Shown here: positions 1 to 64,000 of the stretch, in pieces
Layout: each line of letters opens with the position of its first letter
Numbering within the stretch: position 1 is the first letter of the stretch
Assembly (NCBI RefSeq): GCF_000334895.1
Contig: NZ_BAFM01000013.1
Location: 1 to 64,000 of the forward strand
Reading direction: 5' to 3'
Length of the DNA: 64,000 bases
Source: Halococcus agarilyticus
Lineage (GTDB): Archaea > Halobacteriota > Halobacteria > Halobacteriales > Halococcaceae
Made by a program: the position numbers and the translations under genes
The notes under the pieces: generated by a model
The model's input: only the letters and a program-made list of their open reading frames with translations
What the model was told of the DNA's origin: nothing
Databases searched by the model: none

Positions 1-487
1 CGTTGAGGAAGACCTTCGCATTGCCGTTCACGTTGAGGCTCTCGATGTCACCGTCGAAGACGTAGGTATCGGTACCTCCGTAGACGGTGCCCGAGGCGCT
101 CTTGTCGTCGTCGGCGATCGAATCAGCAGGATTGAGCCCAATGCTTTGACTCCTGTCAATTGCCTCGCTAACACTGAAGCTGTAGGCCGAATCGCTTCCC
201 TGACCCTTGATCTCCAACGTGTTCTTGTCGCTGGAATCGTACTGGCTGGGATCGATCTCCTCGCCGTTGAGGAAGACCTTCGCATTACCGTTCACGTTGA
301 GGTTCTCGATGTCACCGTCGAAGACGTAGGTATCGGTACCTCCGTAGACGGTGCCCGAGGCGCTCTTGTCGTCGGCGGCGATCGAATCGGCAGGATTGAG
401 CCCTTTGCTCTGATCCCTATCGATTGCCCCGCTAACACTGAAGCTGTAGGCCGAATCGCTTCCCTGACCCTTGATCTCCAGTGTATT
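1..487 (-). repeat. Tandem 264-bp (88-residue) coding repeats
   Basis: Within the giant surface protein, one full unit runs from 487 down to 224 and the next starts at 223 and is cut by the window edge. The period is exactly 264 bases, so the frame is kept. Units differ at few positions (for example SGAIDR versus SEAIDR). Such identity suggests recent duplication or recombination-driven change in copy number. Confidence 0.85.
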
Positions 488-3400
488 CGCTTCTCCACCA
501 CTAGCTTCAGCGACAGAGACGGCCTTGGTCAGGGTGTTGGTCGCGCCCTGGTCGTCGGTGACCGTCAGGGCGACGTCGTAGTCGCCGGCCGACTCGAAGG
601 CGTGGGTGGGGTTCGCGCCCGCCGCGCTCGCCCCGTCACCGAAGTCCCACGCGTAGCTCGCGATCGAGCCGTCGTCGCTCGAACCCGACGCGTCGAAGGA
701 CACGTCGTCACCCGCAGCAGGGTCCTGCGGCGTGTACTCGAACGCCGCCGCCGGGTCCTCGTTGGCAGCACCGTCGCCGGTCTTCACGATTTCGATGGCC
801 TTGATGTTGGGATTCTCCGCCACGTGTGCGAAGTCGATATTGAGGGTGCCGTCGCTTGGCGTCACCTCGAAGGACTCCATCGCACCCACGTCGTGACCGA
901 ACTGCGCGTACTGATCGTAGTCGTCGAGCTTCGTCTCGCCCTCGATGTTCACGTCGAACTGTCGTGGGCCCTTGTTGTCGTTGCTGTTCGAGCCCGAATC
1001 CGTCAGGAAGATCTCTGCGAAGTACAGCCGCACTTCGTAGGTCGATCCCTGCTGGACATCGAATGCCCACTGCATTTCCTCACCCGTATCGGTATCGTAC
1101 CGTTCCTTCTGGAACAGTGATGCCGGGGTTCCTGATGGCACCGAGCTATCCAATGTAATTGAATCATCCGTACTGTAGGTGCCGTCGCCGCCGGCGCTCA
1201 GGTACGGCGATGGGTTGTTTTTCGTGTCGGCGCTCCACGCCGGACCGCCGTCGGAAGCTGCAACCTCCGAGCCGCCGGTGTTCACGCGGTAGACCGCCTC
1301 GCCGTCCGAGGGCGTACCGCTGTCGGTGTCCTCGACCGTCACGTCGACCGTGTCGGTGTCGGAGCCGCCGTTGCCGTCGGCGACCTCGACCTGGAACGTG
1401 TAGGTCGTATCACCGTCGACGTCGGGTGCGGTGAACGTCACCTGTTCGCCGTCGCTGAAGTCGAGCAGACCGTCGGGCTGGCCGGCGGTCTGGGTCCACG
1501 TGTACCCGAGCGTATCGCCGTTGGGGTCGCTCGAGCCCGAGGCGTCGAGGGTGACCTGGTCGCCCTCCTCGACGGTCTGGTCGTCGCCCGCATCAGCCGT
1601 CGGTGGCTGCTGGGCGGGCGGGTTCACGTAGTCGATGTTGAAGTCCGTCCAGGTCGCATCGAAGGTCGTACCTGCGTTGTACGACGTCGAGATGATGCCG
1701 GCTGCTGGTGCCGTACCATCGGAGCTGTCGAGCCAGCTCGCCGGAACGGCGGTCGGCGTGCCGACCTGGATCTTCTGCCCACCGTTCACCGCGTACTCGG
1801 CGGTGACGGCGACCTCGTCCACGCCATTGTTGGGCGAGGGGTCAGTCGTCGGGTCGATGGTCAGGGAGAGTTCCGTGTTACTCGAGGGGCCCGTCACGCT
1901 GCTGTCCTGTGCGTGCTTGTCGGGGCCGGCGCTGCCGTCGACCTCCTTGAGGAACTGGAGCCCACCGGAGCCGCCTTCGGCGGAGACGATGAGTTTCAGG
2001 TAGTTGTCCTGATCACCGTTGCCGAGGTAGATGCCCATTCCCTGGTAGTTCTGGGGGTCCACAGGGTAGCCGTTGACCGTGGTCGAGATCGTGAACGGCT
2101 GATCCGGCGCGTTGAACCCACGTTGGAACGCGTACTCCTGATCGTTGGTGCTCTGGTAGGTGTCGCCCTTGGGGACGTTTTCGACCGTCAGCACCTGGGC
2201 GGCCCCGCCGACCGTCATCGAGGCGGGGTCATAGAGGCTCTGGTAGTCGTCCTGTCCGTTGGTCATCAGTCCCGTCCAACCCTGGCCGTTCTCGCCGAAC
2301 AGTTCCGTTTCGGAGAGATCCATGTTGACCGGGAGGTTCGTCGTGGTGCCGTCGTCCGGGTCGACCGCGAACGGATCGGACGTGTCGGGCGTGCCGTCGT
2401 TGTCGTCGTCGGAATCCTGACCGTTCGAGATGCCGTCGTCGTCGAAGTCGGCGGGCGTCGAGGCGGCCGAGCACGGGTCCGTGCCCGCGTCGAGCTCCTC
2501 GGCGTTGTTGTAGCCGTCGTTGTCCTCGTCGAGCGAGGCGTCGTCGGCGCCGGTACACTGATCGCCACCGGTGTCGCCGCCGAAGTCGTTCGGTTCGAAG
2601 ACCGTGACACCGTTCCGAGCAGCGAAGACGGTCCCCGGGAAGGGGCCGTCGTCGCCGACGGCCTCAATGCCGAGGATGCCGCTCTGGCTGAAGAAGTTGC
2701 CCTGCTGGCTGGTCACACCGTCGCCGGCGTCGTTGAGCTGCACGCGCTCGACAGAACTGGATCCCTCGACGACGAGCAGGTCGCCCTGCATGGCGCCGCC
2801 GAAGTTCGAGGCAGTGTACTCGTCCATGCCACCGGTCCATCCGAAGGTGTTCCCGAGGGAGTTGTCCTCGGAGGGGTTCTGGTAGTCACACTCGACCGGG
2901 TTCACTTTCGAGGCGGGCACGGGGCTGTTGGACTCGGTGATGTCGAGAACCATGTTCCCGTCCGGGTCGTAGATGTCCGCGCCGGTCGGATTGGCCCGGA
3001 TCGGGGCGGGGTGACCGGCGTAGCTGCCCTCGCTCGCGAGATGGAGCTGGTCGCCGGTACCGCTCCCGGGATCGTTGGGTTCGTTGGTGCAGACGCCGTT
3101 CGGGCCCTCACCGACTGGCTGGCCGCCCCAGCCGCCGTTCGGGCCGTTGTCGATGGCGTAGAGCTGGTCGTTCTCGGACAGCACGAGGTCGTAGGGGTTC
3201 CGGTAGCCGGAGGAGTGAACCTGGACGAGGCCGTTCTCGACCCATTTGGCCTGGTTCACACCGTCGTTGCCACCGAATGGAAGGTCGTCACCGTCAGTGG
3301 AGTCGTCGTTCTGAATGGTTGGGATACCATACAGGAAATCGACATCAGGGTAGTTGCTGTCGTAGCTCTGTAAGTTCTTTTCCTGGTGGTTATTGTTGAT

Positions 3401-4147
3401 CTGCGCCAGGTCGACTGAGAGCACCGCACCCGAGAGCGCGTACTCGGACGAGTACCCGAAGTTGTTGCTGGGTGCGCCCTGGTTCGTGTGGCCCCCCTGG
3501 GCGACGTACAGCGTGTTGCCGTCGTCGCTCAGGTCCAGTCCGTTGGTGGCGTGATTCTCTTCAGAGCGCGGTAGTCCGAGAACCATAACATCGTGATCGA
3601 CGTTCGCCAGGCTCCCGTCATCGTTCCAGTCCAACGTCAGCCGGGAGATCGCGCCGGAGTTGGTGTCCGTGTCGTCATCAACTTGCCCGACGTCGATCGT
3701 CGGGTCGCTCGATGAGACGTAAACGACCGGCTGTGCGGCGGTCCCACCGACCGTCAGGCCCGTTACCTGGCGGGTCGATTCACCGGAATCGATGTTCCCG
3801 TTATCGTCGTGGTTCGGGATGTCTTGAATGGCGCTGATCGCTTCCTGTGAGTCGACGCTATAGGAGTTCTGGCCGTCCCGGGAGACCTCTAGTGCGTAGA
3901 CGACTCCGTTCTGTTTCGAGACGTAGAGCCGGCCGTCGGGCCCGAACTCGAGTGCCGTGAGCGAGCCTTGGCCGAAGCCTTGGAGATCACTCTTGCCGAA
4001 CCCGACATCGGTCTGTGCGGAGGCTGTACCGGTCAACGCGACCGTCCCGGCGAACACTGATGTTACCATCAGTATCGAAAACACGACCGCTAACGTCGGT
4101 TTGATCACCGCTCTGTGCTGCACCGCTGGGTCTCGTCTGAGACTCAT
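1..4147 (-). CDS. Very large secreted multidomain surface protein (C-terminus outside window)
   Basis: The frame stays open from the ATG at 4147 to the window edge (about 1,382 codons), so the C-terminus is missing. Residues 1-44 are a Sec-type signal peptide ending TASA-Q. About 46-525 read as a glucose/sorbosone-dehydrogenase or PQQ-like beta-propeller with short repeated blades such as LTALEFGPDGRLYVSKQNG. About 527-590 hold calcium-type repeats (DEDNDG, DFDDDG, DSDDDNDG). About 600-835 look like a concanavalin/LamG-type fold, 846-940 a PKD/REJ-like domain (DASGSSDPNGD), 947-1120 a malectin-like domain, and 1128-1213 a PKD domain (WDFGDG). From 1221 on, near-identical 88-residue repeats begin (NTLEIKGQGSDSAYSF). 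Domain calls rest on motif recognition. I infer an exported, sugar-binding or sugar-oxidising surface protein. Its anchor, if any, lies beyond the window. Confidence 0.85.
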   Translation of the reverse strand, partial: MSLRRDPAVQHRAVIKPTLAVVFSILMVTSVFAGTVALTGTASAQTDVGFGKSDLQGFGQGSLTALEFGPDGRLYVSKQNGVVYALEVSRDGQNSYSVDSQEAISAIQDIPNHDDNGNIDSGESTRQVTGLTVGGTAAQPVVYVSSSDPTIDVGQVDDDTDTNSGAISRLTLDWNDDGSLANVDHDVMVLGLPRSEENHATNGLDLSDDGNTLYVAQGGHTNQGAPSNNFGYSSEYALSGAVLSVDLAQINNNHQEKNLQSYDSNYPDVDFLYGIPTIQNDDSTDGDDLPFGGNDGVNQAKWVENGLVQVHSSGYRNPYDLVLSENDQLYAIDNGPNGGWGGQPVGEGPNGVCTNEPNDPGSGTGDQLHLASEGSYAGHPAPIRANPTGADIYDPDGNMVLDITESNSPVPASKVNPVECDYQNPSEDNSLGNTFGWTGGMDEYTASNFGGAMQGDLLVVEGSSSVERVQLNDAGDGVTSQQGNFFSQSGILGIEAVGDDGPFPGTVFAARNGVTVFEPNDFGGDTGGDQCTGADDASLDEDNDGYNNAEELDAGTDPCSAASTPADFDDDGISNGQDSDDDNDGTPDTSDPFAVDPDDGTTTNLPVNMDLSETELFGENGQGWTGLMTNGQDDYQSLYDPASMTVGGAAQVLTVENVPKGDTYQSTNDQEYAFQRGFNAPDQPFTISTTVNGYPVDPQNYQGMGIYLGNGDQDNYLKLIVSAEGGSGGLQFLKEVDGSAGPDKHAQDSSVTGPSSNTELSLTIDPTTDPSPNNGVDEVAVTAEYAVNGGQKIQVGTPTAVPASWLDSSDGTAPAAGIISTSYNAGTTFDATWTDFNIDYVNPPAQQPPTADAGDDQTVEEGDQVTLDASGSSDPNGDTLGYTWTQTAGQPDGLLDFSDGEQVTFTAPDVDGDTTYTFQVEVADGNGGSDTDTVDVTVEDTDSGTPSDGEAVYRVNTGGSEVAASDGGPAWSADTKNNPSPYLSAGGDGTYSTDDSITLDSSVPSGTPASLFQKERYDTDTGEEMQWAFDVQQGSTYEVRLYFAEIFLTDSGSNSNDNKGPRQFDVNIEGETKLDDYDQYAQFGHDVGAMESFEVTPSDGTLNIDFAHVAENPNIKAIEIVKTGDGAANEDPAAAFEYTPQDPAAGDDVSFDASGSSDDGSIASYAWDFGDGASAAGANPTHAFESAGDYDVALTVTDDQGATNTLTKAVSVAEASGGEANTLEIKGQGSDSAYSFSVSGAIDRDQSKGLNPADSIAADDKSASGTVYGGTDTYVFDGDIENLNVNGNAKVFLNGEEIDPSQYDSSDKNTLEIKGQGSDSAYSFSVSEAIDRSQSIGLNPADSIADDDKSASGTVYGGTDTYVFDGDIESLNVNGNAKVFLN

Positions 4148-4157
4148 ACTCTTTTCA

Positions 4158-4199
4158 TGAGCGAGAATTTGTATATAGTCATTTACTAATTATCGCTCA
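4158..4199 (-). promoter_or_regulatory. Promoter with inverted repeat flanking the TATA box
   Basis: A TATATA element at 4172-4177 lies about 27 bases before the ATG at 4147, which fits a leaderless transcript. A 7-bp inverted repeat, TGAGCGA at 4158-4164 and TCGCTCA at 4193-4199, brackets the TATA box almost symmetrically. A regulator binding both arms could mask the box; this is inference. Confidence 0.6.
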
Positions 4200-4565
4200 C
4201 AGGATGGGCAAGTACTACGAGATGGGCGGATTTTCACGGGGTGGGAACGGTTTCACGAACTGGGCGACACCGAAGCGATCAAAATAAGGAGCCGACATTA
4301 TGGCAGCTCGCGGGCGGGCATGTCTAGACAAACTGGAGTAGTCGATGAATCGACTGTGACACCGGAGAAGAAACCGATCGAGAGAGCCAGCGGTTGCGAG
4401 GAAGGTCCGTTTGGATCGGAGAGGATTTCTCCCTACTCTCGTTCGCAAACGATCACGCTCCACGGCGTACCGGTAGCGCCGGGGTCGTTCTGGACAGCAA
4501 TCAGGAAGTTCGCCTGCTGGTTTCTGCACCCACGAATCGTCCCGTCCACGGTAGCGGTGCCGGCC
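4200..4565. other. Intergenic stretch without a recognisable gene
   Basis: Only short overlapping frames are present here and none gives a recognisable protein or good codon bias. The left end is the upstream region of the giant surface gene and the right end is the 3' flank of the regulator that ends at 4566. Confidence 0.5.
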
Positions 4566-5369
4566 TCACCGAGGGCTATCAACGAGCGGATCGGGTTCGA
4601 GAGGATCGGACTGATCGCGGTAGGAGGTGTAGGTCGATTCGGCCCACTCACGCACGTCCTCGTTGCTCGTCTCGACCATCGCACGCGGCATCTGTTCTGC
4701 GTCGGTGACCATGATGAGGATCCTGTCGTCCAGAATTGCCATGTTACACGGGAAGTCACCGTCGTACTGATAGATCTCCGTTCGATCCGCCTCGAAGACC
4801 TCCCGGGAGTGTCCCCCGAGTGTGGTGTCAGTGCCGAGGGCGTCGAGCAAGCCCGGCGTGACGATCCCCTCGAACGTCTGTGCCCCTTCGATTACGCTGT
4901 CGCGGATAGCAGCGAGCGTCTGCGGGACGGCCACGGAAGCGAGCATCCGAACGTGTTCCGCCCCCCGAAGTCGTCCCGCCATCGCGAGAATCGGCATGAA
5001 CGGGTTTCCGGTAGTGGCTGTGGTGACAGAGGTGTTCTGCAGCCAGCTGAGATCGAGGTCCATTTCCTCGGTCGGCAGCCAGGTGATCGCCTCGTGGAGC
5101 TGTTCGACCGCCTCCATCGAATCGAGCAGTCGGGTAAATTCCCGCCCGACGAGCTCACCCATCGGCGTTGCTTCGTACGCGTGTCCCTTGCGGACGATCC
5201 AGTCCCGGTCGGTGAAATCCCCGAGAATACGCCCGAGCGTCGAGGACGAAGCCCCGGTCTCCTCCCGGAGTTCGGCGCGGTCGTGAGGTCGGTCAAGGAG
5301 AGAGCGCAGTACCGCCACGCGATGGGCCGACCGAGAGAGGAACTCGATGTGGCTGAGAGCCGGATTCAT
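4566..5369 (-). CDS. FilR1-type winged-helix transcriptional regulator, copy A
   Basis: This 267-residue protein has an N-terminal winged helix (about 1-85: FLSRSAHRVAVLRSLLDRP, then a recognition-helix region around TGASSSTLGRILGDF). A C-terminal ligand-binding region of the FilR1 (DUF1724) type spans about 110-255, with PFMPILAMAGRL and MVTDAEQMPRAM. Length is usual for this haloarchaeal family. It is about 60% identical by eye to the regulator at 7787-8581. It diverges from the small gene at 5683, which is broken by insertion elements. A palindrome at 5398-5412 sits between its TATA box and the expected transcription start, pointing to autoregulation. The effector is unknown. Confidence 0.85.
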   Translation of the reverse strand: MNPALSHIEFLSRSAHRVAVLRSLLDRPHDRAELREETGASSSTLGRILGDFTDRDWIVRKGHAYEATPMGELVGREFTRLLDSMEAVEQLHEAITWLPTEEMDLDLSWLQNTSVTTATTGNPFMPILAMAGRLRGAEHVRMLASVAVPQTLAAIRDSVIEGAQTFEGIVTPGLLDALGTDTTLGGHSREVFEADRTEIYQYDGDFPCNMAILDDRILIMVTDAEQMPRAMVETSNEDVREWAESTYTSYRDQSDPLEPDPLVDSPR

Positions 5370-5397
5370 AGAGGCGCTACGTCATCATCCCGCATAA

Positions 5398-5417
5398 GCC
5401 TAGAATCTAGGCATATA
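5398..5417 (-). promoter_or_regulatory. Palindromic operator-like site and TATA box of regulator copy A
   Basis: GCCTAGA-A-TCTAGGC at 5398-5412 is a perfect 7-bp inverted repeat around one base. It abuts a TATA element (ATATA, about 5413-5417) some 46 bases before the regulator's start codon. The right half, AATCTAGG, recurs at the same distance from the start codon of regulator copy B, so it is probably an autoregulatory site. Confidence 0.65.
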
Positions 5418-5682
5418 GAGTGTCATTGAAATTTAATTTCTCGTCGTTAGGACAGATCATCGACTCCGGGATACATCGGAAGAATTTACAGCAACGTGAA
5501 ACGAACGCAGCCGATCCCTCTACACGGCCGGTTTCGTCCCCACAGGGGAGATGTTCTCACATCGTCCTGGCGTGCCAAATCGGAACACGACTACCGTGAG
5601 CACGAATGTGGCACGTAAGATGTAGAGGCAGGATGAAAACTTGTTAAACATCACCGTCACAACTAACCCTATACGGTGTTGA
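5413..5682. other. Divergent intergenic region between regulator A and its partner gene
   Basis: No gene is seen. The left end carries the regulator's TATA element. Next to the partner gene's start there is a 6-bp inverted repeat, CACCGT at 5652-5657 and ACGGTG at 5673-5678, that could take part in control of the partner gene. This second element has no clear match upstream of partner copy B. Confidence 0.4.
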
Positions 5683-5976
5683 ATGAACTCCGACAAACAG
5701 ATGGGTGATTTCGTCGGTCTTTCATCCGAGATCGAGGACGTGGCAAGGGGTTTCGACCGGCCGGGCCAGTACAGCTACGAGATCGCCGGACGAGAACGGT
5801 CGGGGTCGATGGGATGGGACGTGAGCGAGCGGTCGGATGGCGATGTCGTGGTTGGCTTTCGCTACGAGTTGGACGGACAGGCGTTCGACAGGACCGTGAT
5901 CGGATCCTCGAGAGAGGTCTGCAGCGAGCTGCTCGCCACCCCTGCCCGGGCGTACCTGCGGGGAGGGCTTTATTGA
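5683..5976 (+). pseudogene. 5' part of small partner gene, copy A, cut by an IS5 element
   Basis: The first roughly 95 codons match the intact 192-residue protein at 8899-9477: FDRPGQYSYEI against FTRPGRYTYSI, MGWDVSERSD against MGWSVTRTSD, and VGFRYELDGQ against VGFHYELGAE. Similarity stops at the residues LY, exactly where the IS5 end begins. The stop codon at 5974-5976 is supplied by the insertion element. The matching C-terminal end lies at 7651-7749 beyond the insertions, and about 60 middle residues are lost. Function of the family is not recognised. Confidence 0.85.
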
Positions 5977-6894
5977 ATCCGCAGAGGGCAACGGGACTCA
6001 CGGTTTGAGGGCCAGTTCGAGGTTGTAGACGGCGGCGGTGAGGAAGATTTCACGAAATTGGCGATACCACGCTCGCGCTCGAACGGCGGAGCCGTACGAG
6101 CGCTTGATCACCGAGTTCACGCACTCGCAGATTGAGCGTTGGTGGTAGCGTTCGCTCTCGATGCGCGCGTTGTGCGCGTGATCGTACGGTGCGAAGACGC
6201 GGTGTTTGATTAGCGGACGGACGCCTTCGGCCCGGAGAGCGTCGCGGAAGCTCATGTCGTCGTAGCCCTTGTCAGCGGCCAAATTGAGCAGGCTGCCCGC
6301 GTTCCGCAGGGCGACCTGCGGGCCGCGTTGGTTCCGTTTGGCCACTTCGCACTACAGTGAACGTCGATAACCGCGCCCTGCGCGGTATCGACGAGAAACG
6401 TTGCTTGGATCGTTCGTACGTCTCGATCACACCGCTTGAGGTAGTGGTTCGACGCCTCTCGGCGGTCGAAATAGGTGGCGTCGATGGCGGCGTGGCCCGA
6501 CTGATCGAGCAGTTCCGACGAGAGTCGGAGCAACTCTCGCCAGATACACATCGGTGCTCGGTCGAAGGACCTGCACAGCGCCGATGGACCGATGAACTCG
6601 CCGCGGCGGAGTGCGAGCGCGGCTCGCACTCGCTCCATCTCTTCGGCCCAGTCGAGAACTTCGCTGAGCGTCGCTTCCATGTGAACGCGGAGGAAGTGCA
6701 GGACGGCGTGCTTCCAGCCGGCAACTCCGTTGCCGGCAGGATCGCTGATCTGCATCAGTGCTGCATCGGAGAGTTTTCGTGCTATCGAGACCGCTTGCTT
6801 GACGAAGCGGAAGAGGACCTTCTGCACAACTGGCTTCTTCCGCTTCAACGCTGTCGTTCTACCGACTCAACCTGCCGCCGTTGGTGGATTCAAT
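5972..6894 (-). mobile_element. IS5-family insertion sequence
   Basis: The element is bounded by terminal inverted repeats: ATTGAATCC at 5972-5980 and its complement GGATTCAAT at 6886-6894, with weaker matching further in. It contains one transposase gene on the minus strand. I find no matching target-site duplication at the two flanks. That fits a junction where one flank was later rearranged: the right side abuts a truncated IS4-type transposase gene rather than the interrupted host gene. Confidence 0.8.
5998..6848 (-). pseudogene. IS5-family DDE transposase with a frameshift
   Basis: The N-terminal part, from the ATG at 6848, carries the IS5 start and first catalytic region (HAAIDATYFDRREASNHYL). 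The C-terminal part, down to 5998, has LAADKGYDDMSF and the end motifs HNARIESERYHQRS and RARAWYRQFREI typical of haloarchaeal IS5 transposases. The two parts lie in different frames and join near 6300-6345, after AKWPNG in the first frame. A single-base shift is needed to read a full transposase of about 280 residues. It may be a disabling mutation or, less likely, programmed frameshifting. Confidence 0.8.
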
Positions 6895-7608
6895 AGAACC
6901 GTCGTAATCGAGATAGCCGCGGTCGAAGACCTGAATCGACGAGTCGAGGTCTGCGAAAACCTCGACGTCGCTCTGGAGGTGGTCGAACTGCGTCGGTTCG
7001 CGAGTGTCACCTCCTGTGACGGTCACACCAAGCGGATGTTTATCCTCGCCGTCGACACGTGCGGCCAAATTGAGCTTGAGACCGCCATCAGTTGGCTGGA
7101 TTTCGTGCAGAACCTCATCGTCCTGGAACTCGCTCGGAATAGCAACCGATCTGGTGAGCGTGAGATTCGTTGCGTCGGTCGCGACAACGGCACGGTTAAT
7201 CCGCTCTAACCGCTTGCGCTGAACGCCACGCTGGTGGTACAGCTGCGGGGTGTGGAGTAACTCGAACAGCACGCGAACGACCGCGCGGTAGTCGCGGTCG
7301 TTCGTGCGCCGTGAGAACGTCGAGTCGGCCATGTACTCCATTTGATCGTGGGTGTCAGTCTTCTCAGCGAGCTCAGCCAGCGAATCAGAAGGACTGATTC
7401 CCTCGAAGACACCGACCCTGAGATGGTTGTCGAAGTCGTGTTTCTTGCTGTAGGTGCCGATATCGAACTTTTCAGCAGTCGACTCGCTGTCGACTGCGTC
7501 GAGCAGCGAGTAAAATTCACTCGCAGTGGTCGGTGATTGGTGAAATTCGTCAGGGACCGTTGGCTTCGGTGACCGCCTCGTCTGGGATTCGACCGTGCTT
7601 GCCATCAC
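6859..7608 (-). pseudogene. IS4-family (ISH8-like) transposase, C-terminally truncated
   Basis: The 249-residue frame matches the N-terminal part of haloarchaeal IS4/ISH8-type transposases, with the first catalytic aspartate region (RAVVATDATNLTLTR) and VFDRGYLDYD near its end. After about 237 residues it runs into the IS5 terminus at 6894; the last dozen codons are IS5 sequence. The remaining C-terminal part is not found on the other side of the IS5 element. The likely history is that the IS4 element entered first and a later IS5-linked event removed its other end. Confidence 0.8.
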
Positions 7609-7650
7609 TCCGGGTATGACGGGCGCACACCGGACTTAAATAGTCGAAAC

Positions 7651-7749
7651 GGGACAGGTCTCGTGTTCTATGCTGCGGTCTACCCCACTAAGGGCATGGA
7701 GCCGCTTCTCGAGGTCGAGTTAGCCAGTCACTCCGCGGTCGGTAGCTGA
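7651..7749 (+). pseudogene. 3' remnant of small partner gene, copy A
   Basis: Reading from 7657, the codons give GLVFYAAVYPTKGMEPLLEV and end with TGA at 7747-7749. This aligns with the end of the intact paralogue (GLVFSAISYPSEGGEPLLTI) at the right distance from its stop. It has no start codon of its own. It is the downstream piece of the gene that begins at 5683. This short match is the proof that the insertion elements landed inside that gene. Confidence 0.8.
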
Positions 7750-7786
7750 CGGTGAACCGTCGGCCGGGGCAGTCCCATAGGACCCC

Positions 7787-8581
7787 TCAGCTCGCTCGAA
7801 AGGTGGGGTCGAGGGGTTCTGCCTGGGTCCGATAGGAGTCGTACGTCGATACGGCCCACGACACCACCTCCTCGTTGTCCGAGATGATGAGCGCGCGCGG
7901 CATCTGCCCGCCGTCGGTGACTGTCATCAAGAGTTTGTCATCGGTGATCGCCAGGTTGTACGGGAAATCGTCCTCGTACCGACATACCTCGGAACGATCG
8001 GTGGCGGCGATTTCACGGACGGAAGACTGCATCTCCGGGTCGCTCTCGATCGCGTCGAAGAAGGAGGTAGTGGCGACCATCTGGACAGTCTGTGTTTCGT
8101 TCGTCACTGCCTCCCGGATAACTGCGAGCGGTTGGGGAATGGCGACGGAGGCGATCGCCCGGACCTCCGTCGCCGCCCCGAGCCGCCCGGAGAGTGTGAT
8201 GATCGGCATGAAGGGATTGCCGCCGGCAGCGGTAACCACTTCTGCGTTCTGGAGGCAACTGAGATCGAAATCCATCCCCTCGGACGGCAGCCACGCCACC
8301 GCGTCGTGAAGTTGTTCGACGGTTTCCATCGACTCGAGCACCCGAACGAACTCCCGCCCGATGAGGTCGCCCATCGGTGTCGTCTCGTATCGGTGTCCGG
8401 ACCGGACTACCCATCCCCTGTCCGTGAAATCTCCGAGAATACGCCCGAGCGTCGAGGAGGAGGCGCCGGTCTTTTTCCGTAGCCCGGCCCGGTCGTGAGA
8501 TTCCTGCAGGAGGCTCCGGAGTACGGACACGCGATGGTGTGACCGCGATAGAAACCTGATGTTGTCGAGCGCGGATTCCAT
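7787..8581 (-). CDS. FilR1-type winged-helix transcriptional regulator, copy B
   Basis: This 264-residue paralogue of the regulator at 4566-5369 has the same winged helix (FLSRSHHRVSVLRSLLQE, TGASSSTLGRILGDF) and FilR1-like effector region (PFMPIITLSGRL, MTVTDGGQMPRAL). I chose the ATG at 8581 because the protein then starts MESALDNIRFLSRS, in register with MNPALSHIEFLSRS of copy A; an upstream ATG at 8650 is possible. It diverges from the intact partner gene at 8899. The AATCTAGG element upstream matches copy A in sequence and spacing. Confidence 0.85.
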   Translation of the reverse strand: MESALDNIRFLSRSHHRVSVLRSLLQESHDRAGLRKKTGASSSTLGRILGDFTDRGWVVRSGHRYETTPMGDLIGREFVRVLESMETVEQLHDAVAWLPSEGMDFDLSCLQNAEVVTAAGGNPFMPIITLSGRLGAATEVRAIASVAIPQPLAVIREAVTNETQTVQMVATTSFFDAIESDPEMQSSVREIAATDRSEVCRYEDDFPYNLAITDDKLLMTVTDGGQMPRALIISDNEEVVSWAVSTYDSYRTQAEPLDPTFRAS

Positions 8582-8611
8582 AAGGTGTCTCATACCCCCT
8601 ACCATCGTAAG

Positions 8612-8632
8612 TTCCGAATCTAGGTGGTTAAA
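8612..8632 (-). promoter_or_regulatory. Operator-like half site of regulator copy B
   Basis: CCGAATCTAGG, within 8612-8624, repeats the right half of the perfect palindrome of copy A, 36 bases before the start codon against 35 in copy A. A TTTAAC TATA-like element follows at about 8627-8632. Conservation of both sequence and position between paralogues supports a real control site. Confidence 0.55.
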
Positions 8633-8898
8633 TCGAGACAGAACCGTCATATCTGACGGACAACTCTCGACGATGGGGACCCCATCATCTTTCGTCGGTT
8701 TTGACGTGTGGAAAATGCATAGAACATCCCACCCCGTAGGATTTGTTTCACCGCCTGCAAGAAATTCGTCGTTGAGTACTTATCTCACCCACTACTAAGA
8801 GTAGACACTCACAACCACCTCCATTCCGTCGATCACCACCACAAAACCTCTCGACGTGTTGGAATCCCCACCTCATCGAGCAGATTGACGAACGGGGA
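8633..8898. other. Divergent intergenic region between regulator B and its partner gene
   Basis: No gene is visible. The stretch is less GC-rich than its surroundings, with AT-rich segments such as GTACTTATC near 8778 that could act as promoter elements for the gene at 8899. Confidence 0.4.
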
Positions 8899-9477
8899 AT
8901 GGATCCAGATCGGATCGACAACTCCACAGCCATGATGAACTCCACCGAGAAACTGACCGGATTCACCCGACCCGGACGGTACACCTACTCCATCTACAGA
9001 CGTGGATTCGGGGAGGGACGGATGGGGTGGAGTGTGACGCGGACCTCGGATACGGAGGTCGCCGTCGGGTTTCACTACGAGCTGGGTGCTGAGGTGATCC
9101 AAGAGACCCTGACCGGCACCCCCGAGAACGTCACCGACGAGTTGCTCCACACATCGGCAGAACCGTTCTTGCGGACTGCGTTCTATCCCTCGATCACGCC
9201 GTTCTCCGAGGAGGGCGACTTGACGGTTGGTGATCGGCTCGCTCTCCCTTCAGAGAGGGGTGAGGCAAGCGTCGAGATCACGGGAACGGTTGTTCACGGA
9301 GATATGGAGTGCTTCTCGTCGACCTGGCGGTTCGACGACGTTACCCGATACAGAGACTACGTCTCGCCCGAGACAGGCCTGGTGTTCAGTGCGATTTCGT
9401 ACCCGAGCGAAGGGGGAGAGCCACTCCTCACGATCACCCTCGTGGAAGACCGATCTACGATCGAGTCGTCCGATTGA
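8899..9477 (+). CDS. Small protein of unknown function, intact partner of FilR1 regulator B
   Basis: The 192-residue protein has no signal peptide and no membrane segment. It looks beta-rich, with alternating hydrophobic stretches (PGRYTYSIYRRG, EVAVGFHYELG, GLVFSAISYP) and no catalytic motif I recognise. It lies divergently beside the FilR1 regulator, as does the interrupted copy at 5683. That pairing in two adjacent copies suggests that regulator and partner form one functional unit. The start is uncertain: ATGs at 8932 and 8935 are alternatives and give MMNSTEKLTGF, closer to the length of copy A before its conserved core. Confidence 0.75.
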   Translation: MDPDRIDNSTAMMNSTEKLTGFTRPGRYTYSIYRRGFGEGRMGWSVTRTSDTEVAVGFHYELGAEVIQETLTGTPENVTDELLHTSAEPFLRTAFYPSITPFSEEGDLTVGDRLALPSERGEASVEITGTVVHGDMECFSSTWRFDDVTRYRDYVSPETGLVFSAISYPSEGGEPLLTITLVEDRSTIESSD

Positions 9478-9605
9478 CCCACCGTCCTGTAAGCACCACT
9501 CGTGAGTCGGTCACCGTCTTTCAATGCGGTGGTCAGTAAGCGCGAGGTAGGTTCCGAACCCCAATGGTGAGTCGGAACGGAAGCAAGCAGTAGCTCGAAA
9601 CCTCA

Positions 9606-10841
9606 TCATCGCTCCGCGATCGTACTCATGAAAAACGCCGAGAACAATGTCTGCAACCCGAGCACCACGGCCGTGAACGCGAGCATGTCCTGCATCACGA
9701 ACGGGAGCTGTGTGAATCCACTGGCAGCCCACTCGCCCAGGAGATACAGCCCGTAGCCCGTTCCGGCGGTGACCAGCACCAGCCCGACGGTCGCGCCCTG
9801 GCTCAGTCGAAGATGCCGGCGGATCCACCCGGAGACGAGATCGTCTGCATCGTTCACCGGATCGGAGGCCACCGTCGCGAACACCCCGAGGGTGGTGATC
9901 TGATAGCCCACGATCGTCAACAAGCTCCCGAGGACCATCGAGTGCACGCCCAGTAACACCCCATTCACCCGGACATCGCCCGCGATCAACGCCATGATCG
10001 CGAGCCCGAGCCCGCCGAGCACGACCCCGGGCAGCGAGAACAGGTAGCCCGGTGCGTTCACCAGCATGAACCGGACGTGTCGCCACCCGTCCCGGAAGCT
10101 GCTCAGTGTGGCCTCGCCCTCGCGCTCGTGGTACGTGATGGGCTCTTCGGCGATCGTCAGCCCCGACGCGCCGGCCTCCATGATCATCTCGCTGGCGAAC
10201 TCCATCCCGGTCGTCGAGCAGTCGAGTTCGTCGAGTGCCTCTCGACTGATCACGCGCATCCCGCTGTGGGCGTCGCTCACCCCGGCATCGTAAAAGGCGT
10301 TCAGAAAGCGCGTCAGCAGGGGGTTGCCGACGTACTGGTGGAGTGCGGGCATCGAGCCGTCCCTGATCTCGCCGTCCAACCGCGACCCCATCGCCATGTC
10401 CGCCTCACCGGATGCCACCAGCTCGAAGAGCTTCGGCAGCTCCTCGAAGTCATAGGTCGTGTCGGCGTCGCCGATCGCGACGTACTCCCCACGGGCGTGG
10501 GCGAAGGCGTACTGGTAGGCGTACCCGTAGCCCGGCTCGTCGGGCGTCACGACGATCGCGCCGTGTTCGGCGGCGATCTCCGGGGTCCGGTCGGTCGAGC
10601 TGTCGCTGACGATGATCTCGCCGGTCACCCCCAACTCGTCGAGCGCGGCCTTGATCCGGCCGATGCACTCCGCGACACCCCTCTCCTCGTCGAGGGTCGG
10701 CATCACGACGCTGAGTACCGGCTGTTCGTCGCTGTCCGCGCCGAGCAGATGCTTGCTCGCGTCCGTTGCCCTCGTCTCGAGTGTTTCGGTCGACCGGATC
10801 GTACTACCGCCCGGAACGGCTGTCCCCTGTTCGGTTTTCAT
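9606..10841 (-). CDS. Family 2 glycosyltransferase with C-terminal membrane helices
   Basis: The 411-residue protein has a GT2 domain at about 40-265: VLSVVMPTLDEERGVAEC at the nucleotide-binding start, a GDADTTYD acidic motif, and SGMRVISREAL. Three to four membrane helices follow (about 275-400). The layout resembles dolichyl-phosphate sugar synthases and related haloarchaeal enzymes that charge lipid carriers at the inner membrane face. I chose the ATG at 10841 because GGAGG lies about ten bases before it; in-frame ATGs further upstream lack such a site. There is no glycosylation cluster around it, so the sugar and acceptor are unknown. Confidence 0.85.
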   Translation of the reverse strand: MKTEQGTAVPGGSTIRSTETLETRATDASKHLLGADSDEQPVLSVVMPTLDEERGVAECIGRIKAALDELGVTGEIIVSDSSTDRTPEIAAEHGAIVVTPDEPGYGYAYQYAFAHARGEYVAIGDADTTYDFEELPKLFELVASGEADMAMGSRLDGEIRDGSMPALHQYVGNPLLTRFLNAFYDAGVSDAHSGMRVISREALDELDCSTTGMEFASEMIMEAGASGLTIAEEPITYHEREGEATLSSFRDGWRHVRFMLVNAPGYLFSLPGVVLGGLGLAIMALIAGDVRVNGVLLGVHSMVLGSLLTIVGYQITTLGVFATVASDPVNDADDLVSGWIRRHLRLSQGATVGLVLVTAGTGYGLYLLGEWAASGFTQLPFVMQDMLAFTAVVLGLQTLFSAFFMSTIAER

Positions 10842-11101
10842 CTCGACATCCTCCCCACCACTCAGTCTCCGCATGCCATTCTTTGAGGAGAACAACCGCG
10901 TGGCGCATCTTAGTGTTTTCGCTGAGGCAATCAACGGCGCTTTGAACGGTTCGGACGACTGTATTCAACTAAAACGGATCGCTTTCACTAATGAGCTGCT
11001 GTGAAATCGTATCTCGGCTGAATCACGCGCTGGCTCCATGTTGAGGTACTGGACCTCGACTAAAGTGTCTCACTGAACTCGTCGCACGTCCGTATCGGTA
11101 G

Positions 11102-11584
11102 TTAGCTCGCCCGGAGCGTGAACGATTCGAGTATCGTAGTCGCACATTCTTCGAACTCGACGCCGACGACGAGATCAGCGTGAACGGCAACGACGTCCTC
11201 GCGTTCGAGAACACGGTGGGCTGAGACATCAAGATGATGAGCTCGATCGCGGGCACTTCCTCGGGTGGGCTGTTCAACGTCCATCTCAGGGGCCACGTCG
11301 CCATCACTACGCATGGTAAGCCGTTGGTGATCCAGACGCCAGTCAGAACCGATCCCAATGCAACTGTTGCGTGGAGCGCCAACGTCTCTCCCAACGCGAA
11401 ACACGACCTCAACATCAAGAGCTTCCTCGGGCGTTCGTCGGGCGAGACCTTCCAGCTCGAATTCGCCGGACAAGATGGATTCGTCATCGTCCAACCCTAC
11501 GAGGAAGTCAACCCCGACCAGGGCGGAGAGAGCGGTGCCAGCGCCGGTACCGGCCAGGGAATCAGCGTCAACGATTTCCTCTGA
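11102..11584 (+). pseudogene. AIM24-family protein, truncated and with an in-frame stop
   Basis: The sequence aligns with the C-terminal half of haloarchaeal AIM24 (TIGR00266-like) proteins: FFELDADDEISVNGNDVLAF, then [24 protein letters not shown] and [12 protein letters not shown]. An in-frame TGA at 11222-11224 replaces a residue between NTVG and DIKMM, probably Trp or Tyr. The N-terminal half (about 100 residues) is missing upstream. A fragment from the ATG at 11234 would encode 116 residues, but it lacks the first part of the fold. I read this as a decayed gene. Confidence 0.8.
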
Positions 11585-12016
11585 TCCTACTGCCGTTTTG
11601 GTGGTAAACTATCACCAGACGTGGGGACAAACGATCCTCAGTAGGAGAAATCAGTGGCAAGCAGTACAGAAGAAATCGATGGAGGACGAAGTTGCGATAC
11701 GGTTACCGAAAGTGAGTTGGGGTAGAAGCATACTGCAACACACTGCAAGAGGAGTATCCCCTGCTCATCCTCAACGGTGGGAGACCAGTTGCACTCTCAG
11801 GATCAACTGGGACGACACTACTGAACTCGCCGCTCGGCGAGCGGATGTTCGCGCCTCGGTAGGGGATTGAACAGTCGAAACCGGTTTTCACGGGCCTCAG
11901 TGAGCGAGAAAACGGGAAAGTCGGAAACCAGGTACTTGTAATCACGAATCGAATATCGAACCCGACCGAAAGGATTCATGACTAATGACCTGCCTACCTG
12001 CGGGGAGTGACAGCGT
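11585..12016 (+). other. Degraded stretch with a protein-like remnant
   Basis: No complete gene is visible. A startless frame at 11716-11862 reads convincingly like protein (LQEEYPLLILNGGRPVALSG, then LLNSPLGERMF), but I cannot name the family. It is flanked by stop codons. It fits the picture of gene decay seen between 11.1 and 14.6 kb. Confidence 0.4.
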
Positions 12017-12379
12017 GTGCCCGATATTTCGTACACGGACTAGATCGAGTATCCGTATGCACAACTCCGGTTCGTCCTCGACACCGAGGGCGGGACGCCT
12101 ACGGCGTTCCTCGTGCAACTCGAATACCGCATCGAGGACGAGTGGGAACCAGTCGTTCGGTTCGACCACAACCCAGAAGGAACCTACGGTCACGACGTGA
12201 CCGAGGAAGGGCTACACATGGACGTCTACCGCAACGGCGAGCAGGTCCGGGTGAAGCAGGATTTCCCGACCGTGCCTTTATCTGCCGCGCCGAGGTACTG
12301 TAAGACGTACATCGAGAACAACGCAGACCCGCTGCTCCGGAGGTTCGAAACATGGCACAATCTCGTGACGGATCGATAA
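12017..12379 (+). pseudogene. Small haloarchaeal DUF7718-like protein, N-terminus interrupted
   Basis: The frame reads LRFVLDTEGGTPTAFLVQLE, then VVRFDHNPEGTYGHDV and EEGLHMDVYRNGE, a pattern seen in small haloarchaeal proteins of unknown function (DUF7718-like from memory). The protein-like reading extends back to about 12044. There an in-frame TAG at 12041-12043 separates it from a possible GTG start at 12017. No ATG lies between, so either the gene is broken or it starts at the GTG at 12113 with a shortened N-terminus. The next gene overlaps its end by 28 bases, which suggests an operon. Confidence 0.5.
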
Positions 12380-12609
12380 TCGACGACCACGAACTCGATG
12401 CGGCCTTCGACCGCGCTGATCTCCCCGAGGGGGAGGCACGCCTCGTGTACCACGAGGAGGGTGTGACGACCATCGTCCAGGGCGATGCCGACGAGGTCGA
12501 ACGCCGGTTCAACGAGCGAATCGCCGACGAACTCGGGATGGCCGTCGAGGAACTGGACGATGTCGACGAGTACCCAATGCCCGACCCGCTCGACGACGAG
12601 CCTGTCTGA
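12352..12609 (+). CDS. Small acidic protein of unknown function
   Basis: This 85-residue, strongly acidic protein has an internal stretch EGEARLVYHEEGVTTIVQGD and an acidic C-terminus. Its ATG overlaps the end of the preceding small gene by 28 bases, so the two were probably co-transcribed. I do not recognise a family. The overlapping two-gene layout resembles small toxin-antitoxin pairs, but no diagnostic residue supports that. Confidence 0.55.
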   Translation: MAQSRDGSIIDDHELDAAFDRADLPEGEARLVYHEEGVTTIVQGDADEVERRFNERIADELGMAVEELDDVDEYPMPDPLDDEPV

Positions 12610-12683
12610 GTGCGACCGCATCTGGTCCAGTAATCGATCGAACTCGGACAACGACGAGGATGATCGAGCGGCTGCTTCGGTGA

Positions 12684-12930
12684 TATCGCCGACGTTGGGG
12701 TATCGAGAGTGACTTCAAGAAGCAGAACCATTTCAGGGTGCGAACCACCACGACTGAGCGCGACTATCGACTTCAACTTCGCGTGCGTGCTCTACAACGT
12801 CTGGCGGCTCGTTGATCTGCTGGTGAAGCTCGCTATCGACGGCGAGAATCGGACGTATGCGCCGCGTGTGGATGCGAATCAGTTCCTAACCGTGGCGAAG
12901 CAGTACTACGGGCGTGATCCGCCTGACTGA
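12684..12930 (+). pseudogene. C-terminal fragment of a DDE transposase, frameshifted
   Basis: The first part reads YRRRWGIESDFKKQNHFRVR, the region around the last catalytic glutamate of haloarchaeal DDE transposases. The second part, in another frame, reads FNFACVLYNVWRLVDLLV and ends AKQYYGRDPPD. The frame changes near 12760. No upstream transposase or terminal repeats are found, so this is a remnant. Confidence 0.7.
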
Positions 12931-13157
12931 GAGACGGCCATCTCCGTGACTGCCGAGTCGTGAGCGACAGCTCTATTGGACGCTCGTTTGGTTCATGTTT
13001 TAGGACGCTAATCCCGAAATTGCGACCCGATTCCGCCCGCGGCTCGTTTACTGCATCAAGAACCCGACTGCAACGAGCATCCATTCCGTGCATTCAGCAC
13101 CGACCTAGCCGAATCTCCACGGGGAGTGTGGTCTTCACCGGCGTTGGGTTTCCGAAC
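12931..13157. other. Non-coding flank of the transposase remnant
   Basis: No gene is recognised. A short inverted repeat GTGC-ATTCA-GCAC lies at about 13088-13100, just before the hairpin-rich segment that starts at 13158. Confidence 0.4.
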
Positions 13158-13488
13158 GATCCTCGTGAGGATCAGCGGTCGGCCAACTGGATCTGTCAGG
13201 GAGAGTGGGTTGTGGGTGAGCATTCCCAACCATCTCGGACTCCCCCGGTTGTGCGTGCTAGTTGCACACTCGTAATTCTTTTGGCGTGCAGCGATCGGGC
13301 TGACGCCCTGATCGCCGTCTCGAGTCCGGTCCTGAGAAGGCACTCTCCAGTGCCTTCCGCAACCGAACCCAGTAGGTGGCTCAACGGACGGCAGTCACTA
13401 CTGCCGGGCAGTTGACCACCCCACGTTTCTATCGGAGTACCGACCGTCCATCTCTGGACGGTGATGGTCTCTCAGATCGGCTCCGATC
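13158..13488. other. Array of seven hairpins; possible structured RNA or recombination site
   Basis: Seven inverted repeats follow each other. They are GATCCT/AGGATC (13158-13173), a longer imperfect one (13201-13236), a 10-bp stem with one bulge and TGAC loop (13291-13315), a 9-bp stem GAAGGCACT/AGTGCCTTC with CTCC loop (13336-13357), a 7-bp stem (13389-13406), an 8-bp stem ACCGTCCA/TGGACGGT (13443-13462), and GATCG/CGATC (13475-13488). Most loops are four bases. No frame here gives a recognisable protein. I do not recognise RNase P or SRP RNA motifs. Confidence 0.4.
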
Positions 13489-13505
13489 ACCACTGACGGT
13501 CCGAG

Positions 13506-13520
13506 GTGAATCCCAACACG
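13506..13520 (+). repeat. Direct repeat, left copy
   Basis: GTGAATCCCAACACG is found here and again at 14661-14675; the six following bases also agree at four positions. The two copies bracket the HTH gene and its frameshifted partner. Confidence 0.5.
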
Positions 13521-13611
13521 GATTAGCTAGGTAGGATTCCGACCAGCGAGTAATCACCGGAATATCTCTACAGAAACAAGATTTATTCCGATCGAACGAC
13601 TGGGCTCAGTC

Positions 13612-14181
13612 ATGGACGATCCGCGCCCAGAGTTGAAAGGCGACGAGCGCGCGGAGACGCCGATTTTCGAGTCGTTAACGCCGCCTGACGAGCTCGTCCG
13701 GAGCGGCCGGACGCGCGATGATTTCTTCGATGCGGTCCTGGGGCTCGAAAGTCCAGCGACCATCGGTGAAGTCGCTGATCGGGCTGATCACGGGCGTGAT
13801 GCCGCCAAGGAGTATCTGGAGTGGTTCGAACGGATGGGGATCGTGACCCAAGTCACCGAGTCACCGGCAACGTACGAACGCAACCGAGAATACTTGACCT
13901 GGCGACGGGTCCAGCAGCTCCGCAACCGCTACACGACCGACGAACTCCTTGAGTTCCTGAAGACGGCGACGGAGCGTGACCAGATGTACATGAGGGAGTT
14001 CGACGTCGAATCTCCGGATGGGGTACCGATCTCGGCGCACGCATCCGATACCGACCAATCGCTGGAGTCGGTGTGGGACGACGTGTCGATGTGGAAGACG
14101 ACGCGCCGGCGGATCGCCCTGCTCGAACGGGCGTTGGTGAGCGATTCCGACGACTCCGCTGACCAACGCACCACAGCATGA
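13612..14181 (+). CDS. DUF7342-type helix-turn-helix protein
   Basis: This 189-residue protein has a winged-helix core at about 30-85 (TRDDFFDAVLGLESPATIG, EVADRADHG, EWFERMGIVTQV) followed by a helical C-terminal region. The pattern matches haloarchaeal DUF7342 proteins. These are commonly followed by a small gene, as here: the next gene's ATG overlaps the stop by four bases. I infer that it regulates or counteracts its small partner in a toxin-antitoxin-like pair, which is not proven. The partner is frameshifted, so the pair is probably inactive. Confidence 0.75.
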   Translation: MDDPRPELKGDERAETPIFESLTPPDELVRSGRTRDDFFDAVLGLESPATIGEVADRADHGRDAAKEYLEWFERMGIVTQVTESPATYERNREYLTWRRVQQLRNRYTTDELLEFLKTATERDQMYMREFDVESPDGVPISAHASDTDQSLESVWDDVSMWKTTRRRIALLERALVSDSDDSADQRTTA

Positions 14182-14635
14182 CCGATGGGCGTGACGGTGC
14201 TGATCAACCCGACGACACCGAGATCGTCAGCGGTGCGCCGGTCGACTTCGAGCGCCTCGCAGTCGTTGAAGAGGATTAGCTACCGACGACCGATTCGGGC
14301 GAATCGAGAAACAACCGGATTTTGCAGCGGATCGGCTGGTGTGTCGCTACAGTCCCGATTTCTATCCGGACACCGTTTCGGCTGCCCGCCTCGAAATCGT
14401 CTGGTTCGAAAACGGGGACTTCACGCTCCACTATCACGAAACTCATGACGAGGGCGTATTCGATCACCGCTGGGACCGACACCCTTCGGAGCACAACGCG
14501 CGCGACCACATCCACCCAGGACCAAATGCACCAACACCCGGCGACAATGTCGTGCATCCGGATGACTGGCGGGATACTCTCTCCATAGTTCTCTCAGAGA
14601 TCGACGAGAGGCAACGCAGCTTTTGGCCACTTTAA
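14178..14635 (+). pseudogene. Small partner of the DUF7342-type gene, single-base frameshift
   Basis: From the ATG at 14178 the frame reads VSGAPVDFERLAVVEED and hits TAG at 14277-14279. If one T is restored there, it continues LATDDRFGRIEKQPDFAADR and then RLVCRYSPDFYPDTVS, ENGDFTLHYHETHDEG, DHRWDRHPSEHN and HPDDWRDTLS to the stop at 14633-14635. That gives one coherent protein of about 150 residues. The downstream part alone could start at the GTG at 14339 (98 residues). The HYHE and RWDRHP motifs are typical of a haloarchaeal family that follows HTH genes. Its activity is unknown. Confidence 0.7.
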
Positions 14636-14660
14636 TTGAAGTTATCGGACAGCGATCATC

Positions 14661-14675
14661 GTGAATCCCAACACG
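14661..14675 (+). repeat. Direct repeat, right copy
   Basis: Identical over 15 bases to 13506-13520. It lies just after the frameshifted small gene and just before the next intact gene, so the two copies delimit a segment of 1,155 bases. Confidence 0.5.
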
Positions 14676-14704
14676 AATCAGAGATGGTCCCTACTCAACC
14701 GTGT

Positions 14705-15256
14705 ATGTGGCCCTGGGGGCATCTCGCATTCGGCTATCTCTCGTACTCGGTGTGTGCCCGTCTGTTCTCGATCGAACCGTTCGACGCCACGACGGTCGGG
14801 CTCGTCGTGCTCGGTACCCAACTACCGGATCTCATCGATAAACCGCTCGCCTGGACGTTCGCCGTGCTCCCCAGCGGTCGCTCCCTTGCTCACTCGGTGT
14901 TCGCCCTCTGTGGTTTCAGTGGGCTCGTTTGGTGGTACTACCGCCGGGAGGGCCACCCCCAACGGGCGATCGCGTTCGTCGTCGGCTACGCCTCCCATCT
15001 CGCCGGGGATGGCTACATAGCTCTGCTGTCGGGGCGCTATGCGTATCTCTCCTATCTCGGCTGGCCGCTGCTTCCCCCACCGCCGTTCGGCGAGGAGGGG
15101 ACTTTCCTGAGCCATTTCAGCTCGCTCCGGTTGACGCCGACCGTCATGAGCGGCGTCGTGGTGTTTGCGGTCGCGTACGTCGTCTGGATCGAGGACGGCG
15201 CACCCGGACGACGGGAAATCCGTCGCTTCCTGGAACGGCTGCTCGTCGCTCGTTGA
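14705..15256 (+). CDS. Membrane-bound YdjM/DUF457-type metal-dependent hydrolase
   Basis: This 183-residue protein begins MWPWGHLAFGYLSY, the usual start of haloarchaeal YdjM-like proteins, so I prefer the ATG at 14705 over those at 14684 and 14636. Family metal-ligand motifs are visible: H in WGHLAFGY, LPDLIDKP, SLAHSVF and YASHLAGDGY. There are about four membrane helices. The family (LexA-regulated YdjM in bacteria) is predicted to be a membrane-embedded hydrolase of unknown substrate. Two inverted repeat arms downstream (15263-15271 and 15299-15307) may form its terminator. Confidence 0.8.
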   Translation: MWPWGHLAFGYLSYSVCARLFSIEPFDATTVGLVVLGTQLPDLIDKPLAWTFAVLPSGRSLAHSVFALCGFSGLVWWYYRREGHPQRAIAFVVGYASHLAGDGYIALLSGRYAYLSYLGWPLLPPPPFGEEGTFLSHFSSLRLTPTVMSGVVVFAVAYVVWIEDGAPGRREIRRFLERLLVAR

Positions 15257-15262
15257 CAGAAA

Positions 15263-15307
15263 ACAACGATCGTTCACGAATTCAGCAGTGTACCCGATGA
15301 TCGTTGT
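15263..15307 (+). terminator. Inverted repeat downstream of the YdjM-like gene
   Basis: ACAACGATC at 15263-15271 pairs with GATCGTTGT at 15299-15307, giving a 9-bp stem with a 27-base loop just after the stop codon. There is no strong T-run, so the terminator reading is tentative. Confidence 0.3.
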
Positions 15308-15637
15308 CCAAGTAGGACAGCGAACAACATCTGGCAGGAACTGTCGAGCGGATTCGGGAGTTCGTACAAGTATTCGGGAGGCCACGATTCGGGTGATCAC
15401 CGACCCTCTCCAAACCGATTTGGTGTTCCAGCAAGTCCAAGAGTCGGACTCTCTCGGATGGAGAGACATGCTACTTTGACTGGCCGCTATGGAGGGTACG
15501 ACATCACTTCGAGACCGCGGTCGTCGAACCGGTAGCGGTGACGAGAGTAGCTCGTGCGACGAGAAGTCTGACGATTCCAGTCCGGAGATCGTCACGCTGA
15601 GCAGCATGTTTTTGCCCGACCGATTCGAAGAAACGGT
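15308..15637. other. Intergenic region before the molybdopterin dehydrogenase gene
   Basis: No protein-like frame is seen. The last 40 bases before the ATG hold an AT-richer patch (GCATGTTTTTGCCC), but I cannot assign a definite promoter. Confidence 0.4.
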
Positions 15638-17947
15638 ATGAACGCCGCCGGAGATGGCTCCATGGGCAGGGCACGCCCTCGACGCGAGGACGCCGCACTG
15701 CTCACCGGCGACGCCGTGTTCACGGCCGATCTGAACCCATCCCAGTGTGCGTCGCTCGCCTTCGTCCGCAGTCGGTACGGCCACGCACGGATCGACCACA
15801 TCGAGGCGGCCGAGGCTGCGACCCGCGACGGCGTTCTCGGGGTGTTCACCTGGGACGACATCGCGGCGTCGGACGCGCCGGGCGTACTCTCTGTCGAGAC
15901 CGCCCGGCCCGGGGTCGACGTACCTGGACACCCGATGCTCGCCCGCGATCGCGTGCGCTATCAGGGCCAGCCGGTCGCCGCGGTCGTGGCCGAGACGCCC
16001 GCCATCGCATCCGATGCCGCCGCGGCCGTCGAGATCGTCGACGAACGCCTCGAAACCACCGTCGATCCGATCGAAGCCACGACGGACGGAGCGCCGACGC
16101 TCTTCGAGGGAGCGCCCGACAACGTGGCCGCAGCCAGGGAGCTGGGCGACGCCGAGCGGACCGACCGGGCGTTCGCCGACGCCGCCACGACGATCGAGAT
16201 CGACCTCGAGAACAACCGGCTCGTGCCGAACGCGATGGAGCCGCGGGCCGCCCTCGCACGATACGATCCCGCCGAGCGTCGACTTCGAGTCGAGATGACG
16301 AGCCAGACGCCACACGGCCACCGCAGCGATCTCGCGACCACCCTCGGGCTCCCCGAAGAGCGGATCCGGGTGATCTCGCCACACGTCGGCGGCGGCTTCG
16401 GGCACAAGGGCCACCACCATCCCGGCGAGGCGATGGCTGCGTGGGCCGCCCGCGAGCTCGAACGACCGATCGCGTGGACGGCCACGCGGACCGAAAACTA
16501 CGCCGCCGGTGCCCACGGTCGTGACCACCGAACGCACGCCGAGTTGGCCCTCGACACGGACGGCAGCGTTCGCGGACTGCGTGCCGACACGTACGCGAAC
16601 GTGGGTGGCTACGGCCTCGGGTCCGCACCGATCCTGCCGACCGGGTACGGTCGATTGCTGTCGAGCCAGTACCGGATCCCGGCGATTCACTGTCGCGTAC
16701 GTAGCGTCTTCACCAACACCGCGCCGGTCCACTCCTACAGGGGCGCCGGGCGGCCGGAGGCGATCTACGTCACCGAGCGGCTCATGGACGTGGCCGCCCG
16801 CGAGCTCGGACTCGACCCGGTCGAACTGCGGCGCAGAAACCTCCTCCCGTCCGACGCGTTCCCCTACGAGACGCCGGTCGGCGCGGTCTACGACAGCGGC
16901 GACTACGGGCGGGCGTTCGACAAGGCGCTTGCGGCGGTGGACTACGACGACCACCGAGGCGGGGAAGCGAACCGCCGCGAGGACGGTCGGTACGTCGGGG
17001 TCGGGATCTCGTGTTACGTGGAATCGACGGGCTCCGGGTTCGAGAGCGGTGTCGTTCGCCTCGATCCGGACGGCGGCGTGACCGTCTCCGCGGGGACGCA
17101 CTCCCACGGCCAGGGGCATCGGACGACGTACGCACAGATCGTCGCGGACGAGCTCGGCGTCGCCGCCGACGACATCGAGGTGATCGAGGGCGACACCGAC
17201 CGGATCCCGGAGGGCACGGGCACGTTCGGGAGTCGAAGCACCATCGTCGGTGGCAACGCCGTCGCGGAGAGTGCCCGCTCGGTCGCGACGACGGCACGTC
17301 GGATCGCCGCCGACCGCCTCGAAGTCGCTGCCGACGACCTCGTGATCGCCGATGGGAACGTCCGCGTTTCCGGAGCCCCTTCCCGCAACGTTCCCCTCGC
17401 GGAGATCGTCGCGACGGCCCACGAGGACGGGGCGGATCAGTCCGACGTCGGGCTCGAAGAGACGACGGTCTACGACCTCGAACGGACGGCCTACACGTTC
17501 GGGACACACGCTGCGGTCGTCGCCGTCGATCCGTCGACCGGCGAGATCGAGGTCGAACGGTACGTCGCCGTGGACGACTGTGGCCCACGCATCAACCCAC
17601 GGATCGTGGAGGGCCAGATCCACGGCGGTGTCGCCCAGGGCATCGGGCAGGCGTTGTACGAACGGACGACGTACGACGAGAACGGGAACTTGCTCACCGG
17701 CTCCCTGCAGGACTACGCCGTCCCCCAAGCGCTCGATCTCCCCGAAATCGAGACGGACCTGACCGTGACGCCGAGCCCGACGAACCGATTGGGTGTGAAG
17801 GGGATCGGCGAAGCGGGCACCATCGCCGCACCACCAGCAGTCGTGAACGCCGCCGTCGACGCGCTCTCGCCGGTCGGGATCCGGCATCTCGATATGCCAC
17901 TCACGGCCGAGTCGGTGTGGCGTGCCATCGAGGAGAACTCCGGCTGA
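15638..17947 (+). CDS. Molybdopterin-binding subunit of the xanthine/CO dehydrogenase family
   Basis: The 769-residue protein covers the whole large subunit: the aldehyde/xanthine dehydrogenase a/b hammerhead at about 10-125 (RARPRREDAALLTGDAVF) and the molybdopterin-binding part from about 130. Cofactor motifs include HVGGGFGHKG, SYRGAGRPEAIYVTERLMD, GTFGSRSTIVGGNAV and GVKGIGEAGTIAAPPA, the last with the catalytic glutamate. It should oxidise an aldehyde, purine or similar substrate in the cytoplasm. The FAD-binding and 2Fe-2S subunits that normally sit beside it are absent here. The substrate cannot be read from sequence. Confidence 0.9.
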   Translation: MNAAGDGSMGRARPRREDAALLTGDAVFTADLNPSQCASLAFVRSRYGHARIDHIEAAEAATRDGVLGVFTWDDIAASDAPGVLSVETARPGVDVPGHPMLARDRVRYQGQPVAAVVAETPAIASDAAAAVEIVDERLETTVDPIEATTDGAPTLFEGAPDNVAAARELGDAERTDRAFADAATTIEIDLENNRLVPNAMEPRAALARYDPAERRLRVEMTSQTPHGHRSDLATTLGLPEERIRVISPHVGGGFGHKGHHHPGEAMAAWAARELERPIAWTATRTENYAAGAHGRDHRTHAELALDTDGSVRGLRADTYANVGGYGLGSAPILPTGYGRLLSSQYRIPAIHCRVRSVFTNTAPVHSYRGAGRPEAIYVTERLMDVAARELGLDPVELRRRNLLPSDAFPYETPVGAVYDSGDYGRAFDKALAAVDYDDHRGGEANRREDGRYVGVGISCYVESTGSGFESGVVRLDPDGGVTVSAGTHSHGQGHRTTYAQIVADELGVAADDIEVIEGDTDRIPEGTGTFGSRSTIVGGNAVAESARSVATTARRIAADRLEVAADDLVIADGNVRVSGAPSRNVPLAEIVATAHEDGADQSDVGLEETTVYDLERTAYTFGTHAAVVAVDPSTGEIEVERYVAVDDCGPRINPRIVEGQIHGGVAQGIGQALYERTTYDENGNLLTGSLQDYAVPQALDLPEIETDLTVTPSPTNRLGVKGIGEAGTIAAPPAVVNAAVDALSPVGIRHLDMPLTAESVWRAIEENSG

Positions 17948-18482
17948 ACGGGTTCGGCGCTCGACTCACGCCGCTCGACAACTCCCCTAACGGATGGAAA
18001 GCCGGATGATGCACCCCTCCAACCGAACTCCACCCGTTCGGCATGGAGGACTACGCCGCCTACTTCACCCAGACGGTGCTGACGAACGCGCTCGGCTACC
18101 GACAGCACCGGTTCGTCGACGGCGATGAGATGCTAACTATCGGCGAGTGAGCGATCCACGACCGACGTCGTGGGCTCGTCCGTGGACTGTCGATCTCGAC
18201 GGGTCGACGCGCTCGCACTCATCGACGGTACGAGTGAACGATTAGGGTGAGAACGGTCGTAGCCGAAACGCAAACCATCGATCCCGTGAGTCGTTGCGCA
18301 GGAGCGCGACGTTGCCGATCGATCGGCCGAGTTCGGGCAAAGCTTGCGCCTCGCGGCGAGACCAACAGGCCTTTCCAGCAACTCTCCCGACGATCGGTAT
18401 GGTCGCACAGACGATGGATCGAGTTCCGCGATAGCGACACAGTACGTTCCATGATCTCCTGTGGGGTCGGTGGTGAACGCTC
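17948..18482 (+). other. Mostly non-coding stretch with one small frame
   Basis: A frame at 18043-18150 encodes 35 residues (MEDYAAYFTQTVLTNALGYR then FVDGDEM) and has haloarchaeal codon bias. It resembles the tail of a longer protein, because the reading also makes sense for about ten residues upstream (HPFG). A TGA at 18007 stops it there. I do not recognise the family. The rest of the region holds nothing I can support. Confidence 0.35.
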
Positions 18483-19301
18483 GTGACCGACCTCCGAGCG
18501 TTCTCGAAGCGAGGCTTCGACGGCGTCGCGCTCAAACCCACCGAGATCGATCTCGACCGAGTGTGCGCCGCCGACGTCGAGAGAGCGATCGTCGACTACG
18601 AGGGAGGCGAGCACGTCCCCAGCACGTCACTGCTCGAGGAGTTCGCCCGGGAGACCACGGTCCGCCTCACGACGCCGGTCCGCGCCGACGGGTTCGATCC
18701 GCTCGGCGATGCGCCCCTCTCGAAGCGCCTGCCGGCCGGTGTCGGACGGGTACTCGTCGCCGGCAACCCGGCGTATCTGACCGACGACGAACGGCGACGG
18801 GCCATCGCGCCGCGGCTCGGCGCGGCCCGCACGGACGATCCCGAGGCCTGGATCGGCACGGAGGGCGTCGAGCGGCTCGCGCTGGCGGCCGGTGGCACCC
18901 AGTTCGAGCTCCTGTCGCCGTCGGCCACCGCCGAAGTACGGGCGCTCCGGGCGGCGGGCTTCGACGACGAGATCGCCGTCTACGCGCCGGTCGTCCTCTC
19001 CGACGACGAGGCGACGCTGCTCGACACGCTCGGGGCGTACGTCGCGCGTCGCGGCTCGGTCGCCGCCGCGCTCGAAAACGCCCGGACCGAAGAGACCAAT
19101 CGAGCGGCCGTTGCCGACGGCGCGCCGACCGACGCCACGGCGACCGGCCGGTCTCGGGCGATACTCCTCGAAGCGATCGACGAGTTCGCGCTCGTTGGTC
19201 GGCCCGCGCGGGTCGGCGAGCGCATCGAGGAGCTTCGATCGGCCGGTGTCGATACGGTCATCGGCTACCCGGCGCGGGGGCCGGACGCGCTCGGTCGGTG
19301 A
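18483..19301 (+). CDS. DUF7388-like, luciferase-like domain protein
   Basis: The 272-residue acidic protein starts at a GTG (18483). Its C-terminal part, VGRPARVGERIEELRSAGVD, matches the closing signature of F420-dependent luciferase-like flavin enzymes. The N-terminal two thirds are compatible with a divergent TIM barrel. From memory this matches a haloarchaeal family annotated DUF7388. No catalytic residue can be fixed and no partner gene is adjacent. An F420- or flavin-binding role is therefore tentative. Confidence 0.65.
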   Translation: MTDLRAFSKRGFDGVALKPTEIDLDRVCAADVERAIVDYEGGEHVPSTSLLEEFARETTVRLTTPVRADGFDPLGDAPLSKRLPAGVGRVLVAGNPAYLTDDERRRAIAPRLGAARTDDPEAWIGTEGVERLALAAGGTQFELLSPSATAEVRALRAAGFDDEIAVYAPVVLSDDEATLLDTLGAYVARRGSVAAALENARTEETNRAAVADGAPTDATATGRSRAILLEAIDEFALVGRPARVGERIEELRSAGVDTVIGYPARGPDALGR

Positions 19302-19528
19302 TCGACCGATCACCGATCGTCGAGCGGTCCTCTCCACGCACAGCACGATAGCCGCTGGTGAGAACAGCGAAAGGGACACACGGCAAACCACCGATCGTCG
19401 ACTACTCGGAACCATCCGTCGGAACACCGCGAACGACGCTCCGACCGGCAGTGATCTACCCGAGCTGCTCTGGAAGGCACGACGGAGCGTTCGGTTCTGG
19501 GCGATCGTGCGGTGAGTGAACGGACGAG

Positions 19529-20752
19529 CTATCGAGACGGCCGTCCGGGAGGACCGGGCTGGCGATCGTCGATGTCGGCCCAGACCAGTCGATGGTCGGA
19601 CGCAGTCTCGACGGCGTCCCCGAGGCCCCGTTTGGAAGCGTTCTTGCTCGGCCAGACGACCGAGGACGACCGCAACGAGAGGTCCGGCGACGGAAGCACC
19701 CAGTCGACTTTCGGTCTGTTCTCAAAGGTGGCGGTCGCGTAGGGGTTGCCTCGTTGTGCACCACCCGGACTCGTCGGCAGGCGGCGGGTGGTGAAATCGT
19801 CGTTCTCGACGAAGTACTTCGTCGCCGGATCGAGTGGTTCATCTCCCGGCCCGGCGTTCATATCGCCCATCAGAACGTAGGAGGCGTCGTCCGCGAGTCC
19901 GCCCGTCATCCCGCTGTCGTCGTAGATGTACTCCGCGCCGGCGACGTAATCCGCGAAGAACCGCACCTCGTCGTGGTTCCACCGTCCGTTGAAGTTGTTC
20001 GGGCCGTCGAAGACGGGCGGGGTCGGATGGCTGAACAGCCCGTGGACCGTCCCACCCTCCACCTCGAACGGCACGTCGATGTGGGTCTTCGAGGAGAGCC
20101 GATAGACGTCCGTCTCGGCCTCCGTCAGGTAGATTCCCTCCGGATCGACACCGGGCTCTCCCTTGATCGGGATCAGGTTGCCGGGCATATCGGTCCAGCG
20201 GAACTTCTGGAACGACCGGATGCCAGCCTCGTCGAACGGATGTTTGCTCGCGATCCCGAACGCGTACTGGCCGGGGAAGACGCCGAACCCGAACGCATCA
20301 CCCGGACGTTCGCCGGCGTTGCCGTCCTTGTTGAAGTCGTAGGGCTCCTCGGGGAGGACGCCCGTGTTGCTGGTCGGTTGGAGGGTGTACTGATACTCGA
20401 TACCGTCGAGGGTCCGGTGCTGTGGTTCACTGAGATAGTTGTCGACGAACGCCTGGATGTTCGTCTTCTTCGTGGGGACGCCGTCTTCGACCCTCGCCCT
20501 TTGAATGTTGTTGGCGAGTTCGTTGACGACGATGATATCCGGGTCGATCTCCTGAATCACACGAGCGGCAGCAGCGGCTTGTTCGTCGCCCTTCTGTTGG
20601 ACCTGCTCCGTGTTCAGATCCACGACGTTGAACGCCGCGTAGCGAGTGCCGCTTCCTCGGCCCGCTGCACTCGCCGTCCCGATGAAGGCCGACGACGCGA
20701 CGGCCGAGCCTGCGACTTGCAGAAATCCGCGCCGATCGGTATCTCGCACCAT
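19529..20752 (-). CDS. Tat-exported endonuclease/exonuclease/phosphatase-family protein
   Basis: With the ATG at 20752 the 407-residue protein begins with a twin-arginine signal (DRRGFLQVAGSAVASSAF, then TASAAG), indicating export in folded form. The mature part has EEP-fold motifs in order: YAAFNVVDLN, the metal-binding glutamate in VVNELANN, KTHIDVPFEV, LMGDMNAGPGDEP and the terminal ASDHRLVWADI. The family cleaves phosphodiester bonds in DNA, lipids or inositol phosphates. An extracellular nuclease or phosphatase for nutrient uptake is likely. An upstream in-frame ATG exists, but that extension lacks sense and would bury the Tat motif. Confidence 0.88.
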   Translation of the reverse strand: MVRDTDRRGFLQVAGSAVASSAFIGTASAAGRGSGTRYAAFNVVDLNTEQVQQKGDEQAAAAARVIQEIDPDIIVVNELANNIQRARVEDGVPTKKTNIQAFVDNYLSEPQHRTLDGIEYQYTLQPTSNTGVLPEEPYDFNKDGNAGERPGDAFGFGVFPGQYAFGIASKHPFDEAGIRSFQKFRWTDMPGNLIPIKGEPGVDPEGIYLTEAETDVYRLSSKTHIDVPFEVEGGTVHGLFSHPTPPVFDGPNNFNGRWNHDEVRFFADYVAGAEYIYDDSGMTGGLADDASYVLMGDMNAGPGDEPLDPATKYFVENDDFTTRRLPTSPGGAQRGNPYATATFENRPKVDWVLPSPDLSLRSSSVVWPSKNASKRGLGDAVETASDHRLVWADIDDRQPGPPGRPSR

Positions 20753-21176
20753 GGTCGACGTTCGATCAGGCACGAGGCATAAGCCCTCGGGTTGCGAGGA
20801 ACGGCAAACAGTGCGGGTCCTGCATTCGCGACCACGCTGGTAGGCTCTCTCGACCAACGGTACACCTCGCTCACTTGCGGAAGAGTTCTGTAGCAGTTTT
20901 CATCCGCTGGATCGACGGCGAACTCCGGGGAACGGTGGGGGATCAGGACGGGGAGCATCCGTTCCCCATCCGAGAGCGCCCCACAGGCGCGGATCTGACG
21001 GTGCTCCGTTGGATGGGACGGTTCGTGACCTCGGCGTCCGGGATGCCCAGTCCCACGCGTTGCTCGATGAAACTCGCCGCTTTCGACAGCGACTGCTCGC
21101 CGCTCGTCGACAGGCGACGAACGCAAGTTCGCCCGACACGATGCTTTATACCGTTCCCTGCAAACCACACCTAACG
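20753..21176. other. Divergent intergenic region before the ABC ATPase gene
   Basis: Overlapping frames here do not give a recognisable protein. TTTATA at 21145-21150 lies about 30 bases before the ATG at 21177 and is the probable promoter of a leaderless ABC ATPase transcript. Confidence 0.5.
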
Positions 21177-21899
21177 ATGGCCACCCCCGTCCTCGAAGCC
21201 GACGAAATCGGCGTCACACGCGGGAGTACGCAGATCCTGACCGACGTCTCCCTTTCGATCCCTGCCGCGGCGCGGACGCTCGTGCAGGGTCCGAGCGGCG
21301 CGGGGAAGACCACGTTGTTCGACGTCCTTGGCCTGCTCGATCGCCCGACGAGCGGTTCGCTTGCGATCCAGGGCTCGATGGCCGGGGACCTCACCGAACG
21401 CGAACGCGCCCGACTGCGACGGGAGACGATCGGCTTCATCTTCCAGGAGTTCCAGCTCGTCGCGGACCTCACTGCGTGGGAGAACGCCGCCCTTCCCCAG
21501 GAACACGCCGGCACCCGCGACGAGGCGTGGCTCGACACGCTGTTCGCCACACTCGACATCGAGGGGCTCGCGGGACAGTATCCCGCGACGCTCAGCGGCG
21601 GCGAGAAACAGCGCGTGGCGATCGCGCGGGCGCTCGCGAACGAGCCCGCGATCGTGCTCGCCGACGAACCGACGGGCCAGCTCGATCCCGACACCGCTGA
21701 TCGCGTACTCTCGCTCCTGTTCGATCTCCAGGAGACGACCGGGACCGCGCTACTCACCATCAGTCACGATCGGCGACTGCAGTCTGCCTTTCACGACGTC
21801 GTGCGCCTCGAAGACGGCACGACGATCCCGACGAGCGGCGAGCCCGATGCCGAAGCCAGCCCCCCAGAAGACGGTGCGGAGAACGCTACTCCCCGGTGA
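21177..21899 (+). CDS. ABC transporter ATP-binding protein (LolD/MacB type)
   Basis: The 240-residue ATPase shows Walker A GPSGAGKTTLFD, Q-loop FIFQEFQLVADL, signature LSGGEKQRVAIARAL, Walker B IVLADEPTGQLD and the H-loop region LLTISHDRRL. It is closest to the LolD/MacB/FtsE class that pairs with FtsX-like permeases. The FtsX-like permease at 25866 is the obvious partner, although three genes lie between. The class usually drives mechanical transfer or release of lipoproteins and surface proteins rather than uptake. The ATG at 21177 follows a TATA box by about 30 bases. Confidence 0.9.
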   Translation: MATPVLEADEIGVTRGSTQILTDVSLSIPAAARTLVQGPSGAGKTTLFDVLGLLDRPTSGSLAIQGSMAGDLTERERARLRRETIGFIFQEFQLVADLTAWENAALPQEHAGTRDEAWLDTLFATLDIEGLAGQYPATLSGGEKQRVAIARALANEPAIVLADEPTGQLDPDTADRVLSLLFDLQETTGTALLTISHDRRLQSAFHDVVRLEDGTTIPTSGEPDAEASPPEDGAENATPR

Positions 21900-22821
21900 C
21901 GTTGTAGCTGTCTTCCTGAGCTGAAGCGTTGTTCACGGCGAGTGAGAACGTGTAGTTGCCGGGTGCGGTCGTCGCGACACCACCATCGAGCACGACGACG
22001 ATCTCGTCGTCCGGATCGACGCTTCGATTGCCGTCGAGCGGCACGACGAACCCCTCGCCGGCGTCGTTCGTCCGAATGCCGCCCTCGACGTTCGACCCGA
22101 GACCCGGTCCATCCGTCCGACGTCCGGTGTGATTGCTCGTCTCGTCGATGCCCGCCGTCTCGACGTCGAAGACCGAGACGTTCGAAACGTCGAGCCCCTC
22201 GCCGGCATCGACGGTGACGCTCTCGATGCCCTCGGTTGCGGACTCGGAGCTCATCGCAGCGTAGACCCACACCCCGACGTCCGTGGTGTTCGCCGTGCGG
22301 GGTTCGACGATGACGTCCAAGCCGGTGGCCTCGGGCGAGCTGTCGACCGCTGCGCGTTCGATCGGCGTCGACGTGGCGAGAGTGTCGCTGGTCGTGGGTG
22401 CGAGATCACTGGTCGTGGGTTCGGGATCGCCGTCGGTCGTCGTGGTTTCTGCCTCGTTCGTGGTCGTCGAGAGCACGGTGGTCTCCGTGTCGGTACCCGT
22501 TTCGGTGGCACGGTCAGTGCCGACGGTGGACGGTGGAGCGTCCGTTTCGGTGGCCGGTGTCTGGGTTCCGTCCGTTGGCCCGCCGCCACATCCCGCGAGC
22601 ACCATCAACAGGGCGACGACGCCGATCGCCACGAGCCGTTTCGGCGGCACGAGCGGCGAACCCGACCACCGAAGTCGTCCGGACGGGTTCGTTCCGCTGC
22701 TGTCGGGCTTCGACGAAGGAGGGGTGTCGTCGATCGAGTCACGACTGTCGTCAATCACGGTTTCGTTGTCCGCGGTGTCGATTGGTATAACTGTACTGAT
22801 CCGGCGATTTCCACACGCCAT
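21886..22821 (-). CDS. Lipoprotein with Thr-rich stalk
   Basis: The 311-residue protein has a hydrophobic segment ending in a lipobox (VALLMVLAGCGGG, residues about 65-77), so it should be lipid-anchored outside. About 60 unusual residues precede the hydrophobic stretch, so the true start could be later, though no ATG is available. A Thr/Ser-rich stalk follows (TETGTDTETTVLSTTT), probably glycosylated. A beta-rich domain comes next (VTVDAGEGLDVSNVSVFDV, DDEIVVVLDGGVATTAPGNY). Its 3' end overlaps that of the convergent ABC ATPase by 14 bases. It may be a substrate or partner of that transporter; this is inference. Confidence 0.75.
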   Translation of the reverse strand: MACGNRRISTVIPIDTADNETVIDDSRDSIDDTPPSSKPDSSGTNPSGRLRWSGSPLVPPKRLVAIGVVALLMVLAGCGGGPTDGTQTPATETDAPPSTVGTDRATETGTDTETTVLSTTTNEAETTTTDGDPEPTTSDLAPTTSDTLATSTPIERAAVDSSPEATGLDVIVEPRTANTTDVGVWVYAAMSSESATEGIESVTVDAGEGLDVSNVSVFDVETAGIDETSNHTGRRTDGPGLGSNVEGGIRTNDAGEGFVVPLDGNRSVDPDDEIVVVLDGGVATTAPGNYTFSLAVNNASAQEDSYNVTGE

Positions 22822-22932
22822 GGAACCGTGCTTCGGCTCACGTGGCCCTTCTTTCGGGAGTTCCCTGGCCAGTTCTCGATCCGTTCCACGGGGAAGGAAA
22901 GCAGTTTTATCCGGGCACGGAGAGGTGACGAT

Positions 22933-25131
22933 GTGGCATCCGCCCGTCGCCGCAACACCGTCACGGTGGGACTCCTCGTTGCGGTGTTGATCGCGGTCGC
23001 CGGTCTCCCGCTCGGTAGCGCGACCGAGGTTGGCCCACGGGACACGGCCGATCGCTTCCGGCAGACCGGAGCCGAACCGACGCCGGCGAACAACACGACC
23101 GTTCGCCACGAGAACCCGGCATCGGTCGATCGGGAGGGCAACGTCTCGGAGCTACAGAGCTGGTTGGCCGGTCGGTTGAGTCAGGCACATATCGACTGTT
23201 CGGAGGGGTTGGAAGTCGGCCGATACGCCGCCTGCAACAGATCCGACAGCGAGTACCCGGACTGGCTCGACAAGTACGTCAACGTCACTCGGGAGAGCGA
23301 TTCGGACACCAACGAGAGCACTGCGTTCGAACGCACTGGCGAGGACCAATCGGAGTACGCGTCGGACGTCCGCCGGTTTCGGACCACGGTCGAGAAGTAT
23401 CGAGATGCGCGACAGAACGGAAGCACGACGCGTGCGCGACGACTCGCTCGACGGGCCCAACGGATCGCGAGACGGGTGAACGAGACCGGTAGGCAGCTGA
23501 CACGGGATTATCGCGCGATCGCAAACGGAACGGGGCAGAACCTCTCGGTGGCCGTCGATACGACCCGCACGGTCACGCGAAACGTCACGACTACTGCTGA
23601 ATCGGTCAGCACCGAACAGTTCGTCAACACGACGATCACCGCCACAGCAGCCGCCCAGCGGATCTCGTTTCGCGACCCGCTACGTGTGACCGGACGCCTC
23701 GCGTCGGCCAACGGCACCCCGCTCGCGGACCGCACGGTACTGCTCCGAGCAGGCAACCAGACCCGCCGGACGACCACGAACGCATCGGGTGGGTACACCC
23801 TCACCTATCGCCCGACGCTGGTGTCGCTCGACACGCGGGCGGTGACGCTTCGCTACCGACCGACGAATCTCTCGGTGTATCGCGGCGATCGGACGTCGGT
23901 CCCCGTGACGATCCGGCAGGTACAGCCGACGCTGCGGGCGAGCGGTGCGCCGCGAAACGTGAGCTTCGGCGAACTGCTCGGCGTGAGCGGTCGTGTCGCT
24001 GTCGACAACACCAGCGTGCGATCGGTCCCGGTCGCCGTCTCGGTCGACGGACAGGAACTGAGACTCGCCAGCGGTGCGCGAGCACGGACGTCGTCCAACG
24101 GGCTGTACAGGGTGGCCAGGCGACTGCCGAAGGAGGTGAACGCCGGACAGCAGACCGTTCGCGTCTCGCTTCCCGTCGAGAACAGAGCCCTCGGACGGGC
24201 CAACACGTCGCTCCCGGTGACGGTCACGTCGACACCGACGGCGCTTTCGATCAACGCATCCCAGCGATCGGTCAACGGGTCGGCTGTCGGCGGGCCGGTC
24301 GTTCGCGTTGCTGGGCGACTCACGACCGACGATGGGACGCCGATACGGAACGAATCGGTGAGGATCGGTCTCAACAGCACCACCAGCACGACGGTGTCGA
24401 CCGGCGAAAGCGGTCGCTACACGGCAACACTCACCGTTCCGGAAGCGTCGTTCGCCGAGCGCTCTGGAAACGTGACGACCACGGTCGTCGCCGCGTACGA
24501 CGGTGCGAGCACGAACCTCGACTCGTCGCGTGCTCGGACGTCGATCCGACTCGCAGTCCCGACACAGCCGACGGCAGGCCTCCTCGAACGATTGGTTGGC
24601 GTGTTCGATGACGCACCGTGGGCGTACTGGGTGGTGGTCGGTCTTGGCCTGCTTCTGCTTGCCGGGTACGGAGTGTACCGGTATCGTGAGCGTGTCGGTC
24701 CGGACGGAGACAGTTCCGCAGCGGGCCAGGCGAGAACGGACGACGAAAGCGAGCGCGCCGGCGATGCTGGCGCTCGGACGCCGTTGCTCGAAACGGCACA
24801 CGATCAGCTGTCGGAGGGCGATACGGCGGGTGCGATCGGGCTCGCCTACGCGGCCGTCCGACGATCGTTGCAGCACGATCTCGACCTCACGACTGCACGC
24901 ACCCACTGGGAGTTCCTCGATGCGTGCCTCGATCGGGGAGTCGAGGGGCGTCGGCTCGACGCACTCCAGCGACTCACCGAGTTCTACGAGCGTGCGGCGT
25001 TCTCGGAGCAATCGCTCTCCACGGAGACGGGGACGACCGCGCTCGAAAACGCACGCGCGGTGGCTGACGAGGACGAGCGAACACGGCCGGACGGGTCGAC
25101 GGCCGAGACGGACACGGACTTCGAGCCGTAG
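22933..25131 (+). CDS. Ig-like surface protein with membrane helix and DUF4129-like cytoplasmic tail
   Basis: With the GTG at 22933 the 732-residue protein starts with a signal peptide (VTVGLLVAVLIAVAGLPLG). A TTTTAT box lies about 25 bases upstream. A charged helical region follows (about 95-190). After it come two or three beta-sandwich repeats with carboxypeptidase-regulatory or Ig-like patterns (VTGRLASANGTPLADRTVLL, VAGRLTTDDGTPIRNESV) and many N-glycosylation sequons. One membrane helix (WVVVGLGLLLLAGYGVYRY) precedes a cytoplasmic DUF4129-like domain (SEGDTAGAIGLAYAAVRRSL). DUF4129 domains usually occur with MoxR-DUF58 systems, and such an operon lies at 33881-37708. Confidence 0.8.
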   Translation: MASARRRNTVTVGLLVAVLIAVAGLPLGSATEVGPRDTADRFRQTGAEPTPANNTTVRHENPASVDREGNVSELQSWLAGRLSQAHIDCSEGLEVGRYAACNRSDSEYPDWLDKYVNVTRESDSDTNESTAFERTGEDQSEYASDVRRFRTTVEKYRDARQNGSTTRARRLARRAQRIARRVNETGRQLTRDYRAIANGTGQNLSVAVDTTRTVTRNVTTTAESVSTEQFVNTTITATAAAQRISFRDPLRVTGRLASANGTPLADRTVLLRAGNQTRRTTTNASGGYTLTYRPTLVSLDTRAVTLRYRPTNLSVYRGDRTSVPVTIRQVQPTLRASGAPRNVSFGELLGVSGRVAVDNTSVRSVPVAVSVDGQELRLASGARARTSSNGLYRVARRLPKEVNAGQQTVRVSLPVENRALGRANTSLPVTVTSTPTALSINASQRSVNGSAVGGPVVRVAGRLTTDDGTPIRNESVRIGLNSTTSTTVSTGESGRYTATLTVPEASFAERSGNVTTTVVAAYDGASTNLDSSRARTSIRLAVPTQPTAGLLERLVGVFDDAPWAYWVVVGLGLLLLAGYGVYRYRERVGPDGDSSAAGQARTDDESERAGDAGARTPLLETAHDQLSEGDTAGAIGLAYAAVRRSLQHDLDLTTARTHWEFLDACLDRGVEGRRLDALQRLTEFYERAAFSEQSLSTETGTTALENARAVADEDERTRPDGSTAETDTDFEP

Positions 25132-25190
25132 CCCAGGTTCGGACGATCGGCGGGTCGTGTCTCGTCCGTTCGATCCGGCTGCCGGGGCGA

Positions 25191-25631
25191 TCAACCGGTC
25201 GTCGCGTTCGGTGCTTGTCCGGTTTCGAGTCCCTCTTCTTCGGGAACCGTCGGTGTGTTCTCGAACGGCGTGCCAGTCCCCTCCGATGGCGCACGTCCCG
25301 TTTCGAGCGCTTCACCGCTCTCGTTCCCCAGTTCGAGCTCCTCTCGTTCGGTGGCCGCAGTATCCTCCTCGGTGTTCGTTCCGGTAGCACTCCCGCTCCC
25401 GCCACCGTCGGTATCACCACCCTCGCCTCCACTGCCGCCAGTGCCGCCACTCCCACTGTCACTACCGCTCCCACCGTCTCCATCGCTGTTTTCACCGTCG
25501 GAGCCGCTCGGTGTGCCCTGAGTGGAACCCTCAGAGCGTCCTTCGCTGTCGCCACCGAGCTGTGAACAGCCAGCAAACAGCAAAGACCCGGTAGCGCTCC
25601 CCACTCCGGCGAGGCATTCTCGTCGATTCAC
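25191..25631 (-). CDS. Gly/Ser-rich lipoprotein
   Basis: Starting at the GTG at 25631, the 146-residue protein begins MNRRECLAGVGSATGSLLFA followed by lipobox cysteine (FAGC), a Tat-style lipoprotein signal. The rest is low-complexity Gly, Ser, Asp, Glu and Thr sequence with repeated LETG(R/Q)AP motifs near the end. It probably forms a flexible acidic surface coat or linker. An ATG at 25691 would add 20 residues before the signal and is less likely. It sits between the Ig-like membrane protein and the FtsX-like permease. Confidence 0.7.
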   Translation of the reverse strand: MNRRECLAGVGSATGSLLFAGCSQLGGDSEGRSEGSTQGTPSGSDGENSDGDGGSGSDSGSGGTGGSGGEGGDTDGGGSGSATGTNTEEDTAATEREELELGNESGEALETGRAPSEGTGTPFENTPTVPEEEGLETGQAPNATTG

Positions 25632-25865
25632 GTTCTTCTCGACTGGACAGCGCGATGAAAAACTTCGCCATTCCGGATCGAGTGCCGTCACAGCTCCTCC
25701 CCGAGGAGCCCGAGGCCCCGCTCACGAACGAGCCCTGTCCTCGACGGCCGGAATCGCCTGACGGGGTGGAACGGATCGACGACGCTCCGAGATGTTCGAC
25801 CCGCTGTCGATAGAAGTATCCCGGTGGGGGAGAACAACGAACTCGATGGAGGCTATCGGTCGCCA

Positions 25866-28800
25866 GTGAGCTACACTCGGTCGCTGCTCACTCGCTGGTC
25901 GCGTCGCGATCGCCTCACCGTTCTCGTCGTCGCGGTCACGGCTGCGTTCTTGGTCGGTAGCACGCTTCTCCTGGCCGCCGCGGGAGCCCAAACCGCCACG
26001 ATCGCCGACGGACTCGACACCACGACGTCCGCCACGTACCACGACTCGTACGCCGCGGTAAACGCCACCGCGGCAGACGAAGTCGTCCTCCCCACCACGA
26101 CGGTTGCCCGTCCGAACGGCAGTGCGGTCCGCTTCATTGGCGTTCCACCGGACACACGTACCGAGATCGCCGATGCGTCGGTTGGGTGGCAACGCGCGAC
26201 GATCCCCACACCGAACGGTTCCATCCAGGGGCCAGTGACGACCACGACGCGTCAGCGTTTTCGAACATCGACCGGCCCGATCACGGACGAGATCCAACCC
26301 CATCCGACGGACGAATCGGTGTTTCCCGCCGAGTGGTACGTGGCGAACGCCTCGACGGTCCAACGCCTCGGCGACCAGTCCACCGCGGCCTTCGTGATCC
26401 GTCCCGGACGGAACGCGAGCGGCTTGCTGTCGGTCCCACAGTCGGGGACGCCGCTCCTGTCGGCGCTCGTCTTCCTCTTTGCGGGAATGCGTGAGATGCT
26501 GACCGCACTGCTCGCGGCCACCGTGGGGAGTGCACTCCTGATCGTGGTCGTCGTGTACAACGTCCTTCGGATGTCCGTCCGCGACCGCCTGGAGACGATC
26601 CAGGTCATCCGGTCGACCGGTGGCACACCCCGCCGCGTCCTCGCCCTCTTCGGCCTCCGGGCCGGCCTCATCGTCACGGTCGGGGTCGCGCTCGGCTTTG
26701 CGATCGGCGTCGTCGTGACGAACGCCGTCGTCAACGTCGCCATCTACGCCGGCCTCCCGATTTCGCTCACACCGAAGCTCACACCGCTCGCGATCGGAGT
26801 TCTCGGGGTCATGCTCACCGTGCTCGTTCTCGCCGGTGTCGTGGCGGGCGTCCTCGCGGCCCGATCCGCGGCGACACAGCCGCCGGCACGCCTCACCGAG
26901 ACCGGCCGGCCTGCGAGCGATACCGACCACATCCGGTTCGCCCGTCTCCGCAGGGTTCTGACCCCCTCACTGCTCGATCCACGGGCCGTCGTGCCGACGA
27001 CACTGACGCTCGCGGTCTTTGCGGTGGTCGTGCTCCTCGTGCTCTCGTTTGCGGGTGCGGTCGCCCCGCTTTCGAGCCCCGGCGAAGGGACCGTCGCCGA
27101 GGCCGATGCCGCACACGTGCTCAACAGCCGGATCGACACGGAGTACGCCACCGCCCTCCGCTCGAACGGCATCGCCGCGAGTCCGGAGATACTGCTCCCC
27201 CAGACCGTCGACGGCGAGCCGTTTCTCGCACTCGGGGCGAACTACTCGGCGTTCGCGTCGGTCACGGACGCCACGCTCGTGGCGGGGACGCCCCCGAATG
27301 CGTCGACCACGAACGAAGTCGTCGTTGGAACCGATCTCGCCGAGACGCTCGGCGTCGAGGTCGGCGAGAGTCTCACCCTGGGCGGGAGTTTCTCACCGGC
27401 GCTCACGCGCGTCACCGTCGTCGGCACCTACGACGCGACCGGTGTTGCCAACGATCAGCTCGTCGTCCCCCTCTCGACGGCCCACCACCTCGCGCTCAGA
27501 CCCGGTGACGTCCAGTACATCCGGACCGAAGCGACCGACTTCGACGACAGAACGCGGACGTCGGAGACCGCACCACGGAACTCGATCAGCGTCACGGGAG
27601 TTTCGGCCCCGGACGTCGCCGCAGTGAACCAGTCGATCCCGGTCGCGGTCCGAGTGCGGAACCTCGAGGCCACGAACGCCACGCGGGAGCTTCCCGTCTC
27701 GATCGACAATACCACTCGAAGCCGGACAGTCACGCTCGGGCCGGACGGACGAGGCGCGTTCACCGTCCCGATAACGTCCCGAACGCCCGGCAACCACACC
27801 CTCCGGGTTGGTTCTCGCTCCCTCTCGATACGGGTGTTCCCGGCGAACGCCCTCCGGGTTCCCACGGAGCTTCCGGCGCAGGCTCCGCCGAACGCGACCG
27901 TGTTCGTGCCCGTCGTCACGCCCACCGAGGAGCCGGTTGCGAACGCCACCGTCTCGATCGCCAACCGAACGACGTCGACGGGCGGGAACGGCGTCGTTCA
28001 GCTCACTCTCCCCGAGACGCCGGGTGCGTACACCATCACGGCCGCCAAAGGCGACCGTCCGACGGCGACCCGGAACGTCACGATCACAGAGTCCGCAGAC
28101 CGTCGCCTCTCGGCACGGCTCACGGTGACACCGAAAACGGCGAGCGTGCTCGAACGCCCCGAGGCGAACGTCACGGTAGCGAACCCCTGGAACGCCACGA
28201 TCTCCCGTGAGCTCGTGCTCACCTCGCCGGTGAGCTCGCGAACGCGCACCGTCACGCTCGGACCGGGCGAGACCGCGGCGGTGGGGATCGAGGTGTTCGC
28301 CGGGAGCGATGGACGCGCCTCGCCCGGCACCTACACGATCGGGCTGCGCTCGAACGGGACGCCGCTGGCCCGAACGGAGTACACCATCGAGGGCGACGAC
28401 CGGCTGTTTGCCTCGCTCGCGAGCACCGGCGAGTACTCCCAGGGTGCTGGCGTCGGCCAAGCCATCCGGAGCGTTTTCGGCAACGTGCAGTTGCTGTTCG
28501 CCACGATGGTGGTGCTCGCCGGCCTCACGACCGTGGGGACGACGACCGCGACCTTCGCACAGGTCATCCACGCGCGCCGACGTGCCATCGGGATCCACCG
28601 TGCGACCGGTGCAGCGCCGCGTGGCGTCCTGAAGACGGTCCTCGCCGACGTCTGTCTGATCGCGATCCCCGCGACCGTGGTCGCGATCGGGCTCGCCGTC
28701 GGTGCCACACGTGCCCTCGAAGCCGTCGGCGCGCTCACCGTTTTCGGCATCCGACTCTCGACCGCGACGCCGGGGCCCGTACTCGTCGGTCTCGGGATCG

Positions 28801-28925
28801 GGGCCTTCCTCCTCGCGGTGCTCGGCGCGGTGTTCGCGACGGTCCCGTTCCTCGCCCGGCCGCCGACCCGGCTGCTCACCGATTCGATCGCTCGACTGGC
28901 CCACCAGTACGGGAGCGAACGGTGA
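25866..28925 (+). CDS. FtsX-like ABC permease with very large extracellular region
   Basis: The 1,019-residue protein has the double FtsX layout: an N-terminal helix (about 15-38), a first permease block with the cytoplasmic motif IQVIRSTGGTPRRVLALFG, a long outer region, and a second block with ARRRAIGIHRATGAAPRGVL. Between about residues 390 and 850 the outer region holds MacB-like and Ig-like domains with many N-glycosylation sequons. It should work with the ATPase at 21177. FtsX/MacB proteins couple ATP hydrolysis to movement of outer domains, not to solute passage. I prefer the GTG at 25866 (MSYTRSLLTRWSRRDRL); a GTG at 25824 adds 14 residues. Confidence 0.85.
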   Translation: MSYTRSLLTRWSRRDRLTVLVVAVTAAFLVGSTLLLAAAGAQTATIADGLDTTTSATYHDSYAAVNATAADEVVLPTTTVARPNGSAVRFIGVPPDTRTEIADASVGWQRATIPTPNGSIQGPVTTTTRQRFRTSTGPITDEIQPHPTDESVFPAEWYVANASTVQRLGDQSTAAFVIRPGRNASGLLSVPQSGTPLLSALVFLFAGMREMLTALLAATVGSALLIVVVVYNVLRMSVRDRLETIQVIRSTGGTPRRVLALFGLRAGLIVTVGVALGFAIGVVVTNAVVNVAIYAGLPISLTPKLTPLAIGVLGVMLTVLVLAGVVAGVLAARSAATQPPARLTETGRPASDTDHIRFARLRRVLTPSLLDPRAVVPTTLTLAVFAVVVLLVLSFAGAVAPLSSPGEGTVAEADAAHVLNSRIDTEYATALRSNGIAASPEILLPQTVDGEPFLALGANYSAFASVTDATLVAGTPPNASTTNEVVVGTDLAETLGVEVGESLTLGGSFSPALTRVTVVGTYDATGVANDQLVVPLSTAHHLALRPGDVQYIRTEATDFDDRTRTSETAPRNSISVTGVSAPDVAAVNQSIPVAVRVRNLEATNATRELPVSIDNTTRSRTVTLGPDGRGAFTVPITSRTPGNHTLRVGSRSLSIRVFPANALRVPTELPAQAPPNATVFVPVVTPTEEPVANATVSIANRTTSTGGNGVVQLTLPETPGAYTITAAKGDRPTATRNVTITESADRRLSARLTVTPKTASVLERPEANVTVANPWNATISRELVLTSPVSSRTRTVTLGPGETAAVGIEVFAGSDGRASPGTYTIGLRSNGTPLARTEYTIEGDDRLFASLASTGEYSQGAGVGQAIRSVFGNVQLLFATMVVLAGLTTVGTTTATFAQVIHARRRAIGIHRATGAAPRGVLKTVLADVCLIAIPATVVAIGLAVGATRALEAVGALTVFGIRLSTATPGPVLVGLGIGAFLLAVLGAVFATVPFLARPPTRLLTDSIARLAHQYGSER

Positions 28926-29061
28926 ACACCCTCCATCGCGATGCGTCGGTCGCAGGTGCCAGCAACGAGAGCGGCCGGCAACGATGCACACGGCCGCCGT
29001 CGCCGCCCGACGGCTCCCGCCGTCCGCTCACAGCCGGTCGCCGCTCGGGGGTGTTTTCCGG

Positions 29062-30729
29062 ATGAGTCGGCGGCGTGAATACGTACTCGTCTGTCTCGCG
29101 GTCTTCGCGCTCGCGCTCGCGATGCGGACGATCACGCTGTACTGGAGTCCGTTCCCCGCCACGCTCGATGGGTTCGACTACGCCGCCCTCGCCCGGAACA
29201 CGATCGCGACCGGCCACCTCCCGTTCGATCGGCTCCGGGCGGACAACCTCGTGTTCGCCACCGTGCTCGGCCTCGCCGGCACCGTGACGGACGTCCGGCC
29301 GGTCGTCCTGGCCCAGCCGTTGATCGCAGTCGTCGGTGCGGGCTCGTGTCTGACCGCGGTCGCGATCGCGCGTCGGATCGGGTGGCGATTGGACTACGCG
29401 GGCCGCCAGGTTCGGCTCGCCGCCGCCCTCGCCGGCCTCACTCTCGCGGTCGAGGGGCTGTATCTCCGGCGCACCGGCGTCGCCGACGAGGAGGCCATCG
29501 GCCTGCTGCTCGTCCCGCTGCTCGCGATCGCGTTACACCGGGCGATCCGCACGCAGCGTCCGGCGTGGCTCGGCTCGACGGCGCTCCTCTGTCTCGTCTT
29601 CCCCCTCGTCCACACGTTCAGCACGCTGCTCGCGGCGACCACCGCGATCGCCGTGCTGGCGACTCAGTTCCTCCGGGTCCCGACCCGTCGGTTCGTCGTC
29701 GTGGGCGGCGGCCTCGTCGCCGGTTTCTGGGCGTACTTCGCGCTGTACTACGAGGCGGCCGGGCGACTCGGCATTGCGGTCCCGTACGTCGGGCGGATCC
29801 TCGCCCACCCGGGGCTGTTCGTCGCGTGGCTCGTCGTCCTCGTGATCGCGATTCTGTGGCTCCGACGCACCAGCTCCCGCCTCCAGGTCGGTACGCTCCT
29901 CGCGGCCGTCGGGACGCTGTTTCTCGTCCTGGTCGCGAACGTCTTCCTCCCGATCTTCCCCGGGACGGCGACGACGCCGCTCGTCGTTTTGCTGCCCGTC
30001 CTCCTGTTCGTCGTTCCGGTCGTCCTCGCCGGTCGTGGCCTCCCGCTGGTCGCCGCCGATCGCACCGAGGGAGCGGTGATCGTCGCGCTGCTCGCCGCAC
30101 CGGTGATTCAGGTGTACTTCGCGCTCACGGCCTCGCTCACCCCGGAGTTCTTCGGGACGGTCATGCGGACCCAGACGTTCGCACATTTCCCGGTGGTCGT
30201 GCTCGCGGCGCTTTCGGCCGCCGGAATCGCCGTCGGGACGAAAGTGACTCGGCAACGGGGACGATCCCTCCGGCGAGTCGGCCGGACGGTGGTGCCCACG
30301 GTGTTGCTCGTCGCCGCGCTCCTGACCGCGCCGGTCGCGTTCGTCGACCTCGACACGGGGTCGTCCCCGAGCACGACGACCGAATCCGAGTTCGCGGCCG
30401 CCTCGTTCGCCGCCACCCACGTCACCGATCGGTGGACCGCCGCCGACCCGCTCTCGCGCGTGGGGCGGCAGTACTACCCTCGCGGGCCGAACGTCTCCCG
30501 AACGCCGGTGTATCGGTGGCTGACGGACGGTTCGCCACCCACGTGTCCCACCCTCTCGCGGGAGGCTTGGACGACGACCGGGGCGCATCTCTTCCCGCTC
30601 GCGCCGGCGACGATCGACGAGACGCGATATCGGGACTGGCTGTCCCGGCACGATCTCGTCTACACGACCTCCGCACCGTACCGGATCTCGCTGAGCCTGC
30701 CCGCCACGAACGCGACACGAGGCTGTTGA
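29062..30729 (+). CDS. Multi-spanning membrane protein, possibly GT-C glycosyltransferase-like
   Basis: The 555-residue protein has about twelve membrane helices. The first outer loop contains SPFPATLDGFDYAALARNTI, and the last 130 residues form a soluble domain. A first-loop acidic motif followed by many helices is the layout of GT-C enzymes such as PMT and oligosaccharyltransferase relatives, which use lipid-linked sugars. I cannot confirm catalytic residues. It follows the FtsX-like permease by 136 bases on the same strand, and its outer neighbours are rich in glycosylation sites, so a role in surface glycosylation is plausible. Confidence 0.6.
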   Translation: MSRRREYVLVCLAVFALALAMRTITLYWSPFPATLDGFDYAALARNTIATGHLPFDRLRADNLVFATVLGLAGTVTDVRPVVLAQPLIAVVGAGSCLTAVAIARRIGWRLDYAGRQVRLAAALAGLTLAVEGLYLRRTGVADEEAIGLLLVPLLAIALHRAIRTQRPAWLGSTALLCLVFPLVHTFSTLLAATTAIAVLATQFLRVPTRRFVVVGGGLVAGFWAYFALYYEAAGRLGIAVPYVGRILAHPGLFVAWLVVLVIAILWLRRTSSRLQVGTLLAAVGTLFLVLVANVFLPIFPGTATTPLVVLLPVLLFVVPVVLAGRGLPLVAADRTEGAVIVALLAAPVIQVYFALTASLTPEFFGTVMRTQTFAHFPVVVLAALSAAGIAVGTKVTRQRGRSLRRVGRTVVPTVLLVAALLTAPVAFVDLDTGSSPSTTTESEFAAASFAATHVTDRWTAADPLSRVGRQYYPRGPNVSRTPVYRWLTDGSPPTCPTLSREAWTTTGAHLFPLAPATIDETRYRDWLSRHDLVYTTSAPYRISLSLPATNATRGC

Positions 30730-30835
30730 AATCGCTCTGTTCCGCCACACGGAAAACGAACGGACGGCGATGATCGAGTCGTTTGGAGGAGTAGTTTTAT
30801 GATGCTGGTCGCAGAACAATAGTTCGACTCCACCG

Positions 30836-32002
30836 ATGGATGATCAAACACCAGCAGACGATGACACGATCCGAGGGGAGACCGACGGCATCCTCGATTT
30901 CGTTAGCGAGGTCGGCGATCAGCTGCGTTCGCGCCGGGCGTTCATGGGCGACGCGGCGAAAGTCGGCGTCGGTGCGGCCGCGCTGTCGGCGGTCGGGGCG
31001 GGCAGCGCCGTCGCCAACGACGATTCGGAGTCGGGACCGAGCGACCTCGACATCCTGAACTACGCGTTGACCCTCGAACACCTGGAGTACGCTTTCTACG
31101 AGGAGTTCCTCGCGAATCATACGGAAAGCGAGGTCGAGAACTCGGCGGTGGCGCAGTACTTCGCGCGGCCGACGCTACGCTACTCGACCTACCAGCAGAT
31201 CGAGGACGTCCGGGATCACGAGGGAGCCCACGTCGAGGCGCTCACGGAGACCATCGAGAAACTCGGCGGCACGCCCGTCGAGCCCGCCGAGTACGAGTTC
31301 CCCTACGACACCATGGAGGAGTTCGTCGCGATCGCCGACCGCCTCGAAGCCGTCGGGGTGTCGGCCTACGCCGGGGCCGCGCCGATGATCGACGACGAGG
31401 ACGTGCTGAAGGCCGCACTCAGCATTCATTCGGTGGAGGCCGAACACCAGACGTACTTCCAGCTGCTCCACCTTCAGCGGCCCGCGCCAGACGCGTTCAA
31501 CACCGCTCGCTCGATGGACCAGGTGCTCCCGATCGCGAAGCAGTTCATCGTCGGCGCGGGCGGTGGCGGCGACGACGGTGGCGATGGCGGCGACGGTGGG
31601 GAGTCGGGTCAGACGGTCACGGTTGGCCTGTCCGGCGAGCAGGAGGTACCGCCGGTCGACACCGACGCGTCCGGCGACGCCACCCTCACGCTCACGCGTG
31701 ACCCGCCGGAACTGGAGTACGAGCTCACCGTCTCGAACATCGAGAACGTCACTGCGGCGCACATCCACATCGGCAACGAGGGCGAGAACGGGCCGATCGT
31801 CGCGCCGCTGTTCAGCGACGAGAGCGGGGTCAGCGAGGACGGCGTGCTCGCAACCGGCACGATCACCGAGGACGATCTCGTGGGGCCGCTCGAGGGCAAG
31901 TCGTTCTCGGAGCTCCAGTCGATGGTCGAGGAGGGCGCGTACGTCAACGTCCACACCAAGGAGCATCCGAAGGGCGAGATCCGCGGTCAGATCCAGGTGT
32001 AG
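30836..32002 (+). CDS. Ferritin-like protein fused to a CHRD domain, Tat-like signal
   Basis: The 388-residue protein has an N-terminal Tat-like signal (about 30-60: RSRRAFMGDAAKVGVGAAAL). A ferritin-2 type four-helix domain spans about 70-225, with iron-ligand-like motifs LEHLEYAFYEEF, RDHEGAHVEAL and SVEAEHQTYF. A Gly-Asp linker comes next (GGGGDDGGDGGDGG). A C-terminal CHRD domain covers about 260-388 (GEQEVPPVDTDASGDATL, AAHIHIGNEGENGPIV, YVNVHTKEHPKGEIRGQI). Such ferritin-like proteins are exported in many halophiles; the CHRD fusion is less common. It could bind iron or handle peroxide at the cell surface. A TTTTATGA box lies about 40 bases before the ATG. Confidence 0.85.
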   Translation: MDDQTPADDDTIRGETDGILDFVSEVGDQLRSRRAFMGDAAKVGVGAAALSAVGAGSAVANDDSESGPSDLDILNYALTLEHLEYAFYEEFLANHTESEVENSAVAQYFARPTLRYSTYQQIEDVRDHEGAHVEALTETIEKLGGTPVEPAEYEFPYDTMEEFVAIADRLEAVGVSAYAGAAPMIDDEDVLKAALSIHSVEAEHQTYFQLLHLQRPAPDAFNTARSMDQVLPIAKQFIVGAGGGGDDGGDGGDGGESGQTVTVGLSGEQEVPPVDTDASGDATLTLTRDPPELEYELTVSNIENVTAAHIHIGNEGENGPIVAPLFSDESGVSEDGVLATGTITEDDLVGPLEGKSFSELQSMVEEGAYVNVHTKEHPKGEIRGQIQV

Positions 32003-32198
32003 GCACACTCCAACACACGGATTATTGTGGCCACCATCGGTGTAGCGACGCCCGAAGACCTGCCGTTCACGGCGATGGCGGTATCACGCAAGGGCGTTCG
32101 TCCGAGCGAGCGAACTCAGACCCCGTGCGATCGCTTCACGCTTCCGTGACTGTCGAGTCCGACCGCGCGTGATCGGGCTCCGACGATCCAGCGTCGAA

Positions 32199-33254
32199 TC
32201 ACTGTGAACTGACGTTCACCCAGAGGTGTGTCTCCCGGTAAGCGTTCTCGGCGGTCGGCTCCGACGGGGGCGATCCCCGGTACAGCAGGTAGATGAGGCG
32301 GAGTCGCTCGCCGGTCATCGTGGGAGTCACGTTGTGGGTCCAGTCGACCGATTCGTTCGCGGGGACGGTCCGACTGAACCGATCGAGCTCCTGCCGTTCG
32401 CGGACGGTCGTGGAGTTGTTCCGTATCGAAACCCGCTGCAGTTCGGCGACGACGGAGTACTCGACCCGCTCGTGCTCGTGGTTGCCGATCCCGACGATGA
32501 CGGGTTGGCTCTGCCCGACGGTGAAGTTCCGTGGGTAGTCGTCGGCGACGAGCGCGCCGGATTCGTTCTCGGTGAGCAGGTAGAACTCGCTGAAGCTCTC
32601 GCCCGTCCTTGGAACCAGAGCGGCATAGCCGACGCTACTGATCGCGAGCAGCAGGCTCACGACCAGTACGACGTTCAGCACAGCGTCCATCCGGGTATCG
32701 GGCTCGAACAGTTCCACCCGCGTCGTCCGCATCCACGCTCGGTACGGCACCCGAAACCGATCCTCGGCGGGCAGCTCTCGACGACGGACAGCGGCCACCG
32801 CACAGGCGACGAGTGTGAACCCCCCGATGGAGAGCACGATCGGAACGAGCCGGATCCCGAACGGCGTGAAGTTCAACACCAGCCCGATCAGCGGCGTGAG
32901 CGCAATACTGAGGCCGAACGAAAGTGCAACCCGCTCGATGCCGTCGATGCTCCCCTCTCGGCGGGGATCGGCACGTCCGGCCATGCCGGCGTTCGAATCG
33001 TGACTCGCGGCCGACTCGGATCCCGCCTCGTCCCCCGTGGGGCCGCGTTCAGGGAACAGTGCCGCGACGAACGCGTAGCCCGGCGCGAACAACACGAAGG
33101 CGAGGCCGAGCGCGATCCGCAGCGGCGTCTCGCTGATGACGGGCGCAAGCGCGGCGATCGCCGTCGCGACGACCAGGAGAACCGTCACGGCAAGATCCGC
33201 CGGGAAACGGCGGAGAAATCGCGGAAGCATCAGGCGGAGCGTACCGTCAGCCAT
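32199..33254 (-). CDS. DUF1616 membrane protein
   Basis: The 351-residue protein has four N-terminal membrane helices (for example TVLLVVATAIAALAPVI and IALGLAFVLFAPGYAFVAAL) interrupted by an acidic loop. A fifth helix sits near residue 215, followed by an outer beta domain (about 235-351) with NXT/S sequons (ENESGALV, NESVDWTHNV). This is the DUF1616 architecture found near archaeal glycosylation and surface genes. The ATG at 33254 (MADGTLRLM) is preferred over one at 33281. Molecular function of the family is unknown. Confidence 0.8.
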   Translation of the reverse strand: MADGTLRLMLPRFLRRFPADLAVTVLLVVATAIAALAPVISETPLRIALGLAFVLFAPGYAFVAALFPERGPTGDEAGSESAASHDSNAGMAGRADPRREGSIDGIERVALSFGLSIALTPLIGLVLNFTPFGIRLVPIVLSIGGFTLVACAVAAVRRRELPAEDRFRVPYRAWMRTTRVELFEPDTRMDAVLNVVLVVSLLLAISSVGYAALVPRTGESFSEFYLLTENESGALVADDYPRNFTVGQSQPVIVGIGNHEHERVEYSVVAELQRVSIRNNSTTVRERQELDRFSRTVPANESVDWTHNVTPTMTGERLRLIYLLYRGSPPSEPTAENAYRETHLWVNVSSQ

Positions 33255-33456
33255 GGCACTCGGTTTCCCCAACAGCACCAAAAGGACTTGCTTTCGTCAT
33301 TCGTCCACACGAAACCCCTCGAACGGCGTCGACACCGTTCGCTCTACTGGAACTCGCGCCACCCAGAGAACGGAGTCACGAACCTGTTTCTGGCGTTGAC
33401 GGCCACCGCCAAGCGAGCCGTTTACCGCCCGTGACTGAGGAGGGGTGAGTCGGTCG

Positions 33457-33615
33457 TTAGGATGGGGACATTTCGGTTCCACACTCACGGCACTGGTTCG
33501 GTTGCCACGCCACCGTCCGGACGATCGACTGGACTGCATCACAGGTCGGGCAGTACGCTTCCACTTCCGATCCCTTGCTGTAGGGCATCGTTGTGGCTGT
33601 CGTTCGGCTGTGCAT
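33457..33615 (-). CDS. Small zinc-ribbon protein (52 residues)
   Basis: This short gene encodes two CxxC pairs, YCPTC and CREC, spaced as in zinc ribbons, in a 52-residue protein ending EMSPS. Haloarchaea encode many zinc-finger micro-proteins of this size. The ATG at 33615 is supported by a TTTAAA box about 25 bases upstream, giving a leaderless transcript; a second ATG at 33588 starts MPYSKGSEVEAYC. It lies in the gap between the DUF1616 gene and the DUF58 operon, on the opposite strand to the latter. Specific function is unknown. Confidence 0.7.
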   Translation of the reverse strand: MHSRTTATTMPYSKGSEVEAYCPTCDAVQSIVRTVAWQPNQCRECGTEMSPS

Positions 33616-33880
33616 ACAAGAACCTGTCGTCTAGTTTAAATTTCGGGGCGGTGAGTTCGAACACAACCGGCGGAGGGGAAACGCGAAAACGCGGCCGCTG
33701 TGCAGTGTTCGGAAGCGAGACGGGACGGAGTCGGAGCCGATGTCGCGGCTGCGATGACCGTCTCCTGAACACGTTCGCGTCGTTTCGGCCGTACGACAGC
33801 GCGGAGTCCCGTCCTTCGATCGCGCACAAGCCCGAACGGCAGAGGGGGACGTTTACCTACGTGGCCGTTCGACCCCGGGT

Positions 33881-35317
33881 ATGCAGACCACGCGGCGGTA
33901 CTGGGAAATCGCCGGGACGGGTGTCTTTCTCGCCGTCCTTGCCGTCGTGTTCGCCCGCCCGCTCCTGTTGGTCGGTGCAGCGGGTCTCGGCGCGTGGTTG
34001 CTCGGCCAGCAGTATCTGTTCGTGCGTGCGCTGTCCCGAACCGACGCTGACGTCACGATCGACCAGACGCCCTCTCGAGACCGGGTGATCGCGGGCAACG
34101 AAACCACGATCGCGCTCTCGGCGCGTCTCGCGCGACCCTCCCCGCTGGCGATCGCCGTCGAGATGGGGCTGCCGGCGACCACGGCCGGCACGAGCAGCGA
34201 TGATCGAACCGCTCGCCTCGAACCCGGAGACGAGCGGACCGACGCCGTGGTTTCGGCTCACTGGACGGTTGCCGGCTCCTACGCGTTCTCCACGCCGACG
34301 CTCACGTTGACCGACGCGGGCGGCCTCTTCGTCGAGCGGCTATCGCGCGGCTCGACGCCGACGATCGTCGTCGAGCCCCGTGGGCCACGGAACGTCCACG
34401 TCGGCGAGGGTGGCGAACAGCTCGTGGTCACGTACGGGCAGCGACGGAGCGGTCGCCGGGACGCCGGGCTCGATCCGGGCGAACTCCGCGAGTACGTGCC
34501 CGGCGACACCGCAAACCGGATCGACTGGAAGGCGACCGCCCGGTTGAACGAGCCCCACGTCCGCGAGTACGAGGTCGAGACCGATCGGACGACGGCGCTG
34601 CTCGTCGATCACCGCGCATCGATGGGGGACGGCCCCGCCGGCGAGACGAAACTCGACTACGCCCGACAGGTCGCGCTGTCCATCGTCGACAGCGTGCGCG
34701 AGTTCGACGACCCGCTCGGTTACTACGCCGTCGGTAACGCTGGCATCACCGACCGGCGACCCCCGACGGCCGGTCAGTACGCGGCGGTCGAGCGCCGGCT
34801 GCGCGATCTCGCCCCGACCGTGGCCGACGCTACGTCAGCCGACGACGAGACGGGAAGTCCGGCCGCGTCACGTCACGCCGCCCGACGGCTCTCCGGTCAG
34901 CGCACGTTCGAGACGACGCTCGCGCCGTACTTCGAGTCGACGGCGACGTACGTCGAACGGATCGAGGGCGATCCGCTGTTCGAAACCGCACGCACCCACG
35001 TTCCCCGGCTGTCCGGGACCGTCTGGACGGTGATATTCACCGACGACACCCATCGCGCCGAGCTCCGCGAGACGGTCGAGCTCGCTCGGCGCGGCGACGG
35101 CCGCGTGCTCGTCTTCCTCACGCCGACGGCGCTGTTCGAACCGGGTGGTCTCGCCGATATCGAGGACGCCTACGAGCGGTATCGCGGGTTCGAATCGTTC
35201 CGCCGCGACCTCGCCCGTCTGCGGCGGGTGTCGGCCTTCGAAGTCGGTCCGCGCGACCGGCTCGACGCCGTTCTTTCGAGTGCCGGCCAGCGGGGTCGGT
35301 CGGCGAGCGCTCACTGA
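33881..35317 (+). CDS. DUF58 (vWA-like) protein of a MoxR system
   Basis: The 478-residue protein has two N-terminal membrane helices (about 6-45), a beta-rich outer-type region and the DUF58 core (YVPGDTANRIDWKATARLNE, residues about 205-225). A vWA-like domain follows with LLVDHRASMGDGPAGETKLD, an imperfect metal-ion site. It is the first gene of a tight operon leading to MoxR at 36692. DUF58 proteins are thought to cooperate with MoxR ATPases in folding, inserting or maturing protein complexes, often at the membrane. The ATG at 33881 is supported by downstream helix content. Confidence 0.88.
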   Translation: MQTTRRYWEIAGTGVFLAVLAVVFARPLLLVGAAGLGAWLLGQQYLFVRALSRTDADVTIDQTPSRDRVIAGNETTIALSARLARPSPLAIAVEMGLPATTAGTSSDDRTARLEPGDERTDAVVSAHWTVAGSYAFSTPTLTLTDAGGLFVERLSRGSTPTIVVEPRGPRNVHVGEGGEQLVVTYGQRRSGRRDAGLDPGELREYVPGDTANRIDWKATARLNEPHVREYEVETDRTTALLVDHRASMGDGPAGETKLDYARQVALSIVDSVREFDDPLGYYAVGNAGITDRRPPTAGQYAAVERRLRDLAPTVADATSADDETGSPAASRHAARRLSGQRTFETTLAPYFESTATYVERIEGDPLFETARTHVPRLSGTVWTVIFTDDTHRAELRETVELARRGDGRVLVFLTPTALFEPGGLADIEDAYERYRGFESFRRDLARLRRVSAFEVGPRDRLDAVLSSAGQRGRSASAH

Positions 35318-35371
35318 CTCGCGGGTTGGCGAAACCCCCGTACTTTAGGCGTCGGCGGATGTCGAGAACGC

Positions 35372-35647
35372 ATGGCGACCCGCCGCCGACAACGGTTCAT
35401 CTACGGCCAGACGGCCTGGATGCTCGCCACGATCGTCGGCCTGGCGCTGCTCGGTTCGCTCTCTCTGGAGCTGTTTTTCGTGGTATCGCTCATCGGTTTC
35501 CTGATCGTCACCGAACTCACCGCACCGTTCTCGGTCACGCCACGGTGGCGGGCACGGCTGCGCTGGATCGTGCTCGTCGGGCTCCTCGGGTTCGGCTACA
35601 TCGTCGTTCGCCGGATACTCGAGATCCTTCCGGAGGGTGTGGTTTGA
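35372..35647 (+). CDS. Small two- to three-helix membrane protein
   Basis: The 91-residue protein has helices at about 14-50 (MLATIVGLALLGSLSLELFF, then an adjoining segment) and 63-83 (WIVLVGLLGFGYIVVRRIL). Its stop overlaps the start of the DUF4350 gene by one base, and it follows the DUF58 gene by 54 bases, so it is part of the operon. I do not recognise a named family. It probably assembles with the DUF58 and DUF4350 membrane proteins. Confidence 0.75.
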   Translation: MATRRRQRFIYGQTAWMLATIVGLALLGSLSLELFFVVSLIGFLIVTELTAPFSVTPRWRARLRWIVLVGLLGFGYIVVRRILEILPEGVV

Positions 35648-36699
35648 TGGAGCGATCGGCCATCGACTATCCACGGCTCGTTCTCGTGGCGCTCACGGTC
35701 GTCACTGTCGTCGGACTCGTGCTCGCGGCGAGTTCGTCGAGCGCGGCGTTCGGCTCGTACAACGACGCGTGGGATGGGGCCTCGGAGCTCCGCGAGCAGG
35801 CGCGAACGGTCGGCTCCGAGAGCGAGATCGTTCGCAACACGAGCCGGTACGCGAGCGTCTCGCCGAACGGCACGGTCGCGATCGTCCTCTCGCCGGAGAG
35901 CGACTACGGCCCGGCGGAAACGGATCGGATCCGGTCGTTCGTTCGGAACGGGGGCACCCTGCTCGTCGCCGAGGACTTCGGCCGGCACGCGAACGATCTG
36001 CTCGCCCGCATCGGTGCGCAGGCACGCGTGACCGGGCAGGTGCTGCGCGATGAACAGTACAACTATCGCTCGCCGGCGCTGCCGGTCGCCCGGAACGTCT
36101 CGAACGCGACGGTGATGGAGGGAGTCGACGGACTCACGCTCAATCACGGCTCGCCGGTCAGTCCGAACGGGGCGACCGTGCTGGCGAGTACGTCCGGGGT
36201 GGCCTACGTGGACGGGGATCGGGACGCCGAACTCGACGACGGGGACGAAGTCGGGACAGCGCCAGTTGCGACGGCCGAACCGGTCGGCGATGGTCGCGTG
36301 ATCGTCGTCGGCGATCCGAGCCTGTTCATCAACACGATGCTCGATCGGCCGGGCAACCAGGCGTTCGTCCGATCGCTGTTCGACGTTCACGAGCGCGTCC
36401 TGCTCGACTACTCACACGCCGGCCGGCTGCCGCCGCTGTCGGTCGCGCTGCTCGTCGTCAGGGACACTCCGCTGTTGCAGGTTTTCCTCGGAGCGGCCGG
36501 CATCGCGATCATCGGGCTCCGGGTTCGTCGTCCGGAAATCGTCCGTCGGCTCACAGCCCGGATCACAGCTGACGACCCGTCGTCCCGAGAGCCCGAACCG
36601 GCGGAGCTGTCGTCGTTCGTGCGGGAGCGCCATCCCGAGTGGGATGACGAGCGGACCGAGCGCGTCATACGAGGGATTATGGCCCGGCGGGATGAGTAG
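35647..36699 (+). CDS. DUF4350 membrane protein
   Basis: The 350-residue protein has an N-terminal membrane helix (LVLVALTVVTVVGLVLAA) and a DUF4350 glutamine-amidotransferase-like domain (about 75-225: VAIVLSPESDYGPAETDRI, VRNGGTLLVAEDFGRHANDL, GRVIVVGDPSLFINTML). A second membrane region lies near 270-295, with a charged cytoplasmic end. DUF4350 proteins occur in MoxR-DUF58-DUF4129 operons. Its stop region overlaps the MoxR start (ATGAGTAG), so translation is probably coupled. Confidence 0.85.
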   Translation: MERSAIDYPRLVLVALTVVTVVGLVLAASSSSAAFGSYNDAWDGASELREQARTVGSESEIVRNTSRYASVSPNGTVAIVLSPESDYGPAETDRIRSFVRNGGTLLVAEDFGRHANDLLARIGAQARVTGQVLRDEQYNYRSPALPVARNVSNATVMEGVDGLTLNHGSPVSPNGATVLASTSGVAYVDGDRDAELDDGDEVGTAPVATAEPVGDGRVIVVGDPSLFINTMLDRPGNQAFVRSLFDVHERVLLDYSHAGRLPPLSVALLVVRDTPLLQVFLGAAGIAIIGLRVRRPEIVRRLTARITADDPSSREPEPAELSSFVRERHPEWDDERTERVIRGIMARRDE

Positions 36700-37708
36700 T
36701 TCGATGATGACCGCTCCGGACGAGATTTATGCCACGCTGAGCGAGGAGATCGGAGCAGTGCTCATCGGCAAGGAGACGTTGGTCGAGGGGCTCACGATCG
36801 CCGTGTTGACCGGGGGGCACGTGCTGCTCGAGGGCGTACCGGGCGTTGCGAAAACGACGCTCGCGCGGCTGTTCGCACGGGCGAGTGGACTCGAGCACAC
36901 CCGGATCCAGATGACGCCCGACGTTCTTCCGGCGGACGTGACCGGGACACACGTCTACCGGGAGCCGACCGGCGAGTTCGAACTCCAGCGGGGTCCGGTG
37001 TTCGCGAACCTCGTGGTCGCCGACGAGATCAACCGGGCGACCCCGAAAACCCAGAGTGCGTTGCTGGAGGCGATGCAGGAACGGCGCGTGACGATCGGCG
37101 GTGAAACCCTCGCCCTACCGAAGCCGTTCGTACTGATCGCGACCCAGAACCCGATCGAGATGGAGGGGACGTTCGAGCTGCCGGAGGCCCAGCGCGATCG
37201 GTTCCAGCTCAAACTCACGGCCGATCTGCCGGATCGCGACGAGGAAGCGAAGCTCCTCGATCGCTTCGACGACGATCCCGACCTCGGGCCCGAGGCCATC
37301 GAGCAGGTCGTCACCACCGAAGAGCTGCTCGCGGCGCGCGCTACGGTCGCCGAGGTGTACGTCGACGACGCGGTGAAGAGCTACGTCCTGGATCTCGTGG
37401 CCGCGACACGCGAGGACCCGAACGTCGAGTACGGTGCGTCGCCGCGCGCCGCGCTTGCCTTCCTCGACACGGCGAAAGCCCGCGCAGCGATCAACGGCCG
37501 CGAGTACGTCATTCCGGACGACGTGAAGGCACTCATCGAGCCGGTGCTCGTCCATCGGCTCGTGTTGAACACCGACGCGTCGCTCGGCGACGTCTCGGTC
37601 GCGGACGTACTGGCGGGCATCGAGGACAGCATCGAGCCACCGGGCAGCGATCACACCCCGGCACACACGGCGGTACACGACGGCGGGGGTTCAGTCGAAA
37701 ACGAATGA
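36692..37708 (+). CDS. MoxR-type AAA+ ATPase
   Basis: The 338-residue ATPase shows Walker A GVPGVAKTTLARLF, MoxR signatures IQMTPDVLPADVTGTHVY and VVADEINRATPKTQSALLEA (Walker B), sensor 1 IATQNPIEMEGTFELPEAQ, and the C-terminal lid (GASPRAALAFLDTAKARA). MoxR proteins act as chaperone-like ATPases on vWA or DUF58 partners. The ATG at 36692 overlaps the DUF4350 stop. Its 3' end overlaps by 18 bases the 3' end of the convergent gene at 37691, so the two transcripts could interfere. Confidence 0.92.
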   Translation: MSSSMMTAPDEIYATLSEEIGAVLIGKETLVEGLTIAVLTGGHVLLEGVPGVAKTTLARLFARASGLEHTRIQMTPDVLPADVTGTHVYREPTGEFELQRGPVFANLVVADEINRATPKTQSALLEAMQERRVTIGGETLALPKPFVLIATQNPIEMEGTFELPEAQRDRFQLKLTADLPDRDEEAKLLDRFDDDPDLGPEAIEQVVTTEELLAARATVAEVYVDDAVKSYVLDLVAATREDPNVEYGASPRAALAFLDTAKARAAINGREYVIPDDVKALIEPVLVHRLVLNTDASLGDVSVADVLAGIEDSIEPPGSDHTPAHTAVHDGGGSVENE

Positions 37709-38587
37709 CGTGGGGTCCTCCCACGAACACGTCACGAGGGAGTCGGCGCGGTCGTCGTCGGCGGTCGTGATCTCGACGGACACGGCTCGCTCCAACCCGA
37801 CCGCGAACCCGACGCCGAGGAACGACGCCACGGGGTGGTCGATCCGATCGATCGCACCGTACGCGCTCCCGTCGATAGCGACCGTGACGCGGCCCCCCTC
37901 ACCGTGGAATTCCGGCGTCGCGCTCCGCGCCAGTTCGAACTGTTCGACGAGACCGTCGCCGAGCTGTGTGGCAAGTGTCTCGGGCTCGTCGGACAGTTCA
38001 CCCGACAACGTCCGCTGGAACTCCTCGAACAGGGGGCCGCCGCTTGGATGGAAGGCAACGCCCCGCTCGTCCTCGTCGTCGGTGAGGACGAACACCGAAT
38101 CGAGCGCCGAGGGTTGTGGAAGCTCGTAGTCGGTTCGCTGGGGCACGAACAGCCGTATCGAGGTTCCCTCCGCCGTGTCCGGACCGGGGAGATAGAGTCG
38201 ATCGTCCTGAAGCCCAAGCTCCGTGACGAGAGCCGCTTCGGTCCTCGCGAGCGATCCGTAGATCCCCTCGCCCACCGTTGCCGAGATGAACTGTTCGGGG
38301 GTGAGATAGCGGGTCAACGCGGCCGCGAAGAGACCGGTCCCGCCGAGCGCGAACAGGACGGTCCGGGCATCGGGAAAGAACACGCCGCCAAGTGCCGCGA
38401 TCGCTCCCACGACGGCCAGCGCGAGCGCCGTTCGGCGATACTGTGTCCGGCGCGCCCGGGCGTACTCCTCGCGGAGTCGCTGGTTTTCCTCCCGTAGCAC
38501 CTCGATCCGTGCGGTGAGTTCCGAGGGTTCGGTGACGTCGGTTCCGTCGGACTGTGGCGTCCGTTCCCGTGTCGTGCTCTCGCTCAT
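37691..38587 (-). CDS. Coiled-coil membrane protein of unknown function
   Basis: The 298-residue protein has an N-terminal acidic tail and coiled coil (LTARIEVLREENQRLREEYA). Two membrane helices follow (about 55-75 and 80-97: LALAVVGAIAALGGVFF, VLFALGGTGLFAAAL), then a soluble domain of about 200 residues (LYLPGPDTAEGTSIRLFVPQ, DEDERGVAFHPSGGPLFEEF). The same layout is common beside MoxR-DUF58 operons in haloarchaea, but I cannot give a named function. The ATG at 38587 overlaps the end of the upstream gene by four bases (ATGA), so the two form an operon. Confidence 0.75.
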   Translation of the reverse strand: MSESTTRERTPQSDGTDVTEPSELTARIEVLREENQRLREEYARARRTQYRRTALALAVVGAIAALGGVFFPDARTVLFALGGTGLFAAALTRYLTPEQFISATVGEGIYGSLARTEAALVTELGLQDDRLYLPGPDTAEGTSIRLFVPQRTDYELPQPSALDSVFVLTDDEDERGVAFHPSGGPLFEEFQRTLSGELSDEPETLATQLGDGLVEQFELARSATPEFHGEGGRVTVAIDGSAYGAIDRIDHPVASFLGVGFAVGLERAVSVEITTADDDRADSLVTCSWEDPTSFVFD

Positions 38588-39069
38588 GGTGGTCCGACCA
38601 GCTCCAGTCGTACACGTTCGTACCGATGCAGTCCGTATCCGACGAGCGCAGTACCGACGACGATCACACCCGCAGCGATCCAGATCGTCGCGGTCGATCG
38701 GAGCGCCAGCCAGCCGCTGCCGCCGATCGCGACACCGGCGACGAGTGACGCGACGAGCAGGCGTTCGGGACCGTAGCGATCGACGGCGGCGCTGGAAAGG
38801 ACACCGAACAGGCCGACCTCGGCGAGGACGAGGAACGGGAGGGGCCCCTCGGACGGGTAGAGTGCGCCGAGGACGATCTGACCGGTCGCGAACGCCGCCG
38901 TCGTCGAGACGAGGTACTGAGCACTCCCGACACCAACGGCCACGAGAACCCCCAACGGTCCGACGACGACGCCGGTCGCTATCGTCGCGACGAACGTCCC
39001 GAGCGTCGCGAGCGCTTTTCGAACGGTCAAGGTGTTGCTGGAGACGGAATCTTGCGCGATGTTTTTCAT
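38584..39069 (-). CDS. Four-helix membrane protein of unknown function
   Basis: The 161-residue protein consists largely of membrane segments (LATLGTFVATIATGVVVGPL, FLVLAEVGLFGVLSSAAV, LLVASLVAGVAIGGSGWLAL, IWIAAGVIVVGTALVGYGL). It overlaps the following coiled-coil membrane protein gene by four bases. The pair faces the MoxR operon in convergent orientation. I infer a shared membrane-complex role but see no motif that fixes it. Confidence 0.7.
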   Translation of the reverse strand: MKNIAQDSVSSNTLTVRKALATLGTFVATIATGVVVGPLGVLVAVGVGSAQYLVSTTAAFATGQIVLGALYPSEGPLPFLVLAEVGLFGVLSSAAVDRYGPERLLVASLVAGVAIGGSGWLALRSTATIWIAAGVIVVGTALVGYGLHRYERVRLELVGPP

Positions 39070-39464
39070 GACATGATGCGGAGAACGATCCCTGGATTAG
39101 AGTACACTCGTCACGCTCAAACGTCATCACGAAGCATCTCGTCTTTTATCTTCTGCAATCGGCGTTCGGGAGACGTTCCGCTCCGAGCCCCGTCGGCGAT
39201 CGAAGAGCGGCCCGCCGCAGCAGGGGACTCATCGGACGTATCGTCCGAACCGGCAGGTGAACGGATACGTCCCAGCCTCGATGGAAGGACTCGAAGAGTC
39301 ACACTCGGGTTTTCGCGAACGATCCGTCGCTGTTCGTCGCTCACATCGACGAGTGTCTCCTTGTAGCCGCGCTCTGTGGGTCACATATCGTCCTGCACGC
39401 CCCCCAACACAGGGCTGTGACCGCTCTCCGGGAGGTGAGCGCCAGGGTACTGGATCGTCGAGGA
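39070..39464. other. Intergenic region with at most a marginal small frame
   Basis: A GTG-started minus-strand frame at 39117-39344 would give 75 residues (MSDEQRRIVRENPSVTLRVL, ending MLRDDV). Its amphipathic pattern is plausible, but without a recognised family or promoter I do not call it a gene. The rest shows nothing I can support. Confidence 0.35.
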
Positions 39465-40877
39465 TCAATCCATCGTGGGTTCCTCGTCGGCGTCGACCGT
39501 CGTCCCGGCTCCACCGTCGTCCACGACGTTGTCCTCCCAGCCACCCAGCCGGAACCAGACGACGCCGACGAGAAACGAGAGCACGCCGGAGAGCGAGAGC
39601 GACCACCACAACCCGAGGGCCCCCCAGGTGAAGGTGTAGGCGAGCAGCCACGCGACGGGGATGCGGAACACCCACCGCGACAGCAGCGATAGCACGAACG
39701 CGACGCGCGTGTCGCCGGCCCCTCGGAACCCACCCTGAACGACCATCAGCCCGCCGAGGAACGCGAGGAACGGCGCGATGACCCGGAGGAACGTCACTCC
39801 CTCGGCGACGACGGCGGGATCGTCGATGAAGATCGCCATTGCCTCTGCGGGAAAGGCGAACAGGAGACCGCCCACGGCGAACAGCGCGGCCATCGTGGCA
39901 CCGGTCCCCTTCCAGGTGACCTCGGCGGCGCGATCCGGCGTCCGTGCACCGAGGTTCTGACCGACGCCGGTCGCTGCCGCCTGGCCGACCGCTCCCGAGA
40001 CCGTCCACGAGACGGACATGTACCGGAGGCCGATGCCGTAGGCGGCGGTCGGGATGGCACCGAAGCGGGCGACGAGGCCGGCGAACGCCACCGCTGCGAC
40101 GCTGCGCGCGAGACCGTCGAAGGTCGCGGGGTAGCCGACACCGACGAGTCGCCGGAGGACGCTCCCGTCAGGTGTCAGGTCCGCGACGCGCAGGCGGATG
40201 CCCCAGCCCCCATCGAGGAGGATGTAGACGCCGGCCGCCGCCGCGACGATCCGCGCGAGAAGCGTCGCGACGGCCGCTCCGCGTGCCCCCATCGCCGGCA
40301 CGGGCCCCCAGCCGAGGATGAACACCGGATCGATGACGATGTTCAGGCCGGCGCTCACCGCCACGAGCCACATCGCGGTCCTAGTGTCCCCGGCCGCCCG
40401 CAACACCGCACGGAACACGAAGAAGAGAAAGGTGAACGGGATGGCGAGGAAGATGACCTCGATGTAGGCGACGGCGATCCGGAACACGGTGCCGTCCGCG
40501 CCGATGAGGGCGACGAGCGGTCGTCGCGCGAGGTAGCCGACGGTCGCGAGCGCGGTGGCGACGGCGACGGCGAGCAGAACCGTCTGCCCGACGGCACGCT
40601 GGGCCGCCCGCTCGTTGCCGGCACCGATGTGTTGGGAGACGACGGCGTTGGCGGCGGCGGTCAGCCCCATCGCGACGGAGACGAACATCCACGACGTCGG
40701 GAACATCAGCGCGACCGCGGCGACGGCTTCGGCGCTCACGCGACCCACCCAGAAGATGTCCGCGAGGTTGTAGGCGGTCTGGAGGAGGTTGCCGGCGACC
40801 AGCGGCCACGCGAGCCTGAACAGGCGGGGCGTCACCGATCCCGTCGTCATGTCGATGCGGCTGTCGGTATCTGCCAC
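39465..40877 (-). CDS. MATE-family efflux transporter
   Basis: The 470-residue protein has twelve membrane helices in two homologous halves. MATE signatures include LAWPLVAGNLLQTAYNLADI and FWVGRVSAEAVAAV in helices 1-2, RAAGDTRTAM in the N half, and GQNLGARTPDRAAE with FRGAGDTRVAF in the C half. It should export organic cations or drugs in exchange for Na+ or H+. I chose the GTG at 40877 because the leader ADTDSRIDMTTGSVTPRLF fits the usual MATE start (D-x-T-x-G before the first helix); the ATG at 40850 is the alternative. Confidence 0.88.
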   Translation of the reverse strand: MADTDSRIDMTTGSVTPRLFRLAWPLVAGNLLQTAYNLADIFWVGRVSAEAVAAVALMFPTSWMFVSVAMGLTAAANAVVSQHIGAGNERAAQRAVGQTVLLAVAVATALATVGYLARRPLVALIGADGTVFRIAVAYIEVIFLAIPFTFLFFVFRAVLRAAGDTRTAMWLVAVSAGLNIVIDPVFILGWGPVPAMGARGAAVATLLARIVAAAAGVYILLDGGWGIRLRVADLTPDGSVLRRLVGVGYPATFDGLARSVAAVAFAGLVARFGAIPTAAYGIGLRYMSVSWTVSGAVGQAAATGVGQNLGARTPDRAAEVTWKGTGATMAALFAVGGLLFAFPAEAMAIFIDDPAVVAEGVTFLRVIAPFLAFLGGLMVVQGGFRGAGDTRVAFVLSLLSRWVFRIPVAWLLAYTFTWGALGLWWSLSLSGVLSFLVGVVWFRLGGWEDNVVDDGGAGTTVDADEEPTMD

Positions 40878-40997
40878 TGTCGGACTCGACGAACCGCCGG
40901 ACCGTAAACCCACGCGAGTGACGCCGCGTGCGTCGAGCGCTCGCCAGCGCCGTATCGATACGGAGGTTTTTATGCGGAGGTCGTCTACCGGTGCTCC

Positions 40998-41996
40998 ATG
41001 CAGCTCTCGGTGGTCGTGCCGACGCTCAACGGCCGGACCCAGCTCGCGGCGTGTCTCGACGCGCTCGCCGCGACGGCCCCCGAGAGCGAGGTCATCGTCG
41101 TGAACGGGCCCTCCGCCGACGGCACCACCGGGATGGTCAGGGAGCGCGAGGACGTCGACGTGCTCGTGGAGGTCGCCGACCGCAACCTCAACGTCGCCCG
41201 GAACGCGGGGATCGAGCACGCCACCGGCGAGTGGGTCGCGCTCGTCGGTCACGATCGGACTGTCGAACCGGGCTGGCGCGACGCGGTCGCGGCGGCGCTC
41301 GATCCAGGTCCAGCGCGCGCGGGCGCGCACGTCCATGCCGAGGGGTACGCGATGCCTGGCGGTCGCGAACGGGTGGGGGCGGTCACCGGCCCCACCGAGG
41401 CGGACGGCGATCGGAACGACGGCCCGGAGTCACGGACCATCGCCGGGCGAGAGGTGACGTACGTCGACGGCCGAAACGTCGCGTTCGCGCGCGACGCGCT
41501 CGACGCGCTCGACGGGTTCGACGAGTACCTCCGCACCGGCGGGGCGCGCGACCTCGCCCACCGACTCGCCGCGGCCGAGTACGCAGTGGCGTGGCAGGAG
41601 GGGATGTGTGTTCGGGACGCGGCCACCGTCGGTCCCGTGAGGCCGGACTCCCACGGAAGGGCAGCGATCTCCGACGGCGGCCGGACCGAGCGCGACTGGT
41701 ACTGGAAGTATCGCGCGCTCGCCTACCGCCTCGTCAAGAACTACGGGGTTCGACCGACGACCGCGCGCCGCCTCGCGAGCCACGCCGCGCGCGACGCGTT
41801 CTCGGGGTTCGCCGGGGTCGCCAGAGGTAACGGGACCCCGTCGGCGTGGTTCGGCAACGGCCGGGACGTGCTCACCGGCTCGGGGCGCGGGGAAGGGGCG
41901 GGCCTCCTCGCACGGTGGCGCGACCGGGACCGACGAAACCCCAACGGGCTCTCCTCGCGGTCGGATCGTGCGGTCGCGATCTACGACCGGCGCTGA
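40998..41996 (+). CDS. Family 2 glycosyltransferase (soluble)
   Basis: The 332-residue protein starts MQLSVVVPTLNGRTQLAACL, the nucleotide-sugar-binding end of the GT2 fold, with ADRNLNVARNAGIEHATG and VALVGHDRTVEPGW where the DXD-type motif is expected. Here it reads GHDR, so the metal-binding motif is unusual. YVDGRNVAFARDAL and DGFDEYLRTGGARDLAHRL follow. There is no membrane helix. It resembles haloarchaeal N-glycosylation transferases, but the sugar is unknown. It diverges from the MATE gene. Confidence 0.85.
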   Translation: MQLSVVVPTLNGRTQLAACLDALAATAPESEVIVVNGPSADGTTGMVREREDVDVLVEVADRNLNVARNAGIEHATGEWVALVGHDRTVEPGWRDAVAAALDPGPARAGAHVHAEGYAMPGGRERVGAVTGPTEADGDRNDGPESRTIAGREVTYVDGRNVAFARDALDALDGFDEYLRTGGARDLAHRLAAAEYAVAWQEGMCVRDAATVGPVRPDSHGRAAISDGGRTERDWYWKYRALAYRLVKNYGVRPTTARRLASHAARDAFSGFAGVARGNGTPSAWFGNGRDVLTGSGRGEGAGLLARWRDRDRRNPNGLSSRSDRAVAIYDRR

Positions 41997-42127
41997 GCCG
42001 ACGGTCGACGATCGGCGTTCGATTCTCGCGTTCCACCGACACCGCCGGACGACGCGCCACCCCTTGGCCATGTCGTGACACACCACCCCGCTCGCGTCCG
42101 GCGTTTTCTCGCCCCGCAGTAGGAAGC

Positions 42128-42161
42128 TTTATATAGAACCGCAAACGACCCGTTGGTGAGG
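42128..42161 (+). promoter_or_regulatory. Thermosome promoter and ribosome binding site
   Basis: TTTATATA at 42128-42135, preceded by the purine-rich GGAAGC, is a strong archaeal TATA box. GGTGAGG at 42155-42161 is a Shine-Dalgarno-like site eight bases before the ATG at 42170. A strong promoter plus an SD site fits a heat-shock chaperonin gene. Confidence 0.75.
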
Positions 42162-42169
42162 AATCCATC

Positions 42170-43753
42170 ATGGCACAGCAACAGCGCATGGGTGGACAGC
42201 CGATGTTCATCCTGAGCGAGGACACGGAGCGGACACGCGGTCAGGACGCACAGAGCTCGAACATCGCCGCCGGCAAGGCGGTCTCGGAGGCCGTGCGGAC
42301 GACGCTCGGCCCCCGCGGCATGGACAAGATGCTGGTCTCCGATGCGGGCGACGTCGTCATCACGAACGACGGCGCGACCATCCTCGGCGAGATGGACATC
42401 GAGCACCCGGCGGCCCAGATGATCACGGAGGTCGCAGAAACTCAGGAGGACGAGGTCGGCGACGGCACCACGACCGCCGCCGTGCTCGCGGGCCAGCTGC
42501 TCGCCAAGGCCGAGAACCTCCTCGACGACGATGTCCACCCGACGACGATCGTCGAGGGGTACCACGAAGCGGCCCAGCTGGCCCACGAGGCCGTCGACGA
42601 GCAGGTGCTCGACGGCGACGACCTCGACGACGACCGGCTCCGCGGGGTCGCCCGCACCTCGATGACCGGCAAGGGCACCGGCGACGTCGGTGCCGAGGCG
42701 CTCGCCGAAACGGTCGTCGAGGCGGTCCGGCAGGTCGAGGGTGACGACGGCGTCGCGCGCGACGAGATTTCCATTCGAACGCAGACCGGTGCGAGTTCGA
42801 GCGCCACCGAACTCGTCGAGGGCGTCGTGAGCGAGGAGGAGCCGGTCCGCGAGGACATGCCGAAAAGCGTCGAGAACGCCTCGATCGCGGTGCTCGACGT
42901 CGAGTTCGACATCCGGGAGGCGAACGTCGACGCCGAGTACGACGTCTCCAGCGTCGATCAGCTGAACGCCGCGATCGACGCGGAGGAGAGCCAGTTCGAG
43001 CAGTACGCCGACGCGCTCGCCGACCTCGACGTCGACGTCGCGTTCGTCACCGAGGACATCGAGGATCGCGCAGCGGCGTACCTCGCCGAGGAGGGCGTCC
43101 TCGCCTTCGAGGGCGTCGACGACGACGAGGCACGCTCGATCGTCCAGGCCACGGGCGCGAGCCGCGTCGGCGCGATCGAGGACCTCGAGGAGAGCGACCT
43201 CGGTGAAGCCGAGCAGGTCCGCGTCGAGTCGTTCGGCGAGGACGAGCTCGCGTTCGTCGAGGGCGGCGCGGCCACGGAGACGGTCACGGTGTTCGCCCGC
43301 GGCGGCACCGACCACGTCACCGACGAGCTCGAGCGCGCGCTCCACGACGGGCTCGACGTCGTGACGGCCGCGCTCGACGAGGGCGGCGTGGTGCCCGGCG
43401 GCGGCGCGAGCGAGGTCGCCATCGCGGCCCACGTCCGCGATCAGACCGCGAGCATCGAGGGTCGTCGCCAGCTCGCCGTCGAGGCGTTCGCCGACGCGAT
43501 CGACGTCCTGCCGCGCACGCTCGCGGAGAACACCGGGATGGACCCGATCGACGCCTTGGTGGATCTCCGCTCGCTCCACGACAGCGAGGGCCGCGCGGGT
43601 CTCATCAGCGAGGGCCAGACCGGCCGGGCCGACGATCCGGTCGAGGCCGGCGTGTTCGATCCGGCCGCGGTCAAACACGAGGCGATCGAGAGCGCTACCG
43701 AGGCCGCGACGATGATCGCCCGGATCGACGACGTCATCTCCGCCGACAACTGA
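42170..43753 (+). CDS. ths: Thermosome (group II chaperonin) subunit
   Basis: The 527-residue protein carries the group II chaperonin motifs: [33 protein letters not shown], the ATP site [18 protein letters not shown], and [15 protein letters not shown] near the end. It forms hetero- or homo-oligomeric double rings that fold cytosolic proteins. The C-terminus ends ISADN and lacks the GGM repeat tail found in the main haloarchaeal thermosome subunits, so it is probably the third, minor paralogue type. A strong TATA box and SD site precede it. Confidence 0.95.
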
Positions 43754-43862
43754 GCAGAAGCCACCTCACACCACCCGATCGCTTTTTTCGACAGTCGGAG
43801 TCCGAGAGACCGTTCGACGGGAGGTCCACAGTATATACGCCGACTCCGCGAACGACACGATC

Positions 43863-44531
43863 ATGAGCACGATCGCCGCGATCCGGATCCCGGCCGAGGA
43901 GTTCGCGCTCGCGGAGACGCTCTCGCGGGTGTCGGGCGTCGGGTTCGAGACCGTCCGTGTCGTCGCGCAGGACGACGACCGCGTGCTGCCGCTGGTCTGG
44001 GCGCAGACCAGCGACGAGGACGCGCTCGAACGCGCGCTCGCGGACGACCCCTCGGTCGAAAACGAGCAGTTACTGGCCGATCTCGCCGGCGAGCGGCTCT
44101 ACCGGATGGACTGGGTGGCGAACATCGAGACCGTGGTGTACGCCCTGCTCGAACACGACGGCACCGTATTGAGCGCCTCGGGCCGGAAGGACGGCTGGCA
44201 CCTCCGGATCCTGTTTCCCGATCGGAACTCGCTGTCGGCGACCCACGAGTTCGCCACCGACAACGGCGTGACCATCTCCCTGGAGCGCGTCACCGACCTG
44301 AACGAGGGCCGGGGGAGCCAGTTCTCGCTCACCGAACGCCAGCATCAGGCGCTGCTCGCGGCGTACGAACGGGGCTACTACGAGGTGCCCCAGGAAGTGA
44401 CGATGGAGGAGCTCGCCGACGAGTTCGGCGTGAGCGCTCAAGCGGTTTCTCAGCGCCTCCACCGTGCGTATCGGAATCTCATCGAGAACGCGCTCGTGAT
44501 CGGTCGGCCGACCGATACCGTCGAGGAGTAG
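43863..44531 (+). CDS. Bat-type (HTH-10) transcriptional regulator
   Basis: The 222-residue protein has the bacterio-opsin-activator architecture: an N-terminal sensor-like half beginning MSTIAAIRIPAEEFALAETL, and a C-terminal HTH-10 domain (LTERQHQALLAAYERGYYEV, EELADEFGVSAQAVSQRLHR). These regulators respond to redox, light or metabolic signals in haloarchaea. It has no PAS or GAF domain, so its input is unclear. It lies alone between the thermosome and a transporter gene; whether it controls either cannot be told from the sequence. Confidence 0.88.
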   Translation: MSTIAAIRIPAEEFALAETLSRVSGVGFETVRVVAQDDDRVLPLVWAQTSDEDALERALADDPSVENEQLLADLAGERLYRMDWVANIETVVYALLEHDGTVLSASGRKDGWHLRILFPDRNSLSATHEFATDNGVTISLERVTDLNEGRGSQFSLTERQHQALLAAYERGYYEVPQEVTMEELADEFGVSAQAVSQRLHRAYRNLIENALVIGRPTDTVEE

Positions 44532-44660
44532 GCTCGGTCGGCGGCGTCGGCCGCTCGGTCGCCCGTCGTCAGATGACGGACGCCGTCTGTTCGGACCCGG
44601 GCTTCAGCCATTGAAAATACAACCCTAGCTGACTCGAGCGTCCCGCTCTTTCCCTTTCTC

Positions 44661-45986
44661 ATGAGCGACGAAGACGACGGCAAACTCGGCCTGCCGGGTG
44701 CGGTCTCGATCGGGCTCGGCGGAATGATCGGTGGCGGAGTCTTCTCCGTGCTCGGCCTCGTCGCGACCATCGCGGGCTCGGCGGCGTGGGCGGCGTTCAC
44801 CGCAGCCAGCCTCGTCTCGATGTGTGCGGGCTACTCGTACCTCAAGCTGAACGAGCTGAGCGACAGCAAGGGCGGGTCGGTCACGATGTTCGAGTCGTTC
44901 GTGGGCAACTCGACGATCGCCGGGATGGTCGGTTGGACGCTCATCGTGGGCTACGTGGGCGCGATCGCGGTGTACGCCTTCGCGTTCGGGTCGTTCGCCG
45001 AGGCGCTGCTCGGCTTACAAACTGTGTTCGGGGTCCCGATCCGACCGTTCATCTCGGTGCTCGCGGTCGCCGGGTTCGTCGGGTTGAACGTGCTCGGCGC
45101 GAACGCCACCGGCACCTCCGAGGAGATCCTCGTCGCGCTCAAACTGATCATCCTGCTCGTCATCAGCGGGTGGGGCCTGTACTACGGTTACACCGTCGAC
45201 AAGCTCGCGTTCGGGTTCTCGCGGATGACGAGCGTCTCGTTCGTGACGGCGATCGCGATCTCCTTCGTCTCCTTCCAGGGCTGGCAGCTGGTGATGTACG
45301 ACCAAGAACAGATCAAAAACGCCGCGACGAACGTGCCGCGTGCGGTGTACATCTCGATCGTCGGGGCGATCATCGTCGACAGCATGATCGCGATCCTCGT
45401 GACGAGCCTCGTTCCCACCGAAACGATCGCCCAGCATCCCGAGATCGCGGTCGCGCGGGCGGTCGAGCCGTTCATCGGCCAGGTGGGATTCGTCGCGGTG
45501 GCGATCGCGGCGCTGTTCTCGACCGGGAGCGCGATCAACGGGACGCTGTTCAGCGCCGCCAACTTCGCCCAGGGGATGCTCTCCGATGGTCTGCTGCCCG
45601 AGGAGGTCGGCGACACTCAGGCGAGCGGAGCGTCGACGCGGATGGTCGTGATCCTCGGGGTCGCGGCGGCCGCGCTGACCGCCTACGGCAGCCTCAACGG
45701 GATCACCTCCTTCGGGTCGCTCGCGTTCATGGTGGTGTTCGGCACGATGAGCTACCTCGCCTTCCGCCACCGCGACGAGGGGGACATCACCGGCGTCGTC
45801 CCCGCGATCGGCGCTCTGGGAACGATCGTGTTCTTCCCACTCCTGCTCTGGCATCTCTACACCGACGAACCCGGCGTGTTCTCCGCGGTCGTCCTGCTCT
45901 CGGTCGCCGTGATCGCCGTCGAGCTGGTGTACTTCAAGCGCGACTCGATCGAGGACGGGTTCGAGACCGTCGAAGAGCAGGTGTAG
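44661..45986 (+). CDS. APC-superfamily amino acid permease
   Basis: The 441-residue protein has about twelve membrane helices and the APC start signature VSIGLGGMIGGGVFSVLG. It also has NVLGANATGTSEEILVALK around helix 5 and SFVSFQGWQLVMYDQEQIKN around helix 6. It should carry amino acids or polyamines driven by a cation gradient. Unlike many haloarchaeal APC proteins it lacks a C-terminal UspA domain; it ends just after FKRDSIEDGFETVEEQV. The substrate is not predictable. Confidence 0.88.
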   Translation: MSDEDDGKLGLPGAVSIGLGGMIGGGVFSVLGLVATIAGSAAWAAFTAASLVSMCAGYSYLKLNELSDSKGGSVTMFESFVGNSTIAGMVGWTLIVGYVGAIAVYAFAFGSFAEALLGLQTVFGVPIRPFISVLAVAGFVGLNVLGANATGTSEEILVALKLIILLVISGWGLYYGYTVDKLAFGFSRMTSVSFVTAIAISFVSFQGWQLVMYDQEQIKNAATNVPRAVYISIVGAIIVDSMIAILVTSLVPTETIAQHPEIAVARAVEPFIGQVGFVAVAIAALFSTGSAINGTLFSAANFAQGMLSDGLLPEEVGDTQASGASTRMVVILGVAAAALTAYGSLNGITSFGSLAFMVVFGTMSYLAFRHRDEGDITGVVPAIGALGTIVFFPLLLWHLYTDEPGVFSAVVLLSVAVIAVELVYFKRDSIEDGFETVEEQV

Positions 45987-46075
45987 GCGGTGGTTCCGTC
46001 GCCTCGATCCCGACCAACGGCGGCGGTTCTGGAGTCGTGGCCAAGGATTTTGGCGGCCGCGATCGGTCGACAGAC

Positions 46076-46495
46076 ATGAACCCGGTCGAACGGCTCGCGA
46101 CGAACCTCCTCTCGGAGTCGCGGGCGTACGGCTACACGCTCTGCATCTGGGGCGGCGGGGAGATGCTCATCACTCAGTACGGCACGCCCGACCTCGTGGA
46201 CATCGTGGTGTTCGTCGCGGGGGCGGTCGTGGGGTTCGGCGCGCTCGCGGCCATCGCGTTCAACGCGGCGTTCGCGGCCGCCGACGCCGACCACGAGTCG
46301 AGCCCGATGGTGGCGTCGATGGTTCACGTCGTCGCGACCCTCGGGAGCGTGCTGGCGAGCCACCTCGTCGCCGTGGTCGCGCTCGGCTACGGCATTCCTG
46401 CCGCCGTCGCGTTCGCGACGGTCGGATTCCAGGCGACGACCACGTACAATAGTCTCCTCCTCTTCGAGCAGGCGGCGGTGCGGCTGTTCGCCTGA
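46076..46495 (+). CDS. Small membrane protein of unknown function
   Basis: The 139-residue protein has four likely helices (for example IVVFVAGAVVGFGALAAIAF, VASMVHVVATLGSVLASHLV and AVVALGYGIPAAVAFATVGF). It starts MNPVERLATNLLSESRAYGY. It follows the APC permease by 90 bases on the same strand. I do not recognise a named family, and an accessory role to the permease is only a guess from position. Confidence 0.7.
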   Translation: MNPVERLATNLLSESRAYGYTLCIWGGGEMLITQYGTPDLVDIVVFVAGAVVGFGALAAIAFNAAFAAADADHESSPMVASMVHVVATLGSVLASHLVAVVALGYGIPAAVAFATVGFQATTTYNSLLLFEQAAVRLFA

Positions 46496-46524
46496 GACGT
46501 TCCAGTGGGGCCACCCCGAGAAGT

Positions 46525-47133
46525 TCAGACCGTCGGCAGGTGCCAGTCGTACCGGAGCGCGACCAGTCTGAGGACGAAGACGAACGCCGCACAGCCCAGG
46601 GTCGCCCGACCGGCGGCGACGCCGATCACGGTGGCGAGCCAGAACGCCCCGCCGCCGAGCACCGCGGGCGTGGCGTAGAAGTCCTCGTGGAGCACCGCGG
46701 GAACCCGCCCCAGCAGGAGGTCGGCGATACTGCCGCCGCCGACGCCGGTGAGCGTCGCGAGCACCACCACCCCGAACGGCGAGAGCCCCGTTTCGATCCC
46801 GACGAGCGCGCCGGTGGCCGTGAAGGCCGCCAACCCCACGGCGTCGGGGAGCTGGACCGCCGCGTGATCGCGGAGCCGGCCGTCCATCGCCCGGGCGAGC
46901 ACGACACCGATCCCGACCCCGGCGAGTGCAACGCTCACGTCCGCGGTCGTCCGGAGCGCGACGGGAACGCGGCCGGCGAGCACGTCCCGGAGGATGCCGC
47001 CGCCGAGCGCGGTCAGCATCCCGAGAACGCCGACGCCGAACAGGTCGAGGTCGGCGTTAGCGCCCTTGAGCGCGCCAACGACCGCGAACGCCACCAGCCC
47101 GATCGCGTTCATCGCGTCGAACGCACCGATCAT
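46525..47133 (-). CDS. TRIC/UPF0126-type membrane channel
   Basis: The 202-residue protein contains two internal repeats, each ending in a Gly-rich motif: GGGILRDVLAGRVPVAL and GGGSIADLLLGRVPAVL. This is the signature of the TRIC-like (UPF0126) family of trimeric cation channels, with about seven membrane helices. The ATG at 47133 overlaps the stop of the upstream gene (47133-47135); a GTG at 47136 is equally possible. The tight overlap with the SAM hydroxide adenosyltransferase gene indicates co-translation. Confidence 0.85.
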   Translation of the reverse strand: MIGAFDAMNAIGLVAFAVVGALKGANADLDLFGVGVLGMLTALGGGILRDVLAGRVPVALRTTADVSVALAGVGIGVVLARAMDGRLRDHAAVQLPDAVGLAAFTATGALVGIETGLSPFGVVVLATLTGVGGGSIADLLLGRVPAVLHEDFYATPAVLGGGAFWLATVIGVAAGRATLGCAAFVFVLRLVALRYDWHLPTV

Positions 47134-47924
47134 CACTCGAACGCCAACTCGATCGGGTCGCCGACCCCGACGCCGAACGCGTCGTCGCCCCGTCCTCGAT
47201 TCGCGGCGAGTTCGACGTTGCCGTGGCTTCCCACGGTGACGAGTCGCTCCCCGGCCGCGACATGTGCGTACGACCGTGCGACCGGCACGCGCTCACCATC
47301 GACCATGATCTGTTCGCCGAACTGCCCGTCCAGCATCTCACCTAGGACGTTCGTGATGGCGTTGCCGAACCCGTCGACCACGAGCACCTCGCCCGTGGCC
47401 CCGTCGGGTTCGTCAGCGGGTTCCGCGAATCGAAGACCCTCGTAGCCGTCGGCGGGCACGAACTCGTCGCACTCACCGAGGCGATCCGCGTCCGCCTCGT
47501 GAGCGCGGGCGGCCGCCGGCGCGAACACGTCCCGGCCGTGGAAGGTCGCGCTCTCGGGTTCGTCGACGACGATCTCGAACGGTTCGATCTCGTCCGTCGT
47601 GCCGTCGTCCGTCCCCGCCGCGTCGCTGGCGAGTCGCCTGGCAACGGGAGCCAGCACGCCGTTGTCCGGGCCCACGAGGACGTGCTCGCCCGCGCGGATC
47701 GCGAGCGCCGCCCGGTCGGTGCCGACGCCAGGATCGACCACCACGAGGTGGGTCGCTGGCGGGAAATAGGGGAGTACCTCACGGAGCCAGAACGCCGTCG
47801 TTCGGACGTCTTGGCGGGGGAAGTCGTGGGCGACGTCGACGAGCCGGGCGTCGGTATGCGAACAGAGCACCCCTTTCATCGCGGCGGGGTACGGCGAGCC
47901 GAAGTCCGAACTCAGGGTGATCAC
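47133..47924 (-). CDS. SAM hydroxide adenosyltransferase (DUF62)
   Basis: The 263-residue protein begins MITLSSDFGSPYPAAMKGVL, the conserved start of this family. It continues with VDVAHDFPRQDVRTTAFWL, HLVVVDPGVGTDR, LVGPDNGVLAPV and FHGRDVFAPAAA, then the C-terminal VDGFGNAITNV. The family converts S-adenosylmethionine and water to adenosine and methionine; it is related to fluorinase and chlorinase but uses hydroxide. It probably limits or recycles SAM. It is the first gene of a two-gene unit with the TRIC-like channel. Confidence 0.9.
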   Translation of the reverse strand: MITLSSDFGSPYPAAMKGVLCSHTDARLVDVAHDFPRQDVRTTAFWLREVLPYFPPATHLVVVDPGVGTDRAALAIRAGEHVLVGPDNGVLAPVARRLASDAAGTDDGTTDEIEPFEIVVDEPESATFHGRDVFAPAAARAHEADADRLGECDEFVPADGYEGLRFAEPADEPDGATGEVLVVDGFGNAITNVLGEMLDGQFGEQIMVDGERVPVARSYAHVAAGERLVTVGSHGNVELAANRGRGDDAFGVGVGDPIELAFE

Positions 47925-48009
47925 AGTTGGGAAGACGGTGTCGGGAGCGAAAATCGCTTGCTTTCGTCGTGATCGTCAGCGTTTTGACTGCCATCCATGA
48001 GCGATAGCC

Positions 48010-48561
48010 ATGGTGTGGTCACTCCAGGGCGAGCGCCCGACGTACTGTCCTCGCTGTGGCGAAAAACTGGGCGAACGCGACCACGAGAACACAGCACGAC
48101 CGTACTGCGCGGACTGTGCGTGTCCGTTTTACCGCAACCCGGCTCCGCTGGCGCGAGCAACGGTCATCGACGGTGATCGAGCGGTGTTGATCGAGCGTGG
48201 GAGGGCCGGTGACGTCGGTGCGTGGGCGCTGCCAGGCGGATATATCGATGGAAACGAGTCCCCACCGGAAGCCGCAGCACGGGAACTCGCCGAGGAAACG
48301 GGTCTCGTAGCGACGCCGGATGATCTCGAACTGATCGGCTGTGGGCATCTCGATTTCGACGACGCGTGCGAAGTCTCGTTCAATTTCGCCGTTCCGCGAG
48401 TCAGGACCGACGGAACGCCAGCAGCAGGCGACGACGCTGCCACAACGCGGTGGTTTTCCCGAGAGGAGCTGTCGGCCGATCCACCCGACCATCCCTCCCT
48501 CCGGGCGTCGGGTCCCGATCAGATACTTGCGGCTATCGAACGGTTCGGGGAACCGGAGTAG
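48010..48561 (+). CDS. Nudix hydrolase with N-terminal zinc ribbon
   Basis: The 183-residue protein has a zinc ribbon (YCPRCGEKL ... YCADCACPF, about residues 12-41) followed by a Nudix domain. The Nudix box is complete: GGYIDGNESPPEAAARELAE followed by ETGL. The ribbon-Nudix order is shared with NudC-type NADH pyrophosphatases and ADP-ribose-type hydrolases. It should cleave a nucleoside diphosphate linked to another group. Its neighbour NadM makes NAD, so NADH or ADP-ribose is a reasonable but unproven substrate. Confidence 0.88.
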   Translation: MVWSLQGERPTYCPRCGEKLGERDHENTARPYCADCACPFYRNPAPLARATVIDGDRAVLIERGRAGDVGAWALPGGYIDGNESPPEAAARELAEETGLVATPDDLELIGCGHLDFDDACEVSFNFAVPRVRTDGTPAAGDDAATTRWFSREELSADPPDHPSLRASGPDQILAAIERFGEPE

Positions 48562-48675
48562 TCGTAGCTACGAGGAACGGTGGTTGCCGACTGAACACCG
48601 GTACGCAAAGAGCGCCATGTATCGCAGTCCGGTACAGCGAACCGAAATCCGGGCTCGGGTCGATCACCGGGTCAG

Positions 48676-49224
48676 TTACTCGGGGTCGGCCGTGGCGTCG
48701 GCACGGTACGAATCCGCACCGTCGGTGTCGCTCACGCGCTGGATGCGTTCGATCCCGTCGATCTCCCGCACGACGTCCACGACGGCGTCGGGGACGAGCG
48801 CCTCCCAGCCATCGTCGGCGATCATCCGTTCGCGGATCTCGGTTCCCTCTAACTTCTCGCGCTCGAACATCGGCGATTGGCGCACCTCGACGCCGGCCTC
48901 GGTGAACAGCTGCACCACCAGCGGGTTGTTCGAGTACGCGATCTCGAAGGTCGGTGACATGCTCCGAACGTGGGACACCCAGACCGCGTTCCGATCGAGG
49001 TCCTCGATCGGCACCGGGTAGATCACGAGATCGGCGTCTTCGAGCGCCTTGGTGAGCATCATGATGCGCTCGCCGGCGGTGAAGGGGTCGTGGCGGGTGT
49101 GCGAATCGTCGGCGCTGCCGATCCCGAGCACGAGCTCGTCGACCTCGCCCGCGATCCGCTCGACCATCCGATGGTGGCCGTCGTGGTAGGGCTGGAACCG
49201 GCCGATGTAGAAGCCGCGGAGCAT
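48676..49224 (-). CDS. nadM: Nicotinamide-nucleotide adenylyltransferase
   Basis: The 182-residue protein begins MLRGFYIGRFQPYHDGHHRM, with the nucleotidyltransferase H-x-G-H motif (HDGH). The second motif, EGTEIRERMI, matches the archaeal ISxTxxR-like site. The enzyme joins NMN and ATP to form NAD. Length is normal for archaeal NadM. An ATG at 49251 would add nine residues and cannot be excluded; the chosen start gives the standard family N-terminus. It diverges from lonB and shares the intergenic region with it. Confidence 0.92.
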   Translation of the reverse strand: MLRGFYIGRFQPYHDGHHRMVERIAGEVDELVLGIGSADDSHTRHDPFTAGERIMMLTKALEDADLVIYPVPIEDLDRNAVWVSHVRSMSPTFEIAYSNNPLVVQLFTEAGVEVRQSPMFEREKLEGTEIRERMIADDGWEALVPDAVVDVVREIDGIERIQRVSDTDGADSYRADATADPE

Positions 49225-49444
49225 GTGGTCGGTCAGAACGCCGTTGCGCATAAACTCCCGCTTTCGGGTCGCTGCTCGTCGATTCGTGACGGGCCGTGTC
49301 GAAGGAGGTCCGACCGACGAAACGGCGGTCGATCGATGGACTGATTTATAAGTACGGCGGCCCGTTTTCGGCGAGCTCCACACGACGGAGACGGCCGCTC
49401 GACGCCGGATACCGGTCGTGTGGGTTCGATGTCCGAGGGGGGAA

Positions 49445-49455
49445 AGTATATCAGT
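49445..49455 (+). promoter_or_regulatory. Promoter of lonB
   Basis: AAGTATATC around 49446-49454 is a TATA-like element about 40 bases before the ATG at 49492. A second AT-rich element, TTTATAA, at about 49345-49351 could serve nadM or an upstream lonB start. Confidence 0.5.
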
Positions 49456-49491
49456 AAACGTGCCCTCCTTCGTAGTGTTAGAGACAGTCTC

Positions 49492-51540
49492 ATGAGTAAC
49501 GACACGGACACCGACGACGCGTTCCCGACCGAGCACGACCCGGATCCAGACCCGGGATCGGGCTCGGAGCCGGGAGACGACGAGAGCATTCCCCTGGGGG
49601 AGGAGCTCGGTAGCGACGTCGAGGTCGAGGCCGAGATCGACGAGGACGCCGAGGACGGGCTGCTCGGCGGGCTCAAGATCGAAACCACGGCGGACATCGA
49701 GATCCCCGACCGGCTCGTCGATCAGGTCATCGGGCAGGACCACGCCCGCGACGTGGTGATGAAGGCAGCCAAACAGCGCCGCCACGTCATGATGATCGGG
49801 ACGCCGGGTACTGGAAAGTCGATGCTGGCGAAGGCGATGAGCCAGCTCCTCCCGAAGGAGGACCTCCAGGACGTACTGGTCTATCACAACCCCGACGACG
49901 GGAACGAGCCGAAGGTCCGCACAGTACCGGGAGGAAAGGGCCAGCAGATCATCGAGGCACACAAGGAGGAGGCCCAAAAGCGCAACCAGATGCGCCAGTT
50001 CCTGATGTGGATCATCATCGCCATCGTGCTCGGGTACTCCTTCCTGATCGCGGGTCAGATCCTGCTGGGTGGCGTGCTCGCCGTCCTGATCTACCTCGCC
50101 TTCAAGTACAGCTCCCGAAGTACCGACGCGATGATCCCGAACCTCCTGATCGATTCGTCCGACACCCAGACCGCGCCGTTCAAGGACGCGACCGGCGCGC
50201 ACGCCGGCGCACTGCTGGGCGACGTCCGCCACGACCCGTTCCAGTCGGGCGGGATGGAGACGCCGAGCCACGACCGCGTGGAGTCGGGCGCGATCCACGA
50301 GGCCAACAAGGGCGTGCTGTTCATCGACGAGATGAACACGCTCGACATCCGGTCCCAGCAGAAGCTGATGACCGCGATCCAGGAGGGCGAGTTCTCGATC
50401 ACCGGCCAGTCCGAACGCTCCTCGGGCGCGATGGTCCAGACCGAGCCCGTGCCGACGGACTTCATCATGATCGCGGCCGGGAACTTGGACGCGATGGAGA
50501 ACATGCACCCGGCGCTGCGCTCGCGGATCAAGGGGTACGGCTACGAGGTGTACATGGACGACACCATCGAGGACGAGCCCGAGATGCGCCGGAAGTACGC
50601 CCGGTTCGTGGCCCAGGAGGTCGACAAGGACGGTCGGCTGCCCCACTTCACCCGCGAGGCGGTCGAGGAGATGATCCTCGAAGCCCAGCGCCGTGCGGGT
50701 CGGAAGGGCCACCTCACGCTCAAGATGCGTGACCTCGGTGGGCTCGTCAGAGTCGCGGGCGACATCGCCCGCGCGGCGGACAAGGAGTTCACCGAGCGCG
50801 AGGACGTGCTCCAGGCCAAGCGCCGGTCGCGCTCGATCGAACAGCAGCTCGCCGACAACTACATCGAGCGCCGGAAGGACTACGAGCTCTCGGTTTCGGA
50901 GGGCGACGTCGTCGGCCGCGTGAACGGGCTCGCGGTCATGGGCGACGACTCCGGGATCGTGCTGCCGGTGATGGCCGAGGTCACGCCATCCCAGGGTCCC
51001 GGCGGCGTGATCGCCACCGGGAAGCTCCAGGAGATCGCCGAGGAAGCAGTACAAAACGTCTCGGCGATCATCAAGAAGTTCTCGGACGAGAACATCTCCG
51101 AGAAGGACATCCACATCCAGTTCGTCCAGACCGGTCAGCAGGGTGTCGACGGCGACTCGGCCTCCATCACGGTGGCGGCGGCCGTCATCAGCGCGCTCGA
51201 AAACGCGCCGGTCAAGCAGAACGTCGCGATGACCGGCTCGCTCTCGGTTCGGGGTGACGTCCTCCCGGTCGGCGGGGTGACCCACAAGATCGAGGCGGCG
51301 GCGAAGACCGGCTACGATCAGGTCATCATCCCGAAGGCGAACGAGCAGGACGTGATGATCGAGGACGAGTACGAGGACATGATCGAGATCGTCCCGGTCA
51401 GCCACATCAGCGAGGTGCTCGAGGTCGCCCTCGCCGGCGAGGGCGAGGCCGACGGCCTCGTGGATCGCTTGAAATCGATCACGGGCCAGGCGCTCGAACG
51501 CCAGGTCGGGCAGAACACCGGCAGCCCCAGCCCGCAATAG
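49492..51540 (+). CDS. lonB: ATP-dependent membrane-anchored protease LonB
   Basis: The 682-residue protein has an acidic N-terminus and Walker A IGTPGTGKSMLAKAM. Two membrane helices are inserted in the AAA+ domain (about 165-210: MWIIIAIVLGYSFLIAGQIL, then LLGGVLAVLIYLAF). Walker B is VLFIDEMNTLD, and the C-terminal Lon protease domain has the Ser-Lys dyad (serine in DGDSASITVAAA, lysine in THKIEAAAKTGYD). Archaeal LonB degrades membrane and regulatory proteins; in halophiles it controls lipid and pigment synthesis. I chose the ATG at 49492 over one at 49420 because of the TATA box position. The next gene's GTG overlaps its stop. Confidence 0.95.
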   Translation: MSNDTDTDDAFPTEHDPDPDPGSGSEPGDDESIPLGEELGSDVEVEAEIDEDAEDGLLGGLKIETTADIEIPDRLVDQVIGQDHARDVVMKAAKQRRHVMMIGTPGTGKSMLAKAMSQLLPKEDLQDVLVYHNPDDGNEPKVRTVPGGKGQQIIEAHKEEAQKRNQMRQFLMWIIIAIVLGYSFLIAGQILLGGVLAVLIYLAFKYSSRSTDAMIPNLLIDSSDTQTAPFKDATGAHAGALLGDVRHDPFQSGGMETPSHDRVESGAIHEANKGVLFIDEMNTLDIRSQQKLMTAIQEGEFSITGQSERSSGAMVQTEPVPTDFIMIAAGNLDAMENMHPALRSRIKGYGYEVYMDDTIEDEPEMRRKYARFVAQEVDKDGRLPHFTREAVEEMILEAQRRAGRKGHLTLKMRDLGGLVRVAGDIARAADKEFTEREDVLQAKRRSRSIEQQLADNYIERRKDYELSVSEGDVVGRVNGLAVMGDDSGIVLPVMAEVTPSQGPGGVIATGKLQEIAEEAVQNVSAIIKKFSDENISEKDIHIQFVQTGQQGVDGDSASITVAAAVISALENAPVKQNVAMTGSLSVRGDVLPVGGVTHKIEAAAKTGYDQVIIPKANEQDVMIEDEYEDMIEIVPVSHISEVLEVALAGEGEADGLVDRLKSITGQALERQVGQNTGSPSPQ

Positions 51541-52382
51541 TGCCCCGGTGGGCGGTCTTCGCCGGCGTGGCCGCCCTCGTGCTGTTTCTCTTGCTCGCGC
51601 TCGCGCGTGCTTCACAGTCGACGGTCGACGACAGTGACAGCACCGCCTCGACGGTCGACACCGCATCTCACCGGCGCACCGACGCCACGCTGCACGATGG
51701 CTCGACGCATCCGGAGAGCAACGGCGGGACGGCGGAGCCGATCGAGGGAGCGTCGGTTCGGCCGGACGGAGCCGTGCGATCGGGGTCGCTCTCGGCGGGC
51801 GCGCTGCTCGCGAACGTCGCGCTCTCGCAGGGTCTGTTCGCGGTCGTCCTGCTCGCCGCCGCGTGGTACGCCGAGATCCCGCTCGCCGCGCTCGGGGTGT
51901 CCGCGGCTCCGCTGAGCACCGGCCTGGCAGCGCTCGGCGTCGGGATCGCCGTGGGGCTCGGGCTCTACCTCGTCAACGAGCTCGGCACGCTCGGCGCGAA
52001 CGCCGCCGGGATCGAGACGCCAGACGCGCTCCGGGAGCTACTGACGCCGGACTCGCGGTCGGGGTGGATCGTCCTCCTCGTTCTCGTCCTCCCGACGATC
52101 GCGATCTTCGAGGAGCTGCTGTTCCGGGCGGCGCTGGTCGGCGCGCTGTCGGCTGGGTTCGGACTCTCGCCGTGGCTGCTCGCCGTCCTCTCCTCGATCG
52201 CGTTCGCGCTCGGCCACGGCGCGCAGGGCACGGTCGGCATGGTCGCGACTGGGGGGCTGGGGTTCGTGCTCGCTGGCGCGTTCGTGCTGACCGGGAGCCT
52301 GGTGGTAGTTGTCGTTGCACATTACCTCGTCAACGCCTTGGAGTTCGTCGTTCACGAGGGGCTCGGCATCGAAGTAGCGTAG
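51540..52382 (+). CDS. CPBP-family intramembrane metalloprotease (1)
   Basis: The 280-residue protein has an N-terminal helix, an acidic low-complexity loop (about 25-78) and a CPBP (Abi) core. The core has the glutamate pair IAIFEELLFRAALVGAL and the two histidine motifs SIAFALGHGAQG and VVVVVAHYLVNALE. It starts at a GTG that overlaps the lonB stop codon, so it is translationally coupled to LonB and may act in the same membrane proteolysis pathway. Confidence 0.88.
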   Translation: MPRWAVFAGVAALVLFLLLALARASQSTVDDSDSTASTVDTASHRRTDATLHDGSTHPESNGGTAEPIEGASVRPDGAVRSGSLSAGALLANVALSQGLFAVVLLAAAWYAEIPLAALGVSAAPLSTGLAALGVGIAVGLGLYLVNELGTLGANAAGIETPDALRELLTPDSRSGWIVLLVLVLPTIAIFEELLFRAALVGALSAGFGLSPWLLAVLSSIAFALGHGAQGTVGMVATGGLGFVLAGAFVLTGSLVVVVVAHYLVNALEFVVHEGLGIEVA

Positions 52383-52454
52383 ACAGATTCCCTGTGATCG
52401 TCGAGAGAGTCGCAAATTCGAAACGGCTATTTGTTCCTTTCTCGATCAAATTTC

Positions 52455-53204
52455 ATGCTCGAATCCGTCGGAGATCCCTCACTACCGACGAGGCTGCTCG
52501 GGCTACTGTTGTTCGGCGTCGCTGCTGCACTTTCGGCTCGTGGCCACCGACGGTTGCAAGGGCTAGACGCTAATGAGGGGTCTCACGTCAAGCGACGGCG
52601 AAAGTGGGTCGCTCTGACGTTGCTCCTGACTGTGGCTCTCTTCGGATATATTCGTTTGTTTGACGTTCCGTACGCTGTAGTCGGGATTTATCCTCGGTCC
52701 ATGGCTGCGAACCCGTTGCTGCTTGTCCCCGACCTCTTCCTTGGCACATTCCTCGGATTCGGTCTCTACGTTATCGGTTCAGGGCTAGGAGTCATAGTAA
52801 GCAGACTTGGGGACGAACCAGACAGGACGCAGCTTCGAGCGTCGGTTCCTCGATCAAGTACCGGTTGGATAGAGCTGTTCGTCGTTTCCATACCAGCGAT
52901 CGCGGTAGCAGAAGAACTACTCTTCCGTAGCACAATCGGTGCGTTGTACGCTGGATACGGTGTATCACCGTGGATTTTCGTCGTGCTGACCTCGGTGCTG
53001 TTCGGTTTCAATCATCTCTACGAAGGGGGTGCTGTTGCAGTGTCGAACGGGATCGTCGGAGGCATGCTGGGCGCGATTTTCGTTCTCACTGGGAACGTGA
53101 TCGTTCCCATCGCTGCTCACTACGCCAACAGCGCGACGCTGTATCTCGCCATCTACCAACAGCCCGAAGAGCTGTTCGATGAGGTTCCCCCGAGCCTGCG
53201 ATAG
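52455..53204 (+). CDS. CPBP-family intramembrane metalloprotease (2)
   Basis: The 249-residue protein is another CPBP protease, with [34 protein letters not shown] and [17 protein letters not shown] giving the Glu-Glu and His sites. I chose the ATG at 52455 ([15 protein letters not shown]); one at 52431 is possible. Its base composition is visibly richer in A and T than that of its neighbours, suggesting acquisition by transfer. The family includes prenyl-protein and bacteriocin-immunity proteases. Confidence 0.85.
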
Positions 53205-53222
53205 GCGATATCCGAATCTTCT

Positions 53223-53683
53223 CTATAACCCCTCAAGCGACCGCAACCGCTGTTCGACCTTCGGCGGGCGGCGCTCGGGGCGTCGCGCACGCGGTGATCG
53301 GGGATCACGAGCGGGACGGGGTTCGTATCGAGCGCGGCCCGGACGCGGTCGCGGTCGTCCTCGTCGTCGGCGTCAATGTCGGGCACGCGGCGCGCGAGGC
53401 GTTCGACGGTGACCTGGCTGCCGTAGGGGATCTCTCGGACGGCGTCGAGCACCGCGCGCTGGTCGGTGGGGACGGTCAGCGCGCACTCGACGTCGTCGAA
53501 GTCGTCCTCGACGCCCTCCAGATAGTCGAAGATCCGATCGAGGAGGGCGTGATCGGACGCTGCCTCGCTCGCGAGGCTGCCCGGAAAGGAGACCGAGACC
53601 ACGCGCCCGCTCGCGATCCCGACCTGAACACAGCGATCGAGGTACGACGACTCGCGGGCGTAGATGCCGGCCTCCTCGGTCAT
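53223..53683 (-). pseudogene. MGMT/alkyltransferase-like protein lacking the acceptor Cys, frameshifted near its end
   Basis: The ATG at 53683 opens a methylguanine-methyltransferase-like protein. [20 protein letters not shown] matches the DNA-binding helix region, and [19 protein letters not shown] corresponds to the active-site loop. The methyl-accepting Cys of P-C-H-R-V is Asp here (PDHRV), so it cannot be a normal methyltransferase. After APSAA the frame departs; one extra C near 53262-53272 would restore [12 protein letters not shown] and the stop at 53223-53225. Without it the frame runs on to 53153. It may be a damaged gene or a site of sequencing error. Confidence 0.75.
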
Positions 53684-53744
53684 GGCGGAGATAGGGGTGT
53701 GCTGGCCTTTAACATTCGGCCATCCGGCCCGCGCGACGCAAGCC

Positions 53745-53773
53745 TTATGTACAGAACAGTCCTTCGATGTACA
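53745..53773 (+). promoter_or_regulatory. trp promoter with paired TGTACA boxes
   Basis: ATGTACA occurs at 53747-53753 and again at 53767-53773, exactly 20 bases apart, the second ending four bases before the ATG of trpC (53777). TTATGT at 53745-53750 is the likely TATA element, so the first box overlaps it. TGTACA is the TRP-box consensus bound by the TrpY repressor of Methanothermobacter; the two-turn spacing suits cooperative binding. Confidence 0.65.
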
Positions 53774-53776
53774 ACT

Positions 53777-54535
53777 ATGAACGAGAGCGAGGGGGTCGCC
53801 CCCGCGATCGAGTCGATCCTCGCCGCCGCACGCGAGCGCGAGGGTGGGGACGAGCGAGTAGCCGTCGACGCACGAGCACTGCCCGCGGCGCTCTCGGCGG
53901 CCGAAGCCGACGGACGAGTACCGGTCATCGCGGAGGTCAAACCCACGAGCCCGACGACCGACGGCCGGCGCGACGCCGATCCGGTCGACCTCGCCGAAGC
54001 GATGGTCGAGGGCGGCGCGGCGGCGCTCTCGGTGCTGACCGAACCCGCACACTTCGGCGGGTCGCCCGACGCGCTCCGCGAAGTCCGAGCGGCCGTCGAC
54101 GTCCCGGTACTCCGGAAGGACTTCGTGCTGGAGGAGGCGCAGCTCGATACCGTCGAAGCCGACGCCGTCCTCCTGATCGCGCGCTTTCTCGACGACCTCG
54201 ACGGGATGATCGCGGCGGCGCGCGAGCGCGGATTTCAGGCGCTGGTCGAGGTCCACACCGTGGCGGAACTCGATCGCGCGCTCGCGGCCGGCGCGGAGCT
54301 CGTCGGCGTGAACAACCGTGATCTCGCGCAGCTCGACGTCGATCTCTCGACGTTCGAGCAGGTCGCATCCGAGGCCCCGGACGACGTGACGCTGATCGCC
54401 GAAAGCGGTATCGGGAGTCCCGAGGACGCGGGGCGGATGCGCGAGGCGGGCGCGAACGGACTCCTGATCGGGAGCGCGATCATGGATGGCGACGTCGCGG
54501 CGAACACGCGGCGGCTCACGGGGGTGGCGGCGTGA
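53777..54535 (+). CDS. trpC: Indole-3-glycerol phosphate synthase
   Basis: The 252-residue TIM-barrel enzyme shows [14 protein letters not shown] (catalytic lysine), [46 protein letters not shown] and [16 protein letters not shown]. It closes the indole ring: carboxyphenylamino-deoxyribulose phosphate becomes indole glycerol phosphate. The SSP of other TrpC proteins is TSP here. It is the first gene of trpCBA, and trpB starts inside its last codons. The ATG at 53777 follows the TGTACA boxes. Confidence 0.95.
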
Positions 54536-55875
54536 GCGACGCGAGCGGGGACGAGGCGGGCGGAGTCGACACAAGTGATCACGGTGTGAGCGGGAAGTTC
54601 GGCGACTACGGCGGTCAGTACGTCCCCGAGGCGCTGATGCCCGCGATCGAAGAGCTGACCGACGCCTACGAGCGGTACGTCCTCAGGAATGAAGAGGGAT
54701 TCATGGACGAGTTCCGCGAGCGCCTCCGCGAGTTCGGCGGGCGGCCGACGCCGCTCCAGCATGCCGAGCGGCTGAGCGAGCGCTACGACACCGAGGTGTA
54801 CCTCAAGCGCGAGGATCTCCTCCACGGCGGCGCACACAAGCTGAACAACGCGCTCGGCCAGGTCCTGCTCGCGAAGTACATGGACAAGGAGCGAATCGTG
54901 GCCGAGACCGGGGCCGGCCAGCACGGCACCGCGACCGCGATGGCCGCCGCCCACCTCGATATGCCCTGCGAGGTCTACATGGGCGAGACCGACATCAACC
55001 GCCAGCGCCCCAACGTGTTCCGAATGCGGCTGAACGGTGCGGACGTCACCCCGGTCACGGCGGGCCGGGGCACCCTGAAGGAGGCCATCAACGAGACGAT
55101 GCGCGACTGGGCGACCACCGTCGAGAACACCCACTACGTGCTCGGGAGCGTCGTCGGTCCACATCCGTTCCCCGTGATGGTTCGGGACTTTCAGGCTGTG
55201 ATCTCCGAAGAGGCCAGACGGCAGGTTCGTGAGCAGACCGGCGAACTCCCCGACAGCGTGCTCGCGTGTGCGGGCGGTGGCTCGAACACGATGGGTGCGT
55301 TCGCGGCGTTCCTCGACGACGAAGACGTGTCGCTTCATGCGGTCGAGGCGGGCGGCTCGTCGCTCGCGGTCGACGAAGAACGTGGCGTCGCACCCAACTC
55401 CGCATCGCTTTCGACAGGAAATGAAGGTGTGCTCCACGGCGCGCGCACCCGACTCCTCCAGGACGACGACGGCCAGATCCTCGAATCCCACTCGGTCTCG
55501 GCGGGGCTCGATTATGCAGGAGTTGGCCCCGAACTGGCGCATCTCGTGGAGTCCGGGCGCGTCCGGGCAGTCAACGTCGACGACGACGCCGCGCTCGCGG
55601 CGTTCCACCGACTCTCCAGCACGGAGGGAATCATCCCGGCGCTCGAAAGCGCCCACGCGCTCGCCTATCTCGAACGCGTGGCCGGGCCGTCGAGCCCGGC
55701 CACGGAGGGGTCGAGCGGGGAACCGCGAGACGAGGCCCACGACGACCTCGGCGACATAGTGATTGTGAACGTCTCCGGGCGGGGCGACAAGGACCTCGAA
55801 ACGGTGATCGAGGAGACCGACCGACGCGAGATTCCGGAAGCGCCCGAAATGGACGTCTTCACGGAGGGACTCTGA
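54532..55875 (+). CDS. trpB: Tryptophan synthase beta subunit
   Basis: The 447-residue PLP enzyme has [19 protein letters not shown] at its start, the PLP lysine in [15 protein letters not shown], the substrate loop [14 protein letters not shown], and the phosphate-binding [12 protein letters not shown]. It joins indole and serine to give tryptophan. An acidic insertion near residues 383-403 is longer than in bacterial TrpB and typical of halophilic adaptation. It starts at a GTG overlapping the trpC stop, and its TGA overlaps the trpA ATG, so the three genes are coupled. Confidence 0.96.
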
Positions 55876-56714
55876 TGGACGCCATCGAGGCGGCCTTTGC
55901 GGACGGCCCGGCGTTCGTGCCGTACCTCGCGGCGGGCGATCCCGACTACGACGCCTCGCTCGAATACGTCGCAGCGCTCGCGCGCGGCGGGGCCGACGTG
56001 ATCGAACTCGGCCTCCCCTTCTCCGAGCCCGTCGCCGAGGGCCCGACGATCCAGGCGGCCGTCAACCGCTCGCTCGACGCCGGGATGACCCCGGATCGCT
56101 TCTTCGCGTTCGTCGAAGAACTCGACGTGGACGTGCCGCTGGTCTGTATGACCTACTACAATCTGATCTACCGATACGGCGGCGAGGACGCAGAACGCCC
56201 CCGAGCGTTCGTCGAGCGCGCTGCCGCAGCGGGGATCGAGGGGTTCGTGGTGCCCGACCTGCCGGCGGAGGAGGCCGACCCGCTCCGGGAAGCGTGCGAC
56301 GAGTTCGGCTGCGATCTCGTGTTCATCGTCGCGCCCACGACCCAAGGCGAGCGCCTCGATCGGATCATGGCGCGGGTCTCGGGCTACGTCTACGTCCAGG
56401 CACGCCTCGGCGTGACCGGCGCGAAGGCCGACGTCTCGACACAGACGGGCCAGAGCCTCGATCGGCTCGCGGAGTGGGGAGTTCCGAAGGCGGTCGGGTT
56501 CGGGATCTCGTCGGGCGAGCAGGCGGGCGAGGTGGTCGCAGCGGGCGCGGACGGCGTGATCGTCGGGAGCGCGCTCGTCGACATCGTGGCCGAGGGTCAC
56601 GAGGCGGGCGACGACGCCGCGACCGTTGCCGAGCGACTCGAAACGAAAGCCCGCGAACTCAAAGAGGGGGCGGTCGCAGGCGCGCAACGCACGCCGCGAC
56701 CGGAACGGACATAA
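55875..56714 (+). CDS. trpA: Tryptophan synthase alpha subunit
   Basis: The 279-residue TIM barrel has [18 protein letters not shown], the active-site loop [38 protein letters not shown] and [14 protein letters not shown]. It cleaves indole glycerol phosphate to indole and glyceraldehyde 3-phosphate. Aligned to bacterial TrpA, the catalytic Glu49 is kept, but Asp56 and the catalytic Asp60 are both Glu here. I believe this is shared by haloarchaeal TrpA, so it is probably functional. The ATG overlaps the trpB stop. Confidence 0.95.
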
Positions 56715-56737
56715 CCGCCGTGGCATCGAATACCAGT

Positions 56738-57532
56738 ATGAACCCCGGCACGCAGGCACGACTCGATCGGATCGGTACGGATGGGCGGTACCTCACGGTC
56801 CCGATGGACCACGGCATCACGCTCGGAGCCGTCGACGGGCTGAAGCGAATCGAGGACACGATCGACGCGGTGACACGCGGCGGCGCGGACGCGGTCCTGA
56901 CACAGAAGGGAATCGCGCCGCGGGTCCACCCGAACAAGAACGGTGCGGGCTACGTGATCCATCTGAACGGCTCGACCGCGACCGGCCCGGACACCAACGA
57001 CAAGCGGCGGACGGGCACGGTCGAGGAGGCGATCCGGGCGGGCGCGGACGCGGTCTCCTTTCACATCAACGTCGGCAGCGATTCCGAACCCGAACAGATC
57101 GAGGATCTCGCACGACTGACCGAACGCGCGCGCGAGTTCGGCATCCCGGTGCTCGCGATGACGTACGCCCGCGGGCCAGGCGTCGACGAGGCCGATCCCG
57201 AACGCCTCGGCCACGCGGTCCGGCTGGGCGAAGAGTTGGGTGCCGACGTGGTGAAGACCGGCTACTCGGGCGACAGCGAGAGCTTCGAACACGTCGTCGA
57301 GTCGACCCGACTCCCGGTGGTGATCGCGGGCGGCGAGCCCGAGGGCGATCACGCGACGCTCGACGCCGTTCGGGGCGCGATGGACGCGGGCGCGGCCGGC
57401 GTCTCGATGGGGCGGACGATCTTCCAGCACGACGATCCCGAGGCGATCACCCGTGCGGTCGCGGGCGTCGTCCACGACGACCTCCCGGCCGACGACGCAC
57501 TCGATCGTGCCGGGCTCGCGGTCGAGGCCTAA
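56738..57532 (+). CDS. 2-amino-3,7-dideoxy-D-threo-hept-6-ulosonate synthase (ADH synthase)
   Basis: The 264-residue class I aldolase has LTVPMDHGITLGAVDGLKRI, THP-type loops (HLNGSTATGPDTNDKRRTG) and the Schiff-base lysine in ADVVKTGYSGDSESF. VVIAGGEPEGDHATL and GVSMGRTIFQH form the phosphate site. It makes the first intermediate of the archaeal route to 3-dehydroquinate from aspartate semialdehyde and a sugar phosphate. It follows trpA by 23 bases and is probably co-transcribed. Its pathway partner, 3-dehydroquinate synthase II, is at 59241. Confidence 0.92.
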   Translation: MNPGTQARLDRIGTDGRYLTVPMDHGITLGAVDGLKRIEDTIDAVTRGGADAVLTQKGIAPRVHPNKNGAGYVIHLNGSTATGPDTNDKRRTGTVEEAIRAGADAVSFHINVGSDSEPEQIEDLARLTERAREFGIPVLAMTYARGPGVDEADPERLGHAVRLGEELGADVVKTGYSGDSESFEHVVESTRLPVVIAGGEPEGDHATLDAVRGAMDAGAAGVSMGRTIFQHDDPEAITRAVAGVVHDDLPADDALDRAGLAVEA

Positions 57533-57586
57533 GCGGGGAGCACACGCCCCTGTCAGTGACGGTGCGGCGACTCGACGGAAATCGAA

Positions 57587-58054
57587 TCAGTCCCCGAGAA
57601 ATCGGTTCAGCTCGCTGAATTCGTCGGCGGAGAGAACGACTTCGGTAGCGAACGCATCGAACCGTTCGAAGTCGTCGTCGATCGTCACCACGGTGTTCAC
57701 CCCTTCGACGATCGCTACCTGTGCGTAGTACCCGTCCCAGCCACCGACATTCGTTTCACTCGCCCGAGAAAATCCGTCCCGAACGATGTCTTCGGATAGC
57801 CCGTCGTGCCAGTGGATTCGCCTTGCGTCCATGAAGTTCCGGAGGAGTCGTGAGGCGTCCGCGTTCGAGCGCCCGTAGTACGTCGTCAGGACGGTGTGCG
57901 CACCCAACAGTGCGGGATACGGGACGACGGCATCGATCTCGCCGGCGATGGCAGCCCGGACGTAGGAGAGCGCAGCATCACGAACGGGGGCCTCCGTGTG
58001 TGCGAGGGCAATGACGCCGACATCGAACAGATATGGACCGCCAGCGTCACTCAT
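57587..58054 (-). CDS. vapC: PIN-domain toxin-like ribonuclease (VapC type)
   Basis: The 155-residue protein has PIN acidic residues at LFDVGVIAL (first Asp), in NVGGWDGYYAQVAI, and in the late motif NTVVTIDDDFERFD. The first motif reads FDVG, a variant of the usual D-x-(S/N). PIN toxins cut RNA in complex with a cognate antitoxin. The ATG overlaps the stop of the AbrB-type gene upstream by eight bases, the classical vapBC order. It is inserted, convergent in orientation, among shikimate and tryptophan genes. Confidence 0.82.
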   Translation of the reverse strand: MSDAGGPYLFDVGVIALAHTEAPVRDAALSYVRAAIAGEIDAVVPYPALLGAHTVLTTYYGRSNADASRLLRNFMDARRIHWHDGLSEDIVRDGFSRASETNVGGWDGYYAQVAIVEGVNTVVTIDDDFERFDAFATEVVLSADEFSELNRFLGD

Positions 58055-58331
58055 CGCCGGTTTTCTCCGCGCCGCTCCGCACAGCAGCCCTGTGCTTCCG
58101 AGCAATCGGGTCGACTGCGTCGTCGAGCGGCGTCGTCTCCCCACGCTCCGATGCCGTTTCTCCGATGAGTTGTTCCATGCGGTCGATGATTTGCTCGGGG
58201 TCGTCTTCGGGCTCGACGATCGCTTTCCCGTCTTCCTCGCGGACGTCCACTTCCGTACCGGGGGTGATGCCGAGTCGCTCTCGCACCTCCTTCGGGAGGA
58301 CGATCCGCCCTTTCGAATCCAGCGTCGCCAT
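58047..58331 (-). CDS. vapB: AbrB/MazE-type antitoxin (VapB type)
   Basis: The 94-residue protein begins MATLDSKGRIVLPKEVRERL, the swapped-hairpin AbrB/SpoVT DNA-binding domain, continuing GITPGTEVDVREEDGKAIVE. A C-terminal helix (IIDRMEQLIGETASERGETT) follows that would bind and block the PIN toxin. It lies directly upstream of the toxin gene and overlaps it. Such proteins bind their own promoter. A GC-poorer stretch upstream (GGGAACAAAGATAACCG at about 58346-58362) is the probable operator-promoter region. Confidence 0.85.
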   Translation of the reverse strand: MATLDSKGRIVLPKEVRERLGITPGTEVDVREEDGKAIVEPEDDPEQIIDRMEQLIGETASERGETTPLDDAVDPIARKHRAAVRSGAEKTGDE

Positions 58332-58434
58332 GTTCCCACTGAAGGTGGGAACAAAGATAACCGTTTCGTCCACACTGGTGGTTCTAGCCTTTGTTTCAAA
58401 CGACCGAGCGCGTCGTCTACTGCTACGGGACGAC

Positions 58435-59121
58435 TCAGAGCACGTCGCCGAGATCGTGGAGGCTGTCGAAGACGTAATGGGGGTCGTGATCGTCGCCGTC
58501 GCTGCGGTCGTCACGGTCACCCGTGACCGGGAACCACGCCGCCCGGAGGCCGGCGGCCCGCGCGCCCGCCACGTCGTGACGCAGCGAGTTCCCCACGTAC
58601 AGCGTCCGCTCGGGCTCCGCGTCGAGGGCGGTCAATGCCTGGTCGAACGGCTCGGTGGCGGGCTTTGGAGGGGTCATTTCACCGGCGTAGACGTGGGTCT
58701 CGAAGGCGTCGTGGATGTCGAGCGCGTCGAGCTTTTGCTGCTGGGTCGCCCGCCCGCCGTTCGTGATCAGACCGACGCGGCCGTGCTCACGAGCGCGCTC
58801 CAGCGCCGCTTGCGCGCCGGGGCGAAAGGCGACGTCGGTGTGATCGGTCGCGTCGTCGTACGCCCGCGCGAGCACGCCCGGACTGTCGATCCCACCGTCG
58901 TGGCGCTCGCCCGCGACGCGGAAGGTCTTCGTCAGGAAGTCGATGTCGTCGTCGGCGTCCTCGACCCCGTCGGCGGCGGCCCAGAGCTGGGTCGGCTCAC
59001 AGAACTGCTCGACGCCCGCGTCGTCGAACGCGGTCGCGAGGACGACGTCGGGGTTCTGGTTGTACGTCAGCAGCGTGCCGTCGAGATCGAAACAGATCGC
59101 CGAGATCGGGGGTGTCGTCAC
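58435..59121 (-). CDS. HAD-superfamily hydrolase
   Basis: The 228-residue protein has the four HAD motifs: ICFDLDGTLLTYNQNP (nucleophile Asp), GLITNGGRATQQQKLDAL, the lysine in EMTPPKPATEPFDQAL, and LYVGNSLRHDVAGARAAGL. The cap is helical, as in the phosphoglycolate phosphatase and haloacid dehalogenase groups. It should remove phosphate from a small metabolite that cannot be read from sequence. It sits between the vapBC pair and the 3-dehydroquinate synthase gene, which it diverges from. Confidence 0.88.
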   Translation of the reverse strand: MTTPPISAICFDLDGTLLTYNQNPDVVLATAFDDAGVEQFCEPTQLWAAADGVEDADDDIDFLTKTFRVAGERHDGGIDSPGVLARAYDDATDHTDVAFRPGAQAALERAREHGRVGLITNGGRATQQQKLDALDIHDAFETHVYAGEMTPPKPATEPFDQALTALDAEPERTLYVGNSLRHDVAGARAAGLRAAWFPVTGDRDDRSDGDDHDPHYVFDSLHDLGDVL

Positions 59122-59240
59122 TGCCGGCCGTTGGCGAGCGGCGGCGATAAGCGTTCGGCCGCGGCGTCGGTCCGTGAGCCCGTCGGAAGCCCGCTGGTGG
59201 TTTCGCCACGTTCAAGCCGCCCCGCACCGAGCGCCACGCT

Positions 59241-60473
59241 ATGACACGTTCCGTCTGGCTCAAGGCCGACGACGCGGTGGGCGACTGGGAGCAACGAAAG
59301 AAACGGATCACCGCGGGGCTCGAAGCCGGCGTCGACTGGGTTCTCGTCGACGAGGACGACGTCTCGCGGGTTCGGGATCTCGGACGGGTGTCGGTCGCGG
59401 CGTTCGAAACCGCCGGCCCGGACGTCATCGGCGACGCCGAGGACGGCCCGGACGCGAGCGTCGTGGGCAAGGACGGCGAGGGCGACGGCACCGCCGACCT
59501 CCCCCCGGATCACTCGGGCTCGGCGGACCTCTCCGCGCTCCGACGGGGCGACGCCGACACCGCCTACGTCCGGGTGTTCAATCAGGACTACGAGTCCTTC
59601 GCCGAGAGCGCGGCCGAGGCCGCCGATCACACCCTCGTGGTGAGCGAGGACTGGACCATCATCCCGCTCGAAAACCTGATCGCGCGGATCGGCGACGAGA
59701 CCGAGCTCGTCGCGGGCGTCGAAACCGCCGAGGAGGCCCGCACCGCGTTCGAGACGCTCGAAACCGGGGCCGATGGCGTGCTCCTCGATTCGGACGACCC
59801 CGACGAGATCCGGCGCACCGTCGAGGTCAGGGAGGAGGCCGAGCGCGAGCAGCTCGACCTCCAGTGGGCGACGATCACCGCGATCGAGCGGGTCGGCTCC
59901 GCCGACCGGGTCTGCGTCGACACCGGCTCGCTGATGGAGAGCGACGAGGGGATGCTCGTGGGATCGATGAGTCGCGGGCTCTTCTTCGTTCACGCCGAGA
60001 CCGCCGAGTCGCCGTACGTCGCCTCCAGACCGTTCAGGGTGAACGCCGGTGCAGTCCACGCCTACGTCCGGACGCCCGGCGGCGGGACGAAGTATCTCGC
60101 GGAGGTGGGCAGCGGCGACGAGGTTCAGGTGGTCGACACCGACGGCCGGGCGCGCGAGGCGGTCGTCGGGCGTGCGAAGATCGAGCGCCGGCCGATGTTC
60201 CGGATCGAGGCCGAAGTGGGAAATGACGCCGGGTCGGACGACGCCGACGGATCCAAGCCAGTCGACGAGGCCGAGTCGGGCGAGAGTGACGCCACACCCG
60301 ACGGAGACCGGATCGAAACGTTGCTCCAGAACGCCGAGACCATCAAAGTCGCCACCCGCGACGGGCCGCGGGCGGTGACCGACCTCGAGCCGGGCGACGA
60401 GGTCCGGGTCCACTACGAGGAGACCGCCCGCCACTTCGGCGAGGCGGTCGACGAGCGGATCGTCGAGAAGTAG
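59241..60473 (+). CDS. 3-dehydroquinate synthase II
   Basis: The 410-residue protein starts MTRSVWLKADDAVGDWEQRK and has ARVFNQDYE-like YVRVFNQDYESFAESAA, WTIIPLENLIARIG, RVCVDTGSLMESDEGMLVGS and FRVNAGAVHAYVRTPGGGT, all typical of the archaeal enzyme. It turns the ADH synthase product into 3-dehydroquinate by NAD-dependent oxidation and cyclisation. Two acidic insertions (about 70-98 and 325-352) are halophilic additions. The ATG at 59241 fits the family start. Confidence 0.93.
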   Translation: MTRSVWLKADDAVGDWEQRKKRITAGLEAGVDWVLVDEDDVSRVRDLGRVSVAAFETAGPDVIGDAEDGPDASVVGKDGEGDGTADLPPDHSGSADLSALRRGDADTAYVRVFNQDYESFAESAAEAADHTLVVSEDWTIIPLENLIARIGDETELVAGVETAEEARTAFETLETGADGVLLDSDDPDEIRRTVEVREEAEREQLDLQWATITAIERVGSADRVCVDTGSLMESDEGMLVGSMSRGLFFVHAETAESPYVASRPFRVNAGAVHAYVRTPGGGTKYLAEVGSGDEVQVVDTDGRAREAVVGRAKIERRPMFRIEAEVGNDAGSDDADGSKPVDEAESGESDATPDGDRIETLLQNAETIKVATRDGPRAVTDLEPGDEVRVHYEETARHFGEAVDERIVEK

Positions 60474-60505
60474 CTATTTCAGCCGGTCGCGAGAGTCCAC
60501 AGTCG

Positions 60506-61780
60506 ATGGACTCCGTCGCCCTCCGACTGTTCGGTGTCGTCCACCTCGATCGGCCCGGAAAGGTCACGACCGAGCTCCGGGAGTACGCGGGAGACGTCGA
60601 CGCGCTGTTCATCGAATACCCCGAGGAAGATCCGAGCTGGACCACGTACGGTCGCTGCCTGCTGAAGGCCCCCGTCTTCTTCTTCGGGCTCGTCCTCAAC
60701 AGCCTCCTGCAGATGCCGCTGTTCGTGCTCCTCAACCGGGGGATGAGCCCGCTGCTCAGCACCGAAATGAGCGCCGCACGTCGCCTGAGCGACGAACGCG
60801 ACGTGGCGCTCTACCGTGTCGACGACCATCCGCTGTTCACCGCGGCCGACAGTCCGTGGACGTGGATCGTCGCGAACTGGGGGGTCGCCGCCGGGCTCGG
60901 TGTGCTCCGGCCGCGATCGGTGCTGACGACGGCCGCGTTGCTGCTCGCGGCGTGGCTGGTGGTCAGCCTCCCGGCTCGTTACGCTCCTTCCCTCGGCTCG
61001 CTCTTCGGTGCGGTGGTGCCGTGGTTCGCGGTCGGTGTTGGGTTCCGGTACGGGTTCCTCTCGCTCCCCGTCGTCGCCGCGTTCTTCCTCGCGTTCGTGG
61101 CGGTCGTCAAGCGAACGCTTTCCGAACGGAACCGACACATGCTGCGGCGAATCGAGGCGATCTCGTCCGAAAACGGCCACGAGCGAGTCTGTCTGATCAC
61201 CGGCAAAGCCCACCTCAGTGGTCTCGTTCGCCTGGCAAGCGATACCGGGATCTCGATCACTCGATCCAGGGCGAGCAAGTGGCTCCGGCGCTCGGACGAC
61301 GAACGCGCCGATCCCGAACCGTCGGCGGACGACGGCAGCGTGTTCGCCAACCCCGACCCGCGCGAACCGCTCGACCCTCGAACGCTTCCCGTCCGGACCG
61401 GTGCAGCGCTGATCGATCTCGTCGTCGTCGGCGTGCTCGCCCTGCCGATGGCGATCGTGGGCGGTGCCATCTCGGAAGTCCTCCTCGGGTCGATACCAGT
61501 GGGGTTGCTGGTCGGCGCGCTCTCGACCCCGGTGGTGTACGGGTTCGTCCTCGAGGCGGCGTTCGGCCGGACGATCGGCAAACGACTCCGCGGCCTGGTC
61601 GTCGTGGCCACCGACGGGTCGCGGTGCTCGGCGCGAAGCGCCGCGGTGCGCAACCTCCTCCGGATCGTCGATTTCCCGCCGTTCTACCTCGTCGGGTTCG
61701 TCGTCGCGGCGCTCACCCGACGCCAGCAACGACTCGGGGACCTGGCCGCCGGCACCGTCGTCACGAGGACCGACTCGTGA
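60506..61780 (+). CDS. TraB-like domain fused to an RDD membrane domain
   Basis: The 424-residue protein starts with a TraB/TIKI-like motif (FGVVHLDRPGKVTTELREYA, ALFIEYPEED). It continues with membrane helices (about 45-75, 115-200) and the later TraB-like motifs RTLSERNRHMLRRIEAI and ERVCLITGKAHLSGLVRLA. An RDD domain follows at about 295-420 (RTGAALIDLVVVGVLALPMA, FGRTIGKRLRGLVVVA, NLLRIVDFPPFYLV). TraB relatives are membrane metalloproteases or signalling regulators; RDD proteins are membrane transport-like domains. The combination is uncommon and its role is unknown. It follows the dehydroquinate synthase by 32 bases. Confidence 0.75.
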   Translation: MDSVALRLFGVVHLDRPGKVTTELREYAGDVDALFIEYPEEDPSWTTYGRCLLKAPVFFFGLVLNSLLQMPLFVLLNRGMSPLLSTEMSAARRLSDERDVALYRVDDHPLFTAADSPWTWIVANWGVAAGLGVLRPRSVLTTAALLLAAWLVVSLPARYAPSLGSLFGAVVPWFAVGVGFRYGFLSLPVVAAFFLAFVAVVKRTLSERNRHMLRRIEAISSENGHERVCLITGKAHLSGLVRLASDTGISITRSRASKWLRRSDDERADPEPSADDGSVFANPDPREPLDPRTLPVRTGAALIDLVVVGVLALPMAIVGGAISEVLLGSIPVGLLVGALSTPVVYGFVLEAAFGRTIGKRLRGLVVVATDGSRCSARSAAVRNLLRIVDFPPFYLVGFVVAALTRRQQRLGDLAAGTVVTRTDS

Positions 61781-61880
61781 CGGAGGGGGTCCGCGTTGAG
61801 CACCCTCCGTCACGTGATTTCTGTCCGGCGTCCGGAACAACGTTAAGACGGTGCGACCGAAAGAACGAGCCGTGGGACCA

Positions 61881-62948
61881 ATGAACGAACGCATCGTCTT
61901 CGCGCGCGAACCCGCCGAGTTCCTCGAAGGAAAAGACTGCGACGTCGTTGAAACCTACGACTTCGGCGACGTCGGGAGCGCGGCGCTCGTCGAGTGCGAG
62001 ACCGAACACGAGTCGGCCATCGCCGACGACGACCGCGTGCTCGCGATCGAGGCGAACTACGCGGTCGAGCCCCACATCGAGCCTGCACACGTGAGCGAGG
62101 AGCACGACAGGGTGGCCACGATCGAAGACGTTCGGCGACTCCACGACGTCCCCACAGACGACGCCACCGGCGACGACCTCACCGTGGTGGCGATGGATTC
62201 GGGTGTCGACCCCGACCATCCGGCCTTCGAGGGGAAGAGCATCGAGCAGGTCGACGTCACGGGGTCGGGCACGGGCGATGCGGTCGGTCACGGAACGGCC
62301 GTGCTGGGCCAGATCACGCGACTCGCGCCCGATGCGGACCTGATCGCGCTCCGGATCTTCGGCGCGGAGGGCCGGACGAAAAACAACGTCATCATGCGCG
62401 CCTACGAGTGGCTCCACGACAACACCGACGCCTACGACGTCGTGAACATGTCGTGGGGCTCGCAGGAGACCTCGCGCGCGATCAACCGCACCCACGACTC
62501 GCTCGTCGAGAAGGGCGTGCGGGACGTCGTCTCTGCGGGGAACTCCGGCGAGAAGTCGGGCAGCCCCGCGACCGCCGAGCGCGCGTTCTCGATCGCGGCC
62601 TGCACCGAAGAGGGGACGATCGCGGAGTTCTCCTCGTACAACCCCGAGCGCGACAACCCCGACGTGGCCGCCATCGGCAAGGACAACCGGCTCGCTCAGG
62701 CGTCGGGGACGACGATGGGGACCGATCTCGACGGGCCGTGGGTGAAGTCGTCGGGGACCTCCTTTTCGGCACCCGAGGTGGCTGGCATGGTGGCGAAGTA
62801 TCTCGACGCTGGGGGATCGACGCCGCCGGAGACGATCATGCGCGAGTTCGAGGCGGCGGCGCGGGACATCCCGGACCAGCCGCGCGACGGAGCCGGTCTC
62901 GCCGACTACGCGGCCGCCGTGGGGAGCGATTCCGAGGAGGAGTGCTGA
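61881..62948 (+). CDS. Subtilisin-like serine protease without a signal peptide
   Basis: The 355-residue S8 peptidase has the full triad: Asp in VVAMDSGVDPDHPAFEGK, His in AVGHGTAVLGQITRLAPDAD and Ser in VKSSGTSFSAPEVAGMVA. The oxyanion asparagine lies in VVSAGNSGEKSG. Residues 1-85 resemble a short inhibitor-like prodomain. I see no Sec or Tat signal, although most haloarchaeal subtilases (halolysins) are exported by Tat. It therefore looks intracellular. The ATG at 61881 (MNERIVFAREPAEFL) is preferred over 61851. It ends in an acidic EEEC tail with a C-terminal cysteine. Confidence 0.88.
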   Translation: MNERIVFAREPAEFLEGKDCDVVETYDFGDVGSAALVECETEHESAIADDDRVLAIEANYAVEPHIEPAHVSEEHDRVATIEDVRRLHDVPTDDATGDDLTVVAMDSGVDPDHPAFEGKSIEQVDVTGSGTGDAVGHGTAVLGQITRLAPDADLIALRIFGAEGRTKNNVIMRAYEWLHDNTDAYDVVNMSWGSQETSRAINRTHDSLVEKGVRDVVSAGNSGEKSGSPATAERAFSIAACTEEGTIAEFSSYNPERDNPDVAAIGKDNRLAQASGTTMGTDLDGPWVKSSGTSFSAPEVAGMVAKYLDAGGSTPPETIMREFEAAARDIPDQPRDGAGLADYAAAVGSDSEEEC

Positions 62949-62991
62949 CTGTGGACGCCACGGACGGAAACGGTGGGCCACACCCTGGGGC

Positions 62992-63462
62992 TCACCCGTC
63001 GAGCTCCCGGACCAGGACGAGCGCGTCCTCGCCGTCGGCGTAGTAGCCCGACGAGGTGCTTCGGTGGACGAACCCGAACCGGCGATACAGCGCGATCGCG
63101 GGTTCGTTGCTCTCGCGGACTTCGAGCCTGACCGAGCTCGCCCTTCGGTCGCGCACCACGTCGATCGCACGTCCGAGCAGGGTCGCGCCGACGCCCCGAC
63201 CTCGGAACGCGGGGGCGACCGCGATGTCCTTGACGTGGCCGACCTGTCGGCCGCCGTTCGGCGTCACGTCGGCGAGCACATACCCAACTACCTCGTCGGT
63301 GTCGGCGACCAGAAAGCCGGGTTCGCCGAGGAACCGCTCGAACGCGCGGTACGGCCACGGCTGGGCGAAGGAGGCCTTCTCGATCCGGAACACGGCGAGG
63401 AGGTCGGCCCGGGCGGCCTCGCGGGTCCGCACGGGTCGGTCGGCCGTGGCCGTCGTGGTCAC
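62992..63462 (-). CDS. rimI: Ribosomal-protein-alanine N-acetyltransferase (GNAT)
   Basis: The 156-residue GNAT protein has the acetyl-CoA loop AVAPAFRGRGVGATLLGRAI and the C-terminal RLEVRESNEPAIALYRRFGF motif typical of RimI/NAA10-type enzymes. These acetylate protein N-termini. I chose the GTG at 63462 because a TATAAAT box at 63486-63492 (read on the minus strand) lies about 27 bases upstream, giving a leaderless transcript; a GTG at 63483 would overlap that promoter. It diverges from sepF. Confidence 0.85.
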   Translation of the reverse strand: MTTTATADRPVRTREAARADLLAVFRIEKASFAQPWPYRAFERFLGEPGFLVADTDEVVGYVLADVTPNGGRQVGHVKDIAVAPAFRGRGVGATLLGRAIDVVRDRRASSVRLEVRESNEPAIALYRRFGFVHRSTSSGYYADGEDALVLVRELDG

Positions 63463-63657
63463 GCCACCGTGTACGACGCGCACCCATTTATACTGCCGGA
63501 GCGCCGTTCCGGGTGGCTGTCGGATACCGGTGGCGGCAGGTTACGGAAGCCGGACAGGCGACGACCGATCCGACGGTCGTCGCTCGCCGGCGGTCGATCG
63601 GGAGCGACCGGCCGACGCAGCGGTGCTCGACTGGGACGGGTGTGGCTGCGTCGTAAG

Positions 63658-63665
63658 AGATATAC
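63658..63665 (+). promoter_or_regulatory. TATA box of sepF
   Basis: AGATATAC at about 63658-63665 lies about 27 bases before the ATG at 63689, consistent with a leaderless transcript. Confidence 0.6.
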
Positions 63666-63688
63666 CGCCGACGGCCGCGGTAGCGGGC

Positions 63689-64000
63689 ATGGGTCTGATG
63701 GACAGCCTTCTCGGGAGTCGTGAGCCGCGGCGCGGGGGCGGCGGCGAGTACGTCGAACTCGATGCCGAGGACGTCGAGGGCTCGGTCGGCGAGACGGCGA
63801 CCACGGTACACATCGCCAGCATCGACAGCCAGCGCGACGTCATCGACATCAAGAACGCGATCTACGACGGCGACGTCGTGGTCGCCGACATCACCCGCGC
63901 CACCACCACCGACGAGACGATGGAGCGCATCGTCGGCGACCTCCAGGAGATCACGAGCGAGGTCGGCGGCGACATCGTCCAGAAGGCCGACGACCAGCTC
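63689..64000 (+). CDS. sepF: Cell division protein SepF (partial, runs off the right edge)
   Basis: The first 104 codons read MGLMDSLLGSREPRRGGGGE, YVELDAEDVEGSVGE, then DSQRDVIDIKNAIYDGDVVV and GDLQEITSEVGGDIVQKADD, the archaeal SepF pattern. The N-terminal amphipathic helix would bind the membrane, and the beta-alpha core polymerises and tethers FtsZ2/FtsZ1 at the division site. The few C-terminal residues lie beyond the window. Confidence 0.92.
   Translation, partial: MGLMDSLLGSREPRRGGGGEYVELDAEDVEGSVGETATTVHIASIDSQRDVIDIKNAIYDGDVVVADITRATTTDETMERIVGDLQEITSEVGGDIVQKADDQL

Follow-up and report, generated by a model that had tools for sequence, protein, structure and literature searches.

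The first gene of the tryptophan operon trpCBA in Halococcus agarilyticus is preceded by two copies of TGTACA, the TRP-box hexamer of TrpY from Methanothermobacter thermautotrophicus, and the question raised by this locus is whether a haloarchaeon controls tryptophan synthesis through a comparable operator and, if so, which protein occupies it. The present analysis begins from the window, i.e. the whole 64,000-nucleotide stretch of contig NZ_BAFM01000013.1, and extends to the remainder of that genome and to other haloarchaea. Judged from sequence comparison, the TGTACA array is real, specific to trp genes, and deeply conserved in haloarchaea, while the sign of control and the protein involved can be argued with differing degrees of confidence.

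The trpC promoter in the window reads ...GACGCAAGCCTTATGTACAGAACAGTCCTTCGATGTACAACTATGAAC... and its features, with those of the neighboring genes, are collected in Table 1. A sequence-only reading of the window had claimed two TGTACA boxes 20 bp apart at the trpCBA promoter, overlapping the TATA element and the start region of trpC. The positions were confirmed, save that the start given as 53747 was one base early, and the overlap was borne out as well, with Box 1 over the TATA-like sequence and Box 3 at the start region. The outer boxes are exactly 20 bp apart from start to start, with a spacer of 14 bp, and Box 3 ends 3 bp short of the trpC ATG (53777). The pair itself is present, but the element proved to be larger than a pair, comprising three boxes at trpC and, at trpD, four positions. 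Because the middle box lies exactly midway, the trpC element is best described from the aligned promoters as a 26-bp array of three boxes at 10-bp pitch, TGTACA-N5-GTNC-N5-TGTACA. The consensus of the middle box over 105 promoters is (A/C)GTNC(G/A), in which the G, T, and C of GTNC carry 1.92, 1.42, and 2.0 bits. Since two helical turns separate the outer boxes and the weaker box falls midway, all three would lie on one face of the DNA. Leaderless transcripts are frequent in haloarchaea, and as the TATA-like sequence precedes the start by about 27 bp, transcription probably begins at or just before the trpC ATG, near 53774–53777, to give a leaderless or nearly leaderless message.

Table 1. Promoter elements of trpC and surrounding genes in the window.
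Feature	Position	Strand	Basis or remark
Divergent gene, Ogt/MGMT-superfamily-like	53201–53683	-	match below curated cut-off
BRE-like element CGCAAG of trpC promoter	53737–53742	+	sequence; columns conserved in relatives
TATA-like TTATGT	53745–53750	+	sequence; overlapped by Box 1; T-T-(A/T)-T-G conserved in relatives
Box 1	53748–53753	+	TGTACA; 66/105 aligned haloarchaeal promoters have TGTACA, the rest mostly TGTGCA or TGAACA
Middle box	53758–53763	+	AGTCCT, core GTCC 53759–53762; 10 bp from each outer box
Box 3	53768–53773	+	TGTACA at -9 to -4 from ATG; TGTACA in 74/105 aligned promoters
trpC, indole-3-glycerol phosphate synthase, first gene of operon	53777–54535	+	NF041303, E=6e-127
trpB, overlapping trpC stop	54532–55875	+	TIGR00263, E=1e-177
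trpA	55875–56714	+	TIGR00262, E=1e-73
Frame with 2-amino-3,7-dideoxy-D-threo-hept-6-ulosonate (ADH) synthase	56702–57532	+	TIGR01949, E=1e-108; true start slightly inside frame
3-dehydroquinate synthase II	59241–60473	+	

The ADH synthase gene, belonging to the early aromatic pathway, is probably the fourth gene of the operon, and the order trpC-trpB-trpA-ADH synthase matches the trpCBA-OE1472F operon of Halobacterium (PMC4162585). The enzyme that follows in the archaeal aromatic pathway, 3-dehydroquinate synthase II, is encoded near the trp operon with no TGTACA box upstream. The Ogt/MGMT-like gene is divergent from trpC on its other side, so that both genes share the intergenic region, and a family on the divergent side recurs upstream of trpC in many loci, the largest cluster containing 38.

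The spaced pair is rare. There was one occurrence of TGTACA-N10-20-TGTACA in the window and none in 100 dinucleotide shuffles. The 3.48-Mb genome contains 230 copies of TGTACA (191 in the control reading), yet TGTACA-N8-20-TGTACA was found at the trpC promoter alone, with none in the reversed control; the chance expectation for pairs spaced by exactly 20 bp is about 0.015 genome-wide (about 230 x 230 / 3.48 Mb). Two models of the element were used. The first, R1, is a sequence-only model whose training rows include the trpD operator of genome G051 and in which rows 18–21 are approximate in their last two letters; in the H. agarilyticus genome it detected no further targets at E<=10. The second, R2, is a clean model rebuilt from trpC promoters only; in the window it matched the trpC site alone (E=8e-7, this site being among its training rows).

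The proposal of paired boxes was vulnerable to a lack of conservation upstream of trp operons in related species, and it withstood that comparison, as the array recurs across haloarchaea. All 8 congeners more than 90% complete had exactly one TGTACA pair each, always with a spacer of 14. Among 22 trpC loci from named or MAG haloarchaea (Halococcus, Natrinema, Natronorubrum, Halorubrum, Halovenus, Halarchaeum, Natrialba, and others), 21 extended far enough upstream, and all 21 had the array, intact or degenerate, with Box 1 sometimes TGAACA. When all fetched loci were pooled, 105 of 107 distinct haloarchaeal trpC upstream regions aligned to the array. In these 105 promoters the operator positions carried 1.0–2.0 bits, compared with a mean of 0.1 bit about 21–100 bp upstream of Box 1, and the flank upstream of the BRE had no conservation. 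R1, on which the genome-wide counts and the secondary matches rest, had matches in 213 of 243 haloarchaeal genomes, representing 68 of 73 genera, nearly all of them once. Most genomes with a weak or absent R1 match had degenerate trpC boxes, e.g. TGTGCA...TGAACA; boxes were strongly degenerate in genus g32, which bears the same family label as Halorubrum-like genomes, and three genomes (G027, G025, and G051) had no array before trpC.

The second operon, trpDFEG, is also marked. Of 20 secondary R1 matches inspected, 14 were at trpD promoters and one at a trpC promoter, with five chance-like or unexplained. The trpD result held with R2, for which 148 kb of trp loci outside its training gave 26 matches at E<=1, all of them either at trpD promoters or, in G040 (locus L054), at that of trpBA, while 163 kb of control loci, mostly haloarchaeal, gave none. 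Because R2 finds trpD promoters and nothing in the control loci, the element is, by this comparison, specific to the two trp operons trpCBA and trpDFEG. Alignment of trpD upstream regions from 29 genomes placed GTAC cores at offsets 2, 12, and 32, with a degenerate position at offset 22, thus the same 10-bp pitch as at trpC, but the trpD array is downstream of the trpD TATA, between it and the ATG. The trpD promoter of H. agarilyticus itself has the array in degenerate form and was not recovered by R1 at E<=10. The full 26-bp operator occurs at trpD in G040, G025, G051, and G027, and in G040 and G025 it is also found ahead of trpBA. In these last two genomes an array is situated between trpC and trpB (L054 2466–2491 in G040; G025:C10:263011–263038) and the trpC upstream region is without boxes, from which trpBA in this family seems to have its own regulated promoter.

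Several further sites were observed in passing. In G054, TGTACA box pairs overlap in a cluster of four or more at L025 1501–1650 (G054:C55:10322–10473), a place that does not adjoin trpC. The same genome has a near-perfect three-box array, TGTACATATATGTACTTTACTGTAC, beside a methyltransferase-like gene (L242 2397–2422, G054:C16), which is possibly an extra member of the regulon in G054. A similar site, TTGTACATCGATG...CCTAGTTGTTGATGG, was seen in two congeners (L246 2428–2452 and L248 2168–2191, in G460 and G260), where the secondary match lies toward the end of a reading frame of 659 aa.

We consider it likely that the 26-bp element is the operator of a trp-pathway-specific haloarchaeal regulator, with a winged-helix repressor covering the TATA and start region of trpC and the trpDFEG array acting in parallel. 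At high levels of tryptophan, or of aromatic amino acids in general, the array would be occupied by a winged-helix protein acting as a dimer or multimer, which would lie over the TATA element and start site and keep TBP/TFB and RNA polymerase out. The blocked promoter would leave trpCBA and the downstream aromatic gene off, and the four-position, 10-bp-pitch array at trpD would allow trpDFEG to be switched in parallel. Repression as the sign of control, the ligand, and the identity of the protein are what we infer. Repression is favored because the conserved positions beyond the BRE sit on the TATA and start region, which is the classical site for a repressor excluding TBP/TFB or polymerase. 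It is very improbable that the TGTACA reading is a coincidence of strong basal promoter sequence (BRE, TATA, and initiator) and nothing more. Part of the conservation, in the BRE and TATA columns, is plain promoter signal, and Box 1 on the TATA and Box 3 at the start region are placed as such an explanation would have them, but the model matches one or two promoters per genome rather than hundreds, Box 3 and the middle box lie outside the TATA, and the trpD array is downstream of its TATA yet retains the same box sequence and pitch. In Halobacterium salinarum both trpCBA and trpDFEG are induced without aromatic amino acids (PMC4162585), as end-product repression predicts; this induction would fit activation and derepression equally. 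In favor of an array that recruits TBP/TFB at tryptophan scarcity, like the sites of Ptr2 or Tar, trp in Thermococcus is under activation by Tar, which recognizes a related palindrome, TGGACA-N8-TGTCCA (PMC6737238), but the sites reported for archaeal activators lie upstream of the BRE/TATA (PMC6737238), whereas the trpC array spans TATA to start and the flank upstream of the BRE is the unconserved part, and we regard activation as unlikely. A caution comes from the native trpCBA promoter of Haloferax volcanii, for which loose control is reported in the account of Large et al. 2007 given by PMC13147458.

Control of the haloarchaeal trp operons by a TrpY-like protein, as the sequence-only reading proposed, is plausible, and the array protein may be a haloarchaeal TrpY homologue (winged helix plus DUF7839) in a genuine TrpY/TRP-box regulon that came from methanogens or has a common ancestry with theirs, a reading that we hold tentatively and at somewhat less than even confidence. 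Consistent with it, the array hexamer is that of the TRP box. The H. agarilyticus genome encodes a single DUF7839 (PF25211) winged-helix protein, on contig C8 at about 16.7 kb, away from the trp genes. Of 296 Halobacteriota genomes, 255 have the family, and of 14 control genomes only archaeal ones do; since it is so nearly universal among the sampled Halobacteriota, its presence does not discriminate, although the distribution resembles an uncharacterized branch of TrpY homologues reported from haloarchaea, methanogens, and Archaeoglobaceae (PMC6737238). G040 has its DUF7839 gene immediately before trpD, the array lying between the two genes, but among the neighbors of trp promoters G040 is alone in this, and in the methanogen loci examined DUF7839 genes were not near trp genes. 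Attempts to name the regulator by gene neighborhood failed, as none recurs beside trp promoters. Nor does the candidate's own promoter have an array of the kind expected for autoregulation as in trpY, and the TrpY homologue of Thermococcus has no regulatory role at trp (PMC6737238), so that homology would be no guarantee of function. In the AlphaFold model of the DUF7839 protein (mean pLDDT 90, pTM 0.59) a confident winged helix is accompanied by a middle part rich in beta structure and by a separate alpha/beta domain at the C terminus, which could hold a ligand; comparison with the PDB and by Foldseek returned only general winged-helix resemblances (Foldseek: MarR/IclR). Alternatively, the protein on the array may be of the Lrp/AsnC family, LrpA2 (Trh1) for instance, and would repress with or activate without aromatic amino acids. 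Lrp proteins range from dimers to octamers and bind several phased sites, and three to four boxes phased at 10 bp at trpC and trpD would suit such a multimer. Growth of Halobacterium without aromatic amino acids raised LrpA2 (OE2776F) 14.9-fold, and LrpA2 was put forward as the regulator (PMC4162585); for Halobacterium LrpA1, which is leaderless, sites in a much similar layout have been proposed, from -31 to -25 and from -12 to -6 (PMC2894021). However, the induction of LrpA2 may be indirect, no Lrp gene was seen among the recurring trp-promoter neighbors when these were compared as open reading frames only, and R1 gave no other strong site in the H. agarilyticus genome that might be an autoregulated Lrp promoter; we rate an Lrp-type protein on the array as less likely than not, though a serious contender. 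The DUF7839 protein is ranked first as candidate regulator, in keeping with the tentative standing just given to it, and an Lrp-family protein next. The fuller proposition, of a dedicated haloarchaeal tryptophan regulon run by a near-universal and hitherto unassigned archaeal winged-helix plus DUF7839 regulator that multimerizes on TGTACA boxes at 10-bp pitch, is speculative and on balance improbable. A literature search for a haloarchaeal TRP-box or COG1497 regulon found nothing beyond PMC6737238.

A base-level operator map at both trp operons, with order-wide conservation, offers a handle on tryptophan sensing in haloarchaea, and may serve both as bait DNA for the regulator and as a guide for point mutations. 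The trpC promoter is potentially a natural tryptophan-repressible promoter, complementing the tryptophan-inducible p.tna used in Haloferax. Identity of the regulator would tell whether the methanogen TRP box was retained or was reinvented with a different protein, and if the regulon does belong to DUF7839, the family would be an amino-acid sensor across Halobacteriota.

Among known systems, TrpY and its TRP box share with the haloarchaeal array the TGTACA hexamer, trp genes as targets, several boxes over the promoter, and proposed end-product control. As in a TrpY regulon, the trpC promoter has more than one TGTACA box, and boxes are conserved at the trp operons of relatives. The M. thermautotrophicus system has one trpEGCFBAD operon with a divergent, autoregulated trpY (PMC6737238), whereas haloarchaea have two split operons, with no adjoining autoregulated regulator gene in the H. 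agarilyticus genome and with fixed 10-bp phasing over a leaderless-type promoter. Tar (TK0271) of Thermococcus kodakarensis is likewise an archaeal regulator of aromatic amino acid operons that acts through a TGGACA/TGTCCA-type palindrome, but it is an activator, its TGGACA-N8-TGTCCA site is upstream of the BRE/TATA, and it also controls the aro and tyr-phe operons (PMC6737238); at trpC the spacer is 14 and the array is downstream of the BRE, overlapping the TATA. Haloarchaeal LrpA1 and LrpA2 are similarly linked to amino acids, although LrpA1 targets aspB3 and no TGTACA-box array is described for either in PMC2894021 or PMC4162585. LrpA2 responds to lack of aromatic amino acids (PMC4162585), as the trp operons do, and the proposed LrpA1 sites are over the TATA and start of a leaderless gene (PMC2894021). 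The multiple phased sites over the promoter that characterize Lrp/AsnC operators are present here, at 10-bp pitch, at both trpC and trpD.
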